Source: Geobacteraceae bacterium (GTDB lineage Bacteria > Desulfobacterota > Desulfuromonadia > Geobacterales > Geobacteraceae). Taken from it: 64,000 nucleotides of DNA. How positions within the stretch are numbered: the stretch's first letter is position 1; each line of letters opens with the position of its first letter. Where the stretch lies: NCBI GenBank assembly GCA_024281055.1, contig JAMXLF010000011.1:1-64000 (forward strand), written 5' to 3'. Below are positions 1 to 64,000 of the stretch, piece by piece. The notes beneath the pieces are model-generated. The model worked only from the letters and a program-made list of their open reading frames with translations. It ran no database searches and was not told the DNA's origin. The translations under genes were made by a program, and so were the position numbers.

Positions 1-1
1 A

Positions 2-100
2 ACAAGCGCCAAGCCGTTCAAGTGGACCAAGAGCGCATCAGCAATTATTGAATCAGTTCAAAGAGCAAAACAAAGTGCAAATATTACTAGAAAGAACTAA
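2..100 (+). CDS. C-terminal end of an IS630-like transposase (cut by window edge)
   Basis: A reading frame open to the left edge encodes about 32 residues containing KPFKWTKSASAIIESVQRAK and then stops. The FKWT...I.ES/KV pattern is how many IS630/Tc1-type DDE transposases end, so I infer the tail of an insertion sequence lying mostly outside the window. Nothing shows whether the rest is intact. The terminal inverted repeat should lie shortly after the stop but I could not identify it without the other end. Confidence 0.55.
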   Translation, partial: TSAKPFKWTKSASAIIESVQRAKQSANITRKN

Positions 101-162
101 CCAAACGGGACACTAGGTTTTATCGGAAGTTATCGGCCTTTATCTGTGGCAGATCCCGAAAA

Positions 163-183
163 GGGCGATCACAAGGATCGCCC
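163..183. repeat. REP-like hairpin after cysK (also possible terminator)
   Basis: GGGCGATC-acaag-GATCGCCC is a perfect 8-bp stem lying 12 bases beyond the cysK stop. Its reverse complement matches the left arm of the repeat at 42220-42276, so it is a single-arm member of the GTAGGGGC repeat family in this window. It may also stabilise or end the cysK transcript, although no T-run follows. Confidence 0.7.
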
Positions 184-195
184 ATGCAGCTCACC

Positions 196-1119
196 CTAAT
201 CAAAAACACCCGTGGACAAATATCGCTCCCCCGTGTCCGGTAATATGACCACGACGTTCTTCCCTTTGCCCAGCTTCTTCGCCAGTTGGAGCGCCCCGAC
301 CAGCGCGGCGCCGGAGGAAATCCCCACGAGGATCCCCTCTTCCTTGGCAATCCGTCGGGTGGCGGCATAGGCCGCGTCGTTGGTGACCTTGATCACCTCG
401 TCGTAGATCTTCGTGTCGAGGACATCCGGAACGAAGCCGGCGCCGATCCCCTGGATCTTGTGGGGGCCGGGCTCTCCGCCGGAGAGGATCGCCGAATCGG
501 CCGGCTCCACTGCGGCGATGCGGATGTGCGGGTGGCGCTTTTTCAGCGCCTCACCCACGCCGGTGATGGTGCCGCCGGTGCCGACGCCGGCCACTAAGCC
601 GTCAATAGAGAGTCCCTCCATGGCGGCGAGGATCTCCGGCCCGGTTGTCGTGCGGTGTACCTCGGGATTGGCGGGGTTCTTGAACTGCTGGGGCATGAGG
701 TAGCCGTGCTGGTGGGCCAGTTCCTCCGCCTTCTGCACCGCCCCCCGCATCCCCTGGGCACCGGGGGTGAGGACCAGTTCCGCGCCGTAGGCGGCCAGGA
801 GCCTGCGCCGCTCGATGGTCATTGTGTCGGGCATGGTGAGAACGAGCTTGTACCCCTTGACCGCGCAGACCATCGACAGGCCGATGCCGGTATTGCCGCT
901 GGTCGGCTCTACGACCGAGGCGCCGGGCTTGAGGCAGCCGTCACGCTCCGCCGTCTCGATCATGGCGAGACAGATGCGGTCCTTGATGCTGCCGCCGGGA
1001 TTGAAGGCCTCCACCTTGCCGTAAATCGCCGCCGAACCCTTTTCCTCCAGCCTTTCCAGGCGGACCAGCGGGGTATTCCCTATCTGTTCGAGAATGGTGC
1101 TGCTTTTCACCACCGGCAT
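196..1119 (-). CDS. cysK: Cysteine synthase A (O-acetylserine sulfhydrylase)
   Basis: This PLP enzyme makes L-cysteine from O-acetylserine and sulfide, the last step of assimilatory sulfate reduction. The 307-residue product has the usual family length. It shows IGNTPLVRL near residue 13, the PLP lysine in NPGGSIKDR (Lys46), the substrate loop PTSGNTGIG and the phosphate-binding [11 protein letters not shown] chose the ATG at 1119 because AAGGAGAGAC lies just before it and the protein then begins like CysK; the frame remains open upstream, but that part is not conserved. An Rrf2 regulator lies upstream on the same strand, separated by a palindromic repeat. Other sulfur genes lie at 40-49 kb. 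Confidence 0.96.
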
Positions 1120-1162
1120 AGTCTCTCCTTCCCCTATTCTCTGTTTCGCTTCTAACTTCGAT

Positions 1163-1272
1163 GCCGCACGAATTCGCAAAAAGCTCCAGCTGCAAGGCTT
1201 GCGAGTCCGGAGGAGTGAGGCTGGAGGTACGCCGCAGCGACGTATCATTGCGTAGCAATTATCGGTGCGGGC
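1163..1272. repeat. Dispersed palindromic element, copy 1
   Basis: The segment between cysK and the Rrf2 gene is an imperfect large palindrome: GCCGCACGAATT at the left is answered by AATTATCGGTGCGGGC at the right. The core at 1221-1236, CTGGAGGTACGCCGCA, recurs exactly at 29480-29495, where a similar palindromic context is present. The inner part also contains ATTGC-gta-GCAAT. It is non-coding as far as I can see. Confidence 0.65.
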
Positions 1273-1328
1273 GCGCCAGCGTTCGCACTAATGGCAATCT
1301 AATTGCAGATGGACTTTTTTCGAATTCG

Positions 1329-1796
1329 TCAAATGTAATAGATGAAGCGGTGGTCCCGCTCCCTCTTAACCCCCATCTCCTGTCCTCGGTCGCAGAGGCT
1401 CTTGAGCGTTATGGTGGAAAAGTAGTCCTGGAGCCTGGCGCTCGCCTCCTGCCAGACCGTCTGGGTGACGCAGCTCCCTTCGAAGGCGCATTCCCCCTTC
1501 TTCTTCTTTTTCTCAGCGGTGCACTCGACGAGGAGGATGTCCCCTTCGGTCGCCTGGATGATGTCCCTGACGGTTATCTCCTCGGGCCGCTTCGCCAGGT
1601 AATACCCCCCCTGGGGTCCGCGCTTGCTCTTGAGAATCCCCTTTCGCTTGAGTTTCTGGAATATCTGCTCCAGGTAACGGGGGGAGATCTCCTGGCGGCG
1701 GGAGATATCCTGGATCTGGGCCGGGAGGTTCCCGGAGTTGTAGGCGATGTCGAACAGTGCCCGAACGCCGTAGCGGCTTTTGGTCGATAATCTCAT
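1329..1796 (-). CDS. Rrf2-family transcriptional regulator with three cysteines (IscR/CymR-like)
   Basis: The 155-residue protein begins MRLSTKSRYGVRALFDIAY and contains the Rrf2 winged-helix signature EISPRYLEQIFQKLKRKGILKSKRGPQGGY. Unlike CymR, it carries Cys92, Cys103 and Cys109 in the region where IscR binds its [2Fe-2S] cluster (C-X5-C-X5-C in IscR, C-X10-C-X5-C here with a run of lysines between). A cluster or redox input is therefore plausible but inferred. Being upstream of cysK and on the same strand, it likely controls cysteine or Fe-S metabolism. Its own promoter overlaps a short inverted repeat, which suggests autoregulation. Confidence 0.88.
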   Translation of the reverse strand: MRLSTKSRYGVRALFDIAYNSGNLPAQIQDISRRQEISPRYLEQIFQKLKRKGILKSKRGPQGGYYLAKRPEEITVRDIIQATEGDILLVECTAEKKKKKGECAFEGSCVTQTVWQEASARLQDYFSTITLKSLCDRGQEMGVKRERDHRFIYYI

Positions 1797-1816
1797 GCAG
1801 GCAACCTCATTGTGTC

Positions 1817-1854
1817 GTATTCCAGAATATACAATCCCTCATTTATTCTGTCAA
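1817..1854 (-). promoter_or_regulatory. Promoter and candidate operator of the Rrf2 gene
   Basis: Read on the minus strand, TTGACA (1849-1854), 17 bases and TATATT (1826-1831) form a near-consensus sigma70 promoter. The inverted repeat GTATATTCTGGAATAC (1817-1832) overlaps the -10 box, a natural place for autorepression. Confidence 0.7.
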
Positions 1855-1984
1855 CAAATTAAAACCTTGCGGCCGATTATTGTCCATAATTTTGGTGAGG
1901 TTTATACTCGCGGGAGGTTGCATGCCGGACCGAAGCGGGAACAGGCAAGGCAAAACCCGGGGCACAACAGGCGCCTTGGCTAGA

Positions 1985-2194
1985 TCACCAGTGCTTCTGG
2001 GGTGGCGGGACCCGATCGACCAGCTTGATTTCGCCATCCTCGACCCGGAAGACGTCACCGAACTCGTTGGTCCAGGTGTCCCCCTCGGACAGGGGATAGG
2101 GGACCTCGCGGCTGCCGAGAAAGACCTCATCCTCGCCGATATAGGCATACCACTCCAGGCTGCCGGTCATCCAGATCTTGTTCTTCAGTTCCAT
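1985..2194 (-). CDS. Small conserved-looking hypothetical protein (69 aa)
   Basis: The product starts MELKNKIWMTGSLEWYAYIGEDEVFLGSREV and is acidic, rich in aromatic residues, without membrane segments or cysteines. I do not recognise the family. AAAAGGAGGCTCAGTCA before the ATG gives a strong ribosome binding site, and codon use resembles the neighbours, so I accept it as a real gene. It lies alone between the Rrf2 gene and dapF, transcribed away from dapF. It could be a small soluble beta-rich protein; no function can be proposed. Confidence 0.7.
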   Translation of the reverse strand: MELKNKIWMTGSLEWYAYIGEDEVFLGSREVPYPLSEGDTWTNEFGDVFRVEDGEIKLVDRVPPPQKHW

Positions 2195-2336
2195 TGACTG
2201 AGCCTCCTTTTATAACTCGGAGTCATGATACCGGAAAATCCTACCGCAGGTCAAGCCGCCCCGGTTTTTGCTTGTTGGCCCCGCGCTTTTTTGCTATTAA
2301 ACATTAATACAAAATACCGGGCAAAGGAGCTTGCAG

Positions 2337-3173
2337 ATGAAATTCACCAAGATGCACGGGGCGGGCAACGATTACGTCTATGTGAACTGCTTCGAGGAAA
2401 CGGTAGCCGATCCCGAGCAGGTCGCCATAAAGGTCTCCAACCGCAACTTCGGCATCGGGTCCGACGGTCTCATCCTGATCATGCCGTCGAGCGTGGCCGA
2501 CGTCCGCATGCGCATGTTCAACTCCGACGGCTCGGAATCGGAGATGTGCGGCAACGGCATCCGCTGTGTGGCGAAGTATGCTTACGACCATGGCATCGTC
2601 ACCAAGAAGGAAATCACTGCGGAAACCGGCGCCGGCATCCTGACCCTGCAGCTCTTCACCGGGGCCGACAGCAAAGTGGAAAAGGTCCGGGTGAACATGG
2701 GGAAACCGCGCCTTACGCGGGGGGAAATCCCGATGCTCGGTGAAGCCGGGGACAAGGTGGTCAACGAGCCCCTCAACATCCTTCACACCACCTTCACCAT
2801 CACCTGTGCCTCCATGGGGAACCCCCACTGCGTCATCTTCGTCGACGATGTGGAGAGCTTCCAGGTGGAGAAGTATGGCCCCCTCATCGAGAATCACGAC
2901 CTCTTTCCGCGGCGCACCAACGTGGAGTTCGTCCAGATCATCTCCCGCACCGAGGTGCGGCAGCGGACCTGGGAGCGGGGCGCCGGCGAAACCCTCGCCT
3001 GCGGGACCGGGGCGAGCGCGGTCTGCGTGGCCGGCGTCCTCAACGGCCTCACCGACAAGAAAATTCTCAACCACCTCGCCGGCGGCGACCTGGAGCTGGA
3101 ATGGGCTGAGGACGGCTTTCTCTACATGACCGGCCCGGCCGTCGAGGTATTCACCGGCGAGATTGATATTTAA
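2337..3173 (+). CDS. dapF: Diaminopimelate epimerase
   Basis: This cofactor-free racemase converts LL- to meso-diaminopimelate for lysine and peptidoglycan synthesis. The 278-residue protein starts [17 protein letters not shown] and carries both catalytic cysteines, Cys71 in EMCGNGIRC and Cys222 in LACGTGAS, together with GNPHCVIFV. The ATG at 2337 has AAAGGAG seven bases upstream; a TTG six bases earlier is in frame but worse placed. It heads a forward run continuing through the HIT protein and nfo. A REP-like double hairpin begins three bases after its stop. Confidence 0.97.
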
Positions 3174-3175
3174 CC

Positions 3176-3233
3176 GTAGGGGCGGCCCTGTGTGGCCGCC
3201 CACAGAAGGGCAACCACACAGGGTTGCCCCTAC
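3176..3233. repeat. GTAGGGGC double-hairpin repeat (dapF/HIT gap)
   Basis: The element is bounded by GTAGGGGC and GCCCCTAC and contains two hairpins, GGGCGGCC/GGCCGCCC and GGGCAACC/GGTTGCCC-like, facing each other. The same layout occurs at 42220-42276 and 42528-42578. It resembles a BIME-type pair of REP units. It lies between co-directional genes, so it may affect mRNA stability. Confidence 0.8.
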
Positions 3234-3240
3234 AAGCCTT

Positions 3241-3669
3241 ATGACACCCTGTCCCATGTGCGCCAAATGGCACGCCGAGCCCGATCTCCGCATCGCCGAA
3301 CTGGAGCATTGCTACGTGATGCTCAACCGCGACCAGTTCTTCCCCGGCTACACCTTCGTCTTCACCAAGAACCATGTCACCGAGCTGTTCCACCTGAAGC
3401 GGGAGGTGCGTATTGCGGTCATGGAGGAGGTCACGGCCACGGCCGGCGCCCTTTACAACCTGTTCAAACCGGCTAAAATGAATTACGAACTGCTCGGCAA
3501 CATGGTCCCCCACATGCACTGGCACCTGGTTCCACGCTTCGCGAGCGACCCGCTCTGGCCGCGCCCGATCTGGAGCGAGCCCCACGACGAGGTGAACCTC
3601 TCTCCAGCGGGGTATGCCGAGCGGATCGATTCGATACGAAAAGCCATCGAAAACGAGGTTTCACGATGA
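3241..3669 (+). CDS. HIT-family nucleotide-binding protein
   Basis: The histidine-triad motif HMHWHLVPR near the C-terminus identifies a HIT hydrolase or transferase, a family acting on nucleoside phosphates such as dinucleoside polyphosphates or AMP-conjugates. The 142-residue product begins MTPCPMCAKWHAEPD, with CxxC that could bind zinc as in some HIT proteins. The ATG at 3241 is preferred over an upstream in-frame start at 3163, which would lie inside the REP element and overlap dapF. Its stop overlaps the nfo start (ATGA), so they are cotranscribed. The actual substrate cannot be read from sequence. Confidence 0.9.
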   Translation: MTPCPMCAKWHAEPDLRIAELEHCYVMLNRDQFFPGYTFVFTKNHVTELFHLKREVRIAVMEEVTATAGALYNLFKPAKMNYELLGNMVPHMHWHLVPRFASDPLWPRPIWSEPHDEVNLSPAGYAERIDSIRKAIENEVSR

Positions 3670-4529
3670 ACGACTATCTCGGCGCCCACATGTCCATTTC
3701 GGGCGGCATCTTCAACGCGCCGGAGCGGGGGATGACGGCCGGCTGTGGCGTAATCCAGGTCTTCACCCAGAACTCCAATCAGTGGCGGGGAAAACCGATT
3801 ACCGACTCGGACGCGAACCTCTTCAAGGAAAAATGGCAAGAGTCCGGCCTCCACGAGATCGTCTCCCACGACATCTACCTGATCAACCTGGGCGCGCCTT
3901 CCGGCGAGGTGCGGGACAAGAGCCTCGCCGGCTTCCGGGAGGAGATGGAGCGCTGCAGCAGGCTCGGGATCGGAAAGATCGTCATGCACCCCGGCGCCCA
4001 CACGGGGGACGGCGACGAGACCGGTATCAGGCGGATCTGCGAGGCGTTCGAGGAGCTCTTCGCGGCAGTCCCCGAGTTCACGGGGAAAGTGCTGCTGGAG
4101 ACCACCGCCGGCCAGGGGTCGAACGTGGGGTACCGCTTCGAGCACCTGCGGGAGATCATCGACGGCACCTCCTTCCCCGAGCGGTTCGGTGTCTGCTACG
4201 ACACCTGCCACACCTTCGCCGCCGGTTACGACATCACCACCGAGGAAGCGTATCAACGGACCTTCGCCGAGTTCGACCGGGTGATCGGCCTGGAACGGCT
4301 CCAGTGCTTCCACATGAATGACTCGAAGAAGGGGCTGAACTGCCGGGTCGACCGCCACGAGCACATAGGTCAAGGATCCATGGGGCTCGCCCCCTTCCGA
4401 CTCCTCGTCAACGACCCGCGCTTTGCGCGAATTCCGAAGATACTGGAAACCCCCAAGGGGGACAACGACGAGATGGACGCCTTGAACCTCAAGGTCCTGC
4501 GGGATCTTGTGGAGAAGAAGAAACCGTGA
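3666..4529 (+). CDS. nfo: Endonuclease IV (AP endonuclease)
   Basis: Endonuclease IV cuts DNA 5' of abasic sites in base-excision repair using three metal ions. The 287-residue protein starts MNDYLGAHMSISGGI and shows the family blocks IQVFTQNSNQW, MHPGAHTGDGDE, LLETTAGQGSNVGYRFEHL, GVCYDTCHTFAAGYD, HMNDSKKGLNCRVDRHEHIGQG and ILETPKGDND, which hold the zinc ligands. Length is typical. It overlaps the HIT gene by four bases and is followed closely by an ACT-domain gene. Confidence 0.97.
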   Translation: MNDYLGAHMSISGGIFNAPERGMTAGCGVIQVFTQNSNQWRGKPITDSDANLFKEKWQESGLHEIVSHDIYLINLGAPSGEVRDKSLAGFREEMERCSRLGIGKIVMHPGAHTGDGDETGIRRICEAFEELFAAVPEFTGKVLLETTAGQGSNVGYRFEHLREIIDGTSFPERFGVCYDTCHTFAAGYDITTEEAYQRTFAEFDRVIGLERLQCFHMNDSKKGLNCRVDRHEHIGQGSMGLAPFRLLVNDPRFARIPKILETPKGDNDEMDALNLKVLRDLVEKKKP

Positions 4530-4543
4530 AAGGAAATCACTCC

Positions 4544-5074
4544 ATGCGCACGAACATCGTCTTTACGCTGACCGGTCCGGACCGGGTCGGGATTGTCGAA
4601 GCTGTCACCGGGATGCTCCTCGAGCATGGCGGCAACGTGGAAGCGAGCCGGATGACCCGGCTCGGCGGCGAGTTTGCCATGCTGGTGCTCGTCTCACTGC
4701 CACCGGGAAGGCTTGCCGACCTCGAAAGGGCCATAGAGAAACTGACCGGCCAGGGGTACAAGGTAACCACCAGCCGGACCGAACCGAGGCAAGCCGAGAC
4801 GCCTCCCGGCTGGCTCCCCTACCAGATCGAGGTGGAAGGCGCCGACCACGAAGGGATCGTCCACGAGGTCGCCCGCTACCTCTCGGAGCGCGGCATCAAC
4901 ATCGAATCGATGGAGACCGGGGTTACCCCGGCACCACTCAGCGGCACCCCCCTCTTCACCATGACCGCCATGGTCGCCGTGCCACCCGCCCTTGCCGACC
5001 AGAAATGGCAAGCCGACCTGGAAGGGGTGGGCAACCGGCTGAACGTGGAGATCACGGTATCTCCCGTGCCGTGA
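4544..5074 (+). CDS. Tandem ACT-domain protein (GcvR-like)
   Basis: The protein (176 aa from the ATG at 4544) has two ACT-type modules, the first beginning MRTNIVFTLTGPDRVGIVEAVTGMLLEHGGNVEASRM and the second around YQIEVEGADHEGIVHEVARYLSERGINIESMET. This arrangement matches the glycine-cleavage repressor GcvR family; ACT pairs bind small ligands such as amino acids and work by protein contact, not DNA binding. AAAGGAAATC precedes the ATG; an alternative GTG at 4526 would overlap nfo by four bases. Its target in this organism is unknown. Confidence 0.85.
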   Translation: MRTNIVFTLTGPDRVGIVEAVTGMLLEHGGNVEASRMTRLGGEFAMLVLVSLPPGRLADLERAIEKLTGQGYKVTTSRTEPRQAETPPGWLPYQIEVEGADHEGIVHEVARYLSERGINIESMETGVTPAPLSGTPLFTMTAMVAVPPALADQKWQADLEGVGNRLNVEITVSPVP

Positions 5075-5086
5075 TGGAGGCTCGCC

Positions 5087-5605
5087 ATGAAGGAAAAGAT
5101 CGAAATCGCCCAGACGGACATCACCCGACTGGCGGTGGACGCCATCGTCAACGCGGCCAACAGAAGTCTCCTGGGGGGCGGCGGGGTTGACGGCGCCATC
5201 CACCGCGCTGCCGGGCCGGAGCTCCTCGCCGAGTGCCGGGCTCTGAACGGCTGTGACACCGGCGACGCAAAGATCACCAAGGGGTACCGGCTCCCGGCCC
5301 GGCACGTGATCCACACGGTCGGGCCGGTCTGGCACGGCGGCACCCACGGGGAACCGGAGCTCCTCGCCTCCTGCTACCGGCGCTCATACGAGCTCGCCCA
5401 TGTGCACGGGCTGAAGAGCATCGCCTTCCCCGCCATCAGCGCCGGCGTCTACGGCTACCCGATGGACAAGGCGTGCGAGATCGCCCTGACAGAGGCAAGG
5501 GCAGCCCTGGAGAAATACCCGGAGATCGAGAAGGTGGTCTTCGCCGTGTTCAGTGCCGATGCCCTGGAAACCTACCGGGAGACGTTCGGGAAGATTTTCG
5601 GATGA
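5087..5605 (+). CDS. Macrodomain protein (O-acetyl-ADP-ribose deacetylase type)
   Basis: The 172-residue single-domain protein has the ADP-ribose-binding macrodomain blocks [45 protein letters not shown] and [13 protein letters not shown]. These are the features of YmdB/MacroD-type enzymes that hydrolyse O-acetyl-ADP-ribose or remove mono-ADP-ribose from proteins. The conserved NAAN and the GVYGYP loop are both present, so it should be active. It is the middle gene of a tightly packed run and overlaps dtd by four bases (ATGA). Confidence 0.94.
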
Positions 5606-6051
5606 AGGCAGTCCTCCAGCGGGTAAACGAGGCACGTGTCGAGGTAGCCGGCACGGCGGTCGGCGCCATCGGCCGCGGCATCCTCGTCCTCCTTGGGGTG
5701 GAAAAGGGCGACGGCGAGCGGGACGCAGACTGGCTCGCGGAAAAGATCGTCGGCCTGCGCATCTTCGAGGACGAGGCAGGGAAGATGAATCGCTCGGTGC
5801 AGGATGTGGGCGGTGAGATCCTTGCGGTCTCCCAGTTCACCCTGGCCGGGAACTGCGCCAAGGGGCGCCGCCCCTCCTTCGACACCGCCGCCCCGCCGGC
5901 GGAGGCGAACCGCCTCTACGAATACTTCCTTGACCGGCTGCGTAAACTCACCGTTCCGGTCGCGACCGGCATCTTCCAGGCCGACATGCAGGTGCACCTG
6001 GTGAACGACGGACCGGTCACGTTTGTCCTGGAAAGCCCGAAGAACCCGTGA
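5602..6051 (+). CDS. dtd: D-aminoacyl-tRNA deacylase
   Basis: Dtd hydrolyses D-amino acids (and glycine) mischarged on tRNA. The 149-residue product begins [15 protein letters not shown] and includes [14 protein letters not shown], the [17 protein letters not shown] active-site block and the C-terminal [12 protein letters not shown] holding the Gly-Pro motif of the family. The ATG at 5602 overlaps the preceding stop; the reading frame is open further upstream but that part is a shadow of the macrodomain gene. The following gene starts by GTGA overlap. Confidence 0.96.
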
Positions 6052-6941
6052 AAAGCCAAACCGTGAACGCGCATACCGACAATCTGAAGACCATCCTCGA
6101 CAGCCTCTACGCCGGCCGCTCCCGGGCGCATCTGGCCAACGACCCCCTCTCCTTCTGCCACCGCTACCGGAGCCCGGAGGATCAGGAGATCGCCGGGTTC
6201 GTCGCCGCCGCCTTCGCCTACGGCAACGTCCGGATCATCCTCCGGAACCTGGAGCAGGTCTTTGCCGCCATGGGACCATCCCCCCGGCGCTTCGTTGAAA
6301 CATTCGAGCCTGCCGCGGGGCTGCGTCTCTTTGCCGGCTTCAAGCACCGCTTCAACGACCACCGGGACCTCTGCGCGCTGCTCGTGGCCGCCCGCACCAT
6401 GCTGGAGGAAGCCGATTCCATCGGTGACTACTTCCTCGGCTGCTACGAGGCAACAGCGGACGACATCACCCCCTCTCTCGTGGAATTCTGCGCGGCGGTC
6501 CTCGCCATGGACTACGCGCCGGTGTTCGGCTCCCGCGAGATCCCCGGAGAGTCCTACTTCCCTTTTTTCTTCCCCTCCCCCGCTGCGGGAAGCGCCTGCA
6601 AGCGGCTCTGCATGTGGCTGCGCTGGATGGTGCGACCCGCCGACGGCATCGACCTGGGGTTGTGGCATGGCATTCCCCCCGCCAAGCTGGTCGTCCCGGT
6701 GGACGCCCATATCCAGCGGATCGGCCGCTACCTGGGCCTCACCTCCCGCAGGCAGGCCGACTGGCGCATGGCCCGGGAGATCACTACGGCCCTGCGCCGG
6801 CTCGACCCCGACGACCCGGTCAAGTATGACTTCGCCCTCTGCCACCTGGGTATTTCCGAGGGATGCGACGGCCGCGACCAACTTCGCTGCCGCGCCTGCC
6901 CCGTGGTGGATCTGTGCGAGCCGGAACGCCATGAAGCGTGA
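6048..6941 (+). CDS. DUF2400/TIGR02757-like protein
   Basis: The 297-residue protein matches what I recall of TIGR02757 (DUF2400), an uncharacterised family related to HhH-GPD-type folds: it has [28 protein letters not shown]-like [44 protein letters not shown] and a C-terminal [18 protein letters not shown]. That cysteine cluster (C-X7-C-X2-C-X5-C) resembles the [4Fe-4S] loop of endonuclease III-like proteins, so a DNA-related role is possible but unproven. The GTG at 6048 overlaps the dtd stop by four bases. Confidence 0.82.
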
Positions 6942-8688
6942 ACCGCTGGTTCTCCTGGAATCCCATGCACCTGGTCGTGATGACGCCTCATGGGCCTTCA
7001 GCGATCTGGTGTCGGAAATAACCGCCGTTACGCCGGCCGACGTCGTTCCCGCCCTGCAGCGGGTTGAGGCGGCGGTCGCCACTGGTTGCCACGCCGCCGG
7101 CTTCATCTCCTATGAAGCCGCGCCCGGCTTTGACCCGGCCCTTGTCACCCGCCCGCCCGGCGACGTTCCACTCCTCTGGTTCGGTGTATTCCGCCACCGG
7201 CTGCCGGTCACCCCCGGGACAACCGGCGAAGCGACGGCCCGCGAGGAGTGCTCGGCCACCGGCTGGCAACCGTCCATCGGCCGCGACACTTACGACGCCG
7301 CCATCGCCCGGATCCGGGAGTACATCGCCGCCGGCGACACCTACCAGGTGAATTTTTCCCTGCGCCAGCACTTCCGTCTCAACGGCTCCCCCTTCGCCTG
7401 GTACCGCGACCTGTGCCGCGCCCAGCGGGCACCCTTCTGCGCCTTCATCGACACCGGCCGCTTCCAGCTCCTGTCTGCGTCGCCGGAGCTCTTCTTTCGC
7501 CTCGACGGTAACCACCTCACCGTCCGTCCCATGAAGGGGACCGCAAGGCGCGGGAGATGGGCCACTGATGATGGGGAGGCCCGAAGCCGGCTGCGGGAGA
7601 GTGCCAAGGAGCGGGCCGAGAATCTGATGATCGTCGACCTCTTGCGCAACGACCTGGGACGGGTGGCCGCAACCGGCTCGGTGGCGGTTCCCGCGCTGTT
7701 CGGCGTGGAGACGCTTCCCACCGTCCACCAGATGACCTCCACCGTCACCGCCCGACTGCGGCCGGAGATCTCGCTGGCCGATCTGTTCCAGGCCCTCTTC
7801 CCCTGCGGCTCGGTGACCGGTGCACCGAAAAAACGGACCATGGAGATCATCGCTGAACTGGAGGACTCCCCGCGCGGCGTCTACACCGGCTGCATCGGCT
7901 ACGTTTCCCCCGGACCGGAAGCGGTCTTTTCCGTTTCCATCCGCACCGCGGTCATCGACGCCACAACGGGCATCGGCGAACTGGGGATCGGCAGCGGCAT
8001 AACCTGGGACTCCGCGGCGGCCGCCGAGCATGACGAATGCCGCGCCAAGGCAGCCTTCGCGCAGGAACCGGCGCCGGAGTTCGGCCTCATCGAATCGCTC
8101 CTCCACGAGGAAAAAAGCGGCTACTTCCTCCTCGATCGCCACCTGGCACGCCTCGCAGCCTCGGCTGCCTACTTCGGCTTTCCCTTCGACCCGGCAAGAG
8201 TGCGGAGGCAGCTGAAAGAGTTTACCGGTCCTCTTGCCGGAAACCACAAGGTCCGGCTCCTCCTGGCCCGCAGCGGGGACATCTCCCTTGAAGCCGCCCC
8301 CATAGGGGCTCGCGCTTCGGAACCGCTCCTGGCGGCCCTGGCGGCTGAAACCGTCGAACCTGCCGATCCGTTCCTCTACCACAAGACCACACGCCGCACC
8401 CGCTTCACGGACGAACTCGCCCGGCACCCCGGATGCGCCGAGGTGCTTTTCTGCAATCGCCGCGGGGAAGTGACCGAGGGGACCATGCACAATGTCGTGG
8501 CGAGGATCGCCGGAGAACTGGTTACGCCTCCCCTGGACTGCGGCCTTCTGCCGGGCGTGCTGCGGGAGGAACTCCTTGCCGGCGGGGAAATACGGGAACG
8601 GATCATCACCCGGGAAGAGCTTGCCCGGGCGGAGGAAATTTTCCTGATCAACTCGGTGCGGGGCTGGCGGCGGGCAAAACTGGTTTGA
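6931..8688 (+). CDS. pabB: Aminodeoxychorismate synthase component I fused to aminodeoxychorismate lyase
   Basis: This fusion converts chorismate toward p-aminobenzoate for folate. The first roughly 380 residues are a chorismate-utilising domain (RIREYIAAGDTYQVNFSL, FFRLDGNHLTVRPMKGTARRG, ENLMIVDLLRNDLGRVA, GSVTGAPKKRTMEIIAELED, ELGIGSGITWDS). The last roughly 200 are a PabC-type fold-IV PLP lyase (HKTTRRTRF, FCNRRGEVTEGTMHNV, CGLLPGVLREELL, EEIFLINSVRGWR). I place the start at the ATG at 6931, where [18 protein letters not shown] begins, overlapping the previous gene by 11 bases. The glutaminase PabA is not in this window. Confidence 0.93.
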   Translation: MKREPLVLLESHAPGRDDASWAFSDLVSEITAVTPADVVPALQRVEAAVATGCHAAGFISYEAAPGFDPALVTRPPGDVPLLWFGVFRHRLPVTPGTTGEATAREECSATGWQPSIGRDTYDAAIARIREYIAAGDTYQVNFSLRQHFRLNGSPFAWYRDLCRAQRAPFCAFIDTGRFQLLSASPELFFRLDGNHLTVRPMKGTARRGRWATDDGEARSRLRESAKERAENLMIVDLLRNDLGRVAATGSVAVPALFGVETLPTVHQMTSTVTARLRPEISLADLFQALFPCGSVTGAPKKRTMEIIAELEDSPRGVYTGCIGYVSPGPEAVFSVSIRTAVIDATTGIGELGIGSGITWDSAAAAEHDECRAKAAFAQEPAPEFGLIESLLHEEKSGYFLLDRHLARLAASAAYFGFPFDPARVRRQLKEFTGPLAGNHKVRLLLARSGDISLEAAPIGARASEPLLAALAAETVEPADPFLYHKTTRRTRFTDELARHPGCAEVLFCNRRGEVTEGTMHNVVARIAGELVTPPLDCGLLPGVLREELLAGGEIRERIITREELARAEEIFLINSVRGWRRAKLV

Positions 8689-8753
8689 CATGGTATAATT
8701 GCGCGCAGAAGATACGGCATCGATTCATGATTTTTCATACGACGGAGGCACGC

Positions 8754-9614
8754 ATGCAAAAATTCGGTTTTATCGGTCTCGGCATCATGGGGAGCGCCAT
8801 GGCGGCAAACCTGGTCAGGGCGGGGTTCGAGGTGGCGGTCTGGAACCGCTCGCCGGGGAAGGCAGTAGAGCTTGTGGCCCTGGGCGCAAAAAGGTTGGAG
8901 ACTCCCCAGGCGGTGGTGGAGTCCTGTCAGGTAACGTTCGCCATGCTCGCCGACCCGGCCGCCGCCGAGGCAGTCTGTTTCGGAAAGTACGGAGTACTCG
9001 ACGCTGTCGGCCATGGCAAGGGGTACGTGGACATGTCAACGGTTGACGCCGCCACTTCCCGGAAGATCGCCGCGGCAATCACCGCAAAAGGGGGACGTTT
9101 CCTCGAGGCGCCGGTATCCGGGAGCAGGAAGCCGGCCGAAGAAGGGACCCTCGTGATACTCACCGCCGGGGACAGGTCCCTTTATGACGAGGCACTGCCG
9201 GGGCTCGAAAGGATGGGGAAGAAGGTCCTCTTCCTCGGTGAGGTGGGGAACGGCGCAAACATGAAGCTCGTGGTGAACATGGTCATGGGAGGGATGATGG
9301 CCGCCTTCTGCGAGGGGCTGGCCCTCGGGACGAAGCAGGGGCTCACCACGGCGGACATTCTCGACGTCCTTGACGCCGGGGCTATGGCCAACCCCATGTT
9401 CCGCCTGAAGGGAGGGGCCGTGACCCGCGGGGACTTCTCCGTTGCCTTTCCCCTCAAGCATATGCAGAAGGATCTGCGCCTCGCCATCGCCCTCGGCGAC
9501 CAGGCGGGACAGCCGCTTTTCACCACTGCGGCGGCCAACGAGGCGTTCAAGCGGGCAAAGGCGCTGGGGTTCGGCGAAGAGGACTTTTCGGCCGTTCTCA
9601 AGGCAATTACCTGA
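8754..9614 (+). CDS. NAD(P)-dependent beta-hydroxyacid dehydrogenase (succinic semialdehyde/glyoxylate reductase type)
   Basis: The 286-residue enzyme starts MQKFGFIGLGIMGSAMAANLVRAGFEVAVWNRSPGKA, a Rossmann GxGxxG with the Arg that usually favours NADPH. It also has the substrate block EAPVSGSRKPAEEGTL and the catalytic lysine region GNGANMKLVVNMVMGGMMA. The fold is that of 3-hydroxyisobutyrate dehydrogenase. Close relatives from Geobacter have been described as succinic semialdehyde reductases, so that substrate is a reasonable guess. GACGGAGGCACGC supplies the ribosome binding site. It ends the forward run and converges on the HD-GYP gene. Confidence 0.92.
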   Translation: MQKFGFIGLGIMGSAMAANLVRAGFEVAVWNRSPGKAVELVALGAKRLETPQAVVESCQVTFAMLADPAAAEAVCFGKYGVLDAVGHGKGYVDMSTVDAATSRKIAAAITAKGGRFLEAPVSGSRKPAEEGTLVILTAGDRSLYDEALPGLERMGKKVLFLGEVGNGANMKLVVNMVMGGMMAAFCEGLALGTKQGLTTADILDVLDAGAMANPMFRLKGGAVTRGDFSVAFPLKHMQKDLRLAIALGDQAGQPLFTTAAANEAFKRAKALGFGEEDFSAVLKAIT

Positions 9615-9649
9615 GCCCGAGCAGCCGACCCAACCGGCTTGACGGCCCC

Positions 9650-11092
9650 CTAGACAATGTATTGACTCACGTCGATCCGGTACCGGTTGGGGTCCAGCGC
9701 CTCCATGACCGTCCTCGCGCACCGCGGGTCTGCGAGATCGGCCAGCTCGCCGCCAGTCTCACGCCCTTGCGAATCCGCGATTATTTTCACCCGCGGGGCA
9801 TTCCATTTCTCCGGGTCGGGGTTGTTTTCCAGCACGACACACAACTCCCGGGTGTCGAGCAGGAGGAGCGTGCCGATCGGGTAGATGCCGATACAATTGA
9901 TGAACAGTTTCATGATCACGGGATCGTATATCTTCCCCGTTCGCGCCAGCATGTAGCGGAGCGCCTTGTCCGGCTGCATGGGAGTTCGGCTGTAGACACG
10001 GGAAGAGGTAAGCCCGTCGTAACAGTCGGCGATGCTGATGATCCTGCCGAAGAGACTCAGCCGCTTGTAAGGAAGGCGGGGATAGCCCGAGAAATCGCAG
10101 TAGAGATGGTGTTCGAAGGCACCGATGATGATTCGGGAACTCAGGGCGTCGAGCCCCTTAAGCTTCATGAGCTTCTTTACGCCGAGGAGGGGATGTTGCT
10201 GCATGATCGCCCATTCCTCACGGGTGAATTCCGCCGGCTTGTTGAGGATCGACAGGGGGATTTCCGATTTGCCGATGTCATGGAAAAGGGCGGCCATTCC
10301 CAACTCGCAGAGCTTGGGCTTGGAAAACCCGATCCGCTGCCCGATGGCCAGGGAGAGAATGCAGACATTGACGGAATGGTTGTACGTATACTCGTCGTGG
10401 CAGCGGATGGTGGTCAGCCCGACGAGGTTCGTCTCGGCCGCGAGGAGTTGGTCGATCATGCTCTGGACGACCCGCTTTGATTTCCTGAGGCGCAGCGTCT
10501 GCCCCATCTTCGCGTTGTCCATGACCTCGGAAATCGCGTGGATGGTCTGATAATATACCTTCCGCGATTTCTTCCGATTATCCATCAATTCGCTCTCGTC
10601 GACCTCGACAGACTCTTCCCCGTCCTCCCCCAGGGTTTCCAGCTCGATATGGACGACCATCCGCTGCTGCATGCGCTCTAGGAATTTCACATAGGTCTGG
10701 GGTGAGGGGATCGGTTCGATCTCGCTGAAAATGTAGGCGAACTTCTTGATCTCTTCGGCAGTGACTCCGGGCGTAAAGTTGATACTGCCGATCAGATACC
10801 TCTTCATCTCCCCCATGATGAAATTGAATGCATCGAGACCGGCGGCATCGGGCTTCAGCCGGATTTCCCCCATGAGGAGGTAGCCCCGTTGCACCCTGAT
10901 GGAGGCCTCTTCGTTGCGCCGGTGGATCTCCTTGACCATCTTCAGGACGTTTTCCAGGGGAGCATTGATGGCGGCATGCCCTTCACGGTAATTCTGGGCG
11001 GTCTTGAGGAGAACGAAGAAATTGGTGACCAGGGCCTTGCCAACCTTGATCATCTCCCGTTCCAGTTGCTCGGTTCTGAGCTCCGACTCCAT
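9650..11092 (-). CDS. HD-GYP-related domain protein with degenerate GYP motif
   Basis: Residues about 240-420 form an HD-type phosphohydrolase domain (HDEYTYNHSVNVCILSLAIG, ALFHDIGKSEIPLSILNKP, HPLLGVKK, ADCYDGLTSSRVYS). In true c-di-GMP phosphodiesterases the later motif reads HHE..DG.GYP; here it is EHHLYCDFSGYP, so catalysis may be altered. The first 200 residues resemble no named domain and include an acidic stretch. Of two adjacent ATGs (11095, 11092) the second is better spaced from AGGAG, which overlaps the stop of the upstream HEAT gene. The two genes are six bases apart and surely cotranscribed. Confidence 0.88.
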   Translation of the reverse strand: MESELRTEQLEREMIKVGKALVTNFFVLLKTAQNYREGHAAINAPLENVLKMVKEIHRRNEEASIRVQRGYLLMGEIRLKPDAAGLDAFNFIMGEMKRYLIGSINFTPGVTAEEIKKFAYIFSEIEPIPSPQTYVKFLERMQQRMVVHIELETLGEDGEESVEVDESELMDNRKKSRKVYYQTIHAISEVMDNAKMGQTLRLRKSKRVVQSMIDQLLAAETNLVGLTTIRCHDEYTYNHSVNVCILSLAIGQRIGFSKPKLCELGMAALFHDIGKSEIPLSILNKPAEFTREEWAIMQQHPLLGVKKLMKLKGLDALSSRIIIGAFEHHLYCDFSGYPRLPYKRLSLFGRIISIADCYDGLTSSRVYSRTPMQPDKALRYMLARTGKIYDPVIMKLFINCIGIYPIGTLLLLDTRELCVVLENNPDPEKWNAPRVKIIADSQGRETGGELADLADPRCARTVMEALDPNRYRIDVSQYIV

Positions 11093-11101
11093 CATGCTCT
11101 C

Positions 11102-12811
11102 CTACGGGGCGGCAACGCCTTTCGCACTTTCGGCGGCGATTGCCCCCAGACCTTGAATGATGATATCCCTTATCTCATCGCCCTTGACGGCGCTCACTTC
11201 CTCAAGCAGCTTGGCGGCAGAGGCACTGCGCACTTTCACGAGCCCTGCAACGGCACAAATGATCGATTCCTTTTCCTTGGCCTTGTTGAACCAGTACTTC
11301 TTCGTCAGCATCTCCCTGAACAGGGGGAGCATCTGGTCCGCTCCCAACTCGCCAATTGCCTCGCAGACCGCCTTCTTCTCCATGATGTCCCTTTCCTGGA
11401 ACTGTTCGGAGGTTGTGAGCGCCAAAATGGGTTTCAGGGCAAACGTGCATCTGGTGCTTGCGAGGATCTGGAGTGCCCTGATCCTGATGACACTGGAATC
11501 ATCCCGGAGAAATTTCAACAGGCAGGTTTTTGCCTTGGGATCGGGCACCCGTTCCAGGTAACCAAGCACTTCCTTGCGGATCCGTACCTCCCTGTGAGAG
11601 ATCAGGGCCATCAGGGAATCGAGAGTTGCGGGACTACCGATCCGGGTCAGGATGAAGACGATGTTCCTGACCAGATACCACCTGCTGTCCGACAGATACG
11701 GAATGAACACTTCCGGGGCATCGCAGCCGATTTCGCACAGTACCTGGATGATGACCTTGCGCATCTTCATCTTTTCCACCAGGCCGAGGAGCTCGCACAT
11801 CCGTCCGACCGCGGGCGGGCCGAAAATAAGGAGGAGGTCCCGCAGCTTGTCGGGTGAAAGAAGCTCCGAGGTATCGATGGTGCGGGCGATGATTTTTGCG
11901 GTGTCCGGGGATAGAATCGTGCCGAGGGCCCTGTCGATCTCGGCCCTGTTGGCTTCGGGAATCTGCTCGTTCCTGGCCAGGTTCCCCAGAAACCAGGTGA
12001 TGTTCAGGGCATAGCGGACTTCGCCGGAATTGAAGAGGTTTTCGGCAAGTTTGGCCATTATCCCCACGAACTCGCCGAAGACCACCGGGTCGTGTTCCCC
12101 GACGAGAATCGAGGTGATGATCTGAATCACGTCATCCAGGGGTTTCCGTTTTTCGTCGGCCTCCCTGGCCTTCCTCAGCCAGTCGGTTTCCTTATCGCTC
12201 AAAGTCAGAATCTTCTGGGGGATGAGAAGGGGAGAAGGAGGGATTTCCTCGGGGGAATAGGCCGTGTAGATCCCGGTTATCTTTTCCTGTTGGGATGAAG
12301 GGGCGACGTGCCCCCCCACGTCGGCGTCGAACTCGAGAAAGTCGTCGGTCAGGACCGTGACGAGATGAGGGAAATTCTTTTCCCAGAGAAGGGTAACGAT
12401 GTCGTCGTCCACGTCACTCGGCCGGTCCTTCCCGACGATCTCCAGAAAGCCGCACAGTTCGTATTCTTCAAGTCCTTCGCTGAAGATGACAAATCGTATC
12501 CCGTCCGAGTACATCTTGAAAGCCATGCTTTCCTTGGGATCGCGATTCTCGTAGACCGTTTTCCCCTTGTATCTGAGCTCGAACTGGTCAATGTCGAGCC
12601 GGTACTCGCCGTACAAGGAAAGGTGCTTCCCCATCTTCTCGTTCAGCTCCTCGACGAACCTCGTCAGGAGCGGATTATTGGGGAGATATATCTTGAATCC
12701 CTTGGACGTCTTCACCATGGACTGCATGACCTCGGTCGCCAGAGTAAGCTCTTCCCTGCTCGCATCCGGTGTTTCGACCGTTTCCTGCTGCCCGGCAACC
12801 ATTTCCGTCAT
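11102..12811 (-). CDS. HEAT-repeat protein paired with the HD-GYP-like protein
   Basis: The 569-residue protein has an N-terminal domain (TEVMQSMVKTSKGFKIYLPNNPLLTRFVEEL...) followed by helical repeats; SDSRWYLVRNIVFILTRIGSP, SHREVRIRKEVLGYLERV and DDSSVIRIRALQILAST are clear HEAT units. No catalytic motif is visible, so a scaffold or sensor role is likely. Its neighbour's position suggests that it presents a partner to, or regulates, the HD domain. CAGGAGCGCCTCT provides the ribosome binding site for the ATG at 12811. I do not know a characterised homologue. Confidence 0.8.
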   Translation of the reverse strand: MTEMVAGQQETVETPDASREELTLATEVMQSMVKTSKGFKIYLPNNPLLTRFVEELNEKMGKHLSLYGEYRLDIDQFELRYKGKTVYENRDPKESMAFKMYSDGIRFVIFSEGLEEYELCGFLEIVGKDRPSDVDDDIVTLLWEKNFPHLVTVLTDDFLEFDADVGGHVAPSSQQEKITGIYTAYSPEEIPPSPLLIPQKILTLSDKETDWLRKAREADEKRKPLDDVIQIITSILVGEHDPVVFGEFVGIMAKLAENLFNSGEVRYALNITWFLGNLARNEQIPEANRAEIDRALGTILSPDTAKIIARTIDTSELLSPDKLRDLLLIFGPPAVGRMCELLGLVEKMKMRKVIIQVLCEIGCDAPEVFIPYLSDSRWYLVRNIVFILTRIGSPATLDSLMALISHREVRIRKEVLGYLERVPDPKAKTCLLKFLRDDSSVIRIRALQILASTRCTFALKPILALTTSEQFQERDIMEKKAVCEAIGELGADQMLPLFREMLTKKYWFNKAKEKESIICAVAGLVKVRSASAAKLLEEVSAVKGDEIRDIIIQGLGAIAAESAKGVAAP

Positions 12812-13115
12812 AGAGGCGCTCCTGAGGTTTCTGGGGCCATATCCGTCCTGAGGCTTCTCCCACAGAATAGCAATGGCCGACCCCTGTTACCATTCTGGAA
12901 CTCCTTTTTATCACCAAATCCGCTACGTGTCTACAATCGAGTGATCTTATACTGCTCCCCCCTCAAGGTGCCTGACAGCCCTTAGCTCCATTCCCCGGCA
13001 CCACAAAATATATCTTGCAATTTCATCACACTGTTGGCAATATAAAGTGTTTGACCAAGGCGGGCACCAAGGCTCGTCTTTTTCTTTTGGGAATTTATGA
13101 ACAGGAGAAGCTGAA
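12812..13115. other. Divergent intergenic region between the HEAT gene and typA
   Basis: These 304 bases must hold promoters for both flanking genes. I see no strong consensus promoter, repeat, RNA gene or terminator. A minus-strand frame beginning at 12917 with a good AAAAAGGAG site runs into the HEAT gene in another frame; I treat it as a shadow. Confidence 0.5.
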
Positions 13116-14912
<1,797 letters not shown>

Positions 14913-14947
14913 GCGACCACATACGATACCGAAACACAAAGGGCTCG

Positions 14948-14985
14948 AACAAGGCGGGAGGCAATCCCCGCCTTGTTCTTTTTCC
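14948..14985 (+). terminator. Rho-independent terminator of typA
   Basis: AACAAGGCGGG and CCCGCCTTGTT form an 11-bp stem around an eight-base loop, followed by CTTTTT. Confidence 0.9.
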
Positions 14986-15080
14986 ATCCTATCTCATCCT
15001 GCTCCCCGAGTTTGCCGTTGACTTTACAGCCGTTTTCCACTACGTTTGAAGAGATTTCTTTATCGTCGAGGAGCCCATCC

Positions 15081-15929
15081 ATGCCGTTTGCCCGTCTCCA
15101 TAACACCCTCTGCGCCTTCGCTTGCCTCCTGGCCCTCGCCGGCTGTGAAACCTTCAAGGTCCCCCCTAACCAGAGCGCCGAAGACGCTTACAAGGCAGGG
15201 GAAAATTTCTACGCGAAAAAACATTACGATGAGGCCGTTGCCGAATGGAAAAAGGTCAAGGAGAGCGGCTATTCTCCCGAGCTTACCGCCCTTGCGGAGC
15301 TGAACATCGCCAACGCCCAGTTCGACGAAGAGAAGTACATCGAGGCGGCCGCCTCGTACGAGGATTTCCGCAAGCTCCATCCCGACCATGAGAAAGCGGC
15401 CTATGCCCTCTTTCGGCTGGGACTCTGCAATTACAAGCAGTTTACCGGCATCGACACCGACCAGACCCCGGTCAAGAATGCCGCCACCTACTTCGAGTCT
15501 TTTCTCAAGCTGTACCCCACCTCCGGGTATGCTGCCGAGGCGCGCTCCTATCTTGAAAAGTGCCGGACGAAAATAGCCCAGCACGAGAATTACATCGGCC
15601 GTTTCTATCTCCGCACCGGAAAGTACCAGGCCGCCTCCAAGCGGCTTGAGGAGGCGCTGAACAGCCGATTCCCCAAAACGCCGGTCCAGGACGAGACCCT
15701 CTTCTACCTTGGTGAGGCGTATACCCTGGCGGGCGACAAGGCCAAGGGGAATGAGGTCTTCGACCGTCTCGCCGGGGAATTCCCCACCAGCCCGCTCCTC
15801 CCCGAAGTTGCCAAATTCAAGAACTGCACGACCGGCCCGGCTTCCTCTTCTTTCCCTCTTTCCTGGTCGTGGATGAAATGCTCCTACTTTTTCCTGTTCG
15901 GCGGGAATATTCCTGAAAGACAGGAATAA
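15081..15929 (+). CDS. bamD: BamD-like outer-membrane assembly lipoprotein
   Basis: The start is the ATG at 15081 after GAGGAG; it gives a lipoprotein signal with the lipobox LALAGC (Cys about residue 22). Tetratricopeptide-type repeats follow (AEDAYKAGENFYAKKHYDEAVAEWKKV, AYALFRLGLCNYKQF, YPTSGYAAEARSYLEKCRTKIAQHENYIGRFYLRTGKYQAASKRLEEAL), matching BamD (YfiO/ComL), an essential periplasmic part of the BAM machine that inserts beta-barrels. The last roughly 40 residues (NCTTGPASSSFPLSWSWMKCSYFFLFGG...) do not look like BamD, so the gene may carry a 3' frameshift or an unrelated extension. Confidence 0.82.
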   Translation: MPFARLHNTLCAFACLLALAGCETFKVPPNQSAEDAYKAGENFYAKKHYDEAVAEWKKVKESGYSPELTALAELNIANAQFDEEKYIEAAASYEDFRKLHPDHEKAAYALFRLGLCNYKQFTGIDTDQTPVKNAATYFESFLKLYPTSGYAAEARSYLEKCRTKIAQHENYIGRFYLRTGKYQAASKRLEEALNSRFPKTPVQDETLFYLGEAYTLAGDKAKGNEVFDRLAGEFPTSPLLPEVAKFKNCTTGPASSSFPLSWSWMKCSYFFLFGGNIPERQE

Positions 15930-15970
15930 ACCCGCTTCCCCGTCCCCCTGCCGCCTGACCCGTCACTCCA

Positions 15971-15994
15971 TGCATAACTTATTGATAATATGCA
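15971..15994. promoter_or_regulatory. Inverted repeat upstream of the cytochrome operon
   Basis: TGCATA-N12-TATGCA is a perfect 6-bp inverted repeat, about 145 bases upstream of the sigma54 promoter. It could be an upstream activator site; it could also be chance in this AT-rich gap. The rest of 15930-16110 shows nothing else to me. Confidence 0.4.
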
Positions 15995-16110
15995 CTAATA
16001 TCCCCACTGCACCCTTCCCGTCGCATTTCCCCATCTACTGAACACCGATATCCCTCCTGTTCGTCGCACTACGCGCAACCACCTACAATTATTAGCGTTT
16101 CCAAAAAACA

Positions 16111-16126
16111 ATTAGCACAAACTAAT
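16111..16126. promoter_or_regulatory. Inverted repeat ATTAG-N6-CTAAT next to the sigma54 promoter
   Basis: ATTAGCACAAACTAAT ends four bases before the -24 box, and a related ATTAGCG lies 20 bases upstream. This is close for an enhancer-binding protein, so it may equally be a repressor or accessory-protein site. Confidence 0.4.
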
Positions 16127-16129
16127 CTT

Positions 16130-16145
16130 TGGCATCAAGGTTGCT
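16130..16145 (+). promoter_or_regulatory. Sigma54 (-24/-12) promoter of the cytochrome operon
   Basis: TGGCAT-N5-TTGCT has the essential GG and GC dinucleotides at the exact sigma54 spacing. It lies 48 bases before the first gene of the operon. An inverted repeat spanning the expected start site (16146-16179, CCTACC...GGTAGG with TTAACCC/GGGTAAT inside) follows immediately. Confidence 0.8.
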
Positions 16146-16179
16146 CCTACCAGATTAACCCACGGGGTAATTCGGTAGG
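16146..16179. promoter_or_regulatory. Long inverted repeat over the expected transcription start
   Basis: CCTACC (16146-16151) pairs with GGTAGG (16174-16179), and the inner arms ATTAACCC / GGGTAATT continue the pairing. It starts right after the -12 box and ends just before the ribosome binding site AAAGGAG, so it could be an operator or a 5' leader hairpin. Confidence 0.55.
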
Positions 16180-16192
16180 AAAGGAGACGGCC

Positions 16193-16450
16193 ATGAAAGC
16201 GAAAAAGGGAGGAGTAAGGGGAAAAGTCTTAAACGTATTGATTGTGGCTCTCGTCCTGACCGGGACAGCCCTTGTCGCCGGGATAGGAGACGTGTCACAG
16301 GGAAGCAGCATCATGGTGAGGCTCTTTCTCGGCTTCCTGGGGGCCATCATCGCCATTCAGATTATTCCCTGTCTGATTCTGTTCGGGGCGATGGTCAAGG
16401 GGATTGTCGACCTGGTACGCGGGAAGAAAGAGCCCGAAGAATCGGCCTAA
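16193..16450 (+). CDS. Small two-helix membrane protein (cytochrome operon, gene 1)
   Basis: The 85-residue protein has a basic N-terminus (MKAKKGGVRGK), a hydrophobic helix around residues 12-31, a second one around 42-66 (RLFLGFLGAIIAIQIIPCLILFGAMV) and a charged tail. I recognise no family. GGAAAGGAGACGGCC gives it an excellent ribosome binding site. It is the first gene behind the sigma54 promoter, so it probably assists or belongs to the inner-membrane cytochrome complex encoded downstream. Confidence 0.75.
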   Translation: MKAKKGGVRGKVLNVLIVALVLTGTALVAGIGDVSQGSSIMVRLFLGFLGAIIAIQIIPCLILFGAMVKGIVDLVRGKKEPEESA

Positions 16451-16481
16451 CGAGTCATTCCAACGACGATGCGAGGCGGTC

Positions 16482-16874
16482 ATGGACGAGCGAGAAATTC
16501 TCATAGCGGACAAAGACTCCGAAATCCGCAGGCAGGTGGCCGACTACTTCCGCGAGGCAGGCTATCAGGTCGAAACGACCGATTCGGCCGTTCATGTCCT
16601 CTGCTCGATTCTGGAGAAGCAGACCCCAGTCGTTCTGCTGGCCGACGACTTCGATCGTAAGATTGCTCCGGCAGATCTGGTCCACCTTCTCAAGAAATGC
16701 AACCGGCGCCTGGCGATCATCCTGGTTTCCGACGAGGTGCCACTGCCAATGGAGCGCAGACTCCGCCAGGAAGGGATTTTCTACCACGCGCTTAAGCCGG
16801 CCTCCGCCAACGATACCGAAGAAATCCGTCTGGCGGTGGAATGTGCCTTCGAAAAACCGAGGAAAGACCATTAG
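16482..16874 (+). CDS. Single-domain response-regulator-like protein (gene 2)
   Basis: The 130-residue protein is a lone CheY-like receiver: MDEREILIADKDSEIRRQVADYFREAGYQVETTDS opens the fold with the acidic pair, the phosphoacceptor position falls in VVLLADDFDRK, and the switch residues appear as VSDEVP and the Lys in ALKPAS. The sequence is divergent, so phosphorylation is likely but not certain. No output domain exists. The ATG at 16482 follows GCGAGGCGG. Its place inside an electron-transfer operon is unusual and suggests a signalling input to the complex or to its sigma54 activator. Confidence 0.75.
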   Translation: MDEREILIADKDSEIRRQVADYFREAGYQVETTDSAVHVLCSILEKQTPVVLLADDFDRKIAPADLVHLLKKCNRRLAIILVSDEVPLPMERRLRQEGIFYHALKPASANDTEEIRLAVECAFEKPRKDH

Positions 16875-16918
16875 CCTGGCCGGGACGCCCCGCTTCCAGG
16901 CGGAACAAGGAGCGAATC

Positions 16919-17194
16919 ATGAAAACAGCGAGATGGCTCATCGGCACGACAGCAACAATTCTGGGGGTAATCTCCTCCGGGTACGCAGCAACGGAGGGAC
17001 GGGGAGACGACGGCGGCAACACGATGATCTGGATATTCCTCGGCATGTGCGCCCTGATCGTCATCGGACAACTCCTCCCCGCCTTCCGGGCTACCAAGCC
17101 CGAAGGCAAGATCGTCGAACCACAGACAGCGACAGCACAGGCCGTGGAGGGTCAGTCGGGCGACCCGAACGACCCTTCCGGAAAAGGAGAATGA
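16919..17194 (+). CDS. Small exported or membrane-anchored protein (gene 3)
   Basis: The 91-residue product has a signal-like N-terminus (MKTARWLIGTTATILGVISSGYAA), a short Gly/Asp-rich linker, one strong transmembrane helix (MIWIFLGMCALIVIGQLLPAF) and a polar tail ending PSGKGE. AAGGAG precedes the ATG. Family unknown to me. Within this operon it could be an assembly factor or small subunit of the cytochrome bc-type complex. Confidence 0.75.
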   Translation: MKTARWLIGTTATILGVISSGYAATEGRGDDGGNTMIWIFLGMCALIVIGQLLPAFRATKPEGKIVEPQTATAQAVEGQSGDPNDPSGKGE

Positions 17195-17239
17195 CAACGG
17201 CTTCGAGCCGGAGGAATCTTTCAATACTGGAGGATCACC

Positions 17240-18343
17240 GTGAACACAATCAAGATACCACTCATCGTAGCTCTTATCGGCATGCTGGCGATTGCAGCCG
17301 GCAACGTCGGCGCTGGTGAGGCGGCCTCGGCAACGTCGGGCTACTCGTACGGCGATACGACGGACAAGAACGGCAATTGTCTCAGCTGCCATGGCGATGT
17401 CGGCAAGGTCGGCAAGAAGATGTTCATCGACCCGGTAAAGTACACCCACACCAATCATGCCCGCATTGGCTGCCCCGCCTGCCACGATGCGGTCATCTCC
17501 GGCCATGCCGGGTCGGGAATGACCACAGCGAAAACCGGCTGCCGCCAGTGCCATGACGACATCGACGTCGAATACGCCCGCAGCAGCCATGCAGGGAAAA
17601 CCGACTGCAACGGCTGCCACGATCCGCACCGGGTGGCTGCCCCTACAGAGATTTCCGGCCAGGATATTAACAGGATGTGCGCCACGTGCCACGATACGTA
17701 CGAGATATCAGCAAGCCATGGCAAATGGCTTCCCCAGGCCGACCTACACATCGAGATGCTGCCGTGCATAACCTGCCACACGGGGTCGAAGAACTATGTG
17801 ATCAACCTCTACATCATCAAACGGCAGGAAGGCGTCCGGTTCGGGAAATTCGATCTGGCCAGCTATGGTGAACTGAAGAAGGAAGCCGGCGGACGAGACA
17901 TCCTCTCCCTGATCGACACAAACGGCGATGGCTATGTCTCCCTGGACGAACTGCGGAACTTCAACCGCAACCCCCAGTATAAGGAGCTGCGCCTCCAGGG
18001 TATGATGACCCCCGAACAGGTCACCCACAGCTTCCAGATCCTCGACAACCGTCGCAACTGCACCTTCTGCCACGCTTCGGGGCCATCCGCCATGCAGACC
18101 AGCACCGTCGCCATTCCTGAAGCAAATGGGACATTCCGCAAGGTCGCCGTCGAAAAGGGTGCAGTTCTCGATGCGCTCTACGCCACGCCCAATTTCTACA
18201 TGCTGGGGGGAACCAGGAACGCGATGCTGAACAAGATCGGCCTGGTGATCATTGCCGGGGGCATGGTCATGCCGGTGGGACACGGTTTCCTGCGTTTCCT
18301 GTCCCGTAACATCAGAAACAGAAGGGAGGACCGCCATGAGTAA
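17240..18343 (+). CDS. cbcA: Seven-heme c-type cytochrome with EF-hand and C-terminal anchor (CbcA-like)
   Basis: Seven CXXCH motifs start at Cys47, 78, 101, 123, 147, 176 and 274, so seven covalent hemes are expected in the periplasm. A signal peptide occupies residues 1-30 and a single transmembrane helix lies near 330-352 (KIGLVIIAGGMVMPVGHGFL). Between hemes 6 and 7 a canonical calcium-binding EF-hand loop runs from Asp226 to Glu237 (DTNGDGYVSLDE). Heme number, C-terminal anchor and the partner b cytochrome resemble CbcA of the Geobacter CbcBA complex, which passes quinol electrons outward at low potential. The symbol is given by that resemblance. It overlaps the next gene by eight bases. 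Confidence 0.85.
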   Translation: MNTIKIPLIVALIGMLAIAAGNVGAGEAASATSGYSYGDTTDKNGNCLSCHGDVGKVGKKMFIDPVKYTHTNHARIGCPACHDAVISGHAGSGMTTAKTGCRQCHDDIDVEYARSSHAGKTDCNGCHDPHRVAAPTEISGQDINRMCATCHDTYEISASHGKWLPQADLHIEMLPCITCHTGSKNYVINLYIIKRQEGVRFGKFDLASYGELKKEAGGRDILSLIDTNGDGYVSLDELRNFNRNPQYKELRLQGMMTPEQVTHSFQILDNRRNCTFCHASGPSAMQTSTVAIPEANGTFRKVAVEKGAVLDALYATPNFYMLGGTRNAMLNKIGLVIIAGGMVMPVGHGFLRFLSRNIRNRREDRHE

Positions 18344-19043
18344 GCATATGATCTATCTACACCCGACACCGGTACGCATCTGGCACTGGCTCAACGCCCT
18401 GGGTATCGTCACCCTCTGCCTCACCGGCGCGCAGATCCGCTTCCCGGAATACCTGAACATTTTCGGCAACTATCGGACGGCCGTCCTGCTGCACAACACC
18501 GCCGGACTTGTCGTGGCGATCTCCTTTTCCCTCTGGTTCTTCTACTATACGCTGGGCTCCCGGAAGATCACGCAACTGTATGTCCCGGGAGTGGATGACC
18601 TGAAGCGCGGAGTGCTGCGCCAGGCGTTCTTCTATTTCTTCCTCTATTTCTTCGGCTGTCCCAATCCGCATCACGCAACGCCGGACAGCAAATTCAACCC
18701 GATGCAGAAGTCGGCATACCTGGCCATCATGTTCGTCCTGGTTCCGCTCGTAAGCCTGACCGGCATCCTTCTGATGAACGTCTCGCCGCTGCGGGAACTT
18801 GTAATCATGGCCGGGGGGCTCAAACTGCTCGTCGGGCTTCATTTCCTCATGGCATGCTCGCTCTGCGCCTTCCTCTTCACCCACGTCTACCTCACCACCC
18901 TCGGGCACACCCCCCTTGCCCATACCAAGTCGATGTGGACCGGCTGGGAAGAGGAAGAAGACCACGGGGAAGAGGCGGAGAAGGTGCACCAGGCAAAACC
19001 GCTGGCAGATCCTGCATTGGTACGGGTAAAGGCATCCTCATAG
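18336..19043 (+). CDS. cbcB: Di-heme b-type cytochrome, inner membrane (CbcB-like)
   Basis: The 235-residue membrane protein has four or more helices and the histidines of a b561/hydrogenase-type cytochrome b: HPTPVRIWHWLNALGIV in helix 1, LLHNTAGLVVAISFSLWFFYY in helix 2, and GLHFLMACSLCAFLFTHVYLTTLG in the last. A quinol-oxidising role feeding the seven-heme partner is inferred from the pairing. GGGAGGACCGCC before the ATG at 18336 fixes the start. The soluble tail is acidic. Confidence 0.85.
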   Translation: MSKHMIYLHPTPVRIWHWLNALGIVTLCLTGAQIRFPEYLNIFGNYRTAVLLHNTAGLVVAISFSLWFFYYTLGSRKITQLYVPGVDDLKRGVLRQAFFYFFLYFFGCPNPHHATPDSKFNPMQKSAYLAIMFVLVPLVSLTGILLMNVSPLRELVIMAGGLKLLVGLHFLMACSLCAFLFTHVYLTTLGHTPLAHTKSMWTGWEEEEDHGEEAEKVHQAKPLADPALVRVKASS

Positions 19044-19071
19044 CAGGCACCGCCCGGAAAGGAGGCTCATC

Positions 19072-19626
19072 ATGCTCGGACACATGATCGGACCCATGAG
19101 ACCCAAAACGGCTGATTCCCGGCAGCAGACAATTGGCAGCACGGCAGGCGTGAAGGAGCATCGGGAGCGCATCCGGCAAACCATTACCACACACGACGCC
19201 CTCTCCCGCCGCGGCCTGTGGGGAATGCTCTTCTTCATCGTGATCAGCGGGATGGCCCTCCAGTTCCGAGCCGTCGACCTGTTTGCCGGTCTTCCCGACA
19301 ACGTCCGCTGCATCATCGGCGCCCCGCCTCCTCCCGCCTTGATTCACGTGGTTCTGGCGGTCTCCACCCTCTCCTCGATCATCATCACCATCGGGCGCAT
19401 GGCGGAGGATGAAAACCCCGCCGGGAACTGGAGCCGGTTCTGGTCAGGGCTCGCATTCCGCTCCGTCTTCTACCTGTTCTACGCCACGGCCAACGCCCTC
19501 GAAGAGAATTTCCTCCTCGTCTTTACGGCCGGGATGATCGTCCTGGTCCTGGAACACTTCGCAACCTGGCTTTACGCCGTCAGGACCATCGAGAGGGAAA
19601 AGGAGCACCTGGCACAGCTCCGCTAG
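19072..19626 (+). CDS. Membrane protein at the end of the cytochrome operon
   Basis: The 184-residue protein has a polar N-terminal segment with several histidines, then about four helices (GMLFFIVISGMALQF, ALIHVVLAVSTLSSIIITIG, SVFYLFYATANALEENFLLVFTAGMIVLVLEHFATWLY). I see no heme-c motif and no recognised family; it might hold b-heme ligands or only structural helices. GGAAAGGAGGCTCATC precedes the ATG, and a strong terminator follows, so it closes the operon. Confidence 0.75.
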   Translation: MLGHMIGPMRPKTADSRQQTIGSTAGVKEHRERIRQTITTHDALSRRGLWGMLFFIVISGMALQFRAVDLFAGLPDNVRCIIGAPPPPALIHVVLAVSTLSSIIITIGRMAEDENPAGNWSRFWSGLAFRSVFYLFYATANALEENFLLVFTAGMIVLVLEHFATWLYAVRTIEREKEHLAQLR

Positions 19627-19650
19627 CAGTTGTTCCGCCCCCAAAGACAA

Positions 19651-19683
19651 AGGCCCCGAACTCGCGAACGGGGCCTGTTTTTT
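19651..19683 (+). terminator. Rho-independent terminator of the cytochrome operon
   Basis: AGGCCCCG and CGGGGCCT form a perfect 8-bp GC-rich stem, followed by GTTTTTT. Confidence 0.92.
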
Positions 19684-19897
19684 GCCCAAGGGCCTCTGGA
19701 CATCGCTCGCCGTGCAAAAGGCACCGGAACGAGCCGTCCCCCAAAGGCTCCCGCCACTTTTTGCTACCCGAAGCACCGCGTTTGATGTATACTTCACCGC
19801 ATCAGGCGGTGTTCTCCAGCGTCCCGGGAGCAGCAGCTTCCGGATCGAATCTGCCGGCACCGACCGTAGCAACCCCAGTGCCGCGAAAGGAACCCTC

Positions 19898-20239
19898 ATG
19901 AACGGTCCCCCTCCTGCGTATGACAAGGAACGGCAGTATCCCCGGGTCAACAAGCTCTTTTTCATCTCGTACATTGCCAGGGAGGAAGGGGAGCAAAAAA
20001 CGCCGATCTCGATGGGCCGGACACTGAACATCAGCTCGACCGGAATCGGCATGGAGATCTACCAGGAACTTGGCGTCGGCTCCACCATGGAGATGGACAT
20101 CGATGTGGAGGACTTCAACCTCTCCGTGCAGGGAAAGGTGGTCCACAGCCACGCCGTTGAGGAGGGGAAATACTACGTCGGCATTCAGTTCAACGAACCC
20201 CAGGAAAAACTGCACGAGAAGCTTACCCCGTTTCTCTGA
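19898..20239 (+). CDS. PilZ-domain protein
   Basis: The 113-residue single-domain protein shows the two c-di-GMP contact motifs of PilZ: RQYPRV (RxxxR) near residue 12 and NISSTGIGM ((D/N)xSxxG) near residue 49. Such proteins bind c-di-GMP and act on motility, polysaccharide or other targets by protein contact. The ATG at 19898 with CGAAAGGAACCC upstream is chosen because the frame before it is not conserved. It is monocistronic between terminators; 19684-19897 holds its promoter but no clear consensus. Confidence 0.9.
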   Translation: MNGPPPAYDKERQYPRVNKLFFISYIAREEGEQKTPISMGRTLNISSTGIGMEIYQELGVGSTMEMDIDVEDFNLSVQGKVVHSHAVEEGKYYVGIQFNEPQEKLHEKLTPFL

Positions 20240-20278
20240 CGATGCCGCGCCGATGGCTGGCATAAACCCCGCATGACG

Positions 20279-20308
20279 AAAAAAAGCCCCGGATTTCTCC
20301 GGGGCTTT
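20279..20308 (-). terminator. Rho-independent terminator of the cold-shock gene
   Basis: AAAGCCCCGG and CCGGGGCTTT form a 10-bp stem with a six-base loop; on the minus strand it is followed by a run of T. It also faces the end of the PilZ gene and may work in both directions. Confidence 0.9.
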
Positions 20309-20332
20309 CGTATTCGCTGGTTTCCTGCTGGT

Positions 20333-20533
20333 TCAGACCTTGAACACGTTGACTGCCTGTGGTCCCTTGGCTCCCTGGGAGACCTCGAAGGAGACCTGCT
20401 GCCCCTCGGCCAGGCTCTTGAAACCGTCCCCCTGGATCGCGGAGAAATGGACGAAAACATCGTCGCCGTTCTCCTGCTCGATGAAACCGAACCCCTTCTT
20501 GTCGTTGAACCACTTGACCACGCCCTTTGCCAT
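20333..20533 (-). CDS. Cold-shock protein (CspA family)
   Basis: The 66-residue protein starts [33 protein letters not shown], with both RNA-binding motifs of the cold-shock domain (KGFGFI and DVFVHF). It is expected to bind single-stranded RNA as a chaperone. GGGAGGCTGAGG precedes the ATG at 20533; the in-frame extension to 20569 is not conserved. Single-gene unit with its own terminator. Confidence 0.96.
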
Positions 20534-20647
20534 CCTCAGCCTCCCTGTTGTATCGCCCGCTCCGGCCAAAAGCCCGGAGCGCGGCCCCGATTCGTTGAGT
20601 CCGTATTACACCTTCCCGCCGGCACTGTCAAGGGCTTATTACAGCAA

Positions 20648-20685
20648 GCGAAAGGGGGAACCGGCTGCCCGGTCCCCCCTTTCGC
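20648..20685 (-). terminator. Hairpin terminator after ppdK
   Basis: GCGAAAGGGGG pairs with CCCCCTTTCGC around an inner ACCGG...CCGGT stem, giving a very stable hairpin directly after the ppdK stop. Confidence 0.8.
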
Positions 20686-20693
20686 GACTTATT

Positions 20694-23357
20694 CTATTTC
20701 TCCAGCAACACCGCGTGGGCTGCGGCAAGCCGGGCGATGGGCACCCGGAAGGGTGAGCAGGACACGTAGTCGAGTCCCACCTTGTGACAGAAGATGACCG
20801 AGGAAGGATCGCCGCCGTGCTCGCCGCAGATGCCGAGCTTGATGTTCGCACGCGTGGCACGCCCCTTCTCGCACCCCATCTTCACGAGCTGGCCCACCCC
20901 GTTCTGATCGAGTGAGACGAACGGGTCTTCCGGCAAAAGCCCCGATTCCACGTAGAAGGGGAGAAACTTGCCGGCGTCGTCGCGGGACAGGCCGAAGGTG
21001 GTCTGGGTAAGGTCGTTGGTGCCGAAGGAGAAGAATTCGGCCTCCTGGGCGATCTCATCGGCGGTGAGTGCCGCCCGGGGAAGCTCGATCATGGTCCCGA
21101 TCAGGTAGTCGACCTTCACCCCGTAACTCGCGATCACCTCGTCGCAGACGCGGATGGCGTTCTCCCTGAGTCGCTTCAGCTCCTCCACCACTGCCACGAG
21201 CGGGATCATGATTTCGGGGACGATGGTGAACCCTTCGTTCTTCACCAGCTCGCAGGCCGCCTCCATGATGGCGCGTACCTGCATGTCGTAGATCTCCGGG
21301 AAGGTAAGACCGAGGCGGCAGCCGCGGTGGCCGAGCATCGGGTTGAACTCGTGGAGGAACTCCACCTTGTTCTTCAGGGCCTGGGAGCTCACCCCCATGG
21401 TCTTTGCGAGAGCGTCGATGTCCTTGTCCTCCTGGGGGAGGAACTCGTGGAGAGGCGGGTCGAGGAGGCGGATGGTGACCGGCAGCCCCTTCATCTCGCG
21501 GAAGATGCCGACGAAATCTCCCTTCTGCATGGGGAGGATCTTGGCGAGTGCCTTTTCGCGACCTTCCAGCTCCTCGGCGAGGATCATCTCCCGCACGGCG
21601 GCGATCCGGTCGGCCTCGAAGAACATGTGCTCGGTGCGACAGAGGCCGATCCCCTCGGCGCCGAACTCGCGGGCCACCTTGGAGTCGTGGGGGGTGTCGG
21701 CGTTGGTGCGGACTTTGAGTTTGCGGATCTTGTCCACCCACACCATGAGGGTGCCGAAGTCGCCGGTCAGCTGCGGCGGGACGGTCGGCACCTCCCCGAG
21801 CATCACCTCGCCGGTGGAGCCGTCGAGGGTGATGATGTCCCCCTTATTGACGACCACGCCACCCTTGGCGGTGAAGGACTCGGTGTTATAGTCCACCTTG
21901 ATGTCACCACAGCCGGCCACGCAGCATTTCCCCATGCCGCGGGCAACGACCGCCGCGTGGGAGGTCATGCCGCCGCGGGCGGTGAGGATTCCCTGGGCGG
22001 CGTGCATGCCGTGGATGTCCTCCGGGGAGGTCTCTACCCTGACGAGGATCACCTTGAGGCCGATCTTGGCAGCCGCCTCGGCCTCGTCGGCGGTGAAGAC
22101 CGCCTGGCCACAGGCCGCACCGGGAGATGCGGGAAGCCCCTTGGCGATGATCTTCTTTTTCGCCTTGGGATCGAGGGAGGGGTGGAGCAGCTGGTCGAGC
22201 TGCGAGGGGGCTACCCGCAGCACCGCGGTCTTCTCGTCGATCAGCCCTTCCTGCACCATGTCAACGGCGACCTTGATGGCCGCCTTGGCGGTCCGCTTGC
22301 CGTTCCGCGTCTGGAGCATGTAGAGCTTGCCCTTCTCGATGGTGAACTCGATGTCCTGCATGTCCTTGTAATGCTTTTCCAGGATAGTGCGGATGGCCGC
22401 CAGCTGGCGGTAGCACTCGGGAAGGACCTCCTCCATGGAGGGGAGGCACGCATCGCTCTTCTGGTCCTTGTTGATCGGCTGCGGGGTCCGGATGCCGGCC
22501 ACCACGTCCTCACCCTGGGCATTGACCAGGTACTCGCCGTAGAAGTAGTTCTCGCCTGTGGAGGGGTCGCGGGTGAAGGCGACGCCGGTGGCGCAGTCGT
22601 CCCCCATGTTGCCGAAGACCATGGACTGGACGTTGACCGCAGTCCCCCAGTCGGCCGGGATGTTGTTCAGCTTTCTGTAGGTGATGGCGCGCTGGTTCAT
22701 CCAGGAGCCGAACACGGCGCCGATCGCGCCCCAGAGTTGCTCCTGCGGATCTTCCGGGAACTCCTGGCCGAGGGTTTCCTTGATCTTCGCCTTGAACTTG
22801 CCGACGAGTTCCTTCCAGTCGGTGGCGGTTAGGTCGGTGTCGAGGTGGACCCCCTTCTCCTCCTTTTTCTGCTCCAGGAGGTGCTCCAGCGCATCCTTGT
22901 CCATTCCCATGACAACGTCGGAGTACATCTGCACGAAGCGGCGGTAGGCGTCGTAGGCGAAGCGTTCGTCCTTGCTCTGGGCGATGATCCCCTGCACGGT
23001 GGTATCATTAAGGCCGAGATTGAGGATGGTGTCCATCATCCCGGGCATGGAGGCACGGGCGCCGGAACGGACGGAGACGAGGAGGGGATTCGCCGGGTCG
23101 CCGAACCGTTTCCCCATGAGCTCCTCCACCTTGCGCAGATTCGCCGCCACCTCTTCCTTGAGCCCTGCCGGATAGTTCCGGTTATTCTTGTAGAACTCGG
23201 TGCAGACCTCGGTGGTGATGGTGAAGCCGGCGGGGACCGGAAGGCCGATGCTCGTCATTTCCGCCAGGTTGGCCCCCTTGCCCCCCAGCAGGTTCTTCAT
23301 CTCCGCGTTTCCTTCGGCCTGACCGTTGCCGAAGAAGTAGACATACTTCGCTGCCAT
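20694..23357 (-). CDS. ppdK: Pyruvate, phosphate dikinase
   Basis: PPDK interconverts pyruvate, ATP and phosphate with phosphoenolpyruvate, AMP and pyrophosphate; it feeds gluconeogenesis from acetate-derived pyruvate. The 887-residue product has the N-terminal ATP-grasp domain ([29 protein letters not shown]), the swivelling phosphohistidine domain ([27 protein letters not shown]) and the PEP/pyruvate barrel ([59 protein letters not shown]). The ATG at 23357 follows GGAGGAGAAC. The upstream gap 23358-23536 contains a perfect AAGGCT-ttt-AGCCTT palindrome. Confidence 0.97.
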
Positions 23358-23489
23358 TGTTCTCCTCCTCGTTTTTAGGGCGGAATCGATAAAGTCCCAT
23401 TGCATCTGGTGGTTCGAACATGACTTGTTGCTGGAGCTTTTCTCGATCCGCTTTTTTATTGTGATTCAAAAACTGTTGACTGTGATTAA

Positions 23490-23504
23490 AAGGCTTTTAG
23501 CCTT
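23490..23504. promoter_or_regulatory. Palindrome in the ppdK upstream region
   Basis: AAGGCT-TTT-AGCCTT is perfect and sits roughly 135 bases before the ppdK ATG, near two GTGATT-A/C-AAA direct repeats. It is a candidate operator; I saw no convincing promoter beside it. Confidence 0.35.
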
Positions 23505-23536
23505 GTTCAACACTGATTTAGCCAGATTAAAACATA

Positions 23537-23573
23537 AAAATAGCCGCCTCCCTTACGGGGAGGCGGCTATTTT
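23537..23573 (-). terminator. Terminator overlapping the glyS stop codon
   Basis: TAGCCGCCTCCC and the matching GGGAGGCGGCTA form a 12-bp stem flanked by A and T runs. The glyS stop codon (23553-23555) falls within the loop, so the hairpin is partly coding. Confidence 0.88.
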
Positions 23574-25621
23574 CGCGAAGTCCGCGATGTCTCGGAAGAG
23601 ACCCTTGACCTCCTGCAGGAGGGACAAGCGGTTTGTTCGGACCCGTTCGTCCTCGGCCATGACCATGACCCGGTCGAAGAAGCTGTCCACCATCCCCCTG
23701 AGCGCGGCGATCTCGGTCAGGGCGGCCAGGTAATCCCGGCCGGCGACCTTGGCAGCCACAGACTCGCTGACGGCCTGGAACGCCACGTGGAGCTCCCGCT
23801 CGGCATCTTCCTGGAAGAGCGCCGGTGCGATCGGCACGGAGACCGGCTCCTTGACGATGTTACAGACCCTCTTGAAGGCCACCGCCAGTTGTTCGAAGTC
23901 GGGTCGGTTCTTGAACTCGGCGAGGGCCGCGATCTTGTCCGCAGCATCGATCAGGTTGTCGAAGGAGGCGCTCACGACCGCGTCCACCACGTCGGCCGGG
24001 TAGCGGTCGGCCATGAGGTTGACGAACCGGCCGGCGAAGAAATTGGTCACGTCCGACGCCACCTCTTCCCGCTTCCGGGTGAGCTTGCCCGCCAGCAGGT
24101 CGAGGGAGCGGCCGATGAGAGCCGCCAGTGACAGGGGATACCCCTTGGCGATGACGATGTTGATGATGCCCAAGGCCGAGCGGCGCAAGGCATAAGGATC
24201 GGCGCTTCCCGTCGGGATGAGCCCCACGCCGAAACAACCGCAGATGGTGTCGAGCTTGTCGGCAATGGAGACGAAGGCCCCGCAGTCGGACGCCGGGAGC
24301 TCGCCCCCGGCCTGGATCGGGAGGTAGTGCTCGAAGATGGCGGTCGCCACCTCCGGGTCCTCGCCGGCGATGAGGGCGTATTCCCGTCCCATCACCCCCT
24401 GCACCTCGGGGAACTCGCCGACCATGCCGGTCACCAAGTCAGCCTTGCACAGGTACGCTGCGCGGGAAACCTTCTCCTTCAGCTCGGACTTCAGTTCGGC
24501 GGCCAGGGATTCGGCCAGCGCACGGAACCGCTCCATCTTTTCGTAGGAGGTGCCAAGCTTCGCTTGGTAGACTACGGCCTTGAGGGACTCCACCCGGTCC
24601 GCGAGGGGGACCTTCTTGTCCTCGTTGAAGAAGAAGCGGGCGTCGGAGAGGCGGGCACGGAGCACCCGTTCGTTCCCCTTCACCACGACCGAGGGATCCT
24701 CGGTCAGGGTATTGTTGATGGTGATGAAGGCGGGGAGAAGCTTTCCGCTCTCGTCCACCACAGAGAAATAGCGCTGGTGGCTCCTCATGGAGGTGATGAG
24801 CACCTCCTTGGGCACCACGAGGAAGTCGGAGGAGAAGGTGCCGACCACAACACTCGGGTACTCCACCAGGTAGGCCACCTGCTCCAGGAGCTCCTCGTCG
24901 GGGAGGAGGTGCCCGCCGGTCGTCTTGGCGACCCGGTGTATCTCCCGCCGGATGGTCTCCATCCGCCGCTCCGGGTCGGGGATGACGAAGTGGCGCTCGC
25001 ACTCGTCGAGATAGTGGGCAAAGTCGCGCACCGGGAACGGCTGGTTGGCCATGAAGCGGTGGCCGCGGGAAACGCTGCCGCTCTCGATGGCGCCGAAGGC
25101 GAACGGCACGACCACGCCGTCGAAGAGGGCAACGATCCAGTGGATCGGCCGGGCGAAGCGGACCTCCTGGTCACCCCAGCGCATCGACTTCTTGAACGGA
25201 ATGCCGGCAATAACGCGGGGAAGGATCTCGGCGAGGAGATCGGGAGTCGGCCGGCCGCTCTCCTTCCTGACCGCGGCGACGTACTCACCCTTTTCCGTTG
25301 TCACCAGGGTAAGGGTCGCGACATCCACCCCCTGGCCCCGGGCGAACCCTTCGGCAGCCTTGGTCGGCTTGCCTGCGGCGTCGAAGGCGACGTTTTTCGC
25401 GGGTCCCATGGCGGTAATCTCCGCGTCAGGCTGAACGGCCGGAACATCCTTCACCACCAGCGCCAGCCGGCGCGGGGTGGCGAGGGTCGTGATGTCGCCG
25501 TGGGAAAGGCGGGCGTTCTCCAGCTCCTTGCGGACCAGCGTCTCCAGGTCGGCCTGCGCCTTGGGGAGAAAGCCGGCCGGGATCTCTTCGGTGCCGATTT
25601 CCAGGAACAGTTCCTTGAGCA

Positions 25622-25622
<1 letters not shown>
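23553..25622 (-). CDS. glyS: Glycyl-tRNA synthetase beta subunit
   Basis: The beta chain of the bacterial alpha2beta2 enzyme; it carries tRNA recognition. The 689-residue product starts MLKELFLEIGTEEIPAGFLP and contains ATPRRLALVV, the block MRWGDQEVRFARPIHWIVAL, LVEYPSVVVGTFSSDFL, the HD-like segment YLCKADLVTGMVGEFPEVQGVMGREYA and a C-terminal anticodon-binding helical domain. It shares one base with the end of glyQ, so they are translationally coupled. Confidence 0.97.
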
Positions 25623-26497
<875 letters not shown>

Positions 26498-26600
26498 AAC
26501 GCGCTCCTCCTCTAGCAAATATCCGGCAATTTTATTCAGTGTAAACGGGGTTTTGGTGCGGCTGAACAAAACATCATTGTATCCAATGGGTTAGCCGCGT

Positions 26601-26629
26601 AAGTGTACAGTTTCCGGTGTCCCGTGTCA
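26601..26629 (-). promoter_or_regulatory. Promoter of glyQS
   Basis: On the minus strand TTGACA (26624-26629), 17 bases and TACACT (26601-26606) form a good sigma70 promoter. Confidence 0.75.
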
Positions 26630-26730
26630 AGGACTTATTGGCGGAGGCACTACTTGGATGATTACAGGGAGTCATAAAGAACGGGGGCGCATCATATAGT
26701 TGGGATTATTACCAGAGCAGGCTTAAAGCA

Positions 26731-26764
26731 AAAAAAAACGACCCGAAAACCGGACCGTTTTTTT
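26731..26764 (-). terminator. Terminator after the small gene at 26810
   Basis: On the minus strand ACGGTCCG and CGGGTCGT pair fully if two G-U pairs are allowed, around a short T-rich loop, followed by nine T. It separates the ribosomal/hypothetical genes from glyQS. Confidence 0.75.
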
Positions 26765-26809
26765 GAAGCGTGAGAATAGAAATTAATTTACTGGGGCCAT
26801 CGCACCCTG

Positions 26810-27037
26810 TTACGGTTTATCCCATGCCTCGTGGATGGTATCAGTCACTTCTCTGGCAGCCGCCCGCAACTCGCTGCAGCTGTTATGACTCTCTGCGGCA
26901 TGCAGATCACTTCTGACTCTGCCGCTTATCTGGTCTGCTTGCACCGAGATTTCTACATCATTACCCTTGGTGATACGGAGCGATCCTGCATAGTCCTCAT
27001 AATCCACCTTGAACCCGTCTTTGTAGTCGCATCTCAT
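26810..27037 (-). CDS. Small hypothetical protein (75 aa)
   Basis: The product begins MRCDYKDGFKVDYEDYAGSLRITKGNDVEISVQADQISGRVRSDL and is acidic and soluble, with two cysteines and no recognised domain. GAGGTGAGCTTT before the ATG at 27037 is a strong start signal; the frame extends to 27100, but that part is AT-rich and hydrophobic without a ribosome site. It stands alone between the rplI terminator and its own terminator. Function unknown. Confidence 0.65.
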   Translation of the reverse strand: MRCDYKDGFKVDYEDYAGSLRITKGNDVEISVQADQISGRVRSDLHAAESHNSCSELRAAAREVTDTIHEAWDKP

Positions 27038-27108
27038 AAAGCTCACCTCTTTCCTACTAACAAGTATGGCACATATAAAATTGAAAATCAATATCGTCAT
27101 AATGGCGC

Positions 27109-27144
27109 AAAAAAAGCGACAGAGTGGAACAACTGTCGCCTTTT
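27109..27144 (-). terminator. Terminator of the rpsF-rplI operon
   Basis: GCGACAG and CTGTCGC form a 7-bp stem; on the minus strand a T-run follows. It lies about 30 bases after the rplI stop. Confidence 0.85.
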
Positions 27145-27175
27145 CTTGCTGTACACGCCCGATTAGGCGTCAGGC

Positions 27176-27622
27176 TTACTCAGCCTTGGTGATGGTCACC
27201 TTCAGGTTGGCAGTTACCTCGGGGTGGACCTTCACGGCCACGGTGTACTCACCCACCTGCTTGATCGGCTCGGCCAACACGATCTTCTTCCGGTCGATCT
27301 CGATCCCTTGGGCCTTAAGCTGCTCAGCCAGCTCCATGTTGGTGACAGAGCCGAAGAGTTTCCCCTCTTCCCCCGCCTGGTGGACAAGGTTCAGGACAAG
27401 TCCCTCGATCCGGGCAACCAGCTGCTTGGCCTGCTCCAGCACCTTGTTCTTCTTGTACTCCAGCTGACGCTTGGCGTGCTCGAGGGCCTTGGCGTTTTTA
27501 GTGGTCGCCTCGATGGCGAAGCCCTTGGGGATCAGGTAGTTGCGGGCGTAGCCAGGGGCCACCTTGACGATGTCGCCGATGTGGCCGAGGTTGTCCATGT
27601 TTTCCTTGAGAATTACTTTCAT
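27176..27622 (-). CDS. rplI: 50S ribosomal protein L9
   Basis: The 148-residue protein begins MKVILKENMDNLGHIGDIVKVAPGYARNYLIPKGFA, the conserved L9 N-terminal domain that binds 23S rRNA, followed by the long connecting helix and C-terminal domain. It is the last gene of the rpsF-rpsR-DUF2232-rplI operon. Confidence 0.98.
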   Translation of the reverse strand: MKVILKENMDNLGHIGDIVKVAPGYARNYLIPKGFAIEATTKNAKALEHAKRQLEYKKNKVLEQAKQLVARIEGLVLNLVHQAGEEGKLFGSVTNMELAEQLKAQGIEIDRKKIVLAEPIKQVGEYTVAVKVHPEVTANLKVTITKAE

Positions 27623-27644
27623 CTGTCGTTCCTCCTAGCCTGAG

Positions 27645-28580
27645 TTACAGGTTTTCCCGATGTTTCGGGGTTCGAAAATTTCCCCATAGATCGAATATGC
27701 CGACCACCGCAACCGCAATCGCCAGATAGGGCTGCAGCGCCAGCAGGACGTAAAAGATCGCCCGGACAAAGACCGGGACGGCAAAGCGCTCGAAAAAGTG
27801 CAGGATAACGGCCAAACCCTGCAGAAAGTACAGGAACAGGATAGCTATCAGCACGTTCAGTGCCACGTCGGTGATGATGGCAGAGTTGAGCAGCAAGGCA
27901 AAACCGGCTACTATGAGCGGCCATACCAGCAGCTCCGGATTCCGGAACTGCCTGAACTCCCCCAGCGGCAACGGCCGGGGAAACCGTGCGGCAAACCTCT
28001 TGATGACCAGCAGGTTGAGTCCGGCTACGCACGCCAGGCTCACGAGGATGAGGGCCGGATAAGTCCTGCCGATCAGGGCTCCCCCCTCCTTGAGCACCTG
28101 CTCCATCGATTGCAGTTCATCCCCCTTGAAGCCGCTCTTCGCGAAGAAGCCCGACATCTCGGTGATGCTGTAATCGATGACCTTAAGCACCTGGCGATGA
28201 ACATCCACCCCCTGGCTGAGACCGTATGCCGCGGCAACCAGGAGCAGGATCGCTACGTTGACCGCGACGGTATACGCCAGGGAACGGGCACCACCCTTAC
28301 CCGTCGTCACGAAGACCGGCAGCACCAGGGAAGTGATGCCGAACAGCACGAGATAGAGGGCAGTGAGGGGGACCTGAACGACCGCCGCCAGCACCACCGA
28401 GCTGATGCCGACGATTGCCGCGCCGCTCGCTTTGCCGTTCTTCAGGGTGTAATAGAGAGCCGGCAGCGGTGTAAAAACCCCCGGCATGACACCCAGTACG
28501 ACGAAAGCTGCAAACAGGGCAAGCGTCAACACGCTCCCCTTGACAATGTCCAGCCAAGCCCCTTGAACAGGGAAGTTCAT
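27645..28580 (-). CDS. DUF2232 (YybS-like) multi-spanning membrane protein
   Basis: The protein (311 aa from the ATG at 28580) has about eight hydrophobic segments, beginning MNFPVQGAWLDIVKGSVLTLALFAAFVVLGVMPGVFTPLPALYY. Its place between the S18 and L9 genes is the usual position of the DUF2232 family, whose function is not established. A charged loop around residues 130-160 is probably outside the membrane. The start is only seven bases from the rpsR stop with a weak ribosome site, suggesting coupled translation. Confidence 0.85.
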   Translation of the reverse strand: MNFPVQGAWLDIVKGSVLTLALFAAFVVLGVMPGVFTPLPALYYTLKNGKASGAAIVGISSVVLAAVVQVPLTALYLVLFGITSLVLPVFVTTGKGGARSLAYTVAVNVAILLLVAAAYGLSQGVDVHRQVLKVIDYSITEMSGFFAKSGFKGDELQSMEQVLKEGGALIGRTYPALILVSLACVAGLNLLVIKRFAARFPRPLPLGEFRQFRNPELLVWPLIVAGFALLLNSAIITDVALNVLIAILFLYFLQGLAVILHFFERFAVPVFVRAIFYVLLALQPYLAIAVAVVGIFDLWGNFRTPKHRENL

Positions 28581-28587
28581 GGGCTGC

Positions 28588-28860
28588 CTAGGGCATTGCG
28601 TGCGTGCCGGCAACCGGGAGCAGGGCGATGTTCCTGGCCCGCTTGATGGCCTCGGTGATCTCCCGCTGGTGGTGGGAGCAGTTTCCGGAAATCCGGCGGG
28701 GAATGATCTTGCCCCGCTCGGTGATGAAGTAACGCAGGGTACGGGGGTCCTTGTAGTCGATCGTCACCTGCTTATCGGCGCAGAAACGGCACACCTTCCT
28801 GCGCTGGAAAGGTCTTTTTTTCCTGGGGCCGCTGGGGCGCTGGGGTCTCTCGTCACTCAT
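28588..28860 (-). CDS. rpsR: 30S ribosomal protein S18
   Basis: The 90-residue protein contains the S18 core [40 protein letters not shown]. CxxC is present, so this is a cysteine-containing, zinc-type version. It partners S6 on the 16S rRNA platform, encoded just upstream. Confidence 0.98.
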
Positions 28861-28882
28861 TGTATGTCATCCTCCGTTATTT

Positions 28883-29260
28883 TTATTCGCCTTCAGCCGG
28901 GGACGCGACGGTCTCGCCGGCTGCTTCTTCGACAGCCGCCTTGGGCTGGGCGGCGGCAGGAGCTTCAACCTCTTTTTCCAGCTTGACGCTCTGGTAACGA
29001 ATCACCTTGTCGTCGAGCCTGAGGCGCCTTTCAAGCTCCGCGATCAGGGGAGCATCGCCGTCGAAGCGGAGATAATAGTAACGGCCGCGGGTTACCTTTT
29101 TGATGGGATAGGCAAGCTTGCGTATCCCCCAGTCTTCCAGCCTGCGGAAATCGCCCTTCATGCTTGCGATGATCTCCTCGACCTTGGCCGAGAGCCCCTT
29201 GAGCTCTTCGTCGGCAAGGTCGGGCCGGACGATGTAAATCGTCTCGTACATCCTGTTCAT
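28883..29260 (-). CDS. rpsF: 30S ribosomal protein S6
   Basis: The 125-residue protein starts MNRMYETIYIVRPDLADEELKGL and has DWGIRKLAYPIKKVTRGRYYYLRFDGD, the S6 core. The last 30 residues are rich in Ala and Glu and appear disordered, as in many delta-proteobacterial S6 proteins. The ATG at 29260 follows GAGGAAAGACGT; the upstream frame is not conserved. No ssb gene lies between rpsF and rpsR. Confidence 0.97.
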   Translation of the reverse strand: MNRMYETIYIVRPDLADEELKGLSAKVEEIIASMKGDFRRLEDWGIRKLAYPIKKVTRGRYYYLRFDGDAPLIAELERRLRLDDKVIRYQSVKLEKEVEAPAAAQPKAAVEEAAGETVASPAEGE

Positions 29261-29426
29261 ACGTCTTTCCTCCTCACGGTTTGTTAGCCCCGGTCCTGCC
29301 CGGAGCAAGGAGATACGTCCCCTGCGGGGACGCTCGTTGGAAACTAAAATTTTTACTACAGTTTATCCTGAATTTCAAGGATTTTTAGCGTTTTTATTAT
29401 TTCGCTACCCCACTCTTTTTCAAACG

Positions 29427-29542
29427 AAACGTCAATTTTGTGCAAGGTCAAGGCGTCCGAGGATTTGCGCGGAGGCGTACTGGAGGTACGCCGCACAAGC
29501 AAATTCGATGTACAACGCAGAGATTGCGCAAAAGTGGCGTTT
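29427..29542. repeat. Dispersed palindromic element, copy 2
   Basis: Outer arms AAACGTCAATTTTGTGCAA and TTGCGCAAAAGTGGCGTTT pair imperfectly, enclosing the core CTGGAGGTACGCCGCA at 29480-29495 that is identical to the element at 1163-1272. It fills most of the gap between rpsF and ychF. Bases 29261-29426 show nothing else I can name. Confidence 0.7.
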
Positions 29543-29545
29543 CCC

Positions 29546-30640
29546 TTATACGTTGAAGCGGAAGTGCATGACGTCTCCGTCTTGCACTATGTACTCCTTC
29601 CCCTCCAGCCGCATCAGCCCCTTCCCCTTAGCCCCCGCCTCACCGCCGGCGGCGACGTAGTCGTCAAAGGCGGTCACTTCGGCCCGGATGAACCCCTTCT
29701 CGAAATCGGAATGGATGACGCCGGCCGCCTGGGGTGCCTTGGTCCGCTCGGTAATGGTCCAGGCCCGCACTTCCTTGACGCCGGCGGTGAAATAGGTAAT
29801 AAGACCGAGCAACTCATAACCGGACCGGATCAGCCGGTCAAGCCCTGACTCGGCCAGACCCATCTCCACCAGAAAGGCCTGCTTCTCCTCCCCCTCTAAC
29901 TCGGCAATCTCAGCCTCGATCCGGCCACAAATGGTGACCACCTTTGCCCCTTCGCCGGCGGCAAGCTCCCGAACCCGGTTCACAAAGTGATGGTTTCCCG
30001 CCAGGTCGTCCTCGGCCACGTTGGCGGCGTAGAGCACCGGCTTGTCGGTAAGCAGGTGCAGGTCCCGCAGCCAGAGCCGCTCATCGTCGCTCTCGGCCAG
30101 ACCAGCGACCGAAGCTCCCTGTTCGAGCGCTGCCTTGAGACGGGCGTAGAATTCCGCTTCCTCCTTGAGCCTCTTGTCGCCGTTCTTGGCCTGCTTCTCC
30201 GCACGCTGAAGCTTCTTCTCCACGGTATCCAGGTCGGCCAGGGCCAGTTCGGTCTTGATGATCTCGATGTCCCGCACCGGGTCTACGCTACCGCTCACGT
30301 GCACCACGTTCTCGTCGTCGAAACAGCGCACCACGTGGACGATGGCATCGACCGACCGGATATGGCCGAGGAACTGATTCCCCAGTCCCTCCCCCTGGCT
30401 CGCCCCCTTCACGAGCCCGGCAATGTCAAGAAACTCGATGGTGGTGGGAAGCATCCGTTCCGGACGGACGATCTCCGCCAGCGCGTCCATGCGCGTGTCG
30501 GGCACCTGGACGATCCCTACGTTCGGATCGATGGTACAGAACGGATAGTTGGCGGACTCGGCACCTGCCGAGGTGAGCGCGTTGAAGATGGTGGACTTCC
30601 CCACATTGGGAAGCCCGACAATGCCGCAATTGAAGCCCAT
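29546..30640 (-). CDS. ychF: Redox-regulated ATPase/GTPase YchF
   Basis: YchF is an Obg-family P-loop protein that prefers ATP and associates with ribosomes. The 364-residue product has [61 protein letters not shown] and the C-terminal TGS-like [17 protein letters not shown]...[53 protein letters not shown]. It belongs to the minus-strand housekeeping block, downstream of pth but separated from it by a hairpin. Confidence 0.97.
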
Positions 30641-30712
30641 AGAGAGTTTATCTTCTTTCTAGTAGAATGTAAGGGCTGGACCGCAGAAAACTAGGGACCG
30701 TTCCTCTTAAGT

Positions 30713-30753
30713 AAAAAAAGCCGCCCGGCCGGACTCTCCCGGCGGTTGGCTTT
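30713..30753 (-). terminator. Terminator after pth
   Basis: On the minus strand AAGCC(aa)CCGCCGG pairs with CCGGCCGGGCGGCTT, followed by seven T. It lies some 20 bases after the pth stop. Confidence 0.8.
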
Positions 30754-30774
30754 ATTGTAGATTGACAAGGGATT

Positions 30775-31350
30775 TCAGGCGAACGTGCGGGCGTGAAAGA
30801 TACTCATCGCCTTGGGAAGCCCCTCCCGCAACAACATCTCCAAGGCCTCGCAGGCGCCGTCCGCAACATGGCGGACAAAGCCGGCCTCCTCCGCGGAGAA
30901 GGGGGCCAGCACATACTTCTCGGCGCTCCCCTTGTCGGGCCGGCCAATCCCCACCCGCAGGCGGAGAAAATCGGCACTGCCAAGCTCGGCAATGATGGAG
31001 CGCAAGCCGTTGTGGCCGCCATGCCCGCCACCCGCCTTCAGCCTGAGCTGACCAAAGGGAAGGTCGAGATCATCGTGGATGACGATGACATCCACCGGCT
31101 GTATCTTGTAAAAGCGGGCCGCTTCCGCCACCGCCCGTCCCGACAGGTTCATAAAGGTCTGGGGCTTGAGGAGCACCAGCCTGTCACCGGACCAGTTCCC
31201 CTCGCCATAGAGCCCGTTGAACTTAGTCCGGTCGACGGAAACAGGAATAATCTCGGCAAGCCTGTCCAAAACCAAGAAACCCGCGTTGTGGCGGGTCACT
31301 TGGTATTTTGTGCCAGGATTTCCCAGCCCGGCAATAAGTTTCGTAGCCAT
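30775..31350 (-). CDS. pth: Peptidyl-tRNA hydrolase
   Basis: Pth releases tRNA from stalled peptidyl-tRNA. The 191-residue enzyme starts MATKLIAGLGNPGTKYQVTRHNAGFLVLDRLA, including the catalytic His in RHNAGF, the Asn-containing LLKPQTFMNLSGRAV and IVIHDDLDLPFGQLRLKAGGGHGGHNGLRSI. It follows rplY by about 30 bases on the same strand. Confidence 0.98.
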   Translation of the reverse strand: MATKLIAGLGNPGTKYQVTRHNAGFLVLDRLAEIIPVSVDRTKFNGLYGEGNWSGDRLVLLKPQTFMNLSGRAVAEAARFYKIQPVDVIVIHDDLDLPFGQLRLKAGGGHGGHNGLRSIIAELGSADFLRLRVGIGRPDKGSAEKYVLAPFSAEEAGFVRHVADGACEALEMLLREGLPKAMSIFHARTFA

Positions 31351-31379
31351 ACGGTATCCGCCGATTCCGGCGGGTCAGC

Positions 31380-31970
31380 CTACTCGGCGGCGGCCGCAGC
31401 GGCCTCTTCCTGGGCCTTACCAAGGACGCTCACGATGGAGGCACGGCTGTCCCCCAGCACCTTGACTCCGGCGGGGAGCTTCAGGTCGCCGATATGGATG
31501 GAATGGCCGATGGCAAGGTCGGTCACATCCACGTCCAGGTGGGCAGGGATCTGGTTGGGAAGGCATTCCACGTGTACGGCATGCATGGCAACGTCGAGCA
31601 GTCCACCGTTCTTGACGCCCACAGCAGCACCGACCAGGTTGATCGGCACTTCGACCTTGATCTTGTCGGCCATGTTGATCTTGTGCAGGTCGGCATGCAT
31701 CAGGTCACCCCGGAGAGGATTTCGCAGCAGATCGGCCACGATCACCACGTTGCCGTCGAGGCTACCGCCCCCCTTGAGGGTGATGAGGTTATTGTGCCCC
31801 CCTTCGCCGGCAATGGCCGCGGAAAGCTCCTTGGGGTTGACGGTCACGGACACCGGCTCCATCCCCTTGCCGTAGACGACGGCAGGAATCTGGGCATTGC
31901 GCCGCAACTGCCGGGAAATCTCCTTGCCGGTCTTGCTTCTCAGCTCGATGTTCAGTACTTTCTGGTCCAT
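31380..31970 (-). CDS. rplY: 50S ribosomal protein L25/Ctc
   Basis: The 196-residue protein has the 5S-rRNA-binding L25 N-terminal domain (LNIELRSKTGKEISRQLRRNAQIPAVVYGKGMEP) and the TL5/Ctc beta-domain (HADLHKINMADKIKVEVPINLVG, LPNQIPAHLDVDVTDLAIGHSIHIGDL). An Ala/Glu-rich tail closes it. GGAGGATAT precedes the ATG. The order prs-rplY-pth-ychF is classical. Confidence 0.97.
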   Translation of the reverse strand: MDQKVLNIELRSKTGKEISRQLRRNAQIPAVVYGKGMEPVSVTVNPKELSAAIAGEGGHNNLITLKGGGSLDGNVVIVADLLRNPLRGDLMHADLHKINMADKIKVEVPINLVGAAVGVKNGGLLDVAMHAVHVECLPNQIPAHLDVDVTDLAIGHSIHIGDLKLPAGVKVLGDSRASIVSVLGKAQEEAAAAAAE

Positions 31971-32048
31971 ATATCCTCCGATGTCTCCGTATTCATCCTC
32001 TAATTATTTGCTTTTTCCCGATGGCGACGTTGACCGCGCCTACAATGC

Positions 32049-32993
32049 TCACACGAACAGGGAGCTTACCGACTCGTCCTGGTGAATCCGCCGGATCGCC
32101 TCGGCAAGGAGTTCGGCCACCGACAGTACCTTGATCTTGTCGGTCCGCGTTTCCTTCTCCCCGAGGGGAATGGTATCGGTAATCACGACCTTCTCCAGAT
32201 CCGATTCGTTGATTCTGTCAATGGCCGGCCCGGAGAGGACCCCGTGGGTGGCACAGGCGTAAATGGTTTTCGCCCCATGCTCCTTGAGAGCCCGGGCAGC
32301 CTGGGTCAGCGTCCCGGCCGTATCGATCATGTCGTCGAGAATGATGGCGGTCTTGTCCTTGACATCGCCGATCAGGTGCATCACTTCCGCCACGTTCGGG
32401 CCGGTGCGGCGTTTGTCGATAACCGCCAGCGTGCAGCCGAGCCGTTTGGCAAAAGCCCTGGCCCTTTCCGTCCCGCCGGCGTCAGGAGAGACCATGACAA
32501 TGTTGTTATTGGGGAAGCGGTTTTTCAGGTGCTCCAGGATAACCGGCGCGGCATAGAGGTTGTCGACCGGGATATTGAAGAAGCCCTGGATCTGCCCTGC
32601 ATGAAGATCGATGGTTACTACCCGGTCGGCACCGGCGGTGGTGATGATGTCCGCCACCAGCTTGGAGGTGATGGGGGTGCGCGGCGCAACCTTGCGGTCC
32701 TGCCGGGCATACCCATAATAGGGGATCACTGCAGTGATGGTTGCGGCTGACGCCCGCTTCAGGGCGTCGATCATGATCAGGAGCTCCATCAGGTTATTGT
32801 TGGTAGGAGCGCAGGTCGACTGCACCACGTAAATGTCCCGCCCGCGGACATTTTCACCGATCTCCACCATGACTTCGCCGTCGGAGAAGGTCTTGACCTT
32901 GGCCGAACCGAGCGGCACCCCGAGGCTGACGCATATCTTTTCGGCGAGGGACTGATTGGAGTTGCCGCTAAAAACCCTGATCTTGTCAATCAT
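32049..32993 (-). CDS. prs: Ribose-phosphate pyrophosphokinase
   Basis: Makes PRPP from ribose 5-phosphate and ATP for nucleotides, His and Trp. The 314-residue class I enzyme shows [65 protein letters not shown], the PRPP loop [17 protein letters not shown] and the conserved [15 protein letters not shown]. It follows tRNA-Gln directly. Confidence 0.98.
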
Positions 32994-33037
32994 GTCGGAA
33001 ACTACCTTCTTTGCACTGAAATTTTATACGAAAAAAG

Positions 33038-33112
33038 TGGCTGGGGTGCCAGGGATCGAACCTGGGAATGCCGGAATCAAAATCCGGTGCCTTACCGCTT
33101 GGCGACACCCCA
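33038..33112 (-). tRNA. tRNA-Gln (anticodon UUG)
   Basis: The minus strand reads TGGGGTG at the 5' acceptor and CACCCCA-G-CCA at the 3' end, with the CCA encoded. The anticodon arm CCGGA-TTTTGAT-TCCGG contains TTG at positions 34-36 (Gln). The T arm CCAGG-TTCGATC-CCTGG is canonical. It lies between ispE and prs and may be processed from their shared transcript. Confidence 0.97.
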
Positions 33113-33125
33113 ATAAAGTTGTTAG

Positions 33126-33968
33126 TTACAGCGTTTTCACCGCCGTCGTGAACCATCCCGCTTCCCGACCGAGCTCCGCGACACAGCGTCGGGCGCCCGC
33201 CTCATCGTCGAACACCCCGAATACCGTCGGACCGCTCCCGGACATGAGAGCGCCCCGTGCGCCACGGGCAACGAGTCGCTCCTTGATTTCCCGGATCACG
33301 GGAAACCGGGTAATGGTAACAGCTTCCAGGTCATTGGCGAGGATAGCACAGAGGTCGGCGATATTTCCGTAGAAGCGAGGTATTGTATCCTCAGTACGTC
33401 TCTCTGTCAATTGCAAATTTTGGTAAACCCAGGCAGTGGAGACGGGAACATTGGGATTCACGAGGGCCAGCCAGACTGAAGGTATCGCATCGAGGGGAGT
33501 CAACCGCTCTCCCACCCCCTCGGCCAGGGCAGGTTGTTTAAAGATAAAGAACGGCACATCGGCCCCCAGGCCAGCTCCGATCTCCATCAATTGCGTCGAG
33601 GTAAGCCCAAGCCCCAGGAGCTCATTTACTCCCAAGAGGACCGTTGCCGCATCGCTGCTCCCGCCGCCGAGCCCGGCGGCCACCGGGATCCGCTTGGCAA
33701 TCGTAATATCGAGGCCCGGCTTCCCGACTGCGAGACCAAGCAGTGCATCCGCCGCTCGCCACGCAATATTGCCCGGACCGTCGGGAACGCCCGCCTTGCC
33801 GCAGGCCACACGAATCCCGGGGGTGTCGGTCAGGGCAATGGTGATGTCGTCGCACAGATCGATGCGCTGCATAACCATGCGCACGTCGTGGTAGCCGTCG
33901 GCCCTCTTGCCGAGGACATCGAGCCGGAAGTTGACCTTGGCGGGCGCTTTGAGATGAACCGTTGTCAT
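33126..33968 (-). CDS. ispE: 4-diphosphocytidyl-2-C-methyl-D-erythritol kinase
   Basis: GHMP kinase of the MEP isoprenoid pathway. The 280-residue product shows [35 protein letters not shown], the ATP loop [20 protein letters not shown] and the C-terminal [15 protein letters not shown]. It is the promoter-proximal gene of the ispE-tRNA-prs-rplY-pth run. Confidence 0.97.
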
Positions 33969-34076
33969 GTGGCTATTTCCTGACCAATCAAAAATGCGAA
34001 AACGCTTTTCTAAAATAATTCGGCGGATAAATCAAGGGAAAATCCCACCGAGGCGGCCCATGCAAGCCCGCGCCGT

Positions 34077-36674
<2,598 letters not shown>

Positions 36675-36707
36675 GGTACATACTCCTCTCACGATGTCGC
36701 TATCCAA

Positions 36708-36736
36708 AGCATAGGTATGCCCAGGCCGCCTGTCAA
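36708..36736 (-). promoter_or_regulatory. Promoter of clpB
   Basis: On the minus strand TTGACA (36731-36736), a 17-base spacer and TATGCT (36708-36713) make a near-consensus promoter. Confidence 0.75.
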
Positions 36737-36849
36737 GGTACGCGCAGGACGGAAAAATGAACATCGCGATTGAGGGCAGCCGACCGGGGGCCGATGATCG
36801 AAAAATGGCGCATCGAGAGGGTATGCGTAACGAGAGGATATGCGGCAGA

Positions 36850-37062
36850 CTATCTGTTGAAAACGGTGGTGATCGCCCCCACCGGACATTCCGCCACACA
36901 CCTTAGACAGCGGGAACAGCGCTCGGGAGAGATCATGACGGCATGTTTCCGGTGACCGGCGGTTTCGAGAGTGAAGAGCTTTTCCCCGCAGGCGGCCACG
37001 CAGCGGCCGCAGCCGGTGCAGCGCTGTCTGTCGACCAGCAAAGGGAAGACGTGCGTTGTCAT
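36850..37062 (-). CDS. Small 2[4Fe-4S] ferredoxin-type protein
   Basis: The 70-residue protein carries two cluster motifs, [16 protein letters not shown] and [16 protein letters not shown], with a ferredoxin fold length. It is a low-potential electron carrier, probably cytoplasmic. The first motif lacks the usual CP pair (C-X2-C-X2-C-X3-C then Gly), the second is canonical. It is followed upstream by a small cysteine-rich frame. Its redox partners are not evident here. Confidence 0.9.
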
Positions 37063-37071
37063 GGATAGTGG

Positions 37072-37226
37072 TTAGAAGGAAAGCTCAAGCTGTTTCCAGG
37101 TGCAACGCTTGATCTTGGGACCGGCGTAATAGCGGGGACAGGAATTGATCAGCACCGTCGCCGGCTGCTTGCAGGTCCGGCGGCAGGAGAGACAGAGCTT
37201 GTTGTCGGCAGGTTGATTTTTCATGG
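37072..37226 (-). pseudogene. Small cysteine-rich protein, apparently frameshifted
   Basis: From the ATG at 37226 the frame reads MKNQPADNK and then runs out, while one base out of phase the sequence continues LCLSCRRTCKQPATVLINSCPRYYAGP and KIKRCTWKQLELSF to a stop at 37072-37074. The switch falls in a run of four T at 37199-37202, so either a sequencing slip or a real frameshift breaks a protein of about 50 residues with paired cysteines. An alternative is a start at 37251 inside the hairpin repeat, giving 59 residues in one frame. Family unknown. Confidence 0.45.
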
Positions 37227-37235
37227 GAGAACCTA

Positions 37236-37264
37236 GAGGGGCGCAGCATGCTGCGCCCCTACCC
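37236..37264. repeat. Single-arm GTAGGGGC-type hairpin
   Basis: GGGGCGCAGCA-TGCTGCGCCCC is a perfect 22-bp palindrome ending CTAC, a half-unit of the repeat seen at 3176, 42220 and 42528. It separates ilvE from the small cysteine-rich frame and could serve as the ilvE terminator hairpin. Confidence 0.7.
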
Positions 37265-37267
37265 GAT

Positions 37268-38341
37268 TTATACCAGCTTCCTCATCCAGCCGAACGTATC
37301 GGCGATGTGGCCGTACTGGATGCCGGTCAGGGTGTCGTAGAGCTTCTGGGTCAGCGGGCCGACCCCGCCATCGCCAACCTGGTACATTTCATCCTTGTAG
37401 GAAAGGTGGCCGACCGGGGTAATGACCGCGGCCGTGCCGCTGCCGAATGCCTCGGTCACCTTCCCGGTCCGGATGTCGGCTACCAGTTCGTTCACGTCGA
37501 TCTGGCGCTCCTCGACGGTAAAGCCGAGCGTACCGGCCAGCTTCAGCACGGAATCGCGGGTAACGCCGTTGAGAATCGAGCCGGTAAGGGGTGCGGTAAC
37601 GACCCGGTTTTCATAGGCGAAGAGCATGTTCATCGCCCCCACTTCCTCGATGTACCTCTTGTGGACGCCGTCGAGCCAGAGGACCTGGTCGAACCCCTTC
37701 TTCTTCGCTTCCAGTCCGGCCTTGAGGGAGCTGGCGTAGTTGCCGCCGGTCTTGGCGTCGCCGGTACCTCCGGGCACCGCCCGGACATATTCGTCCTCCA
37801 CCATGATCTTCACCGGCTTGAAACCCGAGGCGTAATAGGCCCCGACTGGTGACATGATCACAAAGAAATAATAGTGGTCGGAAGGCTTGACACCCAGGAC
37901 CGGCTCCACCGCGATCATGGTGGGACGGATGTAGAGTGAGGTCCCCGGCGAGGTCGGAATCCAGTCGCTTTCCAGCTTCACCAGTGCCTCGATTCCCTTG
38001 AGGAAGAGTTCCTCCGGCACCTCCGGCATGCACAACCGGTCAGCGGAACGATTGAATCGCCGGGCGTTCATTTCCGGCCGGAACAGGGCAACGGTGCCAT
38101 CCGCCCATTTGTAGGCCTTCAGCCCCTCGAAGATTTCCTGGGCATAATGGAACACCAGGCATGCCGGGTCGAGGACAAAGGGAGCGTACGGCTCGATCCG
38201 CGCGTCGACCCATCCCTGGCCCGCCTTCCACTCGACGAGCAGCATCCGATCGGTGAACAGCCTGCCGAACGCGAGCTTCGACTCGTCGGTGAACCTGGGT
38301 TTCTTTTTCTCCGCGGGAAGGGGAACTATCCTGATGTCCAT
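37268..38341 (-). CDS. ilvE: Branched-chain amino acid aminotransferase
   Basis: PLP fold-type IV transaminase for Leu, Ile and Val. The 357-residue length is that of the larger (BCAT-like) bacterial class. Visible blocks include VFHYAQEIFEGLKAYKWADGTVALFRPEMNARRFNRSA, GTSLYIRPTMIA, GGTGDAKTGGNYASSLKAGLEAKKKGFDQVLWLDG with the catalytic-lysine region, EEVGAMNMLFAY and EAFGSGTAAVITPV. GGAGGTTGCCCC sets the ATG at 38341. It is a single-gene unit. Confidence 0.97.
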   Translation of the reverse strand: MDIRIVPLPAEKKKPRFTDESKLAFGRLFTDRMLLVEWKAGQGWVDARIEPYAPFVLDPACLVFHYAQEIFEGLKAYKWADGTVALFRPEMNARRFNRSADRLCMPEVPEELFLKGIEALVKLESDWIPTSPGTSLYIRPTMIAVEPVLGVKPSDHYYFFVIMSPVGAYYASGFKPVKIMVEDEYVRAVPGGTGDAKTGGNYASSLKAGLEAKKKGFDQVLWLDGVHKRYIEEVGAMNMLFAYENRVVTAPLTGSILNGVTRDSVLKLAGTLGFTVEERQIDVNELVADIRTGKVTEAFGSGTAAVITPVGHLSYKDEMYQVGDGGVGPLTQKLYDTLTGIQYGHIADTFGWMRKLV

Positions 38342-38511
38342 GGGGCAACCTCCGAAAGCCGATGCGTAGGCGGCTGGGAATAAACACCTTTAATCATCTA
38401 ACACATTACGCCCCGACGGGCAAGATTTTTTGCCGGCGATTTCTTATTCCTTGACACTGCGCGTAAAAGTGTTCTAAGGTTCGAGCGTTCTGTCACGAGG
38501 GGGTTATTTTC

Positions 38512-38976
38512 ATGAAAATGCTGCGTCTGGCATTGCTCACCGTCATACCGCTTCTGCTTCTCTCCGTTTCCGTTGCGTGCGCCGCGGGAGTTCCGGACGG
38601 CTACGCCGGCCTGAAATGGGGAACGGACTCGCAGACGGTGATGAAGCAGTACAAGGGTGGTGCTACGGACAAGATACATGACGACGTTATCTACAAGCAG
38701 ACCAACCCCAACAAGGAAATCGCCACGCGCTTCTTCATGTTCAAGGACAACAAGCTCACGGCCGTTTCCGTCAAGTTCGACGCCGAATACGTCATGAAGG
38801 TCGGCATCGACAGCCTGCTTACCCAGCACAAGAAGGCTTACGGCGAAGGGACCATCGACAAATCCAAGGGCCCCCACATGACCGCCTTCATCTGGGATGG
38901 CCGCACCACCAGGATAACCTACGCTTACGCCCCGAAACGTCCGGACATGTGCGTCATCCTCTTTCAGCAGAAATAG
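38512..38976 (+). CDS. Exported hypothetical protein (154 aa)
   Basis: A clear signal peptide (MKMLRLALLTVIPLLLLSVSVACAAG) precedes a soluble domain starting VPDGYAGLKWGTDSQTVMKQY. The W-G-x-S/D-x-x-x-V pattern right after the signal occurs in many uncharacterised periplasmic proteins of delta-proteobacteria. Ribosome site GAGGGGG lies before the ATG. It is followed by the CIRCE-controlled rpoH promoter. No function can be assigned. Confidence 0.8.
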   Translation: MKMLRLALLTVIPLLLLSVSVACAAGVPDGYAGLKWGTDSQTVMKQYKGGATDKIHDDVIYKQTNPNKEIATRFFMFKDNKLTAVSVKFDAEYVMKVGIDSLLTQHKKAYGEGTIDKSKGPHMTAFIWDGRTTRITYAYAPKRPDMCVILFQQK

Positions 38977-38989
38977 TTGCATTTACCCC

Positions 38990-39018
38990 TTGAAATCACT
39001 TTGTCGCCTTGTTATATT
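38990..39018 (+). promoter_or_regulatory. rpoH promoter
   Basis: TTGAAA (38990-38995), 17 bases and TATATT (39013-39018) form a good sigma70 promoter immediately upstream of the CIRCE operator. Confidence 0.8.
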
Positions 39019-39020
39019 TA

Positions 39021-39047
39021 TTAGCACTCTCCCCAAGAGAGTGCTAA
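39021..39047. promoter_or_regulatory. CIRCE operator (HrcA binding site)
   Basis: TTAGCACTC-N9-GAGTGCTAA is a perfect CIRCE inverted repeat. It begins two bases after the -10 box and thus covers the transcription start of rpoH, so HrcA should repress rpoH until heat stress. Confidence 0.97.
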
Positions 39048-39084
39048 TTTCGTTTTTCGCGACACAATCAGGAGGAAGTCCGGC

Positions 39085-39942
39085 ATGAGCATGACGTTGC
39101 CCGTTGTCGCCGATAGCCTGACCCTTTATCTTGCCGAGATCAAGCGATTTCCCGTCCTTTCGGCGGACGAGGAGTACCGGCTGGCGGTAAAATTCTACGA
39201 GGAAAAGGACCTTGAGGCGGCCCACCACCTGATCACTGCGAACCTCCGTTTCGTGGTGAAGATCGCCGCCGAATACCGCGCCTACGGCATGAAAATGATC
39301 GACCTGATCCAGGAAGGAAACATCGGTCTCATGATGGCGGTGCGCAAGTTCAACCCGTACAAGGGGTTCAGGCTCATCTCCTACGCGGTCTGGTGGATCC
39401 GCGCCTACATCCAGAACCACATCGTCTCGGCGTGGAGTCTCCTGAAGATCGGTACGACCCAGGCCCAGAAAAAGCTCTTCTTCAAGCTGAACCAGGCGAA
39501 AAACGCCATCAAGCGGATGACCGGCGGAGACGACGACCTCCAGGCCACGGCACTTTCCCTCGATGTGAAGGAGTCGGAAGTCGTGGAGATGGACCAGCGC
39601 ATGCGCGGCGAGTTCTCCCTCGACGCCGAGATCGCCGACGCAGACGGCATCACCTTTCTGGACAGCCTGGCCGACGACCGGCAGAACCAGGAGGAGATGC
39701 TGGCCGCGCTCCAGGAAAACGACCTGCTGCAGCGGGAAATTGCAACGGCGCTCTCGGGGCTCAATGAAAAGGAGCGCTTCGTGATCGAGCACCGAATCAC
39801 CGCTGACGAGCCGTTGACCCTCCAGGATATCGCCGACCGCTTTGCCATCTCCCGGGAACGGGTCCGGCAGATCGAGGTGGGTGCCCTGAAGAAGATGAAG
39901 AATGCCCTTACCCCCCTCATCGCCCAGGTAAACGCTGCCTGA
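39085..39942 (+). CDS. rpoH: Heat-shock sigma factor RpoH (sigma32)
   Basis: The 285-residue sigma factor has region 2 (HHLITANLRFVVKIAAEYRAYGMKMIDLIQEGNIGLMMAVRKFNPYKGFRLISYAVWWIRAYIQNHIV), an RpoH-type region (KIGTTQAQKKLFFKL) and region 4 with the -35 helix (LTLQDIADRFAISRERVRQIEVGALKKMK). It directs transcription of chaperone and protease genes. A CIRCE operator over its promoter means that the HrcA repressor sits above sigma32 here. A terminator follows. Confidence 0.97.
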   Translation: MSMTLPVVADSLTLYLAEIKRFPVLSADEEYRLAVKFYEEKDLEAAHHLITANLRFVVKIAAEYRAYGMKMIDLIQEGNIGLMMAVRKFNPYKGFRLISYAVWWIRAYIQNHIVSAWSLLKIGTTQAQKKLFFKLNQAKNAIKRMTGGDDDLQATALSLDVKESEVVEMDQRMRGEFSLDAEIADADGITFLDSLADDRQNQEEMLAALQENDLLQREIATALSGLNEKERFVIEHRITADEPLTLQDIADRFAISRERVRQIEVGALKKMKNALTPLIAQVNAA

Positions 39943-39970
39943 TTCCGTTTGTACATCCGCAGTCCCGAAA

Positions 39971-40000
39971 AGGGGAGGCTTGTCGGCCTCCCTTTTTTTT
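39971..40000 (+). terminator. Rho-independent terminator of rpoH
   Basis: GGGAGGC and GCCTCCC pair around a six-base loop, followed by eight T. Confidence 0.93.
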
Positions 40001-40062
40001 GCCCGCAGAAAATGTTTAAAAAGTGAAAGAAGACCCGTTATAATGAACCTTGCGGAGGACAC

Positions 40063-40878
40063 ATGCTGACTGATGAACAGATCGAACGCTACTCCCGCCA
40101 CATCATGCTCAAGGAGGTCGGGGGAAAGGGGCAGAAGAAGCTCTTCGACGGCAAGGTAATGATGATCGGCGCCGGCGGGCTCGGCTCCCCCATCGCCCTC
40201 TACCTGGCGGCCGCCGGCGTGGGGACAATAGGGATCGCAGATGCAGATGTGGTGGACCTTTCCAACCTGCAGCGGCAGATCGCTCACCACACCCGGGACA
40301 TCGGCACGCCGAAGGTGGAGTCGGCAAAGGCAAAGATGACGGCCATGAACCCGGACGTCACGGTCAATACCTACGAGACATGGGTGAACGCCGCCAACGT
40401 CCGGGAGATCATCGCCGGCTACGATTTCGTCATCGACGGCACCGACAACTTCGCCGCAAAGTTCGTCATCAACGACGCCTGCGTGCTGGCCGGCAAACCC
40501 TATTCCCACGGCGGCATCCTCCAGTTCGACGGCCAGACCATCACCGTACAGCCGGGAGAATCGGCCTGTTACCGCTGCATTTTCCCCACGCCGCCGCCGA
40601 AGGACGCCATTCCCACCTGCTCCCGGGCCGGGGTGATCGGCGTTCTGCCAGGGGTAATCGGGACCATCCAGGCAACGGAGGCTGTAAAGTTCCTCCTGGG
40701 GAAAGGGGAACTCCTCACCGGTAGGCTCCTCACCTACAACGCCCTGCGGATGAAGTTCCGCGAGGTGCCGATCAGGAAAAACCCCAGGTGCCCCATCTGC
40801 GGGGATAACCCGACCATCACCGACCTCGTGGACGAACTGGACGCAATGAATGTCTGCGACATTCAAAATAACAAATAA
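40063..40878 (+). CDS. MoeB/ThiF-family adenylyltransferase (ThiS/CysO-type activator)
   Basis: An E1-like enzyme that adenylates the C-terminal glycine of a ubiquitin-like sulfur carrier. The 271-residue protein has RYSRHIMLKEVGGKGQKKL, the nucleotide site MMIGAGGLGSPIALYLAAAGVG, DNF...Zn-binding CxxC pairs (CYRC, CPIC) and the loop PTCSRAGVIGVLPGVIG. Its position ahead of a JAMM-peptidase remnant and sulfite reductase suggests a role in CysO-like cysteine or thiamine/molybdopterin sulfur transfer. The last residues (DIQNNK) are coded by the heptamer array that begins at the 3' end. Confidence 0.92.
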   Translation: MLTDEQIERYSRHIMLKEVGGKGQKKLFDGKVMMIGAGGLGSPIALYLAAAGVGTIGIADADVVDLSNLQRQIAHHTRDIGTPKVESAKAKMTAMNPDVTVNTYETWVNAANVREIIAGYDFVIDGTDNFAAKFVINDACVLAGKPYSHGGILQFDGQTITVQPGESACYRCIFPTPPPKDAIPTCSRAGVIGVLPGVIGTIQATEAVKFLLGKGELLTGRLLTYNALRMKFREVPIRKNPRCPICGDNPTITDLVDELDAMNVCDIQNNK

Positions 40879-40968
40879 CAAATTCCAAATTCCAAACAAT
40901 TCGAAAATAACCAATTTGGTTGAGATTTAATGCTTGGAATTTGTTTGTAATTTAGTGCTTGAGATTTG
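40864..40968. repeat. Inverted heptamer array 1 (CAAATTC-type)
   Basis: Seven-base units such as ACAAATA, ACAAATT, CCAAATT, CCAAACA run leftward of a perfect 13-base centre AACCAATTTGGTT (40909-40921); units such as TTGAGAT, TTGGAAT and TTGTTTG run out on the other side. The array is AT-rich, provides the moeB-like stop codon, and ends one base before a truncated gene. Confidence 0.75.
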
Positions 40969-40969
40969 A

Positions 40970-41146
40970 GACCATTCCCACCCGGAGAGCCCGGCGCGCC
41001 CCTCGGCGGAGGACATTCGCCTTGCCCTCACCCCCGATGTTTCCTGCGCTATCGTCTCCCTCATCGAACACGACAACCCGGTGCTGAAGTCGTTCCGGAT
41101 CAGTACAGGAACCGTGATGCCGGAAGAGATCGATATCATCCCCTGA
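40970..41146 (+). pseudogene. C-terminal fragment of a JAMM/Mov34 metallopeptidase (Mec-like)
   Basis: The frame reads DHSHPESPARPSAEDIRLAL and continues TPDVSCAIVSLI...VLKSFRISTGTVMPEEIDIIP to a stop. HSHP followed by S and D at the right spacing is the zinc-binding part of the JAMM motif found in bacterial Mec-type peptidases that cleave cysteine from a thiocarboxylated carrier protein. The N-terminal half, including the catalytic glutamate, is missing: a stop codon and the heptamer array stand immediately upstream. MoeB-like and Mec genes are often adjacent, so the array appears to mark the deletion. Confidence 0.75.
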
Positions 41147-41159
41147 CAACAAGCGTAAT

Positions 41160-41246
41160 TATACACCATATTAATGCAGTATATTCATAGATTTTTTCTT
41201 GACTAATATAATGCATTATTTTATTTTTGTTATACACCATTATAAT
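41160..41246 (+). promoter_or_regulatory. Promoter and paired operator motif for the sulfite reductase operon
   Basis: TTGACT (41199-41204), 17 bases and TATTTT (41222-41227) form the promoter. The motif TATACACCATATTAAT (41160-41175) lies upstream, and a second copy TATACACCATTATAAT (41231-41246) lies downstream over the expected start. A third, TGTACACCAATATAGT, sits at 44937 before the cysH promoter. Shared control of sulfur assimilation is inferred. Confidence 0.65.
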
Positions 41247-41266
41247 TCCAGAGCAGAGATCTCACC

Positions 41267-42223
41267 ATGGCGGATGAGAAAAAAAGAACGACCATAGACC
41301 TGAATAACCTCAAGGCCGGCGGCTTCATCAAGGAACGCGGCAAGGACCTCTTCACCGTTCGTCTGCGGGTGCCGGGAGGAAGGATGACTGTTCCCCGCCT
41401 CAAGAAGATCGCTGCCGTGGCCGAAAAGTATGGGGGAGAGTTTGTCCACCTCTCCGTGCGGCAATCCATCGAGTTGGTCAACATCAACTTCAGGGATTTT
41501 GACGCGGTAGCGGCGGAACTGGGCGAAGGGGGCCAGCGGGTCGCCTCCTGCGGGGCGCGAGTCCGGGTCCCCACCGCCTGCGGCGGCTGCGAGTACAACC
41601 CGAACGGCCTGGTGGACACCCAGAAATCGGCCCTGGAAGTGGACGAGAAGCTCTTCGGCACCGAAACTGGCCACCACAAGTTCAAGGTCGGCTTCGCCGG
41701 CTGCCCCTTCGACTGTCCAAAGTCTGCCACCAACGATGTCGGTTTCCAGGGGGCGGTCTGGCCGGAGTTGAACCTGAACGAGTGTATCGGCTGCGGTCTC
41801 TGCATCAAGTCGTGCACCGAGGGAGCCATCGCGGCCGACGCTGACGGCCGGCCGGTCTTTCTCCCGGAGAAGTGCACCTGGTGCGGCGATTGCGTCAAGG
41901 TCTGCCCGACCGAGGCGTGGAAGGCAGCAAAAAGGGGGTACACCGTGCGTATCGGCGGGAAATGGGGGAGACACCCCCTCGTCGGCACCCTGTTCGCCAC
42001 CTTCCTTCCCGAGGACCGGGTGGTGGAATTCATCGCCGCGGTCCTTGCCTGGTACAAGGAAAACGCCGAGGGACTGGGAAGAGTCCGCCTCGGTGATATC
42101 ATTATTAGCAAAGGGACCGATTCACTCCTCTCCCACCTCCGGTCAAGGTTTCCTGAGCAGGTGGAGGAGAAGACCATCCCGCCGCAGGTCATTGACACCC
42201 AGGTGGGAGACGGCATTTTGTAG
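41267..42223 (+). CDS. Small siroheme sulfite (or nitrite) reductase with 2[4Fe-4S] ferredoxin domain
   Basis: The 318-residue protein combines nitrite/sulfite reductase half-domains (FTVRLRVPGGRMTVPRLKKIAAVAEKYGGEFVHLSVRQSIELVNI) with two ferredoxin motifs (CIGCGLCIKSC, CTWCGDCVKVC). The siroheme-cluster cysteines appear as TACGGCEYNPNG and GFAGCPFDC; the first pair is C-X2-C, not the more usual C-X5-C. In this operon it should reduce sulfite to sulfide for cysteine synthesis, with the ferredoxin domain delivering electrons internally. It heads the operon with tusA, an unknown gene and the DASS transporter. Confidence 0.88.
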   Translation: MADEKKRTTIDLNNLKAGGFIKERGKDLFTVRLRVPGGRMTVPRLKKIAAVAEKYGGEFVHLSVRQSIELVNINFRDFDAVAAELGEGGQRVASCGARVRVPTACGGCEYNPNGLVDTQKSALEVDEKLFGTETGHHKFKVGFAGCPFDCPKSATNDVGFQGAVWPELNLNECIGCGLCIKSCTEGAIAADADGRPVFLPEKCTWCGDCVKVCPTEAWKAAKRGYTVRIGGKWGRHPLVGTLFATFLPEDRVVEFIAAVLAWYKENAEGLGRVRLGDIIISKGTDSLLSHLRSRFPEQVEEKTIPPQVIDTQVGDGIL

Positions 42224-42276
42224 GGGCGATCCTTGTGATCGCCCAGATTCAGGGCAAACACAAGGCTTGCCCCTAC
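42220..42276. repeat. GTAGGGGC double-hairpin repeat (sulfite reductase/tusA gap)
   Basis: Bounded by GTAGGGGC and GCCCCTAC, with hairpins GGGCGATC-cttgt-GATCGCCC and GGGCAA-acacaagg-cTTGCCC. The first arm is the reverse complement of the hairpin at 163-183. The first four bases overlap the end of the preceding gene. Confidence 0.85.
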
Positions 42277-42298
42277 CAAGACGAAAACGAGGCAAGAC

Positions 42299-42526
42299 AT
42301 GCATACTGTTGATTTACGGGGCGTCTGCTGCCCTACCAATTTCGTCAAAGCCAAGCTGGCCCTGGAGATGGTCGACGAGGGAACGGTGGTGGAGCTTCTC
42401 CTCAATGACGGCGAGCCGGTAAAGAACGTGCCACGCAGTCTCAAGGGGGAAGGACACAAGCTGCTGGGGTTGAAGCAGGCGGAAGAGGGACACTACGTCC
42501 TCACGATTGAGAAAGTAGGAGAATGA
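42299..42526 (+). CDS. tusA: TusA-family sulfur carrier protein
   Basis: The 75-residue protein starts MHTVDLRGVCCPTNFVKAKLALEMVDEGTVVELLLNDGEPVKNVPRSL, the TusA/SirA fold with the sulfur-carrying cysteine just before Pro. A CCP is present where CPxP is usual. It probably passes persulfide sulfur between enzymes of this operon. It is flanked on both sides by GTAGGGGC repeats. The ribosome site is weak (AGGCAAGAC). Confidence 0.92.
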   Translation: MHTVDLRGVCCPTNFVKAKLALEMVDEGTVVELLLNDGEPVKNVPRSLKGEGHKLLGLKQAEEGHYVLTIEKVGE

Positions 42527-42527
42527 C

Positions 42528-42578
42528 GTAGGGGCGACCCGCCGGGTCGCCCTGGGCGAGGCAACGCCTCGCCCCTAC
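42528..42578. repeat. GTAGGGGC double-hairpin repeat (tusA/42587 gap)
   Basis: Bounded by GTAGGGGC and GCCCCTAC with hairpins GGGCGACCC-gcc-GGGTCGCCC and GGGCGAGG-caa-cGCCTCGCCC. It begins two bases after the tusA stop and ends eight bases before the next ATG. Confidence 0.85.
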
Positions 42579-42586
42579 AGGAACGT

Positions 42587-43393
42587 ATGATCGTCGACCG
42601 CCAGAAACTGCAAGCACTGATCCGCCGCCCCTTCGAGTCGCCGAAGGCGGACGAGCTGCGCCGCGAGGGAAACCTCTTTGTGATCGGCGGCGAGCTCGAT
42701 CCCCAGGAGACCCTGGAGACGGTGTTCGACAGCCATTGCCAGGCACCGGTGGAGTTGATGCTGGTGGCCTTCGGCGGGATCGACAGCTTTCATCGCGGCG
42801 AAGAGATCACTCGGCTTCTCAAGAAGAATTTCCACGTACACCTCATGGGGTGCTTCCACTATCCCGTGCCGTCTCATATCCTGGAGCGGGCGTACGCCGC
42901 GGGGATCGATATCGTCGATATTCCTCTTACCGTCTTCGACTCCGGGCTAGCGAGGGAAAAGGGACTGCACAAGGAAGATCGGATTGCGACGCTGGAAGCG
43001 GCACAGCACATCTTTCCGGCATGGGGAGTGGCTTCGACGCTGACCGTGGGAGATGAAGCATGCTGCTCGACCGTCAGCGGCATCGACATGCTGCTGAAAA
43101 AGGGGATCGTTCCTCTCGCCGCAGTTTCACCACGCGCGGAGCGTTATCCGAGGGAAGAGATCGAAACGGTTTTCCTGCATCTGGCAGAGGGATTTAAAAA
43201 GCGTAAAGTGACCACAAAACCAGTCCTTTCGCTCCTTTCCGCGATCACCCCGCTCGTCCCGGCCAAGGCCGGAGGAGTTCTTAAAGGTTTCATCGATAAG
43301 CTGTACGACCGGCGACTGCTGGCCGCTTCGGACCTGAGACGGTCGCTGCGGATTAAGCAGGTTGAAGAATCCTTCGAATCCGCTGGTCTCTGA
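42587..43393 (+). CDS. Unknown protein in the sulfur assimilation operon (268 aa)
   Basis: The protein begins MIVDRQKLQALIRRPFESPKADELRREGNLFVIGGELDPQETLETVF. Later blocks, HLMGCFHYPVPSHILERAYAAGIDIVDIPL and TVGDEACCSTVSGIDMLLKKGIVPLAAVSPRAERYP, resemble strands of a TIM barrel, loosely like the C-terminal half of radical-SAM or biotin-synthase-like proteins, but no CxxxCxxC is present. A CC pair and another Cys are notable. It sits between tusA and the anion transporter on one transcript, so a role in sulfur handling is likely; I cannot name the reaction. Confidence 0.75.
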   Translation: MIVDRQKLQALIRRPFESPKADELRREGNLFVIGGELDPQETLETVFDSHCQAPVELMLVAFGGIDSFHRGEEITRLLKKNFHVHLMGCFHYPVPSHILERAYAAGIDIVDIPLTVFDSGLAREKGLHKEDRIATLEAAQHIFPAWGVASTLTVGDEACCSTVSGIDMLLKKGIVPLAAVSPRAERYPREEIETVFLHLAEGFKKRKVTTKPVLSLLSAITPLVPAKAGGVLKGFIDKLYDRRLLAASDLRRSLRIKQVEESFESAGL

Positions 43394-43431
43394 TCGGCAG
43401 CTGATGTAAGCGATCCGACAAACGGAAGCAG

Positions 43432-44880
43432 ATGAACGACCATCTCCTCGACAAGCCGCTGAAGATAGACAACCGCCCCATGTGGCTGATCGTCCTGGAC
43501 CGCACGGCGCGCTACCAGGTGATGGCGGGACTGGCAGTCGTGACGGCCATCCTTCTCCGGCTTTCACCGCCGGACGGGCTTTCCGCCGACGGCTATCGCT
43601 CCCTTGTCCTTTTCGGCGCAACCATCGTACTCTGGATCTCGGGGCTTCTCCCCATCGCGGTCACGGCCCTCCTCTCCATGGTGATGCTGCCGCTCCTCGG
43701 CATCATGGACGCCCGCAAGACCTACGCCATGTTCGGCAACGAGGCGGTCTTCTTCATCCTCGGCGCCTTCATCCTGGCGGCGGCGATGACCGGCACGGGA
43801 CTCTCGGCACGGCTCGCCCGCACGATGCTGGCCAGGTTCGGCAGGACCCCGGTGCGGCTGGCGGCAACGGTCTTCCTTCTCTCCGCCCTCCTGTCGTTCG
43901 TCATGAGCGAGCATGCCGTGGCCGCCATGATGTTTCCCGTCGTCGCCGAGATCGCCACTGCTCTCAAGCTGGAGAAAGGAAAGAGCACCTACGGCAAGCT
44001 TCTCTTCATGGCCATCGCCTGGGGATGCATCATCGGCGGGATTGCCACCTTCCTCGGGGGAGCGCGGGCGCCGCTGGCTGCCGGGCTCCTGAGAGAAGCG
44101 ACCGGGCTCCACTTCTCCTTCCCGGAGTGGACCGCCGCCGCCTGCATGATCGTCATTCCCCTCCTGGTGATCGGCTATCCCCTGCTTTTGAAGTTCTTTC
44201 CGCCCGACCTGCGGGAAGTGGAAGAGGGACGAAAGTTCCTCAACCGCAAGCGCCTTGATACAGGCAAGATGGGGTACGACGAGATGCTGACAGCGGCCGT
44301 CATGGTCGGCACCGTGGCCTGCTGGCTCTTCCTCGGGGAGAAGGCGGGGCTCGCCGCCATCGCCATCCTCGGGGCCGCCGTCCTTTTTACCTTCCGGGTC
44401 GTCTCCTGGCAGAAGATCGAGGAGTATGTCAACTGGGGGATCATCCTCATGTATGGTGGCACCATCGCCCTCGCCACGGCGCTGGAAAAGACCGGCGCCG
44501 CCATCTGGGTGGTGAGGAAGGGGCTTGGTGTCTTCCCCCAGTCGCCGCTGGCCGTGATTGCCGTCATCTCCCTGGTGGCCATAGTCCTCACGGAGTGCAT
44601 CAGCCACGCGGCGGTGGTGGCAATCCTGATGCCCGTCGGGATGGGGATGTGCAAGACCCTGGGACTCGATCCGAAGGTCATGACCCTCTCCATCGCGCTC
44701 CCGGCGGGACTCGCCTACTGCCTCCCCATGGGAACCCCAGCCACCGCCATCGCCTATGCCTCGGGATTTCTGAAGAGCCGGGATATCATCGTCTCCGGCG
44801 TCGTGATCATGGCGATCTCGTGGGGACTGTTCCTCCTGTCGGTGCTGTTCGTCTGGCCACTCCTCGGACTGAAAGTCTGA
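43432..44880 (+). CDS. DASS/SLC13-family sodium-anion symporter (probable sulfate importer)
   Basis: The 482-residue protein has about 12 membrane segments, with the DASS features LPIAVTALLSMVMLPLLGIMD, FILGAFILAAAMTGTGLSARLA, LLSFVMSEHAVAAMMFPVV, and the second half LTECISHAAVVAILMPVGMGM...LPAGLAYCLPMGTPATAIAYASGFLK. Family members carry dicarboxylates or sulfate. Because it ends an operon containing sulfite reductase and tusA and precedes cysH, sulfate is the likely substrate. GGAAGCAG precedes the ATG. Confidence 0.9.
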   Translation: MNDHLLDKPLKIDNRPMWLIVLDRTARYQVMAGLAVVTAILLRLSPPDGLSADGYRSLVLFGATIVLWISGLLPIAVTALLSMVMLPLLGIMDARKTYAMFGNEAVFFILGAFILAAAMTGTGLSARLARTMLARFGRTPVRLAATVFLLSALLSFVMSEHAVAAMMFPVVAEIATALKLEKGKSTYGKLLFMAIAWGCIIGGIATFLGGARAPLAAGLLREATGLHFSFPEWTAAACMIVIPLLVIGYPLLLKFFPPDLREVEEGRKFLNRKRLDTGKMGYDEMLTAAVMVGTVACWLFLGEKAGLAAIAILGAAVLFTFRVVSWQKIEEYVNWGIILMYGGTIALATALEKTGAAIWVVRKGLGVFPQSPLAVIAVISLVAIVLTECISHAAVVAILMPVGMGMCKTLGLDPKVMTLSIALPAGLAYCLPMGTPATAIAYASGFLKSRDIIVSGVVIMAISWGLFLLSVLFVWPLLGLKV

Positions 44881-44936
44881 TCCCGCTCTCCCGGAGAAGC
44901 GGATACCAACATCCTGCCACTTTTTCAGACCATTAT

Positions 44937-45004
44937 TGTACACCAATATAGTGTAGTATTTTTCAAAAAAATTTCTTGACTTATTTTGTCAGTAAAGCTA
45001 CATT
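44937..45004 (+). promoter_or_regulatory. cysH promoter with upstream sulfur-regulon motif
   Basis: TTGACT (44976-44981), 17 bases and TACATT (44999-45004) form the promoter. TGTACACCAATATAGT (44937-44952), a relative of the two TATACACCAT motifs before the sulfite reductase gene, lies 23 bases upstream of the -35 box, a position suited to an activator. Confidence 0.65.
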
Positions 45005-45007
45005 TTA

Positions 45008-45057
45008 AACACATCTGTCAGCTATCCAAAAAAACACATCTGTCAGCTATCCAAAAA
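45008..45057. repeat. Perfect 25-base tandem duplication in the cysH leader
   Basis: Two identical, adjacent 25-base units (45008-45032 and 45033-45057), each containing CATCTGTCAGCTATCC, start right after the -10 box. They would be the first 50 bases of the cysH mRNA. Confidence 0.9.
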
Positions 45058-45120
45058 CTACACAAATGCAGAGCTGAACAGCAGTTAAAAAACCAGACCT
45101 GTGCAAAAAAAGGACCGACC

Positions 45121-45810
45121 ATGACCAACACCGCCAGCACCGAACCGACAGACCCCCGAGACATCCTCCGCAGCGGCGTAGTCCGGGCTGCAGGCAAGGT
45201 CGCCCTCGCCTGCTCCTTCTCCGTGGAGGACGTGGTGATCATCGACATGGCGAAGGAACTGGGGCTCCCCATCGGTGTCTTCGCCCTCGACACCGGCCGC
45301 CTCAACGAGGAGACCTACGAGGTTGCGGATGCCATCACCGAACGCTACCGGGTGGCCATCGACTGGCACTTCCCACATCATGAAGCAGTGGAGAGACTTG
45401 AGCGGGAGAAGGGGCTTTTCTCCTTCCGGGAGTCCCTGGAAAACCGTCACGAATGCTGCCACATCCGCAAGGTGGAACCGCTGGGGCGCGCCCTCAAAGG
45501 GCTTGCCGGTTGGATCACCGGGCTGCGTAGGGAGCAGAGCGTGACACGGACGGAGCTGAAAGCGATCGATGTGGACGAATTGAACGGCGGCATATTCAAG
45601 ATCAACCCCCTCCTGGAGTGGACAGAAGCCCAGGTCTGGGAGTACGCCGAAACCCGCCGGATTCCCACCAACAGGCTCCACAAACAGGGATACCCCTCCA
45701 TCGGCTGCGCCCCCTGTACCCGCCCGGTGACGGCCGGCGAACACCCCAGAGCCGGCCGCTGGTGGTGGGAAAATCCGGAGCACAAAGAGTGCGGGCTACA
45801 TCGCCGCTGA
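45121..45810 (+). CDS. cysH: Adenylyl-sulfate (APS) reductase, iron-sulfur type
   Basis: Reduces APS to sulfite. The 229-residue protein from the ATG at 45121 has the PP-loop-type fold (KVALACSFSVEDVVIIDMAKE, FALDTGRLNEETYEVAD) and the four cluster cysteines ECCHIRK and GCAPCTRPV, which distinguish [4Fe-4S] APS reductases from PAPS enzymes. The catalytic cysteine lies in the C-terminal ECGLHRR. AAAGGACC is the ribosome site; the frame extends upstream through the tandem duplication but without a start signal. cysD and cysN follow. Confidence 0.95.
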   Translation: MTNTASTEPTDPRDILRSGVVRAAGKVALACSFSVEDVVIIDMAKELGLPIGVFALDTGRLNEETYEVADAITERYRVAIDWHFPHHEAVERLEREKGLFSFRESLENRHECCHIRKVEPLGRALKGLAGWITGLRREQSVTRTELKAIDVDELNGGIFKINPLLEWTEAQVWEYAETRRIPTNRLHKQGYPSIGCAPCTRPVTAGEHPRAGRWWWENPEHKECGLHRR

Positions 45811-45820
45811 CGCGGCGAAA

Positions 45821-45890
45821 GGATGAAGGTTGAATTATGAATTATGAAAAGGGGTTAGTTTCATCCTTCATCCTTCATAATTCATCCTTC
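45821..45890. repeat. Inverted heptamer array 2 (GGATGAA/TTATGAA-type)
   Basis: GGATGAA GGTTGAA then two TTATGAA units (45821-45848), an 11-base spacer, then TTCATCC twice, TTCATAA, TTCATCC (45860-45887). All units share NNNTGAA on one strand. It begins 11 bases after the cysH stop and ends just before the cysD ribosome site. Confidence 0.85.
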
Positions 45891-45913
45891 GGTTGTTCAC
45901 GGAGAACCGATAT

Positions 45914-46819
45914 ATGAGCGAAACGTTGACCCACCTGCAACAGCTCGAAGCTGAGAGCATCCACATCATCCGCGAAGTGGTGGCCGAATTCGCCAACCCG
46001 GTGATGCTTTACTCCATCGGCAAGGATTCGGCGATCATGCTCCACCTGGCGCGCAAGGCGTTCTACCCGGCACCGCCGCCGTTTCCGCTTCTGCACGTCG
46101 ACACGACCTGGAAATTCCGTGAGATGATCGCATTCCGCGACAGAATGGCGAAAGAATGCGGTCTCGACCTGATCGTGCACGTCAACGAGGAGGGGGTGAG
46201 CAAGGGGATTTCCCCCTTCACCCATGGCTCGGCGCTCTACACCGACGTCATGAAGACCGAGGGGCTGAAGCAGGCCCTGGACAAGTATAGGTTCGACGCG
46301 GCCTTCGGCGGGGCCCGCCGGGACGAGGAAAAATCCCGGGCCAAGGAGCGGATATTCTCCTTCCGCAGCGCCAACCACCGCTGGGACCCCAAGAACCAGC
46401 GCCCGGAGCTCTGGAACCTCTACAACACCCGGATCAAGCCGGGGGAGAGCATCCGGGTCTTCCCCCTCTCCAACTGGACCGAGCTGGACGTCTGGCAGTA
46501 CATCCACCTGGAGAACATTCCCATCGTGCCGCTCTACTATGCCGCCGTGCGGCCGGTGGTGGAGCGGGACGGCATGCTGATCATGGTGGACGACGAGCGC
46601 CTGGAGCTCAAACCGGGCGAGAAGGTGGAGTACAAGTCGGTCCGCTTCCGCACCCTCGGGTGCTATCCCCTCACCGGTGCCGTGGAGTCGACCGCTGACA
46701 CCCTGCCGCAGATCATCCAGGAGATGCTCCTCACCCGCACGTCGGAGCGCCAGGGACGCCTGATCGATCATGACCAGGCCGGTTCAATGGAAAAGAAGAA
46801 ACAAGAGGGCTATTTCTGA
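45914..46819 (+). CDS. cysD: Sulfate adenylyltransferase subunit 2
   Basis: The catalytic PP-loop subunit of ATP sulfurylase, activating sulfate to APS. The 301-residue product starts [52 protein letters not shown], with the pyrophosphatase loop SIGKDS, and has [21 protein letters not shown] and [16 protein letters not shown]. The ATG at 45914 follows GGAGAACCG. It shares one base with cysN. Confidence 0.97.
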
Positions 46820-48495
46820 TGGCACACCAATCGGACCTGATCGAAAAGGATATCCTCGCGTACCTGAAGAGCCAGGAGGAGAAGTCGCTCCTTCGCTTCA
46901 TCACCTGCGGCAGCGTGGACGACGGCAAGAGCACCCTGATCGGACGGCTCCTCTGGGATTCGAAGATGGTCTTCGAGGACCAGCTGGCGGCGCTGGAGGT
47001 GGACTCGAAGAAAGTCGGCACCCAGGGAGGGGCCATCGACTATGCGCTTCTGCTGGACGGGCTGCAGGCAGAGCGGGAACAGGGGATCACCATCGACGTG
47101 GCCTACCGCTTCTTCTCCACCGACCGGCGCAAGTTCATCGTCGCCGACACCCCCGGCCACGAACAGTACACCCGCAACATGGTCACCGGTGCCTCCACGG
47201 CGAAAGTGGCGGTCATTCTCGTCGATGCCCGCAAGGGGCTCCTGACCCAGACCCGCCGCCACAGCTACCTGGTCTCCCTGGTCGGCATCCGCCACGTGGT
47301 GCTGGCGGTCAACAAGATGGACCTCATCGACTTCGACCGGGAGAAGTTCGATGCCATTGTCGGCGATTATCGCGAATTCGCCGTCCCCCTCGGCTTCGAC
47401 TCGATCACGGCGATCCCGATCTCGGCCCTGAACGGCGACAACATCATCGAGTCGAGCGGCAATACCCCCTGGTACCAGGGACAGACGCTGATGAACCACC
47501 TGGAGACGGTCCGGGTCGAGGACGATACGAAGAACCTCCCGTTCCGGCTGCCGGTCCAGTGGGTCAACCGTCCCCATCTTGATTTCCGCGGCTTCTGCGG
47601 CACCATCGCCTCGGGCTCGATACGACCGGGAGACGAGCTGCAGGTGGCGTCGTCGGGGCGCACCAGCCGCGTAGCCAGGATCATCACCATGAACGGCGAT
47701 CTGGATGAGGGGGTGGCGGGACAGGCGGTGACCCTTACCTTGACCTCCGAGATCGACATAAGCCGGGGCGACATGCTTTCGCCGCCGGATGCTCCACCAC
47801 GGCTCTCCCGGCATCCCGAGGCGCACCTGGTTTGGATGCATGACGAACCCCTGCAACCGGGGCAGGTCTACCTGGTGAAGACCGCTTCAGCGGTCACCCC
47901 TGGCAGGGTATCGCGCGTCCAGTATGCGGTGGACGTCAACACGCTGGAACAGAAACAGGCGCCGACGCTGGGGCTCAACGGAATCGGCGTCGTCCGGCTT
48001 GAGCTGGATCGAGCTGTTGCCCTCGATCCGTACCGGCAGAACCGCGAAACCGGGAGCTTCATCCTCATCGACCGGTTCAGCAACGCTACGGTCGCTGCAG
48101 GGATGGTGATCTCAGCGGCGCCGGTCGAGGCGCAGACGACCCGGCCGGAGCGGGGAACGGGAATCACGGAGGAAGCTGGCTTCCTCCCGCGGTGCTTCAG
48201 CCTCACCGAGCTCACCATCAGCGGAACCGAGTTGGGGGTGGCGGATATCACCCGGGAATGGGGTCCGATCGAGTTCGAGGTGTCGGCCGGCTTCCTCGAC
48301 TACCTCGGCAAAGGGAACCGGGTCATCTTCCGGCTTCGGGACGTGGGGCAGCTGGAGCCGGTGGCCCGCATGGCCTTCGAAAACCATCTCAACTTCGAGT
48401 TCGGCCGGGATCGGGACCGGATCAACGTGATCCTTTACCGGGATCAGCAGATTTGCAATTCGGCCCATGCGGACCTGCTTGGCGGGGGGCTGTGA
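46819..48495 (+). CDS. cysN: Sulfate adenylyltransferase subunit 1 (GTPase)
   Basis: The EF-Tu-like GTPase that drives APS formation by CysD. The 558-residue product has LLRFITCGSVDDGKSTLIGRLLWDSK, EREQGITIDVAYRFF, DTPGHEQYTRNMVTGAS and NKMDL, then beta-barrels. It ends without an APS kinase (CysC) domain, consistent with a pathway that reduces APS directly. TGATG coupling with cysD is present. Confidence 0.97.
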   Translation: MAHQSDLIEKDILAYLKSQEEKSLLRFITCGSVDDGKSTLIGRLLWDSKMVFEDQLAALEVDSKKVGTQGGAIDYALLLDGLQAEREQGITIDVAYRFFSTDRRKFIVADTPGHEQYTRNMVTGASTAKVAVILVDARKGLLTQTRRHSYLVSLVGIRHVVLAVNKMDLIDFDREKFDAIVGDYREFAVPLGFDSITAIPISALNGDNIIESSGNTPWYQGQTLMNHLETVRVEDDTKNLPFRLPVQWVNRPHLDFRGFCGTIASGSIRPGDELQVASSGRTSRVARIITMNGDLDEGVAGQAVTLTLTSEIDISRGDMLSPPDAPPRLSRHPEAHLVWMHDEPLQPGQVYLVKTASAVTPGRVSRVQYAVDVNTLEQKQAPTLGLNGIGVVRLELDRAVALDPYRQNRETGSFILIDRFSNATVAAGMVISAAPVEAQTTRPERGTGITEEAGFLPRCFSLTELTISGTELGVADITREWGPIEFEVSAGFLDYLGKGNRVIFRLRDVGQLEPVARMAFENHLNFEFGRDRDRINVILYRDQQICNSAHADLLGGGL

Positions 48496-48530
48496 ATGGT
48501 GAAGCATCTCTGCAGGGCTCAACATTTCCA

Positions 48531-48559
48531 TTGACAAAATCGTGCCGGTTCCGTATTCT
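48531..48559 (+). promoter_or_regulatory. Promoter of the metX riboswitch transcript
   Basis: TTGACA (48531-48536), 17 bases and TATTCT (48554-48559), about 25 bases before the riboswitch. Confidence 0.8.
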
Positions 48560-48584
48560 TTCCAGAAAATTGAATAGATAAGAC

Positions 48585-48690
48585 CTTCTTATCGAGAGTG
48601 GTGGAGGGACAGGCCCTGCGAAACCACAGCAACCGGCTCCGAGGAGCGTCAGGTGCTAAATCCTGCCGAAAGGCGAAGATGAGAGAGGTG
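48585..48690 (+). promoter_or_regulatory. SAM-I (S-box) riboswitch upstream of metX
   Basis: The signature runs CTTATCGAGAGTGGTGGAGG, then GCAACCGGC, GTGCTAAATCCTGCC and GATGAGAG, which is the classical SAM-I aptamer with its closing P1 stem. A terminator hairpin follows, so high S-adenosylmethionine should stop transcription before metX. Confidence 0.96.
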
Positions 48691-48717
48691 CTTGAACGAT
48701 AGCAGCAACGTATCCGA

Positions 48718-48757
48718 AGCCCCTTCTCATCCACCCGAGAAGGGGCTTTTATTTTTA
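48718..48757 (+). terminator. Riboswitch-controlled terminator
   Basis: AGCCCCTTCTC and GAGAAGGGGCT form an 11-bp stem followed by a T-rich tail; it ends just before the metX ATG. Confidence 0.93.
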
Positions 48758-48758
48758 C

Positions 48759-49868
48759 ATGTACACCGGTATGGTAGAAGAAAAATCCATAACCTTCGAC
48801 ACCGACCTCCGCCTGGAAAGCGGGCGGATCCTCGGGCCGATCACCCTCGCCTACGAGACCTACGGGAAACTCAACGCCGACAGGTCGAACGCGATTCTCG
48901 TTGCCCATGCCTGGACCGGCAACGCCCACCTGGCGGGGAAATACAGCGAGGATGACACGAAACCGGGATGGTGGGACGCCATCGTCGGCCCGGGGAGGCT
49001 TCTCGACACCGATCGCTGGTGCGTCATCTGTTCCAACGTGCTCGGCTCCTGCTACGGCTCCACCGGCCCCGCCTCCGTGAATCCCAAGACCGGCAAAAAG
49101 TATAACCTCTCCTTCCCGGTCATCACCGTGCGCGACATGGTGCGGGCGCAGAAACTCCTCATCGACCACCTGGGGATCGAAAAACTCGTCACCGTCCTTG
49201 GGGGAAGCATGGGGGGTATGCAGGCCCTCGAATGGGCCACCCAGTTTCCCGACCGGATCGCCTCGGCGGTGGTGCTGGCCACCAGTCCACGCCCCTCGGC
49301 CCAAGCCATCGCGCTCAATGCCGTGGCCCGCTGGGCCATCTTCAACGACCCGACCTGGAAAAAAGGGGAATACCGGAAAAACCCCAAGGACGGCCTGGCC
49401 CTGGCCCGCGGCATCGGCCACATCACCTTTCTCTCCGACGAGTCGATGACCGCCAAGTTCGGCCGGCGCTTCTCCGCCCGGGACGGCCTGTTCGACTTCT
49501 TCGGCCAGTTCGAGGTGGAGCGCTACCTCTCCTACAACGGTTACAACTTCGTCGACCGCTTCGACGCCAACTCCTTTCTCTACCTCGCCAAGGCCCTCGA
49601 CCTCTACGATGTGGCCTGGGGGTGTGAGTCCCTCGAAGAGGCGTTCGCCCCGGTCACCGCGCCGATCCAGTTCTTCGCTTTCACCTCCGACTGGCTCTAC
49701 CCCCCCTACCAGACCGAGGAGATGGCACGGGCGCTCACGAACCTCGGCAAGTCGGCGGAGTACCACCTCATCCCGTCATCCTACGGCCACGACGCCTTCC
49801 TCCTGGAGCACGAGACCTTCGCACCGCTGGTGCGGGGGTTTCTCGAAAGCGTGAGACGTGAGATGTGA
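48759..49868 (+). CDS. metX: Homoserine O-acetyltransferase
   Basis: An alpha/beta-hydrolase that acetylates homoserine for methionine synthesis. The 369-residue protein has [28 protein letters not shown], the nucleophile elbow [15 protein letters not shown] and the C-terminal acid and His in SDWLYPPYQ and [11 protein letters not shown]. Two starts are possible (48759, 48771); neither has a strong ribosome site, perhaps because the leader ends in the terminator. The final residues VRREM are coded by a heptamer array. Controlled by the SAM-I riboswitch. Confidence 0.95.
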
Positions 49869-49922
49869 GGCGTAAGAAGTTTTCACGTCTAGCGTCTAGC
49901 GTCTAACGTTTCACTTTTCACT
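49850..49922. repeat. Inverted heptamer array 3 (CGTGAGA-type)
   Basis: CGTGAGA twice, TGTGAGG and CGTAAGA (49850-49877), a three-base centre, then TTTCACG, TCTAGCG twice, TCTAACG and TTTCACT twice (49881-49922). The left arm codes the last residues and stop of metX; the right arm, read on the minus strand, codes the last residues and stop of the convergent glycosyltransferase gene. Confidence 0.85.
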
Positions 49923-50932
49923 CTTTTGTACAGCTCCAGGTACTCCTCCGCCTCCCGCTCCGGGGGGAAACTTTGCAGAACATACTCCCGTCCCTGCTTG
50001 CCGAGCCTCTCGCGGAGTCGTCCATCCGCCATGAGCTGCGCGGCCTTGGTATGGAATTCCGCCTCGTCCCGGTAGAGCAGGCCGGTCACCCCGTCCTTCA
50101 CGAGGAAGCGGTTTCCCTCTATGGCCGCGGCCATGACCGGCTTGCCGCACGCGAGCGCCTCGAGAAGGCTGTTGGCCATCCCCCCTTCGAAGAGCGAAGT
50201 GTTGAGGACCACGTCCGCCCGCCGGTAGAGGCAACCCATGGCCTCATGGCTTACTTCCCCCAGGTAATGGGCGAAGGGGTAGCGTTCGAGCCCCTCCATT
50301 ACCCGGGCCGCGTACCCCGGATCGATCACCGGCCCTGCGAGGAGGAACCTGGTCCGGGCATCTTCGGCGTAAAGCTCGGCCAGCGGCGCCAGGGGAGACA
50401 GGACCTGCTTGACCGGCCGCAGCCCCGCCGGCAGGAGAAAGGTGAACGCCCCGGCCGGGAAGAAAACTCCCGCCGGTCCTGCACAACTGTCGCCCGGTTG
50501 CTCCACTCCCTGGGGGATGACGATTGTTCGCCCCGTGAGGGTCGGGCAGTGGAGCGAGAGCATCTTTTTGATGTCCGGGGCGAACGCCACCAGGCGGGCA
50601 GCGCCGTGGAGGACCGCGCGGGTCTCCTCGCGACGGCTGTCGATCAGCGCCTCATGGACGTCGGTGCCGGTCAGGGTGACGACATAGGGGATGCCGGTTT
50701 CCCGGGCAATGGCCCGGGCCACCCGGCCGCCGGACCAGCCGTGAAAGGCATGGATCAGCACCGGAGACTCCGCGGCCACGTGCCGGGCGATCTCGCCCGC
50801 GGCCATGGCATCCAGGGAATAGACCTCAACCCGGCAGCCACGGTCGGTCAGGGAGCGCTCGACGCGCCGCACCGTCACCGCATTGCCGCGGACGGCAGGA
50901 TAATAGTGGGGGGTGATGATGGCAATCCTCAC
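49889..50932 (-). CDS. Glycosyltransferase family 4-like protein
   Basis: The protein (about 347 aa) has an N-terminal Rossmann domain (RIAIITPHYYPAVRGNAVTVRRVERSL) and a C-terminal GT1-type domain with the E-x7-E signature in FEGGMANSLLEALACGKPVMAAAIEGN. It should move sugar from a nucleotide sugar onto an unidentified acceptor. I prefer the GTG at 50932, with AGGGAG upstream and a normal family N-terminus; an ATG at 50959 is possible. The C-terminus (KSETLDARR) comes from the heptamer array. Confidence 0.88.
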   Translation of the reverse strand: MRIAIITPHYYPAVRGNAVTVRRVERSLTDRGCRVEVYSLDAMAAGEIARHVAAESPVLIHAFHGWSGGRVARAIARETGIPYVVTLTGTDVHEALIDSRREETRAVLHGAARLVAFAPDIKKMLSLHCPTLTGRTIVIPQGVEQPGDSCAGPAGVFFPAGAFTFLLPAGLRPVKQVLSPLAPLAELYAEDARTRFLLAGPVIDPGYAARVMEGLERYPFAHYLGEVSHEAMGCLYRRADVVLNTSLFEGGMANSLLEALACGKPVMAAAIEGNRFLVKDGVTGLLYRDEAEFHTKAAQLMADGRLRERLGKQGREYVLQSFPPEREAEEYLELYKRVKSETLDARR

Positions 50933-51068
50933 GTGCAGTATTCTCCCTGAATATGACATTCCGTCCCTCGTTTATATAACCTCAATCCCTCCGTCTGACA
51001 AGGACAAACCCCTTGCCTCGGCTGGGCAGGCATGCTATTTTGGGTTAAAGTTTCAGGGGAAGCACTCC

Positions 51069-51827
51069 ATGAAAATCACCATCCTCGGCAGTGGCACTTC
51101 GACCGGCGTGCCGATGGTCGGCTGTCACTGTGCCGTCTGCACCTCGGAGGACCCTCGCGACAAGAGAAGCCGTGCCTCCATCCTCGTCGAAACCTCCGGG
51201 AAATACCTCCTCGTGGACACTTCGACGGACCTCAGAAAGCAGGCGCTGCGGGAAAAGATCCCCCATATCGATGCAGTGCTCTTCACCCATCCCCACGCCG
51301 ATCACATCAACGGGATCGATGACCTGCGGGGCTTCCACTTCATCCATAAACGCGTCATCCCCTGCTACGGCAGCAAAGAGACCCTGGACGTCATCGCCGC
51401 CAACTTCAGCTATATCTTCACGGGAATGGAGAAAGCGGGCTATTATCCCCTGCTCGAGTCGCACGTGGTGCACGAGCCCTTCATCCTGTTCGGCAAGCGG
51501 ATCGTCCCCATCCCGCTCGTACACGGCTTTACGACCGCCACCGGCTACCGCATCGGGGATTTTGCCTACATCACCGACTGCAGCCGTATTCCCGATGGGT
51601 CCATGGCCAGGCTCGCCGGCCTGGACACGCTCGTTATCGATGCCCTGCGCTACACGCCACACGTAACCCACCTGAACATCGAGGCGGCGTTGCAGGTGGT
51701 CGCAGAGCTTCGCCCGCGGCACACCATCTTCACCCACCTGACCCACGAGGTCCCGTACGCTGATACGGTCAAACTGCCGGCAGGGGTCGAATTCGCCTAT
51801 GACGGCATGGTGCTCGACCGTGCGTAA
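51069..51827 (+). CDS. MBL-fold metallohydrolase (PhnP-like)
   Basis: The 252-residue protein starts MKITILGSGTSTGVPMVGCHCAVCTS and has THPHADHINGIDDLRGF, the HxHxDH metal site, with a later FTHLTHE. The GTSTG..P..GC.C..C opening is that of PhnP/RNase Z-related phosphodiesterases, where the cysteines bind structural zinc. The substrate is probably a cyclic or linear phosphodiester, not defined here. The ATG at 51069 follows AGGGGAAGCACTCC. It is divergent from the glycosyltransferase. Confidence 0.9.
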   Translation: MKITILGSGTSTGVPMVGCHCAVCTSEDPRDKRSRASILVETSGKYLLVDTSTDLRKQALREKIPHIDAVLFTHPHADHINGIDDLRGFHFIHKRVIPCYGSKETLDVIAANFSYIFTGMEKAGYYPLLESHVVHEPFILFGKRIVPIPLVHGFTTATGYRIGDFAYITDCSRIPDGSMARLAGLDTLVIDALRYTPHVTHLNIEAALQVVAELRPRHTIFTHLTHEVPYADTVKLPAGVEFAYDGMVLDRA

Positions 51828-51920
51828 TCCGCGAAAAACAACCGTTTCCATGACGATAAGCTTGCAAATATGCGCCGATGACACTATGATGGTGGCCACC
51901 TTAGCCATTGGACGGGACCG

Positions 51921-53762
51921 ATGAGAGACATCCGCCTGCACGGTCTGATTCAAAACCACATCGAATACTACGCGATGGTCGCCGGAACCGATGCCCACCA
52001 GCGCTATTTCTTCAACATCGTCCAGGGAGAGGACGAGGAGTTGCGCTTCTTCTCTCCCGGCAACGAGTTCGTCATCGGGCGGGGAGGGATCAGTCACCAG
52101 GGCAACGGCGCCTCCTTCTGCGAATACATGTTCGGCGTCGATCAGCCGATTGCCGACCTGGCCAAGGGCGACGTGATCAACCGTCTCGTCGTCTACGGCG
52201 CCCGCTACGACAACGAAACCGCCACCCTTCGTTTCAGCGACGCCACCGCCGGTTCCCAGAGCTACGAAAGGATCTTTTTCGACGGAAACGCCGTCTGCAA
52301 CTATTTCTTTTTTGTCCACTCCGAGAAAATCACCGGTCTCCCCAGCAAGCAGCAGGAAAGGATCGTCAGGCTCTTCGGCAAGGGAATCAAACGCTCGACA
52401 GCCGTCGGGGACGGGATTGACAGTACGGTCATTACCGATATCTTTTCGCTTTTGAACGATCCCCGGGGACAGCTTTTCCTCTTCAAGATCATCAACCGCA
52501 GGCACCAGGAATACTGTGATGCCTTCAAGTCCCTCTACGCACGGAGCAAGAAGATCTCCGACGACGACTTCGCCGCCCTCGCCGCCCTCGCTGCCCGGCA
52601 CGGCATCGACCGTTACCAGCAGGAGCGGATCCGCATCGACGTCATGTACAAGCATCCCGACAACAAGCGGATCGTCGACGAATACAAGAACATCCTCATC
52701 GCATGCAACCGCAAAGGCGAGATCAACAAGCTGGAAAACGCCCGGCTGACACGCCTGAAGACCCTCTCCGTGCGCAACAAAATCCCCGGCGCCCTCTTCT
52801 ACACCCTCGACGAGATGCTGAAAAAAGACAAGAAAATGGTCGACCTGGAGGAGAGCGACTACATCTCGGAAACCCGCCAGATCCTGGAGGGCCTGTTCCT
52901 GACGGAGCGGCAGATCGAAAGCAGCGTCGACCGGGACGACCTGCTCAAGCTCCTCAATGCCAAAAAGCGGGCAGCGGAGAACCGGGACCACACCTTCGAA
53001 GAGATACTTCTCGACGCCAGCAAAGCGTGTGACGAAAAGATCCGCGATGGCGCCGACATCTCCCTCCTGGAAGGGTTCTCCGCCATCATCACGTACTTCG
53101 ACCGCTACGACGCCACCTCCTCCATCATCAACCAGCTGGCCTTCATGGAGAACGTCAGGACCACAGAGGAAATGCTGCGCAGCCTCCTCGGCAACAAGCA
53201 CGAATTCGACGCCCTGAAGCCCGGCCTGTTCGAAGAGCTCTTCATCAGCGGGATACTGGAAAACAAGTATCTCGGCAAGTACGGCCGGAGAAAAGTGACA
53301 TCCCTGGTCAAGGGGCTCAGGCTCATCGAGCAGCAACGCCTGGCCACCACCGCCCTCATGGAGGAGCTTCGGACCATCGACGACGAGGAGCGGCTCTTCT
53401 CCACCATCCTGGATCACGTTCGGGAGCGGATCCGAAACTTCTACTCGAAGTACGCCACGAAGGCCGACCAGGATGCCCTCAAGCGCGAGGTGAGCGAGGA
53501 ACTTCGGCACAAGAAGCTCCTCAACCGGGAAATCCCGGATGACCTCTTCCACGAGACCATCCTCACCATCAAGAAAGAAGCCATCTACATCCACAACCTC
53601 CTGCCGAGCATCATCTCCAACCGGGACATTGCCCTGCGCGAGGACTTCCTCGAAAACTCCGGCCTCGACCGTTTCTACGTGGAAGAGCTCGAACGCGAGT
53701 TCTACGAGTTGAACGGCCTCAACATGGAGGAGCTCTACCAGATAAGGAAGGGGCTCAACTGA
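51921..53762 (+). CDS. Large uncharacterised protein (613 aa; TIGR04442-like)
   Basis: The protein starts MRDIRLHGLIQNHIEYYAMVAGTDAHQRYFFNIVQGEDEELRFFSPGNEF and continues with a helical, highly charged C-terminal two-thirds (for example LRTIDDEERLFSTILDHVRERIRNFYSKYATKADQDALKREV). I believe it matches a Geobacter-type family (TIGR04442), whose function is unknown. No membrane segment, signal or catalytic motif is visible; the N-terminal 150 residues look beta-rich. Single gene, preceded by a weakly defined promoter region (51828-51920). Confidence 0.75.
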   Translation: MRDIRLHGLIQNHIEYYAMVAGTDAHQRYFFNIVQGEDEELRFFSPGNEFVIGRGGISHQGNGASFCEYMFGVDQPIADLAKGDVINRLVVYGARYDNETATLRFSDATAGSQSYERIFFDGNAVCNYFFFVHSEKITGLPSKQQERIVRLFGKGIKRSTAVGDGIDSTVITDIFSLLNDPRGQLFLFKIINRRHQEYCDAFKSLYARSKKISDDDFAALAALAARHGIDRYQQERIRIDVMYKHPDNKRIVDEYKNILIACNRKGEINKLENARLTRLKTLSVRNKIPGALFYTLDEMLKKDKKMVDLEESDYISETRQILEGLFLTERQIESSVDRDDLLKLLNAKKRAAENRDHTFEEILLDASKACDEKIRDGADISLLEGFSAIITYFDRYDATSSIINQLAFMENVRTTEEMLRSLLGNKHEFDALKPGLFEELFISGILENKYLGKYGRRKVTSLVKGLRLIEQQRLATTALMEELRTIDDEERLFSTILDHVRERIRNFYSKYATKADQDALKREVSEELRHKKLLNREIPDDLFHETILTIKKEAIYIHNLLPSIISNRDIALREDFLENSGLDRFYVEELEREFYELNGLNMEELYQIRKGLN

Positions 53763-53882
53763 GAGCGCGGGAATCTAAAGACGAACCCCTCGTTCAGCCT
53801 TAACAGGTTGTTGAAAACCGTTATAAATCCCTCAGTATCACAATTGCAGTCATTCGATAATTCCTATGACAAAAAAAGGCAT

Positions 53883-53914
53883 TTGGTGCTATATATTGAG
53901 CTTGGCACCAAGCT
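53883..53914. promoter_or_regulatory. Overlapping inverted repeats before gmd
   Basis: AGCTTGG-CA-CCAAGCT (53899-53914) is a perfect palindrome, and TTGGTGC (53883-53889) also pairs with GCACCAA (53905-53911), enclosing a TATATATT box. Two alternative hairpins or a dimeric operator are possible 40 bases before the gmd start. Confidence 0.5.
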
Positions 53915-53955
53915 GCCCGATCCCTTCGCCGTAATTCCACAGCTCAGGAGCATCC

Positions 53956-55005
53956 ATGAAAAAGGCGCTTATTACCGGCATTACCGGCCAGGACGGATCA
54001 TACCTGGCGGAACTTCTGCTACAGAAAGGCTACGAGGTACACGGTGTCATCCGTCGCTCTTCTTCCTTCAACACGGGCAGAATCAATCATATCTACCGCG
54101 ACCCCCACGAGGCCGGGGTGCGGCTCCTGCTCCACTACGGTGACCTGAACGACGCCAGCTCCATCAACAAGCTCCTCCGGGACATCCGGCCGGACGAGAT
54201 CTACAACCTCGGCGCCCAGAGCCATGTCCGGGTCTCCTTCGACGTCCCGGAGTACACCGGTGAAATCGATGCCCTCGGCGCGGTGCGTATCCTCGAGGGA
54301 ATTCGCGAAACCGAGATTAACACCCGCTTCTACCAGGCATCCTCCTCCGAGCTCTACGGAAAGGTGCTCGAAACCCCGCAGCGGGAGACCACCCCCTTCT
54401 ACCCCCGCTCACCCTACGCCTGCGCCAAGGCCTATGCCTACTACATCACCGTCAACTACCGCGAGAGCTATGATCTCTTCGCCTGCAACGGCATCCTCTT
54501 CAACCACGAGTCCCCCCGACGCGGAGAGACGTTCGTCACCCGGAAGATCACCCGGGCAGCGGCCCGGATCAAGCTCGGGATGCAGTCGTGCCTCTACCTC
54601 GGCAACCTGGAGGCCAAGCGCGACTGGGGATTCGCCGGAGACTACGTGGAGGCCATGTGGCTGATACTGCAGCAACCGGAGCCGGACGACTACGTCGTCG
54701 CCACCGGCGAGACCCATTCGGTGCGGGAATTTGCCGAGAAGGTGTTCGCCCGCCTCGACATGCCCCTTGAATGGCGGGGGGAAGGGGCCCACGAGAAGGG
54801 GATCGACGCGCGGACCGGCAACATCGTCATCGAGATCGACCCCAAGTACTTCCGGCCGGCAGAGGTGGACCTCCTGCTGGGGGACTCCACCAAGGCCAAG
54901 ACCAACCTAAAGTGGCAGCCGAAAGTGGGCTTCGATGACCTCGTGGTCCTCATGGTTGATGGCGACGTAGTCCTCGCCGAACGGGAGAAACGGGCCGATG
55001 GATAG
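53956..55005 (+). CDS. gmd: GDP-mannose 4,6-dehydratase
   Basis: Converts GDP-D-mannose to GDP-4-keto-6-deoxymannose. The 349-residue SDR enzyme shows [43 protein letters not shown], the catalytic YxxxK in [19 protein letters not shown] and [18 protein letters not shown], all diagnostic. The gene overlaps the next by eight bases. The product feeds fucose-type surface sugar synthesis, and the glycosyltransferase some 3 kb upstream may use it or a related sugar. Confidence 0.97.
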
Positions 55006-55972
55006 GAACGCGAAAATTTTCGTTGCCGGTTCGAACGGCCTGGTCGGTTCCGCGCTGGTGCGCAGACTAAAGGCCGGAAACTACACCAATCTGCTGACAC
55101 CCGAGATAGGGGAAATCGACCTGACGGACCAGGCTGCCGTCAAAGCCCTTTTCGAGGCGGAAAAACCGGAGTACGTCCTGCTCGCCGCCGCCAAGGTGGG
55201 TGGGATACTTGCCAACAACACCTATCCGGCCGAATTCATCTACCTCAACCTGATGATCCAGAACAATGTCATCCACCAGGCCTGGCTGAACGGAGTGAAA
55301 CGTCTCCTGTTTCTGGGCTCTTCCTGTATCTACCCCAAGCACGCACCGCAGCCGATGCGGGAGGAGCACCTTCTGACCGGCTCCCTCGAACCAACCAACG
55401 AGCCTTATGCCATCGCCAAGATCGCTGGCATCAAAATGTGCGAGTCGTACAACCGCCAGTACGGCACGAAATTCATAGCGGTCATGCCCACCAACCTTTA
55501 CGGGCCCAGAGACAACTTCGACCTGGCCAACTCCCACGTGTTGCCGGCACTTATCCGCAAGTTCCACGAGGCGCGGGAGGAAAACCGGAAAGAGGTCGTT
55601 GTGTGGGGCACTGGCACGCCACGTCGGGAATTTCTCTTTGTGGACGACATGGCCGATGCCTGCGTTTACCTGATGAATCTCCCGGAAGACACCGTATCCG
55701 AACAGTTGACCAGTTATCCGAAGCCATGCTTCGTCAATCTCGGGACCGGCATCGACGTCACCATCAGGGAACTCGCCGAAACGGTACGCGACGTGGTCGG
55801 TTTCGGTGGAGAATTGACGTTCGATGCCGGCAAGCCGGACGGCACCCCGCAAAAACTGCTCGACGTCGCGCGGATGAAGGAGCTGGGATGGTCGGCAGAG
55901 ACTTCCCTGCGAGAGGGAATAGAAAAGTCGTATCGGTGGTTTCTGGAAAATCAGGATCGAGTCCGGAAATAA
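54998..55972 (+). CDS. fcl: GDP-L-fucose synthase
   Basis: Epimerises and reduces the Gmd product to GDP-L-fucose with NADPH. The 324-residue protein has the Rossmann start [73 protein letters not shown] and the YxxxK in [18 protein letters not shown]. Length is normal. It is translationally coupled to gmd. Confidence 0.97.
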
Positions 55973-56002
55973 GCCGAGTCCTTCCACAACTGCCCTCACC
56001 CC

Positions 56003-56032
56003 TTGACATCCTCCCCCGTTTTCCCCTAAAGT
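56003..56032 (+). promoter_or_regulatory. Probable promoter of the GAF/sigma54 regulator gene
   Basis: TTGACA (56003-56008), 18 bases and TAAAGT (56027-56032), 35 bases before the ATG. Confidence 0.6.
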
Positions 56033-56067
56033 AATCTTAAGTGTAAAAAACATACTCAGAGGTTGGC

Positions 56068-58878
56068 ATGGAATCTATAAAATCGCGCCTGGCGCAGCTG
56101 CGCGACAAAATCGCCGCCTTCGGCAAAGAGAATCTGGAGGAGATGCTCCACGCCGTGGCAGAAGGGATCCGACTGGTGGCGGAGAGAGACCGGATCCGGA
56201 TCTACCTGGAGGACCTGACCCGCGGCGCGCTTTCCTGCGTCTACGCGGCAGGACCCGCCGCCGCGGAGATCAAGGAGGTGACCTTCCCGATCATCTCCCG
56301 CGACGCAGTGGTTTCAACGGTCTTCGTCACCCAGTATTCCACAGAATTCCGCGACACCCGGGAGAAGGGGCTTCCACTCGACCGTGAGTTCGCCGCCCGC
56401 TTCGACATCGCCGCCACGTGCCTCATCCCCGTGGCAAGCATGGGTAAGTCCCTGGGGGTTATCTGCATTGATCAGGACCGCCCCGGCGAGATCGTCACCG
56501 GCCGGGGCAAGGCCCTCCTCGGCGAATTTATCGCGGCCGTGGGGGAGCGGCTCGACCATGCCCGCAAATACCATCAGCAGCTCCTCCTGGCACGCCGCGT
56601 GGAAGAGTACAAGAAGCGGGAGGCGGCAGGGTTCATGGTACGCTCAGCAGTGCGCCTCATCGACCGGCTCTCCCTCGCCTCGGTCCTTGTCCCGGTCACC
56701 GGCAGGGACGGGACCGAAACCCTCGCCATCCTCGCCAGCCATTCCGAAGACCTGTCGCTCAAGGCCCAATACGACGAGCTGGGGGCCATCGGTCTGCAAA
56801 GGGGAAAGTCTCTCATATCCCGCTATCTTGATGACCACGCGGTCATCACCGATGAGCGGCTGACCCGGCCACTCTTTTTCCCCGACCTGACCCAGCAGAC
56901 CCTCCAGAAACGGGCACTCACCGAGCAGATGGCGCTCCGCTCCCTCTATGTCGTTCCCCGCTTCGACCCCGACACCCGTAAGGTTGTCTGCCTGGCCAAC
57001 TACTTCAGCCGCGAGGTCTACCGCTTTTCCGATTTCGAGATGGGGCTGCTGCAGACCCACGCTGAAATGGTGGAGCGGGTCATCCAGGAGATCGGCGGCG
57101 AACACCTGGAGATCAGGGTGCTGGCGGAGATCACCGACCTCCTCCAGGAGCGCAACGAAGAGCTGCAGCCCTTCCTCACCAAGGTTCTCTCCAAGGCCAC
57201 CGAGCTGATCGGGGCCGACACCGGGAGCATTGCCATTGTCCAGGAGCGCGACGGGGAGAAGTGGCTGGTGGTGGAGGACGACAACGGAAGCATCGTCGGG
57301 GCCAAGAACAAGGAGTGGCTCAAGAAGAACATCCCGCCGTTCCGCATCGGCGGCCACGAGCTTGCGCCGGAGGAGCGAAGCCTCACCGGCTACGTGGCCT
57401 GGACCAAGCAGCCGAAGATCATCGCCCGAGTGGAGGATGAGCAGGGGGGCGAGGGGTTCCACCGCTCCATGCACGAACTGATCAAGAGCGAGATCGCCGT
57501 GCCGGTCATCAGCGACGACGAGGTGATCGCCGTCATCTGCCTCAACTCCCGCCAGCCCGCCTACTTCACCGAGGAGCACAAGCGGATTCTGCAGATCATC
57601 GACCGCCTGACCAGCCGCCACATCTCGGACCTGCAGCGGATCGAGCGCCTGCAGGGGGAGGTAACGCGCCTGCGGACCGACGTGGCCTACAAGGACCCCC
57701 ACGTCTCCTCCTACCGCCTCGGCAACATCATCGGCAACAGTCAGAAGGCGCAGGAGATCGTCGATTTCATCAATACCGTGTCGGTCCCGCTCTTCAACCG
57801 CATCACCCTCTGGAGCAAGAACGTCCTCCAGGAGGCGACCATCGGCCTGCCGTCGATCCTGGTCCTCGGCCAGACCGGTTCCGGTAAGGAGTTCTTCTTC
57901 AATAACCTCTACAGCAAGCTGAACGAGATGTACCGCCTGGAGATCAACCCCTCCGGCGAGCTGCCGGTGAAAAAGAGCAATATCGCCGCCTACAGCGGCG
58001 AGCTCACCTACTCGGAGCTGTTCGGCCACAAGAAGGGGGCGTTCACCGGGGCCTACAGCGACCGCAAGGGAATCCTGGAGGAGGCCCAGGGGGGCGTTGT
58101 CTTCCTCGATGAGATCGGCGACGCCGACCCCAAGACCCAGGTGCAGCTGCTGCGCTTCCTCGACAACGGCGGCTTCGTGCGCCTGGGGGAGAACCAGGAG
58201 CGCTTCAGCCGGGTCCTCCTGGTGGCGGCCACGAACAAGAACCTCCAGGAGGAAATCGCCCGCGGGAACTTTCGCGAGGACCTCTACCACCGTCTCTCGG
58301 AGCTGTCGGTCCGGGTTCCCTCCCTCAATGAGCGGCGCGAGGACATCCCGGACCTCGCCACCCACTTCCTCGGCAAACTCTACCGGACCTACCGGGGCAA
58401 GGACGACCTCAAGGAGGACGCACCGCTCCTGACCGACGAGGCGAAGCAGGTCCTCGTCGGCCACCATTACCAGGGGAATATCCGCGAACTGCGGAGCATC
58501 CTCCTGCGGGCGCTCTTCTTCAGGAAGGGGATGGCGGTGACCGCGGACGATATCCGGCAGGGGATCAACGACGGCATGCGCGGCGCCGCGGCAAGCGCTT
58601 CCCAGGAACTGAACGAGCGGGTCGCCGCCGAGATCATGGCACGGATCGAAAAAGACCGAGACTTCTGGGAGGAGGTCTATGAGCCGTACTCACAGAACCT
58701 CATCTCCCGTGACGTGGTGCGGCTGGTCATCGACAAGGGACGGGTGGCGGCAGGTGGGGGACTCCCCCAGGTGGCCCGCTACCTGAAGGCGGTGACCGGC
58801 GACGTGAGCGGCGACGAGGAGGAGCGGAAGCGGTTCTTCAGGTTCAAGAACTTTCTCTACAAGACGGTGAAGATATGA
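56068..58878 (+). CDS. GAF-domain sigma54-interacting AAA+ regulator, atypical
   Basis: The first roughly 560 residues hold probably three GAF-type sensor modules (for example VAERDRIRIYLEDLTRGALSCVY, CLIPVASMGKSLGVICIDQDRPG, ADTGSIAIVQERDGEKWLVVEDD). An AAA+ domain follows with Walker A LGQTGSGKE (~residue 604), the sigma54 contact loop GAFTGA (~658), Walker B VVFLDEIGD and FREDLYHRLSELSVRVP. The Walker A is unusual for this class (GESGTGKE is usual) and is followed by a 30-residue insertion. The C-terminus (ISRDVVRLVIDKGRVAAGGGLPQVARYLKAV) does not look like the normal Fis helix-turn-helix. GGTTGGC before the ATG is a weak ribosome site. Confidence 0.85.
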   Translation: MESIKSRLAQLRDKIAAFGKENLEEMLHAVAEGIRLVAERDRIRIYLEDLTRGALSCVYAAGPAAAEIKEVTFPIISRDAVVSTVFVTQYSTEFRDTREKGLPLDREFAARFDIAATCLIPVASMGKSLGVICIDQDRPGEIVTGRGKALLGEFIAAVGERLDHARKYHQQLLLARRVEEYKKREAAGFMVRSAVRLIDRLSLASVLVPVTGRDGTETLAILASHSEDLSLKAQYDELGAIGLQRGKSLISRYLDDHAVITDERLTRPLFFPDLTQQTLQKRALTEQMALRSLYVVPRFDPDTRKVVCLANYFSREVYRFSDFEMGLLQTHAEMVERVIQEIGGEHLEIRVLAEITDLLQERNEELQPFLTKVLSKATELIGADTGSIAIVQERDGEKWLVVEDDNGSIVGAKNKEWLKKNIPPFRIGGHELAPEERSLTGYVAWTKQPKIIARVEDEQGGEGFHRSMHELIKSEIAVPVISDDEVIAVICLNSRQPAYFTEEHKRILQIIDRLTSRHISDLQRIERLQGEVTRLRTDVAYKDPHVSSYRLGNIIGNSQKAQEIVDFINTVSVPLFNRITLWSKNVLQEATIGLPSILVLGQTGSGKEFFFNNLYSKLNEMYRLEINPSGELPVKKSNIAAYSGELTYSELFGHKKGAFTGAYSDRKGILEEAQGGVVFLDEIGDADPKTQVQLLRFLDNGGFVRLGENQERFSRVLLVAATNKNLQEEIARGNFREDLYHRLSELSVRVPSLNERREDIPDLATHFLGKLYRTYRGKDDLKEDAPLLTDEAKQVLVGHHYQGNIRELRSILLRALFFRKGMAVTADDIRQGINDGMRGAAASASQELNERVAAEIMARIEKDRDFWEEVYEPYSQNLISRDVVRLVIDKGRVAAGGGLPQVARYLKAVTGDVSGDEEERKRFFRFKNFLYKTVKI

Positions 58879-58929
58879 GGGGTTGAGTATGTGTGCAATA
58901 CTGAACCATGAAGTTTACTGCAGGTATAA

Positions 58930-59460
58930 TTAATGGACGGGACAAAAAGGAAAACTGGGTAGCTCAGCACACCGCATCAAACCGATAAACATCCCTATGT
59001 GCACTGCCATCTTACGGAGTATATCCGAAGTTCCTCTATAATCCCATTCTTCGTGCTGGAACTCTACCACTATTTCACCAGTTAATCCATCAACCAGCCT
59101 CGCTTGGACAGAAACCACATGCTTTCCAACCCACAAGAATTTTCCTTCCAAATAAATAGCGGCGTTATCATCAAAATCTCTATTTATGTTTACTGTATCA
59201 AAGAACTTTTTTGTCAATACAACACGTCCTATGTCTTCAGACAGCACTCTTGCTGCGTTCAAATAAATTGGATATATTTTCTCCTGATAATCAGTGTCTT
59301 TTCCTGGATATGCAAGTTCATCAATTACAAAATCTTTAATTATCAGTGTATCGTATTTAGTTATATTGGCTGGATGTGCGTACGGCAAGTTTGGGGGATG
59401 AATCTCGGCGCAACCGCTTAAAGTTAAACTTAGAAGCAGCATCACAAGCAATCGGTTCAT
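58930..59460 (-). CDS. AT-rich lipoprotein gene
   Basis: The 176-residue product begins MNRLLVMLLLSLTLSGCAEIHPP, with lipobox LSGC, so it is lipid-anchored. The body (DTLIIKDFVIDELAYPGKDTDYQEKIYP, AAIYLEGKFLWVGKHVVSVQARLVDGLTGEIVVEFQHEEWDYRGTSDILRKMAVHIGMFIG) resembles DUF4410-type lipoproteins, which probably assemble envelope structures; this is a loose match. Base composition is clearly lower in GC than the genes on either side, hinting at acquisition. Single gene. Confidence 0.75.
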   Translation of the reverse strand: MNRLLVMLLLSLTLSGCAEIHPPNLPYAHPANITKYDTLIIKDFVIDELAYPGKDTDYQEKIYPIYLNAARVLSEDIGRVVLTKKFFDTVNINRDFDDNAAIYLEGKFLWVGKHVVSVQARLVDGLTGEIVVEFQHEEWDYRGTSDILRKMAVHIGMFIGLMRCAELPSFPFCPVH

Positions 59461-59527
59461 TCTGATTCCTCACCTGAAACGGCAGCCGGTTTTTTGTTCC
59501 GTGACGGTCCCTGGTCTCAGCCCCAGA

Positions 59528-60265
59528 TCACCCTCTCCGCCGTAGATTGGCAAGGACCTCATCCCGGGACAACTCCTTCTTCCGGACCAGGTGCTCGATC
59601 TGCCGGCTCATGGCCATCCGCTCCCCATCCTTCATGTTCTCCTTGAGGAGGACGAACACCGGGATGTTCCGGGTCTGGGGATAGAGGCGCAACCGCTCGA
59701 GGAGTTCGAAAACGACCATGTCGGGAAGCATGAGCGCGCAGAAGATCAGGTATTGATGCCCGGTCGTCGCCAGGGCCACGGCTTCCTTCCCGGTGTAAGC
59801 GTTGACCACCTCGTAGCCGAGTTGTTCCAGAGCTCTGGCAATGGTTTCTTCCCCCTTGCGGGAGATGATGAGTGCCTGGAGGTCGTAATCCTCGGTATCT
59901 TCCGTCAGGCCGAGTACCGCCAGCCGCTCTGCCACGTAACCGTTATCGGGAGGAAGGGTAAAGAAACCAGCCACCGGAAAGACCCCGCCGACTTTCCCTT
60001 CCTCGCTCAGATGAACGAGCAGCACCGGGATGTCCCGGGTGGCCGGGTCGGCCTTGAGGCGCAAGAGCAGCCCCCACCCGTCTGTCGCGTGGGGCGAGAT
60101 GTCGAGGATGATCCCGAGCGGTCTGCCATCGGCAAGATCTTCGATAGCCGCCTGCCGCGCCCGGAAGCCACCCTGCGCCAAGTAGTCCAGGATAACAGCC
60201 CCCCGGTCCTTTTCCTTCCCCACTCCCAGGATCCAGAGCTCCCGTCCGTTCTCCGTTTCTGCCAT
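59528..60265 (-). CDS. Tandem receiver-like protein (partly degenerate)
   Basis: The 245-residue protein has two CheY-like modules. The first keeps an aspartate in GIILDISPHATDGWGLLLRLKADPATRDIPVLLVHL. The second reads YLIFCALMLPDMVVFELLERLRLYPQTRNIPVFVLLK, with Ala where the phosphoacceptor Asp belongs, so it should not be phosphorylated. There is no output domain. The ATG at 60265 begins MAETENGRELWILGVGKEKDRG; the extension to 60337 is not conserved. Divergent to the DUF362 gene. Confidence 0.75.
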   Translation of the reverse strand: MAETENGRELWILGVGKEKDRGAVILDYLAQGGFRARQAAIEDLADGRPLGIILDISPHATDGWGLLLRLKADPATRDIPVLLVHLSEEGKVGGVFPVAGFFTLPPDNGYVAERLAVLGLTEDTEDYDLQALIISRKGEETIARALEQLGYEVVNAYTGKEAVALATTGHQYLIFCALMLPDMVVFELLERLRLYPQTRNIPVFVLLKENMKDGERMAMSRQIEHLVRKKELSRDEVLANLRRRG

Positions 60266-60406
60266 GTCAGCTCCCGTCAGCCTGCCGTTATTGCAGCTTC
60301 TAATTAAACTAGATACCACATTTCCCGCCAATGGCAAGTAAATTCTTCCCCCTGCCCCTTACAACCGCTTGATAGTCAACGCTTTGTGTGGTAGCGTTCT
60401 CAAAAC

Positions 60407-60478
60407 CGTGAAAGGTGAATGGTGAAAGGTGAATAACGAATCGATTCACCCTTCACCGTTCACCCTTCACCATTCACG
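60407..60478. repeat. Inverted heptamer array 4 (GGTGAAN-type)
   Basis: CGTGAAA, GGTGAAT, GGTGAAA, GGTGAAT, AACGAAT (60407-60441), a two-base centre, then ATTCACC, CTTCACC, GTTCACC, CTTCACC, ATTCACG (60444-60478). Five units face five. It ends three bases before the ribosome site of the DUF362 gene. Confidence 0.88.
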
Positions 60479-60496
60479 TCTTGGGGGGTACCACGA

Positions 60497-61603
60497 ATGA
60501 CCAGCAAAGTATACTTCGCCGACATGCGGGCGGGACACAAGGAAAACCTCTTTACCAAGATCGGCGGACTGCTCGCGAGCTGCGACATTCGGGAGACGAT
60601 CGCCAACGGCGACCTGGTCGCGGTAAAGGTCCACTTCGGCGAACGGGGGAACCACACCTTCGTCCGCCCCATTTTTGTAAGACGGGTGGTGGACGAGATC
60701 AAGGCATGCGGCGGAAGCCCCTTTCTCACCGACTCCTCCACCCTCTATCCCGGGGAGCGCAAGGAGGCGGTCTCGGCCTTGGTCAACGCCATAGAAAACG
60801 GTTTTGCCTTCGCCGTGGTCGGCGCGCCGCTCATCATGGGCGACGGCCTGCGGGGGCATACGGCCGTGCCGGTCGAGATCGCCGGCGAGATTCTGGACAG
60901 GGTGAGTATCGGTGCGGAGATCGCCGAGGCCGATGCCCTTGTGGCGGTCTCCCACTTCAAGTGCCACGAACTAACCGGTTTCGGCGGCGCCCTGAAGAAC
61001 CTCGGCATGGGGTGTGCGAGCCGCGAGGGAAAGCTCGTCCAGCACTCCAACGTAGCTCCGGTCGTGGCGGAGAAATACTGCAGCGGCTGCGCCCTCTGCC
61101 TGAAAGCCTGCGTCCACGATGCCATCGCCATCATCGAGGGGAGCGCCCGGATCGACCCGGCCAAATGCGCCGGCTGCGGCCGCTGCATCACCGCCTGCCA
61201 GAAAAAAGCGATCCAGGTCCAGTGGAACGAGGCCACCCCCCTCGTCATGAAGAAGATGTGCGAATACGCGCTCGGCGCGGTCCGGGGGAAAGAGGGGAAA
61301 TGCCTCTACCTCAATTTCATCACCCAGGTCTCCCCTGCCTGCGACTGCTATGGCCACGCCGATGCCCCTATCGTCAACGACATCGGCATCTGCGCGTCCA
61401 CCGACCCGGTCGCCCTCGACCAAGCCTGCGCCGACTTGGTGAACGCGGCGCCGGGCAACCCGAACACCGCCCTTGCCAGCGGCCATGAGCCGGGAGGAGA
61501 CAAGTTCCGCGGGGTGCACCCCGACATCGACTGGGAGATCCAGCTGGAGCACGGGGAAAAATTGGGGATGGGAATGCGAAAGTACGAGTTGGTGAGAATC
61601 TGA
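60497..61603 (+). CDS. DUF362-domain iron-sulfur protein
   Basis: The 368-residue protein opens with a DUF362 domain (KVYFADMRAGHKENLFTKIGGLL, VAVKVHFGERGNHTFVRPIFVRRVVDEIKACGG, AVSHFKCHELTGFGGALKNLGMGCASREGK) and carries two [4Fe-4S] motifs in its middle, CSGCALCLKACVHDAI and CAGCGRCITACQKKAI. This architecture is common in anaerobes; the reaction is not known with certainty, but electron transfer is likely. GGGGGGTACCACGA before the ATG is its ribosome site, immediately after the heptamer array. Confidence 0.9.
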   Translation: MTSKVYFADMRAGHKENLFTKIGGLLASCDIRETIANGDLVAVKVHFGERGNHTFVRPIFVRRVVDEIKACGGSPFLTDSSTLYPGERKEAVSALVNAIENGFAFAVVGAPLIMGDGLRGHTAVPVEIAGEILDRVSIGAEIAEADALVAVSHFKCHELTGFGGALKNLGMGCASREGKLVQHSNVAPVVAEKYCSGCALCLKACVHDAIAIIEGSARIDPAKCAGCGRCITACQKKAIQVQWNEATPLVMKKMCEYALGAVRGKEGKCLYLNFITQVSPACDCYGHADAPIVNDIGICASTDPVALDQACADLVNAAPGNPNTALASGHEPGGDKFRGVHPDIDWEIQLEHGEKLGMGMRKYELVRI

Positions 61604-61682
61604 GGAGGCAATCAGCCGATTGTCCGGTATTTTTGATTCCGTGTGTCAATCAGGGAGGCGCATAGAGTTTCTTCCCGGCTAT

Positions 61683-61958
61683 CTACGCTACCCGAATTTC
61701 CACCTTGCCGTCCACAGCCTTGGCGTAGCGCTGCAAAGAACGGAGACTCGGCATAGGGTGTCCCGATTCAAGACGGGCCACGACCGATTGAGTGGTTCCC
61801 ATCCGTTTGGCGACCTCTTCCTGAGTGAGATGTGCCCGCTTCCTGGCCTCGATCAGTTGAGAAGCCAAGGCAAATTCATCTTCCAGGCGGACGAACTCGG
61901 TGCGGAATTCCTCATTTTGCAGCAGTTCCTTTTTCACTTCGGACATTTTCTTACCCAT
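61683..61958 (-). CDS. higA: HigA-type antitoxin (XRE helix-turn-helix)
   Basis: The 91-residue protein contains a Cro/XRE domain, SQLIEARKRAHLTQEEVAKRMGTTQSVVARLESG, with a short acidic N-terminal helix expected to bind the toxin. It overlaps the upstream toxin gene by eight bases (ATGGGTAA), giving the toxin-first order typical of higBA. The family normally represses its own operon through palindromic operators. Confidence 0.9.
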   Translation of the reverse strand: MGKKMSEVKKELLQNEEFRTEFVRLEDEFALASQLIEARKRAHLTQEEVAKRMGTTQSVVARLESGHPMPSLRSLQRYAKAVDGKVEIRVA

Positions 61959-62286
61959 GATCGATCTCCTTTAATCGCGACAGCGCAATGGCTATCTCCT
62001 TTGGGGGCGTTTTTTGACTCTTCTTCACGAATACCCGCAGGATCACCACCCGCCTGCCGACAACGGCAACATACAACGCCCTGGCAATGCCGCTTTTGCC
62101 CTTTCCACGAATTTCCCACAGCTTGTCTTGCAGATGCCGTAGATAGGGCATCCCCAAGTGCTCCAAACCGTATGTCTCGATAAGATCCGTGATGCGAACC
62201 AGACGTGCTTGAATATCCCTGGGAAGGTCGAGAAACTCCGCCTCAACGGTGTCATTCAGGAATTCTACGGTCCAATGTGACTTCAT
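61951..62286 (-). CDS. higB: HigB/RelE-like toxin (phage Gp49-like family)
   Basis: The 111-residue protein begins MKSHWTVEFLNDTVEAEFLDLPRDIQARLVRITDLIETYGL, and continues YLRHLQDKLWEIRGKGKSGIARALYVAVVGRRVVILRVFVKKSQKTPPKEIAIALSR, matching the Gp49-like/HigB RelE superfamily. Such toxins cleave mRNA on the ribosome. Basic residues of the active cleft (R, K clusters) are kept. The -10 box ends six bases before the ATG, so the mRNA may be leaderless. Confidence 0.9.
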   Translation of the reverse strand: MKSHWTVEFLNDTVEAEFLDLPRDIQARLVRITDLIETYGLEHLGMPYLRHLQDKLWEIRGKGKSGIARALYVAVVGRRVVILRVFVKKSQKTPPKEIAIALSRLKEIDHG

Positions 62287-62322
62287 GATAGTACTATAGC
62301 AAAATTGCGATATTTTGTCCAA
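62287..62322 (-). promoter_or_regulatory. higBA promoter with overlapping palindrome
   Basis: On the minus strand TTGGAC (62317-62322), 18 bases and TATAGT (62293-62298). ATAGTACTAT, a perfect palindrome, overlaps the -10 box. The ATG follows the -10 box by six bases. Confidence 0.65.
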
Positions 62323-62461
62323 GAGGATTTCGTTGCCTTTTCCATCCTGACCTCGCAACCTTTCTCCCTCACGGTCGGGGGCTGACCCCGCTGGCGCCTT
62401 CTGCCGCCACTACCGGTCGGGACAGAGGGGACAGAGTAACTGTGACTGTAGTGTATATTTC

Positions 62462-63808
62462 CTACTCTCCGTAACGTGCCCAAAAGCTGCTCTTGCGGCC
62501 ATGGTGCAGCCGTAAACCCGCCACATAAGCGGCATGGGATTCCATCGAACGCCAGTCGCGTATTGTTGCGGCAAGCTTGTCGAGCCTTCGCAGATAACGG
62601 ACCCCGTGGAGATAGATTCTGGTCTGCGCCCGGCGCAGAATCGAATCGAGGAGCGCCCGATAAAGCAGGGATGCGCACTGAGAGCGGCCGTTCTGCTCCA
62701 TGGCTTCTGCCAGCGGGACGAGCCCACTGTAGTCGTCGCCGTTAAGCCGCTCGGCATGCTTGAACAGATAGGCTTCTGCCGCGTCGAACCGTTCTATTGC
62801 CACCAGAAAGGCCGCATCGACGGTCGAGAACCTCTCTCCCCCAAGAATGGCCGTCGTTTCACCCGCCAGGACTTCATCCTTCCGGTCGGCACCGATAACC
62901 GCCAGCAATCGTCGCAATGAGGCAAGGCTGCGACATCTCCTGAACATCCGCCAGGCAACTTCTGCCTGTTCTGTCCGGTTTCCCAGCCGCCCATGGACCT
63001 CAAGCAGCAGTTCGTCATGCTCGTCCGCATAATGGCTCTCCGTTGCCGGGCACTTTCCCAGCCACGTCAGGGCCATCTGCGCGTCGCCACTCTCCAAGTA
63101 GACACGGGCGATATCCACGCAGGCGGCCGTGGAGAGGCTTCCCCAGAAGGCGAGACGGGTCCGCTCGAACAGCGGGGCATCCTTCAGTTGGCGGGCCAGG
63201 GACTCCACCAGCCGTAGCCAGTGTCGTCTCACGTACTCATCGCTCTCCTTGTCGGCCAGCATCTGGAAACGTGTTACCAGGTTACGCATGACCGGCTCCG
63301 GCAGATACTCCGCAGCAGCGTCGATCAAGGCATCCCGCACGCCGTAATCGTCTTTCCGGCTCACCTTGAGCACCAGCTTACCCAGCCACTCCTTGTCAAC
63401 GCAGCGGGAAGCGTAGGCAACGAAAAGCTCTCGGGCGTCGAAACGGAAGACGTCCCCCACATGACCGCTGGAGTCGTCGCAGTTACCCAGCGCCCCGCTG
63501 TCGCACTCATAGAAGGCGGCCACCAGTTCCGCACCCGTTCGGGGATCGGTGACCGCAGCCTGCAAATCCTCCAGGAGATCGTTAAGCTTCCGGGCAAAAG
63601 CCGCGGATTCGCCCCAACGGATAAAACGGCGGCTCCGCTTGAGGCCGGTCAGCTTGACCTTGAAGCGCTTGATGTTTTCTTCCGGTGTAGCAACCATTCG
63701 CTCCACCATATTGTCCGCAGCATCATTTCGCCGCGCCAGCTCCATCAGGACGTCCGCCAGCCGTTTTGCGCCCATTGCCGCCAGCTTCTCTCTATGATCA
63801 GAACGCAT
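62462..63808 (-). CDS. DUF6880-like helical repeat protein
   Basis: The protein (448 aa from the ATG at 63808, MRSDHREKLAAMGAKRLADVLMELARRND) is mostly alpha-helical with TPR-like stretches (ACVDIARVYLESGDAQMALTWLGKCP, LLLEVHGRLGNRTEQAEVAWRMFRR). It ends LHGVRYLRRLDKLAATIRDWRSMESHAAYVAGLRLHHGRKSSFWARYGE. That ending is, as far as I recall, characteristic of DUF6880, a family of unknown function. A GTG at 63838 would add ten residues. GGAGGCACTCCTG precedes the ATG. Confidence 0.78.
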   Translation of the reverse strand: MRSDHREKLAAMGAKRLADVLMELARRNDAADNMVERMVATPEENIKRFKVKLTGLKRSRRFIRWGESAAFARKLNDLLEDLQAAVTDPRTGAELVAAFYECDSGALGNCDDSSGHVGDVFRFDARELFVAYASRCVDKEWLGKLVLKVSRKDDYGVRDALIDAAAEYLPEPVMRNLVTRFQMLADKESDEYVRRHWLRLVESLARQLKDAPLFERTRLAFWGSLSTAACVDIARVYLESGDAQMALTWLGKCPATESHYADEHDELLLEVHGRLGNRTEQAEVAWRMFRRCRSLASLRRLLAVIGADRKDEVLAGETTAILGGERFSTVDAAFLVAIERFDAAEAYLFKHAERLNGDDYSGLVPLAEAMEQNGRSQCASLLYRALLDSILRRAQTRIYLHGVRYLRRLDKLAATIRDWRSMESHAAYVAGLRLHHGRKSSFWARYGE

Positions 63809-63904
63809 CAGGAGTGCCTCCGGTTGCCCTGCGACCACCTGTCGATCAACTCGGTCGCCGACGGATGGCGAAGATGGGTGAGGAAAAGATGCTCGCTACC
63901 CTTC

Positions 63905-64000
63905 TCATTCCAAAGCGCCGAGAAGCATCTTGATAACACGGATGAACTCTCTCCCCTCTTCCAGCTTCAATGACGCAACCGGCTCGACGATCTCCTCGTC
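63905..64000 (-). CDS. C-terminal end of an unidentified protein (cut by window edge)
   Basis: The last 31 codons read DEEIVEPVASLKLEEGREFI and then RVIKMLLGALE before a stop. The frame is open to the window edge and lies about 100 bases upstream of the DUF6880-like gene on the same strand, so the two may form an operon. Too little is present to name a family. Confidence 0.5.
   Translation of the reverse strand, partial: DEEIVEPVASLKLEEGREFIRVIKMLLGALE

Follow-up and report, generated by a model that had tools for sequence, protein, structure and literature searches.

Xanthomonas genomes carry degenerate GGGAATC (GGGANTN) heptamer repeats, mostly of four units. Two genomes have 186 and 183 of them, and in 70 and 75 cases two sites lie close together in convergent (inverted) orientation. 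The repeats are mostly intergenic and between co-directional genes, at a mean of 28 nt from the 5′ ORF and 160 nt from the 3′ ORF (PMC4692102). Geobacter metallireducens has class 3 paired sites of five tandem MTYCTGA units, and GGACCGG elements of four heptamers. One paired site separates proB from proA, and in G. sulfurreducens that spot is taken by a different multicopy sequence (PMC2700814). Enteric REP/PU elements are intercistronic palindromes, some within 15 nt of a stop codon (PMC12306157, PMC3733652), and the GTAG end of GTAG-tagged REPs often supplies the stop TAG (PMC3733652). TAACTGA heptamer repeats of Beggiatoaceae are intergenic and hold stops in all frames (PMC4679880).

The window, which is the whole 64,000-nt stretch of Geobacteraceae bacterium contig JAMXLF010000011.1 that was analyzed (assembly GCA_024281055.1, positions 1 to 64,000), contains a heptamer array between cysH and cysD. 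Its parts and neighbors are as follows.

44986–45810, plus strand: cysH, phosphoadenosine/adenosine phosphosulfate reductase (PF01507, 3.6e-46); start codon uncertain
45808–45810, plus strand: TGA stop codon of cysH; the array begins 10 nt beyond it
45821–45849, plus strand: left arm, with units GGATGAA (45821–45827), GGTTGAA (45828–45834), TTATGAA (45835–45841) and TTATGAA (45842–45848), then A
45850–45859 (approximate), unstranded: loop between the arms, AGGGGTTAGT
45860–45890, minus strand: right arm, with inverted units TTCATCC (45860–45866), TTCATCC (45867–45873), TTCATAA (45874–45880) and TTCATCC (45881–45887), then TTC
45914–46819, plus strand: cysD, sulfate adenylyltransferase subunit 2 (PF01507, 4.5e-60); ATG at 45914
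46819–48495, plus strand: cysN-like GTPase gene (PF00009), adjoining the end of cysD

The gene order cysH-cysD-cysN is plain, since PF01507 is found in both cysH and cysD and a GTPase gene touches cysD. The array occupies most of the 103-nt cysH-cysD gap (45811–45913), and the eight NNNTGAA-type units, four per side, of the preliminary description are seen at 45821–45887. Arms 45819–45849 and 45859–45889 are 77% complementary; shifted by one unit they are 88% complementary over 24 nt, giving two pairing registers. Folded alone, 45819–45890 reaches −24.6 kcal/mol (z −4.15), which 0 of 200 shuffles equal, and folding with flanks gives z −2.04. The gap showed neither promoter- nor terminator-like sites, and no GC-rich stem followed by a T run, as an intrinsic terminator would have. 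Rfam returned only sub-threshold matches for the array, with no hit above the gathering score. Directly 5′ of the array, a 6-bp stem (CGCCGC/GCGGCG, 45802–45817, loop TGAC) encloses the cysH stop. Similar or longer stop-spanning palindromes are present at cysH-cysD in array-bearing relatives (L040, L041, L066 and L083). Near the 5′ end of cysH, positions 45007–45057 hold a perfect 25-bp tandem duplication, a length not divisible by 3. The real cysH start probably lies further in.

Three other arrays in the window had been grouped with this one as a single class.

60408–60477, unstranded: second clean class member, NNGTGAA units, palindromic 40-nt arms (83%)
49846–49925, unstranded: period-7 array, left arm CGTGAGA-type, right arm CGCTAGA-type, no inverted repeat of at least 12 nt
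40861–40945, unstranded: weak member, CAAATTC-type units, perfect arms of 12 nt

The grouping holds for the array at 60408–60477, a clean twin, and weakly for 40861–40945. The array at 49846–49925 has the period of 7, but its arms are of two types and are not complementary over 12 nt. It runs across a hydrolase gene's 3′ end and lies between convergent genes.

Four consecutive NNNTGAA units match 113 times (71 + 42) in the source genome (4.44 Mb, 103 contigs), and the reversed pattern matches 0 times. This count and the fold z of the array argue against coincidence, which the preliminary description had tied to an absence of similar 7-periodic arrays from related genomes; similar arrays do occur elsewhere. 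Tandem periods 4–12 were scanned with no sequence model in 463 kb of the source genome, and an inverted partner was sought within about 150 nt. The scan found 39 period-7 arrays, 26 with an inverted partner, against 27 arrays and 1 partner for the other periods together; Markov shuffles gave zero period-7 arrays. Period-7 arrays numbered 13 in G020 (200 kb), 12 in G007 (80 kb) and 6 in G011 (80 kb), of which 6, 6 and 4 had an inverted partner. There were none in G001 (200 kb), G028 (100 kb) or G033 (40 kb), and 1 in G017 (100 kb). The proposal of a class with constant period and inverted layout but varying unit is supported by the inverted period-7 arrays of the source genome, G020, G007 and G011, and by differing units at orthologous junctions, described below. 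In a phylum sample, NNNTGAA×4 is present in 114 of 297 genomes, with a patchy distribution. The reversed control is far lower in many, yet not all, of the genomes rich in the pattern.

Elements with TGAA or CGAA cores were listed from 703 kb of the source genome, in stretches partly picked for containing matches. The 75 listed elements comprise 42 with two or more arms and 33 single arms. Three cores occur. NNATGAA and NNGTGAA carry TGAA in their left arm; the third, GTTCRAN/NTYGAAC, is the opposite way round. In the source genome, an arm of a GTTCNAN element typically consists of four units plus GTT (four units in the left arm in 25/27, in both arms in 15/27), and the loops of these elements are unrelated in sequence and in length. 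Both-arm GTTCNAN patterns were found in 16 of 38 genomes, the source included, and both-arm GTGAANN patterns in 8 of 38; the reversed control was 0. The elements are thus dispersed intergenic palindromes in many copies, as REPs and REPINs are, and tandem degenerate heptamers, often in inverted pairs, of the Xanthomonas and Geobacter kind. A GTAG or CGTC end tag and a conserved sequence, which mark REPs and REPINs, were not found, and heptad units stand instead. At L225:974–1166, a loop of >100 nt contains a terminator-like hairpin.

Slippage, favored at period 7, and fold-back copying could together make inverted arrays of neutral or selfish minisatellite-like DNA that has no function. This reading is possible, if on the doubtful side. 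One-sided growth to 10–16 near-perfect CCTTGAA or GTTCTAC units is seen at L152:5690, L216:1954, L240:3395 and, in G020, at site L155, and is what slippage would produce. The single arms and the patchy spread over the phylum genomes also fit neutral arrays; the clustering of arms at four units does not.

Placement was scored against genes called as ORFs by codon usage. Among the 55 placeable elements of the 75, 47 lie between co-directional genes, 4 between divergent and 4 between convergent genes; the remaining 20 overlap called genes (17) or lie at edges (3). In four array-bearing genomes, gaps of at least 40 nt hold a period-7 array in 39/239 tandem, 5/52 convergent and 2/55 divergent cases. 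The outer unit falls within 15 nt past the upstream stop in 37 of the 47 tandem elements and in 27 of 28 two-arm ones. Many such gaps are so short that no other place was possible. Of the elements in the 16 gaps with at least 60 free nt, 7 are 15 nt or less from the stop, against 1.4 expected (p 0.0002), and 2 are that close to the start. For neutral arrays, survival just past stops would follow from this being the only harmless spot in a packed operon, but the placement in these roomy gaps is tighter than tolerance predicts. Two-arm GTTCNAN elements lie within 15 nt of the stop in 21/23 cases in G000, 13/15 in G020 and 12/15 in G007. Across these three genera the mode of the distance is 5 nt, and it is exactly 5 nt in 20/53. 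The flank 5′ of the first GTTC reads T(A/G)A and is then A-rich, with C common two bases before GTTC. The hairpins of two-arm elements thus mostly lie <16 nt after the stop, as do REPs that act in translation, and the distance is 10 nt at cysH. Eight loci were viewed in distant phylum members. The element starts 4 and 10 nt past the stop of a long ORF in L341 (the same element is in L344) and L335, and in L337 it provides the stop itself; the other viewed loci are unclear or not adjacent.

The depletion of divergent, promoter-bearing gaps (2/55) counts against DNA sites for a nucleoid or global regulator protein, in which units would be half-sites and the hairpin incidental. Such binding has been proposed for the G. 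metallireducens paired sites (PMC2700814). It would suit the constancy of the core beside degenerate bases, the single arms, a pair of arms some 410 nt from each other (L225:7407–7434 and 7843–7870), and arms with differing units, as at 49846–49925 in the window and in G011 at site L156. Many proteins would be required, as there are at least three cores in one genome and other cores at orthologous sites, and we consider regulator sites unlikely. An all-frame stop cassette, catching read-through or shifted ribosomes ahead of the next gene, would exploit the 7-nt period: since 3 does not divide 7, any TGA or TAG of the unit appears in every frame. All three frames are closed in 19/23 two-arm elements of G000, 14/15 of G007 and 10/15 of G020, where shuffles give 6.4, 8.6 and 7.1. 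Frame closure, however, follows from the period once the unit holds a stop, several unit types lack any stop, and single arms favor neither strand (TGAA-sense 10, TTCA-sense 9). A cassette function is highly improbable.

Flanks of eight two-arm elements of the source genome, with the array omitted, were searched in eight relatives. Of the places found, those retrieved gave 47 of 64 possible orthologous gaps. At a detector threshold of 15 of 21, which 7 of 2,205 shuffles pass, a period-7 array is present in 16 of the 47 gaps, and 31 fall below threshold. The many orthologous gaps without an array indicate that the element is dispensable, and these empty gaps are in keeping with neutral arrays. 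Junctions are nonetheless reused above background, which neutral arrays do not predict. In three genomes with a background sample, arrays are in 10/19 orthologous gaps versus 25/164 tandem gaps (p 0.0005); against gaps no shorter than 40 nt, of which 19/95 hold an array, p is 0.007. Read by eye, 5 of the 16 orthologous arrays match the source genome in unit type and 3 keep its core in variant form (GTTCTAN in place of GTTCAAN); 7 have a different type, and in 1 the two arms differ in type. Site L162 has NNATGAA in the source genome and G010, TTTTGAG in G003, nine GTGAAGA units in G015 and five GTGAGAA units in G035; in G007, G011 and G020 a REP-like GTAGGGGCG element is there instead. At site L165 the first GTGAA unit supplies the stop codon with its TGA; in G003 and G018 the TAG of a GTAGGGGCG element does so, as in the GTAG-tagged REPs (PMC3733652). 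GTAGGGGCG..CGCCCCTAC elements (L249–L298, sites L162 and L165) share junctions with heptamer arrays and can give a TAG stop. L298 in G011, the orthologue of source site L156:15434, has GGCTGAA units on its left arm and TTCACNN units on its right arm. Judged from their units, the two arms at this site appear to have been replaced independently of each other.

The cysH-cysD gap was also compared by eye. Units are NNATGAA in the source genome, GGCTAAA/GGCAAAA in G003, G007, G035 and G010, and GTGAGGA in G033. Two metagenome genomes have TTTTGAG and GTTTTTG units, and further genomes have other palindromes; in several relatives the gap is bare at 6–34 nt. A special hotspot at cysH-cysD was considered and rejected: about ten relatives suggested it by eye, but the detector found arrays in 5/39 of these gaps versus 3/75 other tandem gaps (p 0.12). 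Other heptamer words at like places in relatives suggest that shape and position weigh more than sequence.

Loops were compared between elements. Many copies of GTGAANN elements in G023 and G026 have a common loop, AAAAGATCAAAGGCTTTT. Nearly the same loop recurs in GGCNAAR elements from other genera (L200 in G007, L206 in G011, and L041), so that the loop is kept and the units differ. A search for loop AAGATCAAAGGCTTTT among the compared loci, allowing 3 mismatches, found heptamer elements bearing it or a close variant in L040, L041 and L066, and none in the source genome. The common loop AAAAGATCAAAGGCTTTT suggests copying and, with the dispersed, palindromic and intergenic character of the elements, would fit a REPIN/BIME-type element mobilized by a RAYT (Y1) transposase. 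Counts of Y1_Tnp and of arrays are uncorrelated over 38 genomes (rho 0.17, p 0.30), so no RAYT association appears by genome counts. Loops of the GTTCRAN family are unrelated, which counts further against RAYT and rules out whole-element copying for this family. RAYT mobilization is extremely unlikely.

Six elements were folded, with z from −4.2 to −8.1. Covariation does not serve as support for the hairpin: pairing at the constant positions is built in, and the variable ones show no covariation. The arm covariance expected in the preliminary description was looked for in class elements other than cysH-cysD and was absent at variable bases, as it would be in neutral arrays. Variable bases pair across arms in 14/88 cells of 23 source-genome elements, versus 26% after arms were swapped between elements. 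In three genomes, sense-oriented N1–3 positions are Watson-Crick paired in 30/159 cells versus 40.5 expected from arm swaps. No G-U preference was found in the sense strand at the R/Y position (G-U 11/159, 11.2 expected; A-C 8, 7.7 expected). Pairing of the loop-side variable base appears to be avoided (0/56; sense-oriented 1/53 versus 10.7 expected), which may reflect only element polarity (GGTT-loop-AACR) mixed in the null. An inverted partner within 160–200 nt is absent for 31 of 33 single-arm elements. Folds are strong, but the constant bases pair by construction, variable pairing is not above arm swaps, and lone arms occur. The hairpin can therefore form, and selection for exact pairing is not seen.

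The Xanthomonas and G. metallireducens heptamer elements are the same kind of thing as the arrays described here. Those of Xanthomonas share degenerate heptamers, mostly four units, inverted pairs, co-directional gaps and a place nearer the 5′ gene. They have one G-rich unit read as a G-quadruplex, whereas the array here has NNATGAA units and no G-quadruplex motif. Sharp stop spacing of ~5 nt and unit replacement at orthologous junctions, as seen here, are not reported in the available part of the Xanthomonas work (PMC4692102). The G. metallireducens sites come from the same bacterial family and are likewise tandem heptanucleotides in opposite-strand pairs. They differ in being named regulator binding sites or RNAs and in having other units, and the available part of that paper states no stop-codon rule (PMC2700814). 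REPs resemble the arrays as intercistronic palindromes near stops, and GTAGGGGCG elements occupy some of the same junctions; REPs differ in being one fixed sequence family with no heptad structure, and the RAYT link was not seen for the arrays. Degenerate heptamers borne in an intron likewise pair into a transcript hairpin and vary by strain in copy number and class, but they are a single intron locus. Beggiatoaceae repeats differ more, being direct, little degenerate and mostly upstream of starts, with one inverted repeat only in the available account (PMC4679880). In the open-licence PMC literature, no statement of a stop-codon spacing rule for heptamer arrays and no description of systematic unit replacement at orthologous operon junctions were found. 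Stop anchoring and unit replacement are additions to the known heptamer elements.

The cysH-cysD array belongs to a class of intercistronic heptad palindromes that comprises several families. The class has two arms of about four degenerate heptamers each, inverted round a short loop just past the stop of the first gene in a co-directional pair. In the transcript the arms are computed to fold into a long hairpin with periodic mismatches. The favored reading, to which we give about even odds, is that this post-stop hairpin works like stop-proximal REP elements. By analogy, it would slow the ribosome terminating on cysH, block 3′-to-5′ decay, or both, and cysH and cysDN on one transcript would thereby differ in translation or lifetime. 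The earlier idea that a stable hairpin separates cysH from cysDN expression is compatible with the predicted fold and the stop-adjacent place. Place and fold fit a REP-like role; the lack of covariation, the single arms and the empty orthologous gaps point to an effect that is weak and dispensable, or to no effect. The heptamers may be turned over quickly by slippage, homogenization and perhaps inter-site copying, with period, inversion and place persisting. Such turnover within a lasting architecture would account for the pattern observed, the same junction with other units in other genera.

A wider reading, which we regard as rather unlikely, is that many bacteria hold a sequence-agnostic layer of post-stop hairpins in their operons. 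Its architecture (7-nt period, about four units per arm, inverted, ~5 nt past the stop) would be kept, the unit would be rewritten from genus to genus by copying or homogenizing, and unrelated heptamers would do the same job at the same junctions. If only the architecture is common to the class, this would explain why sequence searches miss it. Heptamer repeats have often been noted in bacterial genomes with no placement rule. A rule of co-directional genes, a place a few nt past the stop, inverted four-unit arms and an exchangeable unit would turn them into a testable element that may set gene ratios within operons.

Follow-up and report, generated by a model that had tools for sequence, protein, structure and literature searches.

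Period-7 palindromic arrays in the gene gaps of a Geobacteraceae genome, candidate mRNA hairpins with changing repeat units

Heptamer arrays in other bacteria

Arrays of heptamers in the gaps between bacterial genes have been known for decades and have so far gone unexplained. Short extragenic palindromes of the REP, BIME and REPIN type are likewise located between co-transcribed genes and have a plausible role at the level of the mRNA. The arrays presented here differ from these in that no REP core was seen, there is no dependence on a RAYT, and the arms are composed of 7-nt tandem units.

Described relatives of the arrays are found in Geobacter metallireducens, as paired heptamer sites, and in Xanthomonas, as GGGAATC repeats. 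The G. metallireducens elements are tandem hepta- and octanucleotides paired on opposite strands and assigned to classes 1–3, accompanied by the Gmet_H4 heptamer elements (PMC2700814). Class 3 is composed of five heptamers, MTYCTGA, and the paired sites were read as binding sites of a global regulator (PMC2700814). G. metallireducens belongs to the same bacterial family as the present genome, and the array examined here, with about five 7-nt units in tandem on either strand, is the same kind of element; however, the units of the present genome are GTGAANG and GTTCRAN rather than MTYCTGA, which makes them another class. The present case also differs in the tens to hundreds of loci occupied, the several units per genome, the intercistronic placement and the fact that the turnover of units was measured. 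At the proBA gap, G. sulfurreducens has another multicopy sequence (PMC2700814).

The heptamers of Xanthomonas (GGGAATC) and Nostoc (GGGGAYT) have a period of 7 with free positions and were studied as G-quadruplex formers (PMC4692102). Those of Xanthomonas occupy the spaces between aligned ORFs, close to stops and starts, and are depleted between divergent ORFs; Xcc has about 70 convergent pairs, transcription of the repeats has been reported, and the unit and pair type are mostly kept between species (PMC4692102). The intergenic period-7 arrays described below also favor gaps between aligned genes and avoid divergent gaps. In contrast, GTGAANG and GTTCRAN contain no fixed GGG run and do not qualify as G-quadruplex formers, and the arrays change units between genera. 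The TAACTGA repeats of Beggiatoaceae and cyanobacteria are similar in that heptamer arrays occur upstream of start codons with a patchy distribution among lineages, but they consist of a single unit and are nearly all direct, with one inverted case (PMC4679880), whereas the present arrays are paired and draw on several units. What is new here is the presence of several unit families in one genome, the replacement of units at orthologous gaps and the lack of RAYT dependence. Together with orthologous operon gaps that are swapped or empty and elements in decay, one such genome provides testable material.

The array upstream of the DUF362 gene

The window is the whole 64-kb stretch of DNA that was analyzed, taken from a 4.44 Mb genome in 103 contigs (99.6% complete, 3.4% contamination). 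Its features are collected in Table 1. By direct reading, the array spans 60408 to 60477 and consists of head-to-head GTGAANG units, four clean and one degenerate facing five, in keeping with the original prediction of five heptamers against five. When the right arm is reverse-complemented and read inwards from 60477, the units are GTGAATG, GTGAAGG, GTGAACG, GTGAAGG and GTGAATC. One base per unit varies freely, namely the sixth of GTGAANG, which is the seventh of GGTGAAN in the phasing used previously. The imperfect stem of about 35 bp that had been proposed was also borne out by folding, with a z-score of −4.45 as RNA (1 of 200 dinucleotide shuffles as good) and −5.71 as DNA (0 of 200). The mismatches or wobbles in the stem fall at the N positions.

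Table 1. Features of the DUF362 locus and sister elements in the window.
Feature	Position	Strand	Sequence or unit	Basis or context
Left arm	60408–60435	+	GTGAAAG GTGAATG GTGAAAG GTGAATA	Direct reading; Tandem Repeats Finder; lag-7 scan
Degenerate fifth unit / loop side	60436–60442		ACGAATC	Direct reading; RNA and DNA folds
Right arm, five inverted units	60443–60477	−		Direct reading; Tandem Repeats Finder; folds
Putative DUF362 promoter	60369–60397	+	TTGATA-17-TAGCGT	Layout conserved in relatives
DUF362 / 4Fe-4S protein gene, array in leader	60497–61603	+		ORF; Pfam DUF362 (E 2.3e-51) and Fer4 domains
Divergent neighbor, response-regulator receiver protein	59528–60265	−		Gene call; Pfam Response_reg (E 2.2e-9)
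Sister element	40866–40971		AAATNNC	Left arm 40866–40896, looser right arm to about 40971
Sister element	45819–45890		ATGAANN	Between two co-directional PAPS_reduct genes
Sister element	49850–49925		GTGAGAC / GTCTAGC / GTGAAAA (mixed)	Between convergent genes

A lag-autocorrelation scan of the window identified several long arrays at lag 7 only (40866, 45819, 49850 and 60408), and none at lags 3–6, 8, 10 or 11. Since only lag 7 yields several long arrays, the DUF362 array is not a product of chance. The scan also supports the kinship of architecture, with other units, that had been noted for the arrays at 40864, 45821 and 49850. At the DUF362 array, no Rfam family scored above its gathering cut-off, the matches in the window being a SAM riboswitch and tRNA only. 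The riboswitch (RF00162, 75.5 bits) is located at 48586–48685, between genes called at 46819–48495 and 48759–49868. Two perfect 25-bp tandem copies of AAACACATCTGTCAGCTATCCAAAA are found at 45007–45057, just before a gene with a PAPS-reductase domain.

The locus had been described as a divergent promoter region. The gap is divergent; however, the array is probably not a promoter element, as it is positioned downstream of the predicted DUF362 promoter. Of 28 loci tested, 16 have a TTGAAN-17-TAGCGT or TACCAA layout, for which TTGAAAACGGCGCCGGTATGTGGTAGCGT is an example, ahead of the orthologous DUF362 gene. Since this conserved −35/−10-like pair places the predicted transcription start near 60404, the array is probably part of a transcribed leader. 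It would then open the DUF362 mRNA at its 5' end, with scarcely any transcribed sequence before it, and would be followed by a G-rich ribosome-site region at approximately 60483–60488.

From these observations and those that follow, the reading favored here, with a probability of roughly 45%, is that the arrays are intercistronic or leader hairpins with a fast turnover that act once transcribed, insulating or stabilizing the adjacent mRNA segment. In the case of DUF362, the imperfect hairpin would stand at the extreme 5' terminus of the message, while other elements would stand between cistrons and function like REP-type intercistronic hairpins without being REP. The fixed period of 7, the paired arms, the strong predicted hairpin and the few common unit families are consistent with this role, as is a hairpin that begins a few nucleotides after the predicted DUF362 start. 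Against it, a strict sigma-70 consensus scan found no promoter in the region, and the DUF362 start is a prediction. The same strong hairpin could also suggest an intrinsic transcription terminator. However, a terminator scan of the region found no GC stem followed by a T run, and members of the class sit inside operons of essential genes, making termination a highly improbable function.

Units and placement across the genome

Pattern searches were performed genome-wide, and array scans on stretches covering about one third of the genome. Three tandem GTGAANG units (pattern GTGAANGGTGAANGGTGAA) were matched 38 times, and three tandem GTTCRAN units, the commonest, 243 times, as opposed to 0 matches for either reversed control. 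Thus, rather than a unique site with unconserved spacing, the genome contains many copies in both orientations with the spacing fixed at 7. The stretches, 1.373 Mb in all, contained 75 intergenic arrays at a period of 7, 58 at the double period of 14, 4 at a period of 6 and 0 at periods 8 and 10, leaving 7 as the only strongly enriched period. Scaling from 1.373 Mb or 975 kb gives about 240–300 palindromic heptamer arrays per genome, an approximate total because the stretches were taken mostly from contigs known to carry arrays.

The units seen were GTTCRAN, GTGAANG, AAATNNC, GTGAGRN, AACTCAN, ATGAANN and GGGACTN, mostly as two facing arms. Among GTTCRAN units collected with one mismatch allowed, the initial G, T and T hardly vary, A or G stands at position 5, and any base may occupy position 7 (59 T, 111 G, 90 C, 43 A). 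GTTCRAN resembles the T-loop consensus of tRNA (TTCRAN), degenerate positions included, possibly by coincidence. This likeness was set aside since it is post hoc and GTTCRAN sits in a paired stem.

Merging of the arrays in 975 kb produced 66 elements, 8 of which were called inside genes, a placement that rests on crude gene prediction. The remaining 58 are intergenic: 50 between co-directional genes (24 + 26), 6 between convergent genes and 2, including the DUF362 array, between divergent genes. Background gaps of at least 60 nt numbered 352, 52 and 83, respectively. Elements are therefore depleted in divergent gaps (p = 0.004, Fisher) and in excess in co-directional ones (p = 0.026). Most begin no more than about 15 nt from a stop codon, in some cases overlapping it, and run almost up to the next ribosome site, ending at most about 20 nt from the following start. 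As a class, the elements prefer gaps between aligned genes and avoid divergent ones, the DUF362 array itself being an exception. The composition of the N bases, oriented relative to transcription, showed no strong strand bias.

A position between co-directional genes in 50 of 58 cases, usually reaching from a stop codon to the next ribosome site, argues for an mRNA-level hairpin. It counts against a binding site for a global regulator such as IHF/HU, as proposed for the paired repeats of G. metallireducens, because the elements are mostly between cistrons and not at promoters. While nearly invariant hexamers with a free spacer base do resemble tandem operator sites, many unrelated units share one architecture and are swapped at orthologous gaps, as described below. 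A regulator site is accordingly regarded as quite unlikely.

Turnover and spread among relatives

The gaps of the pyrG operon (pyrG-kdsA-kpsF) were compared with those of 20 relatives. The kdsB|pyrG gap contains GTGAGGC in the present genome, GTGAATR in G024, GTGAGTC in G011, GTTCAAN in G005, G022 and G030, GTTCTAN in G017, and a period-6 GGTARA palindrome in G019, G014, G008 and G001; in G009, G015 and G028 the gap is 34–36 nt long and carries no array. The kdsA|kpsF gap contains GTTCAAN in the present genome, GGGACCN in G019, GGGACTC in G014, GGAGTGA in G007, GTTCTAN in G025 and GTGCGAC in G006, together with a period-8 palindromic GCAAAGMC array in G017 and G030 (L277 and L278) and a period-9 palindromic GGGATAAAG array in G022 (L276). 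Since relatives carry period-8 and period-9 arrays in these gaps, a period of 7 is dominant but not obligatory. Most of the occupied, long gaps in relatives fold with z-scores of −2 to −8 whatever the unit, and the short empty gaps show no such folding. The hairpin thus seems to matter, or to recur, more than the exact sequence.

The DUF362 leader gives a similar picture. Among the orthologues L031–L110, L038 has GTGAATG arms at the equivalent position, L032 has about 13 CGGGAAC-type units and a TTCACC remnant, and L031, L034 and L099 have GGGAATC/GGGACC-like units; most of the others have no array there. At lptB|rpoN, the present genome has an intact element; G008 and G024 carry decayed versions that have GTTCAACGTTCGAGG and the right end in common with it, and the element is absent from G014 and G019, of the same genus. 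Because of this decay and absence, and of the unit swaps at orthologous gaps, the comparison indicates that elements arise, give way to others and disappear on the time scale of genera.

The comparison separates the properties that are retained (hairpin, position, period) from the sequence, which changes. Since form, period and place recur while the sequence does not, a sequence-specific regulator is disfavored, and the recurrence is compatible both with a hairpin that, once transcribed, would tune or protect adjacent mRNA segments and with a neutral repeat-making process that favors the same gaps. In the latter case, a neutral or selfish repeat would spread and decay without benefit in gaps that merely tolerate it. 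Such a repeat is a possible, though less probable, explanation. It is compatible with the patchy presence among close relatives, the birth and decay at lptB|rpoN and the several unit families at once in the genome. Tolerance alone, however, explains neither why divergent gaps are avoided nor why the paired form comes back once a unit is replaced, although divergent gaps may be shielded by the promoters that they carry.

Between the two, a hairpin role is slightly preferred, given where the elements lie and how seldom they occupy divergent gaps. It is also in line with the return of the inverted-repeat form, with its folding, after units are replaced at orthologous gaps. Some observations weigh the other way: close relatives manage without an array at the same gap (several DUF362 orthologues, and G009, G015 and G028 in the pyrG operon), the states of the lptB|rpoN element fit a neutral element too, and the paired form could stem from the mechanism that makes arrays and not from selection. 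If the arrays do act as mRNA hairpins, they would arise and decay faster than the surrounding genes, with change within arms by slippage and between arms by template switching. A few unit families would also spread.

The patterns are patchily distributed among relatives and throughout the phylum. Of 58 relatives, 35 contain GTTCRAN and 24 contain GTGAANG, as opposed to 0 for the reversed controls. In a phylum-wide draw of 148 genomes, GTGAANG was present in 31, and the reversed control gave 3 single hits. This bears on the proposal that local slippage alone made the arrays, every one having expanded on the spot from a short palindrome, with no genome-wide family. Homogeneous runs such as (GTTCAAG)10 at C26:11150 are in its favor, as is the standing of heptanucleotide repeats as the commonest long class in many genomes, according to the work of Mrazek as relayed in PMC4679880. 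No two of the 31 GTTC-family elements of the present genome agree in all six outer N bases, where independence would predict 0.6 such pairs, and this also suits growth in place. However, the same few hexamers occur at many loci and across the order, and independent slippage would not converge on common hexamers; slippage by itself is thus improbable. The missing N-pattern pairs and a median best match of 74% between the 31 elements rule out recent copying of whole elements.

Mobilization as REP/REPIN by a RAYT (Y1) transposase was considered since the elements are short extragenic palindromes in gene gaps and Y1 transposases are common (52 of 58 genomes). The presence of Y1 does not track the arrays, though, and the build of the arms, with a period of 7 and a free base, does not resemble that of REP hairpins. 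RAYT dependence was rejected with G014, which has no Y1_Tnp match yet yields 18 GTGAANG and 19 GTTCRAN hits. The chance that these are REP/REPIN elements is therefore very slight. A more speculative and rather unlikely idea is that a trans-acting system writes hairpins of a hexamer plus a free base into transcribed gaps, for example by recopying a very short template. If true, it would explain hundreds of like-patterned elements of which no compared pair are copies, and units swapped at fixed gaps.

The opposed N bases of the two arms pair below chance in the present genome, both in GTTCRAN (9 of 95 versus 16.9 expected, p 0.005) and in GTGAANG (3 of 27 versus 7.0 expected, p 0.03). Enforced mismatch as a general rule was dropped since relatives, mostly G045 and G053, tend the opposite way (20 of 40 versus 13.6 expected, p for excess 0.016).

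Another palindromic repeat, of the GTAGGGGCGA...TCGCCCCTAC type, also fills gene gaps, including the kpsF|kdsC gap of the present genome (L173, 12240–12344) and L130. In the elements at L173, 11150–11264, and L221, 190–332, one arm is expanded to 10–16 near-identical GTTCAAG/GTTCGAG units, as slippage would give.
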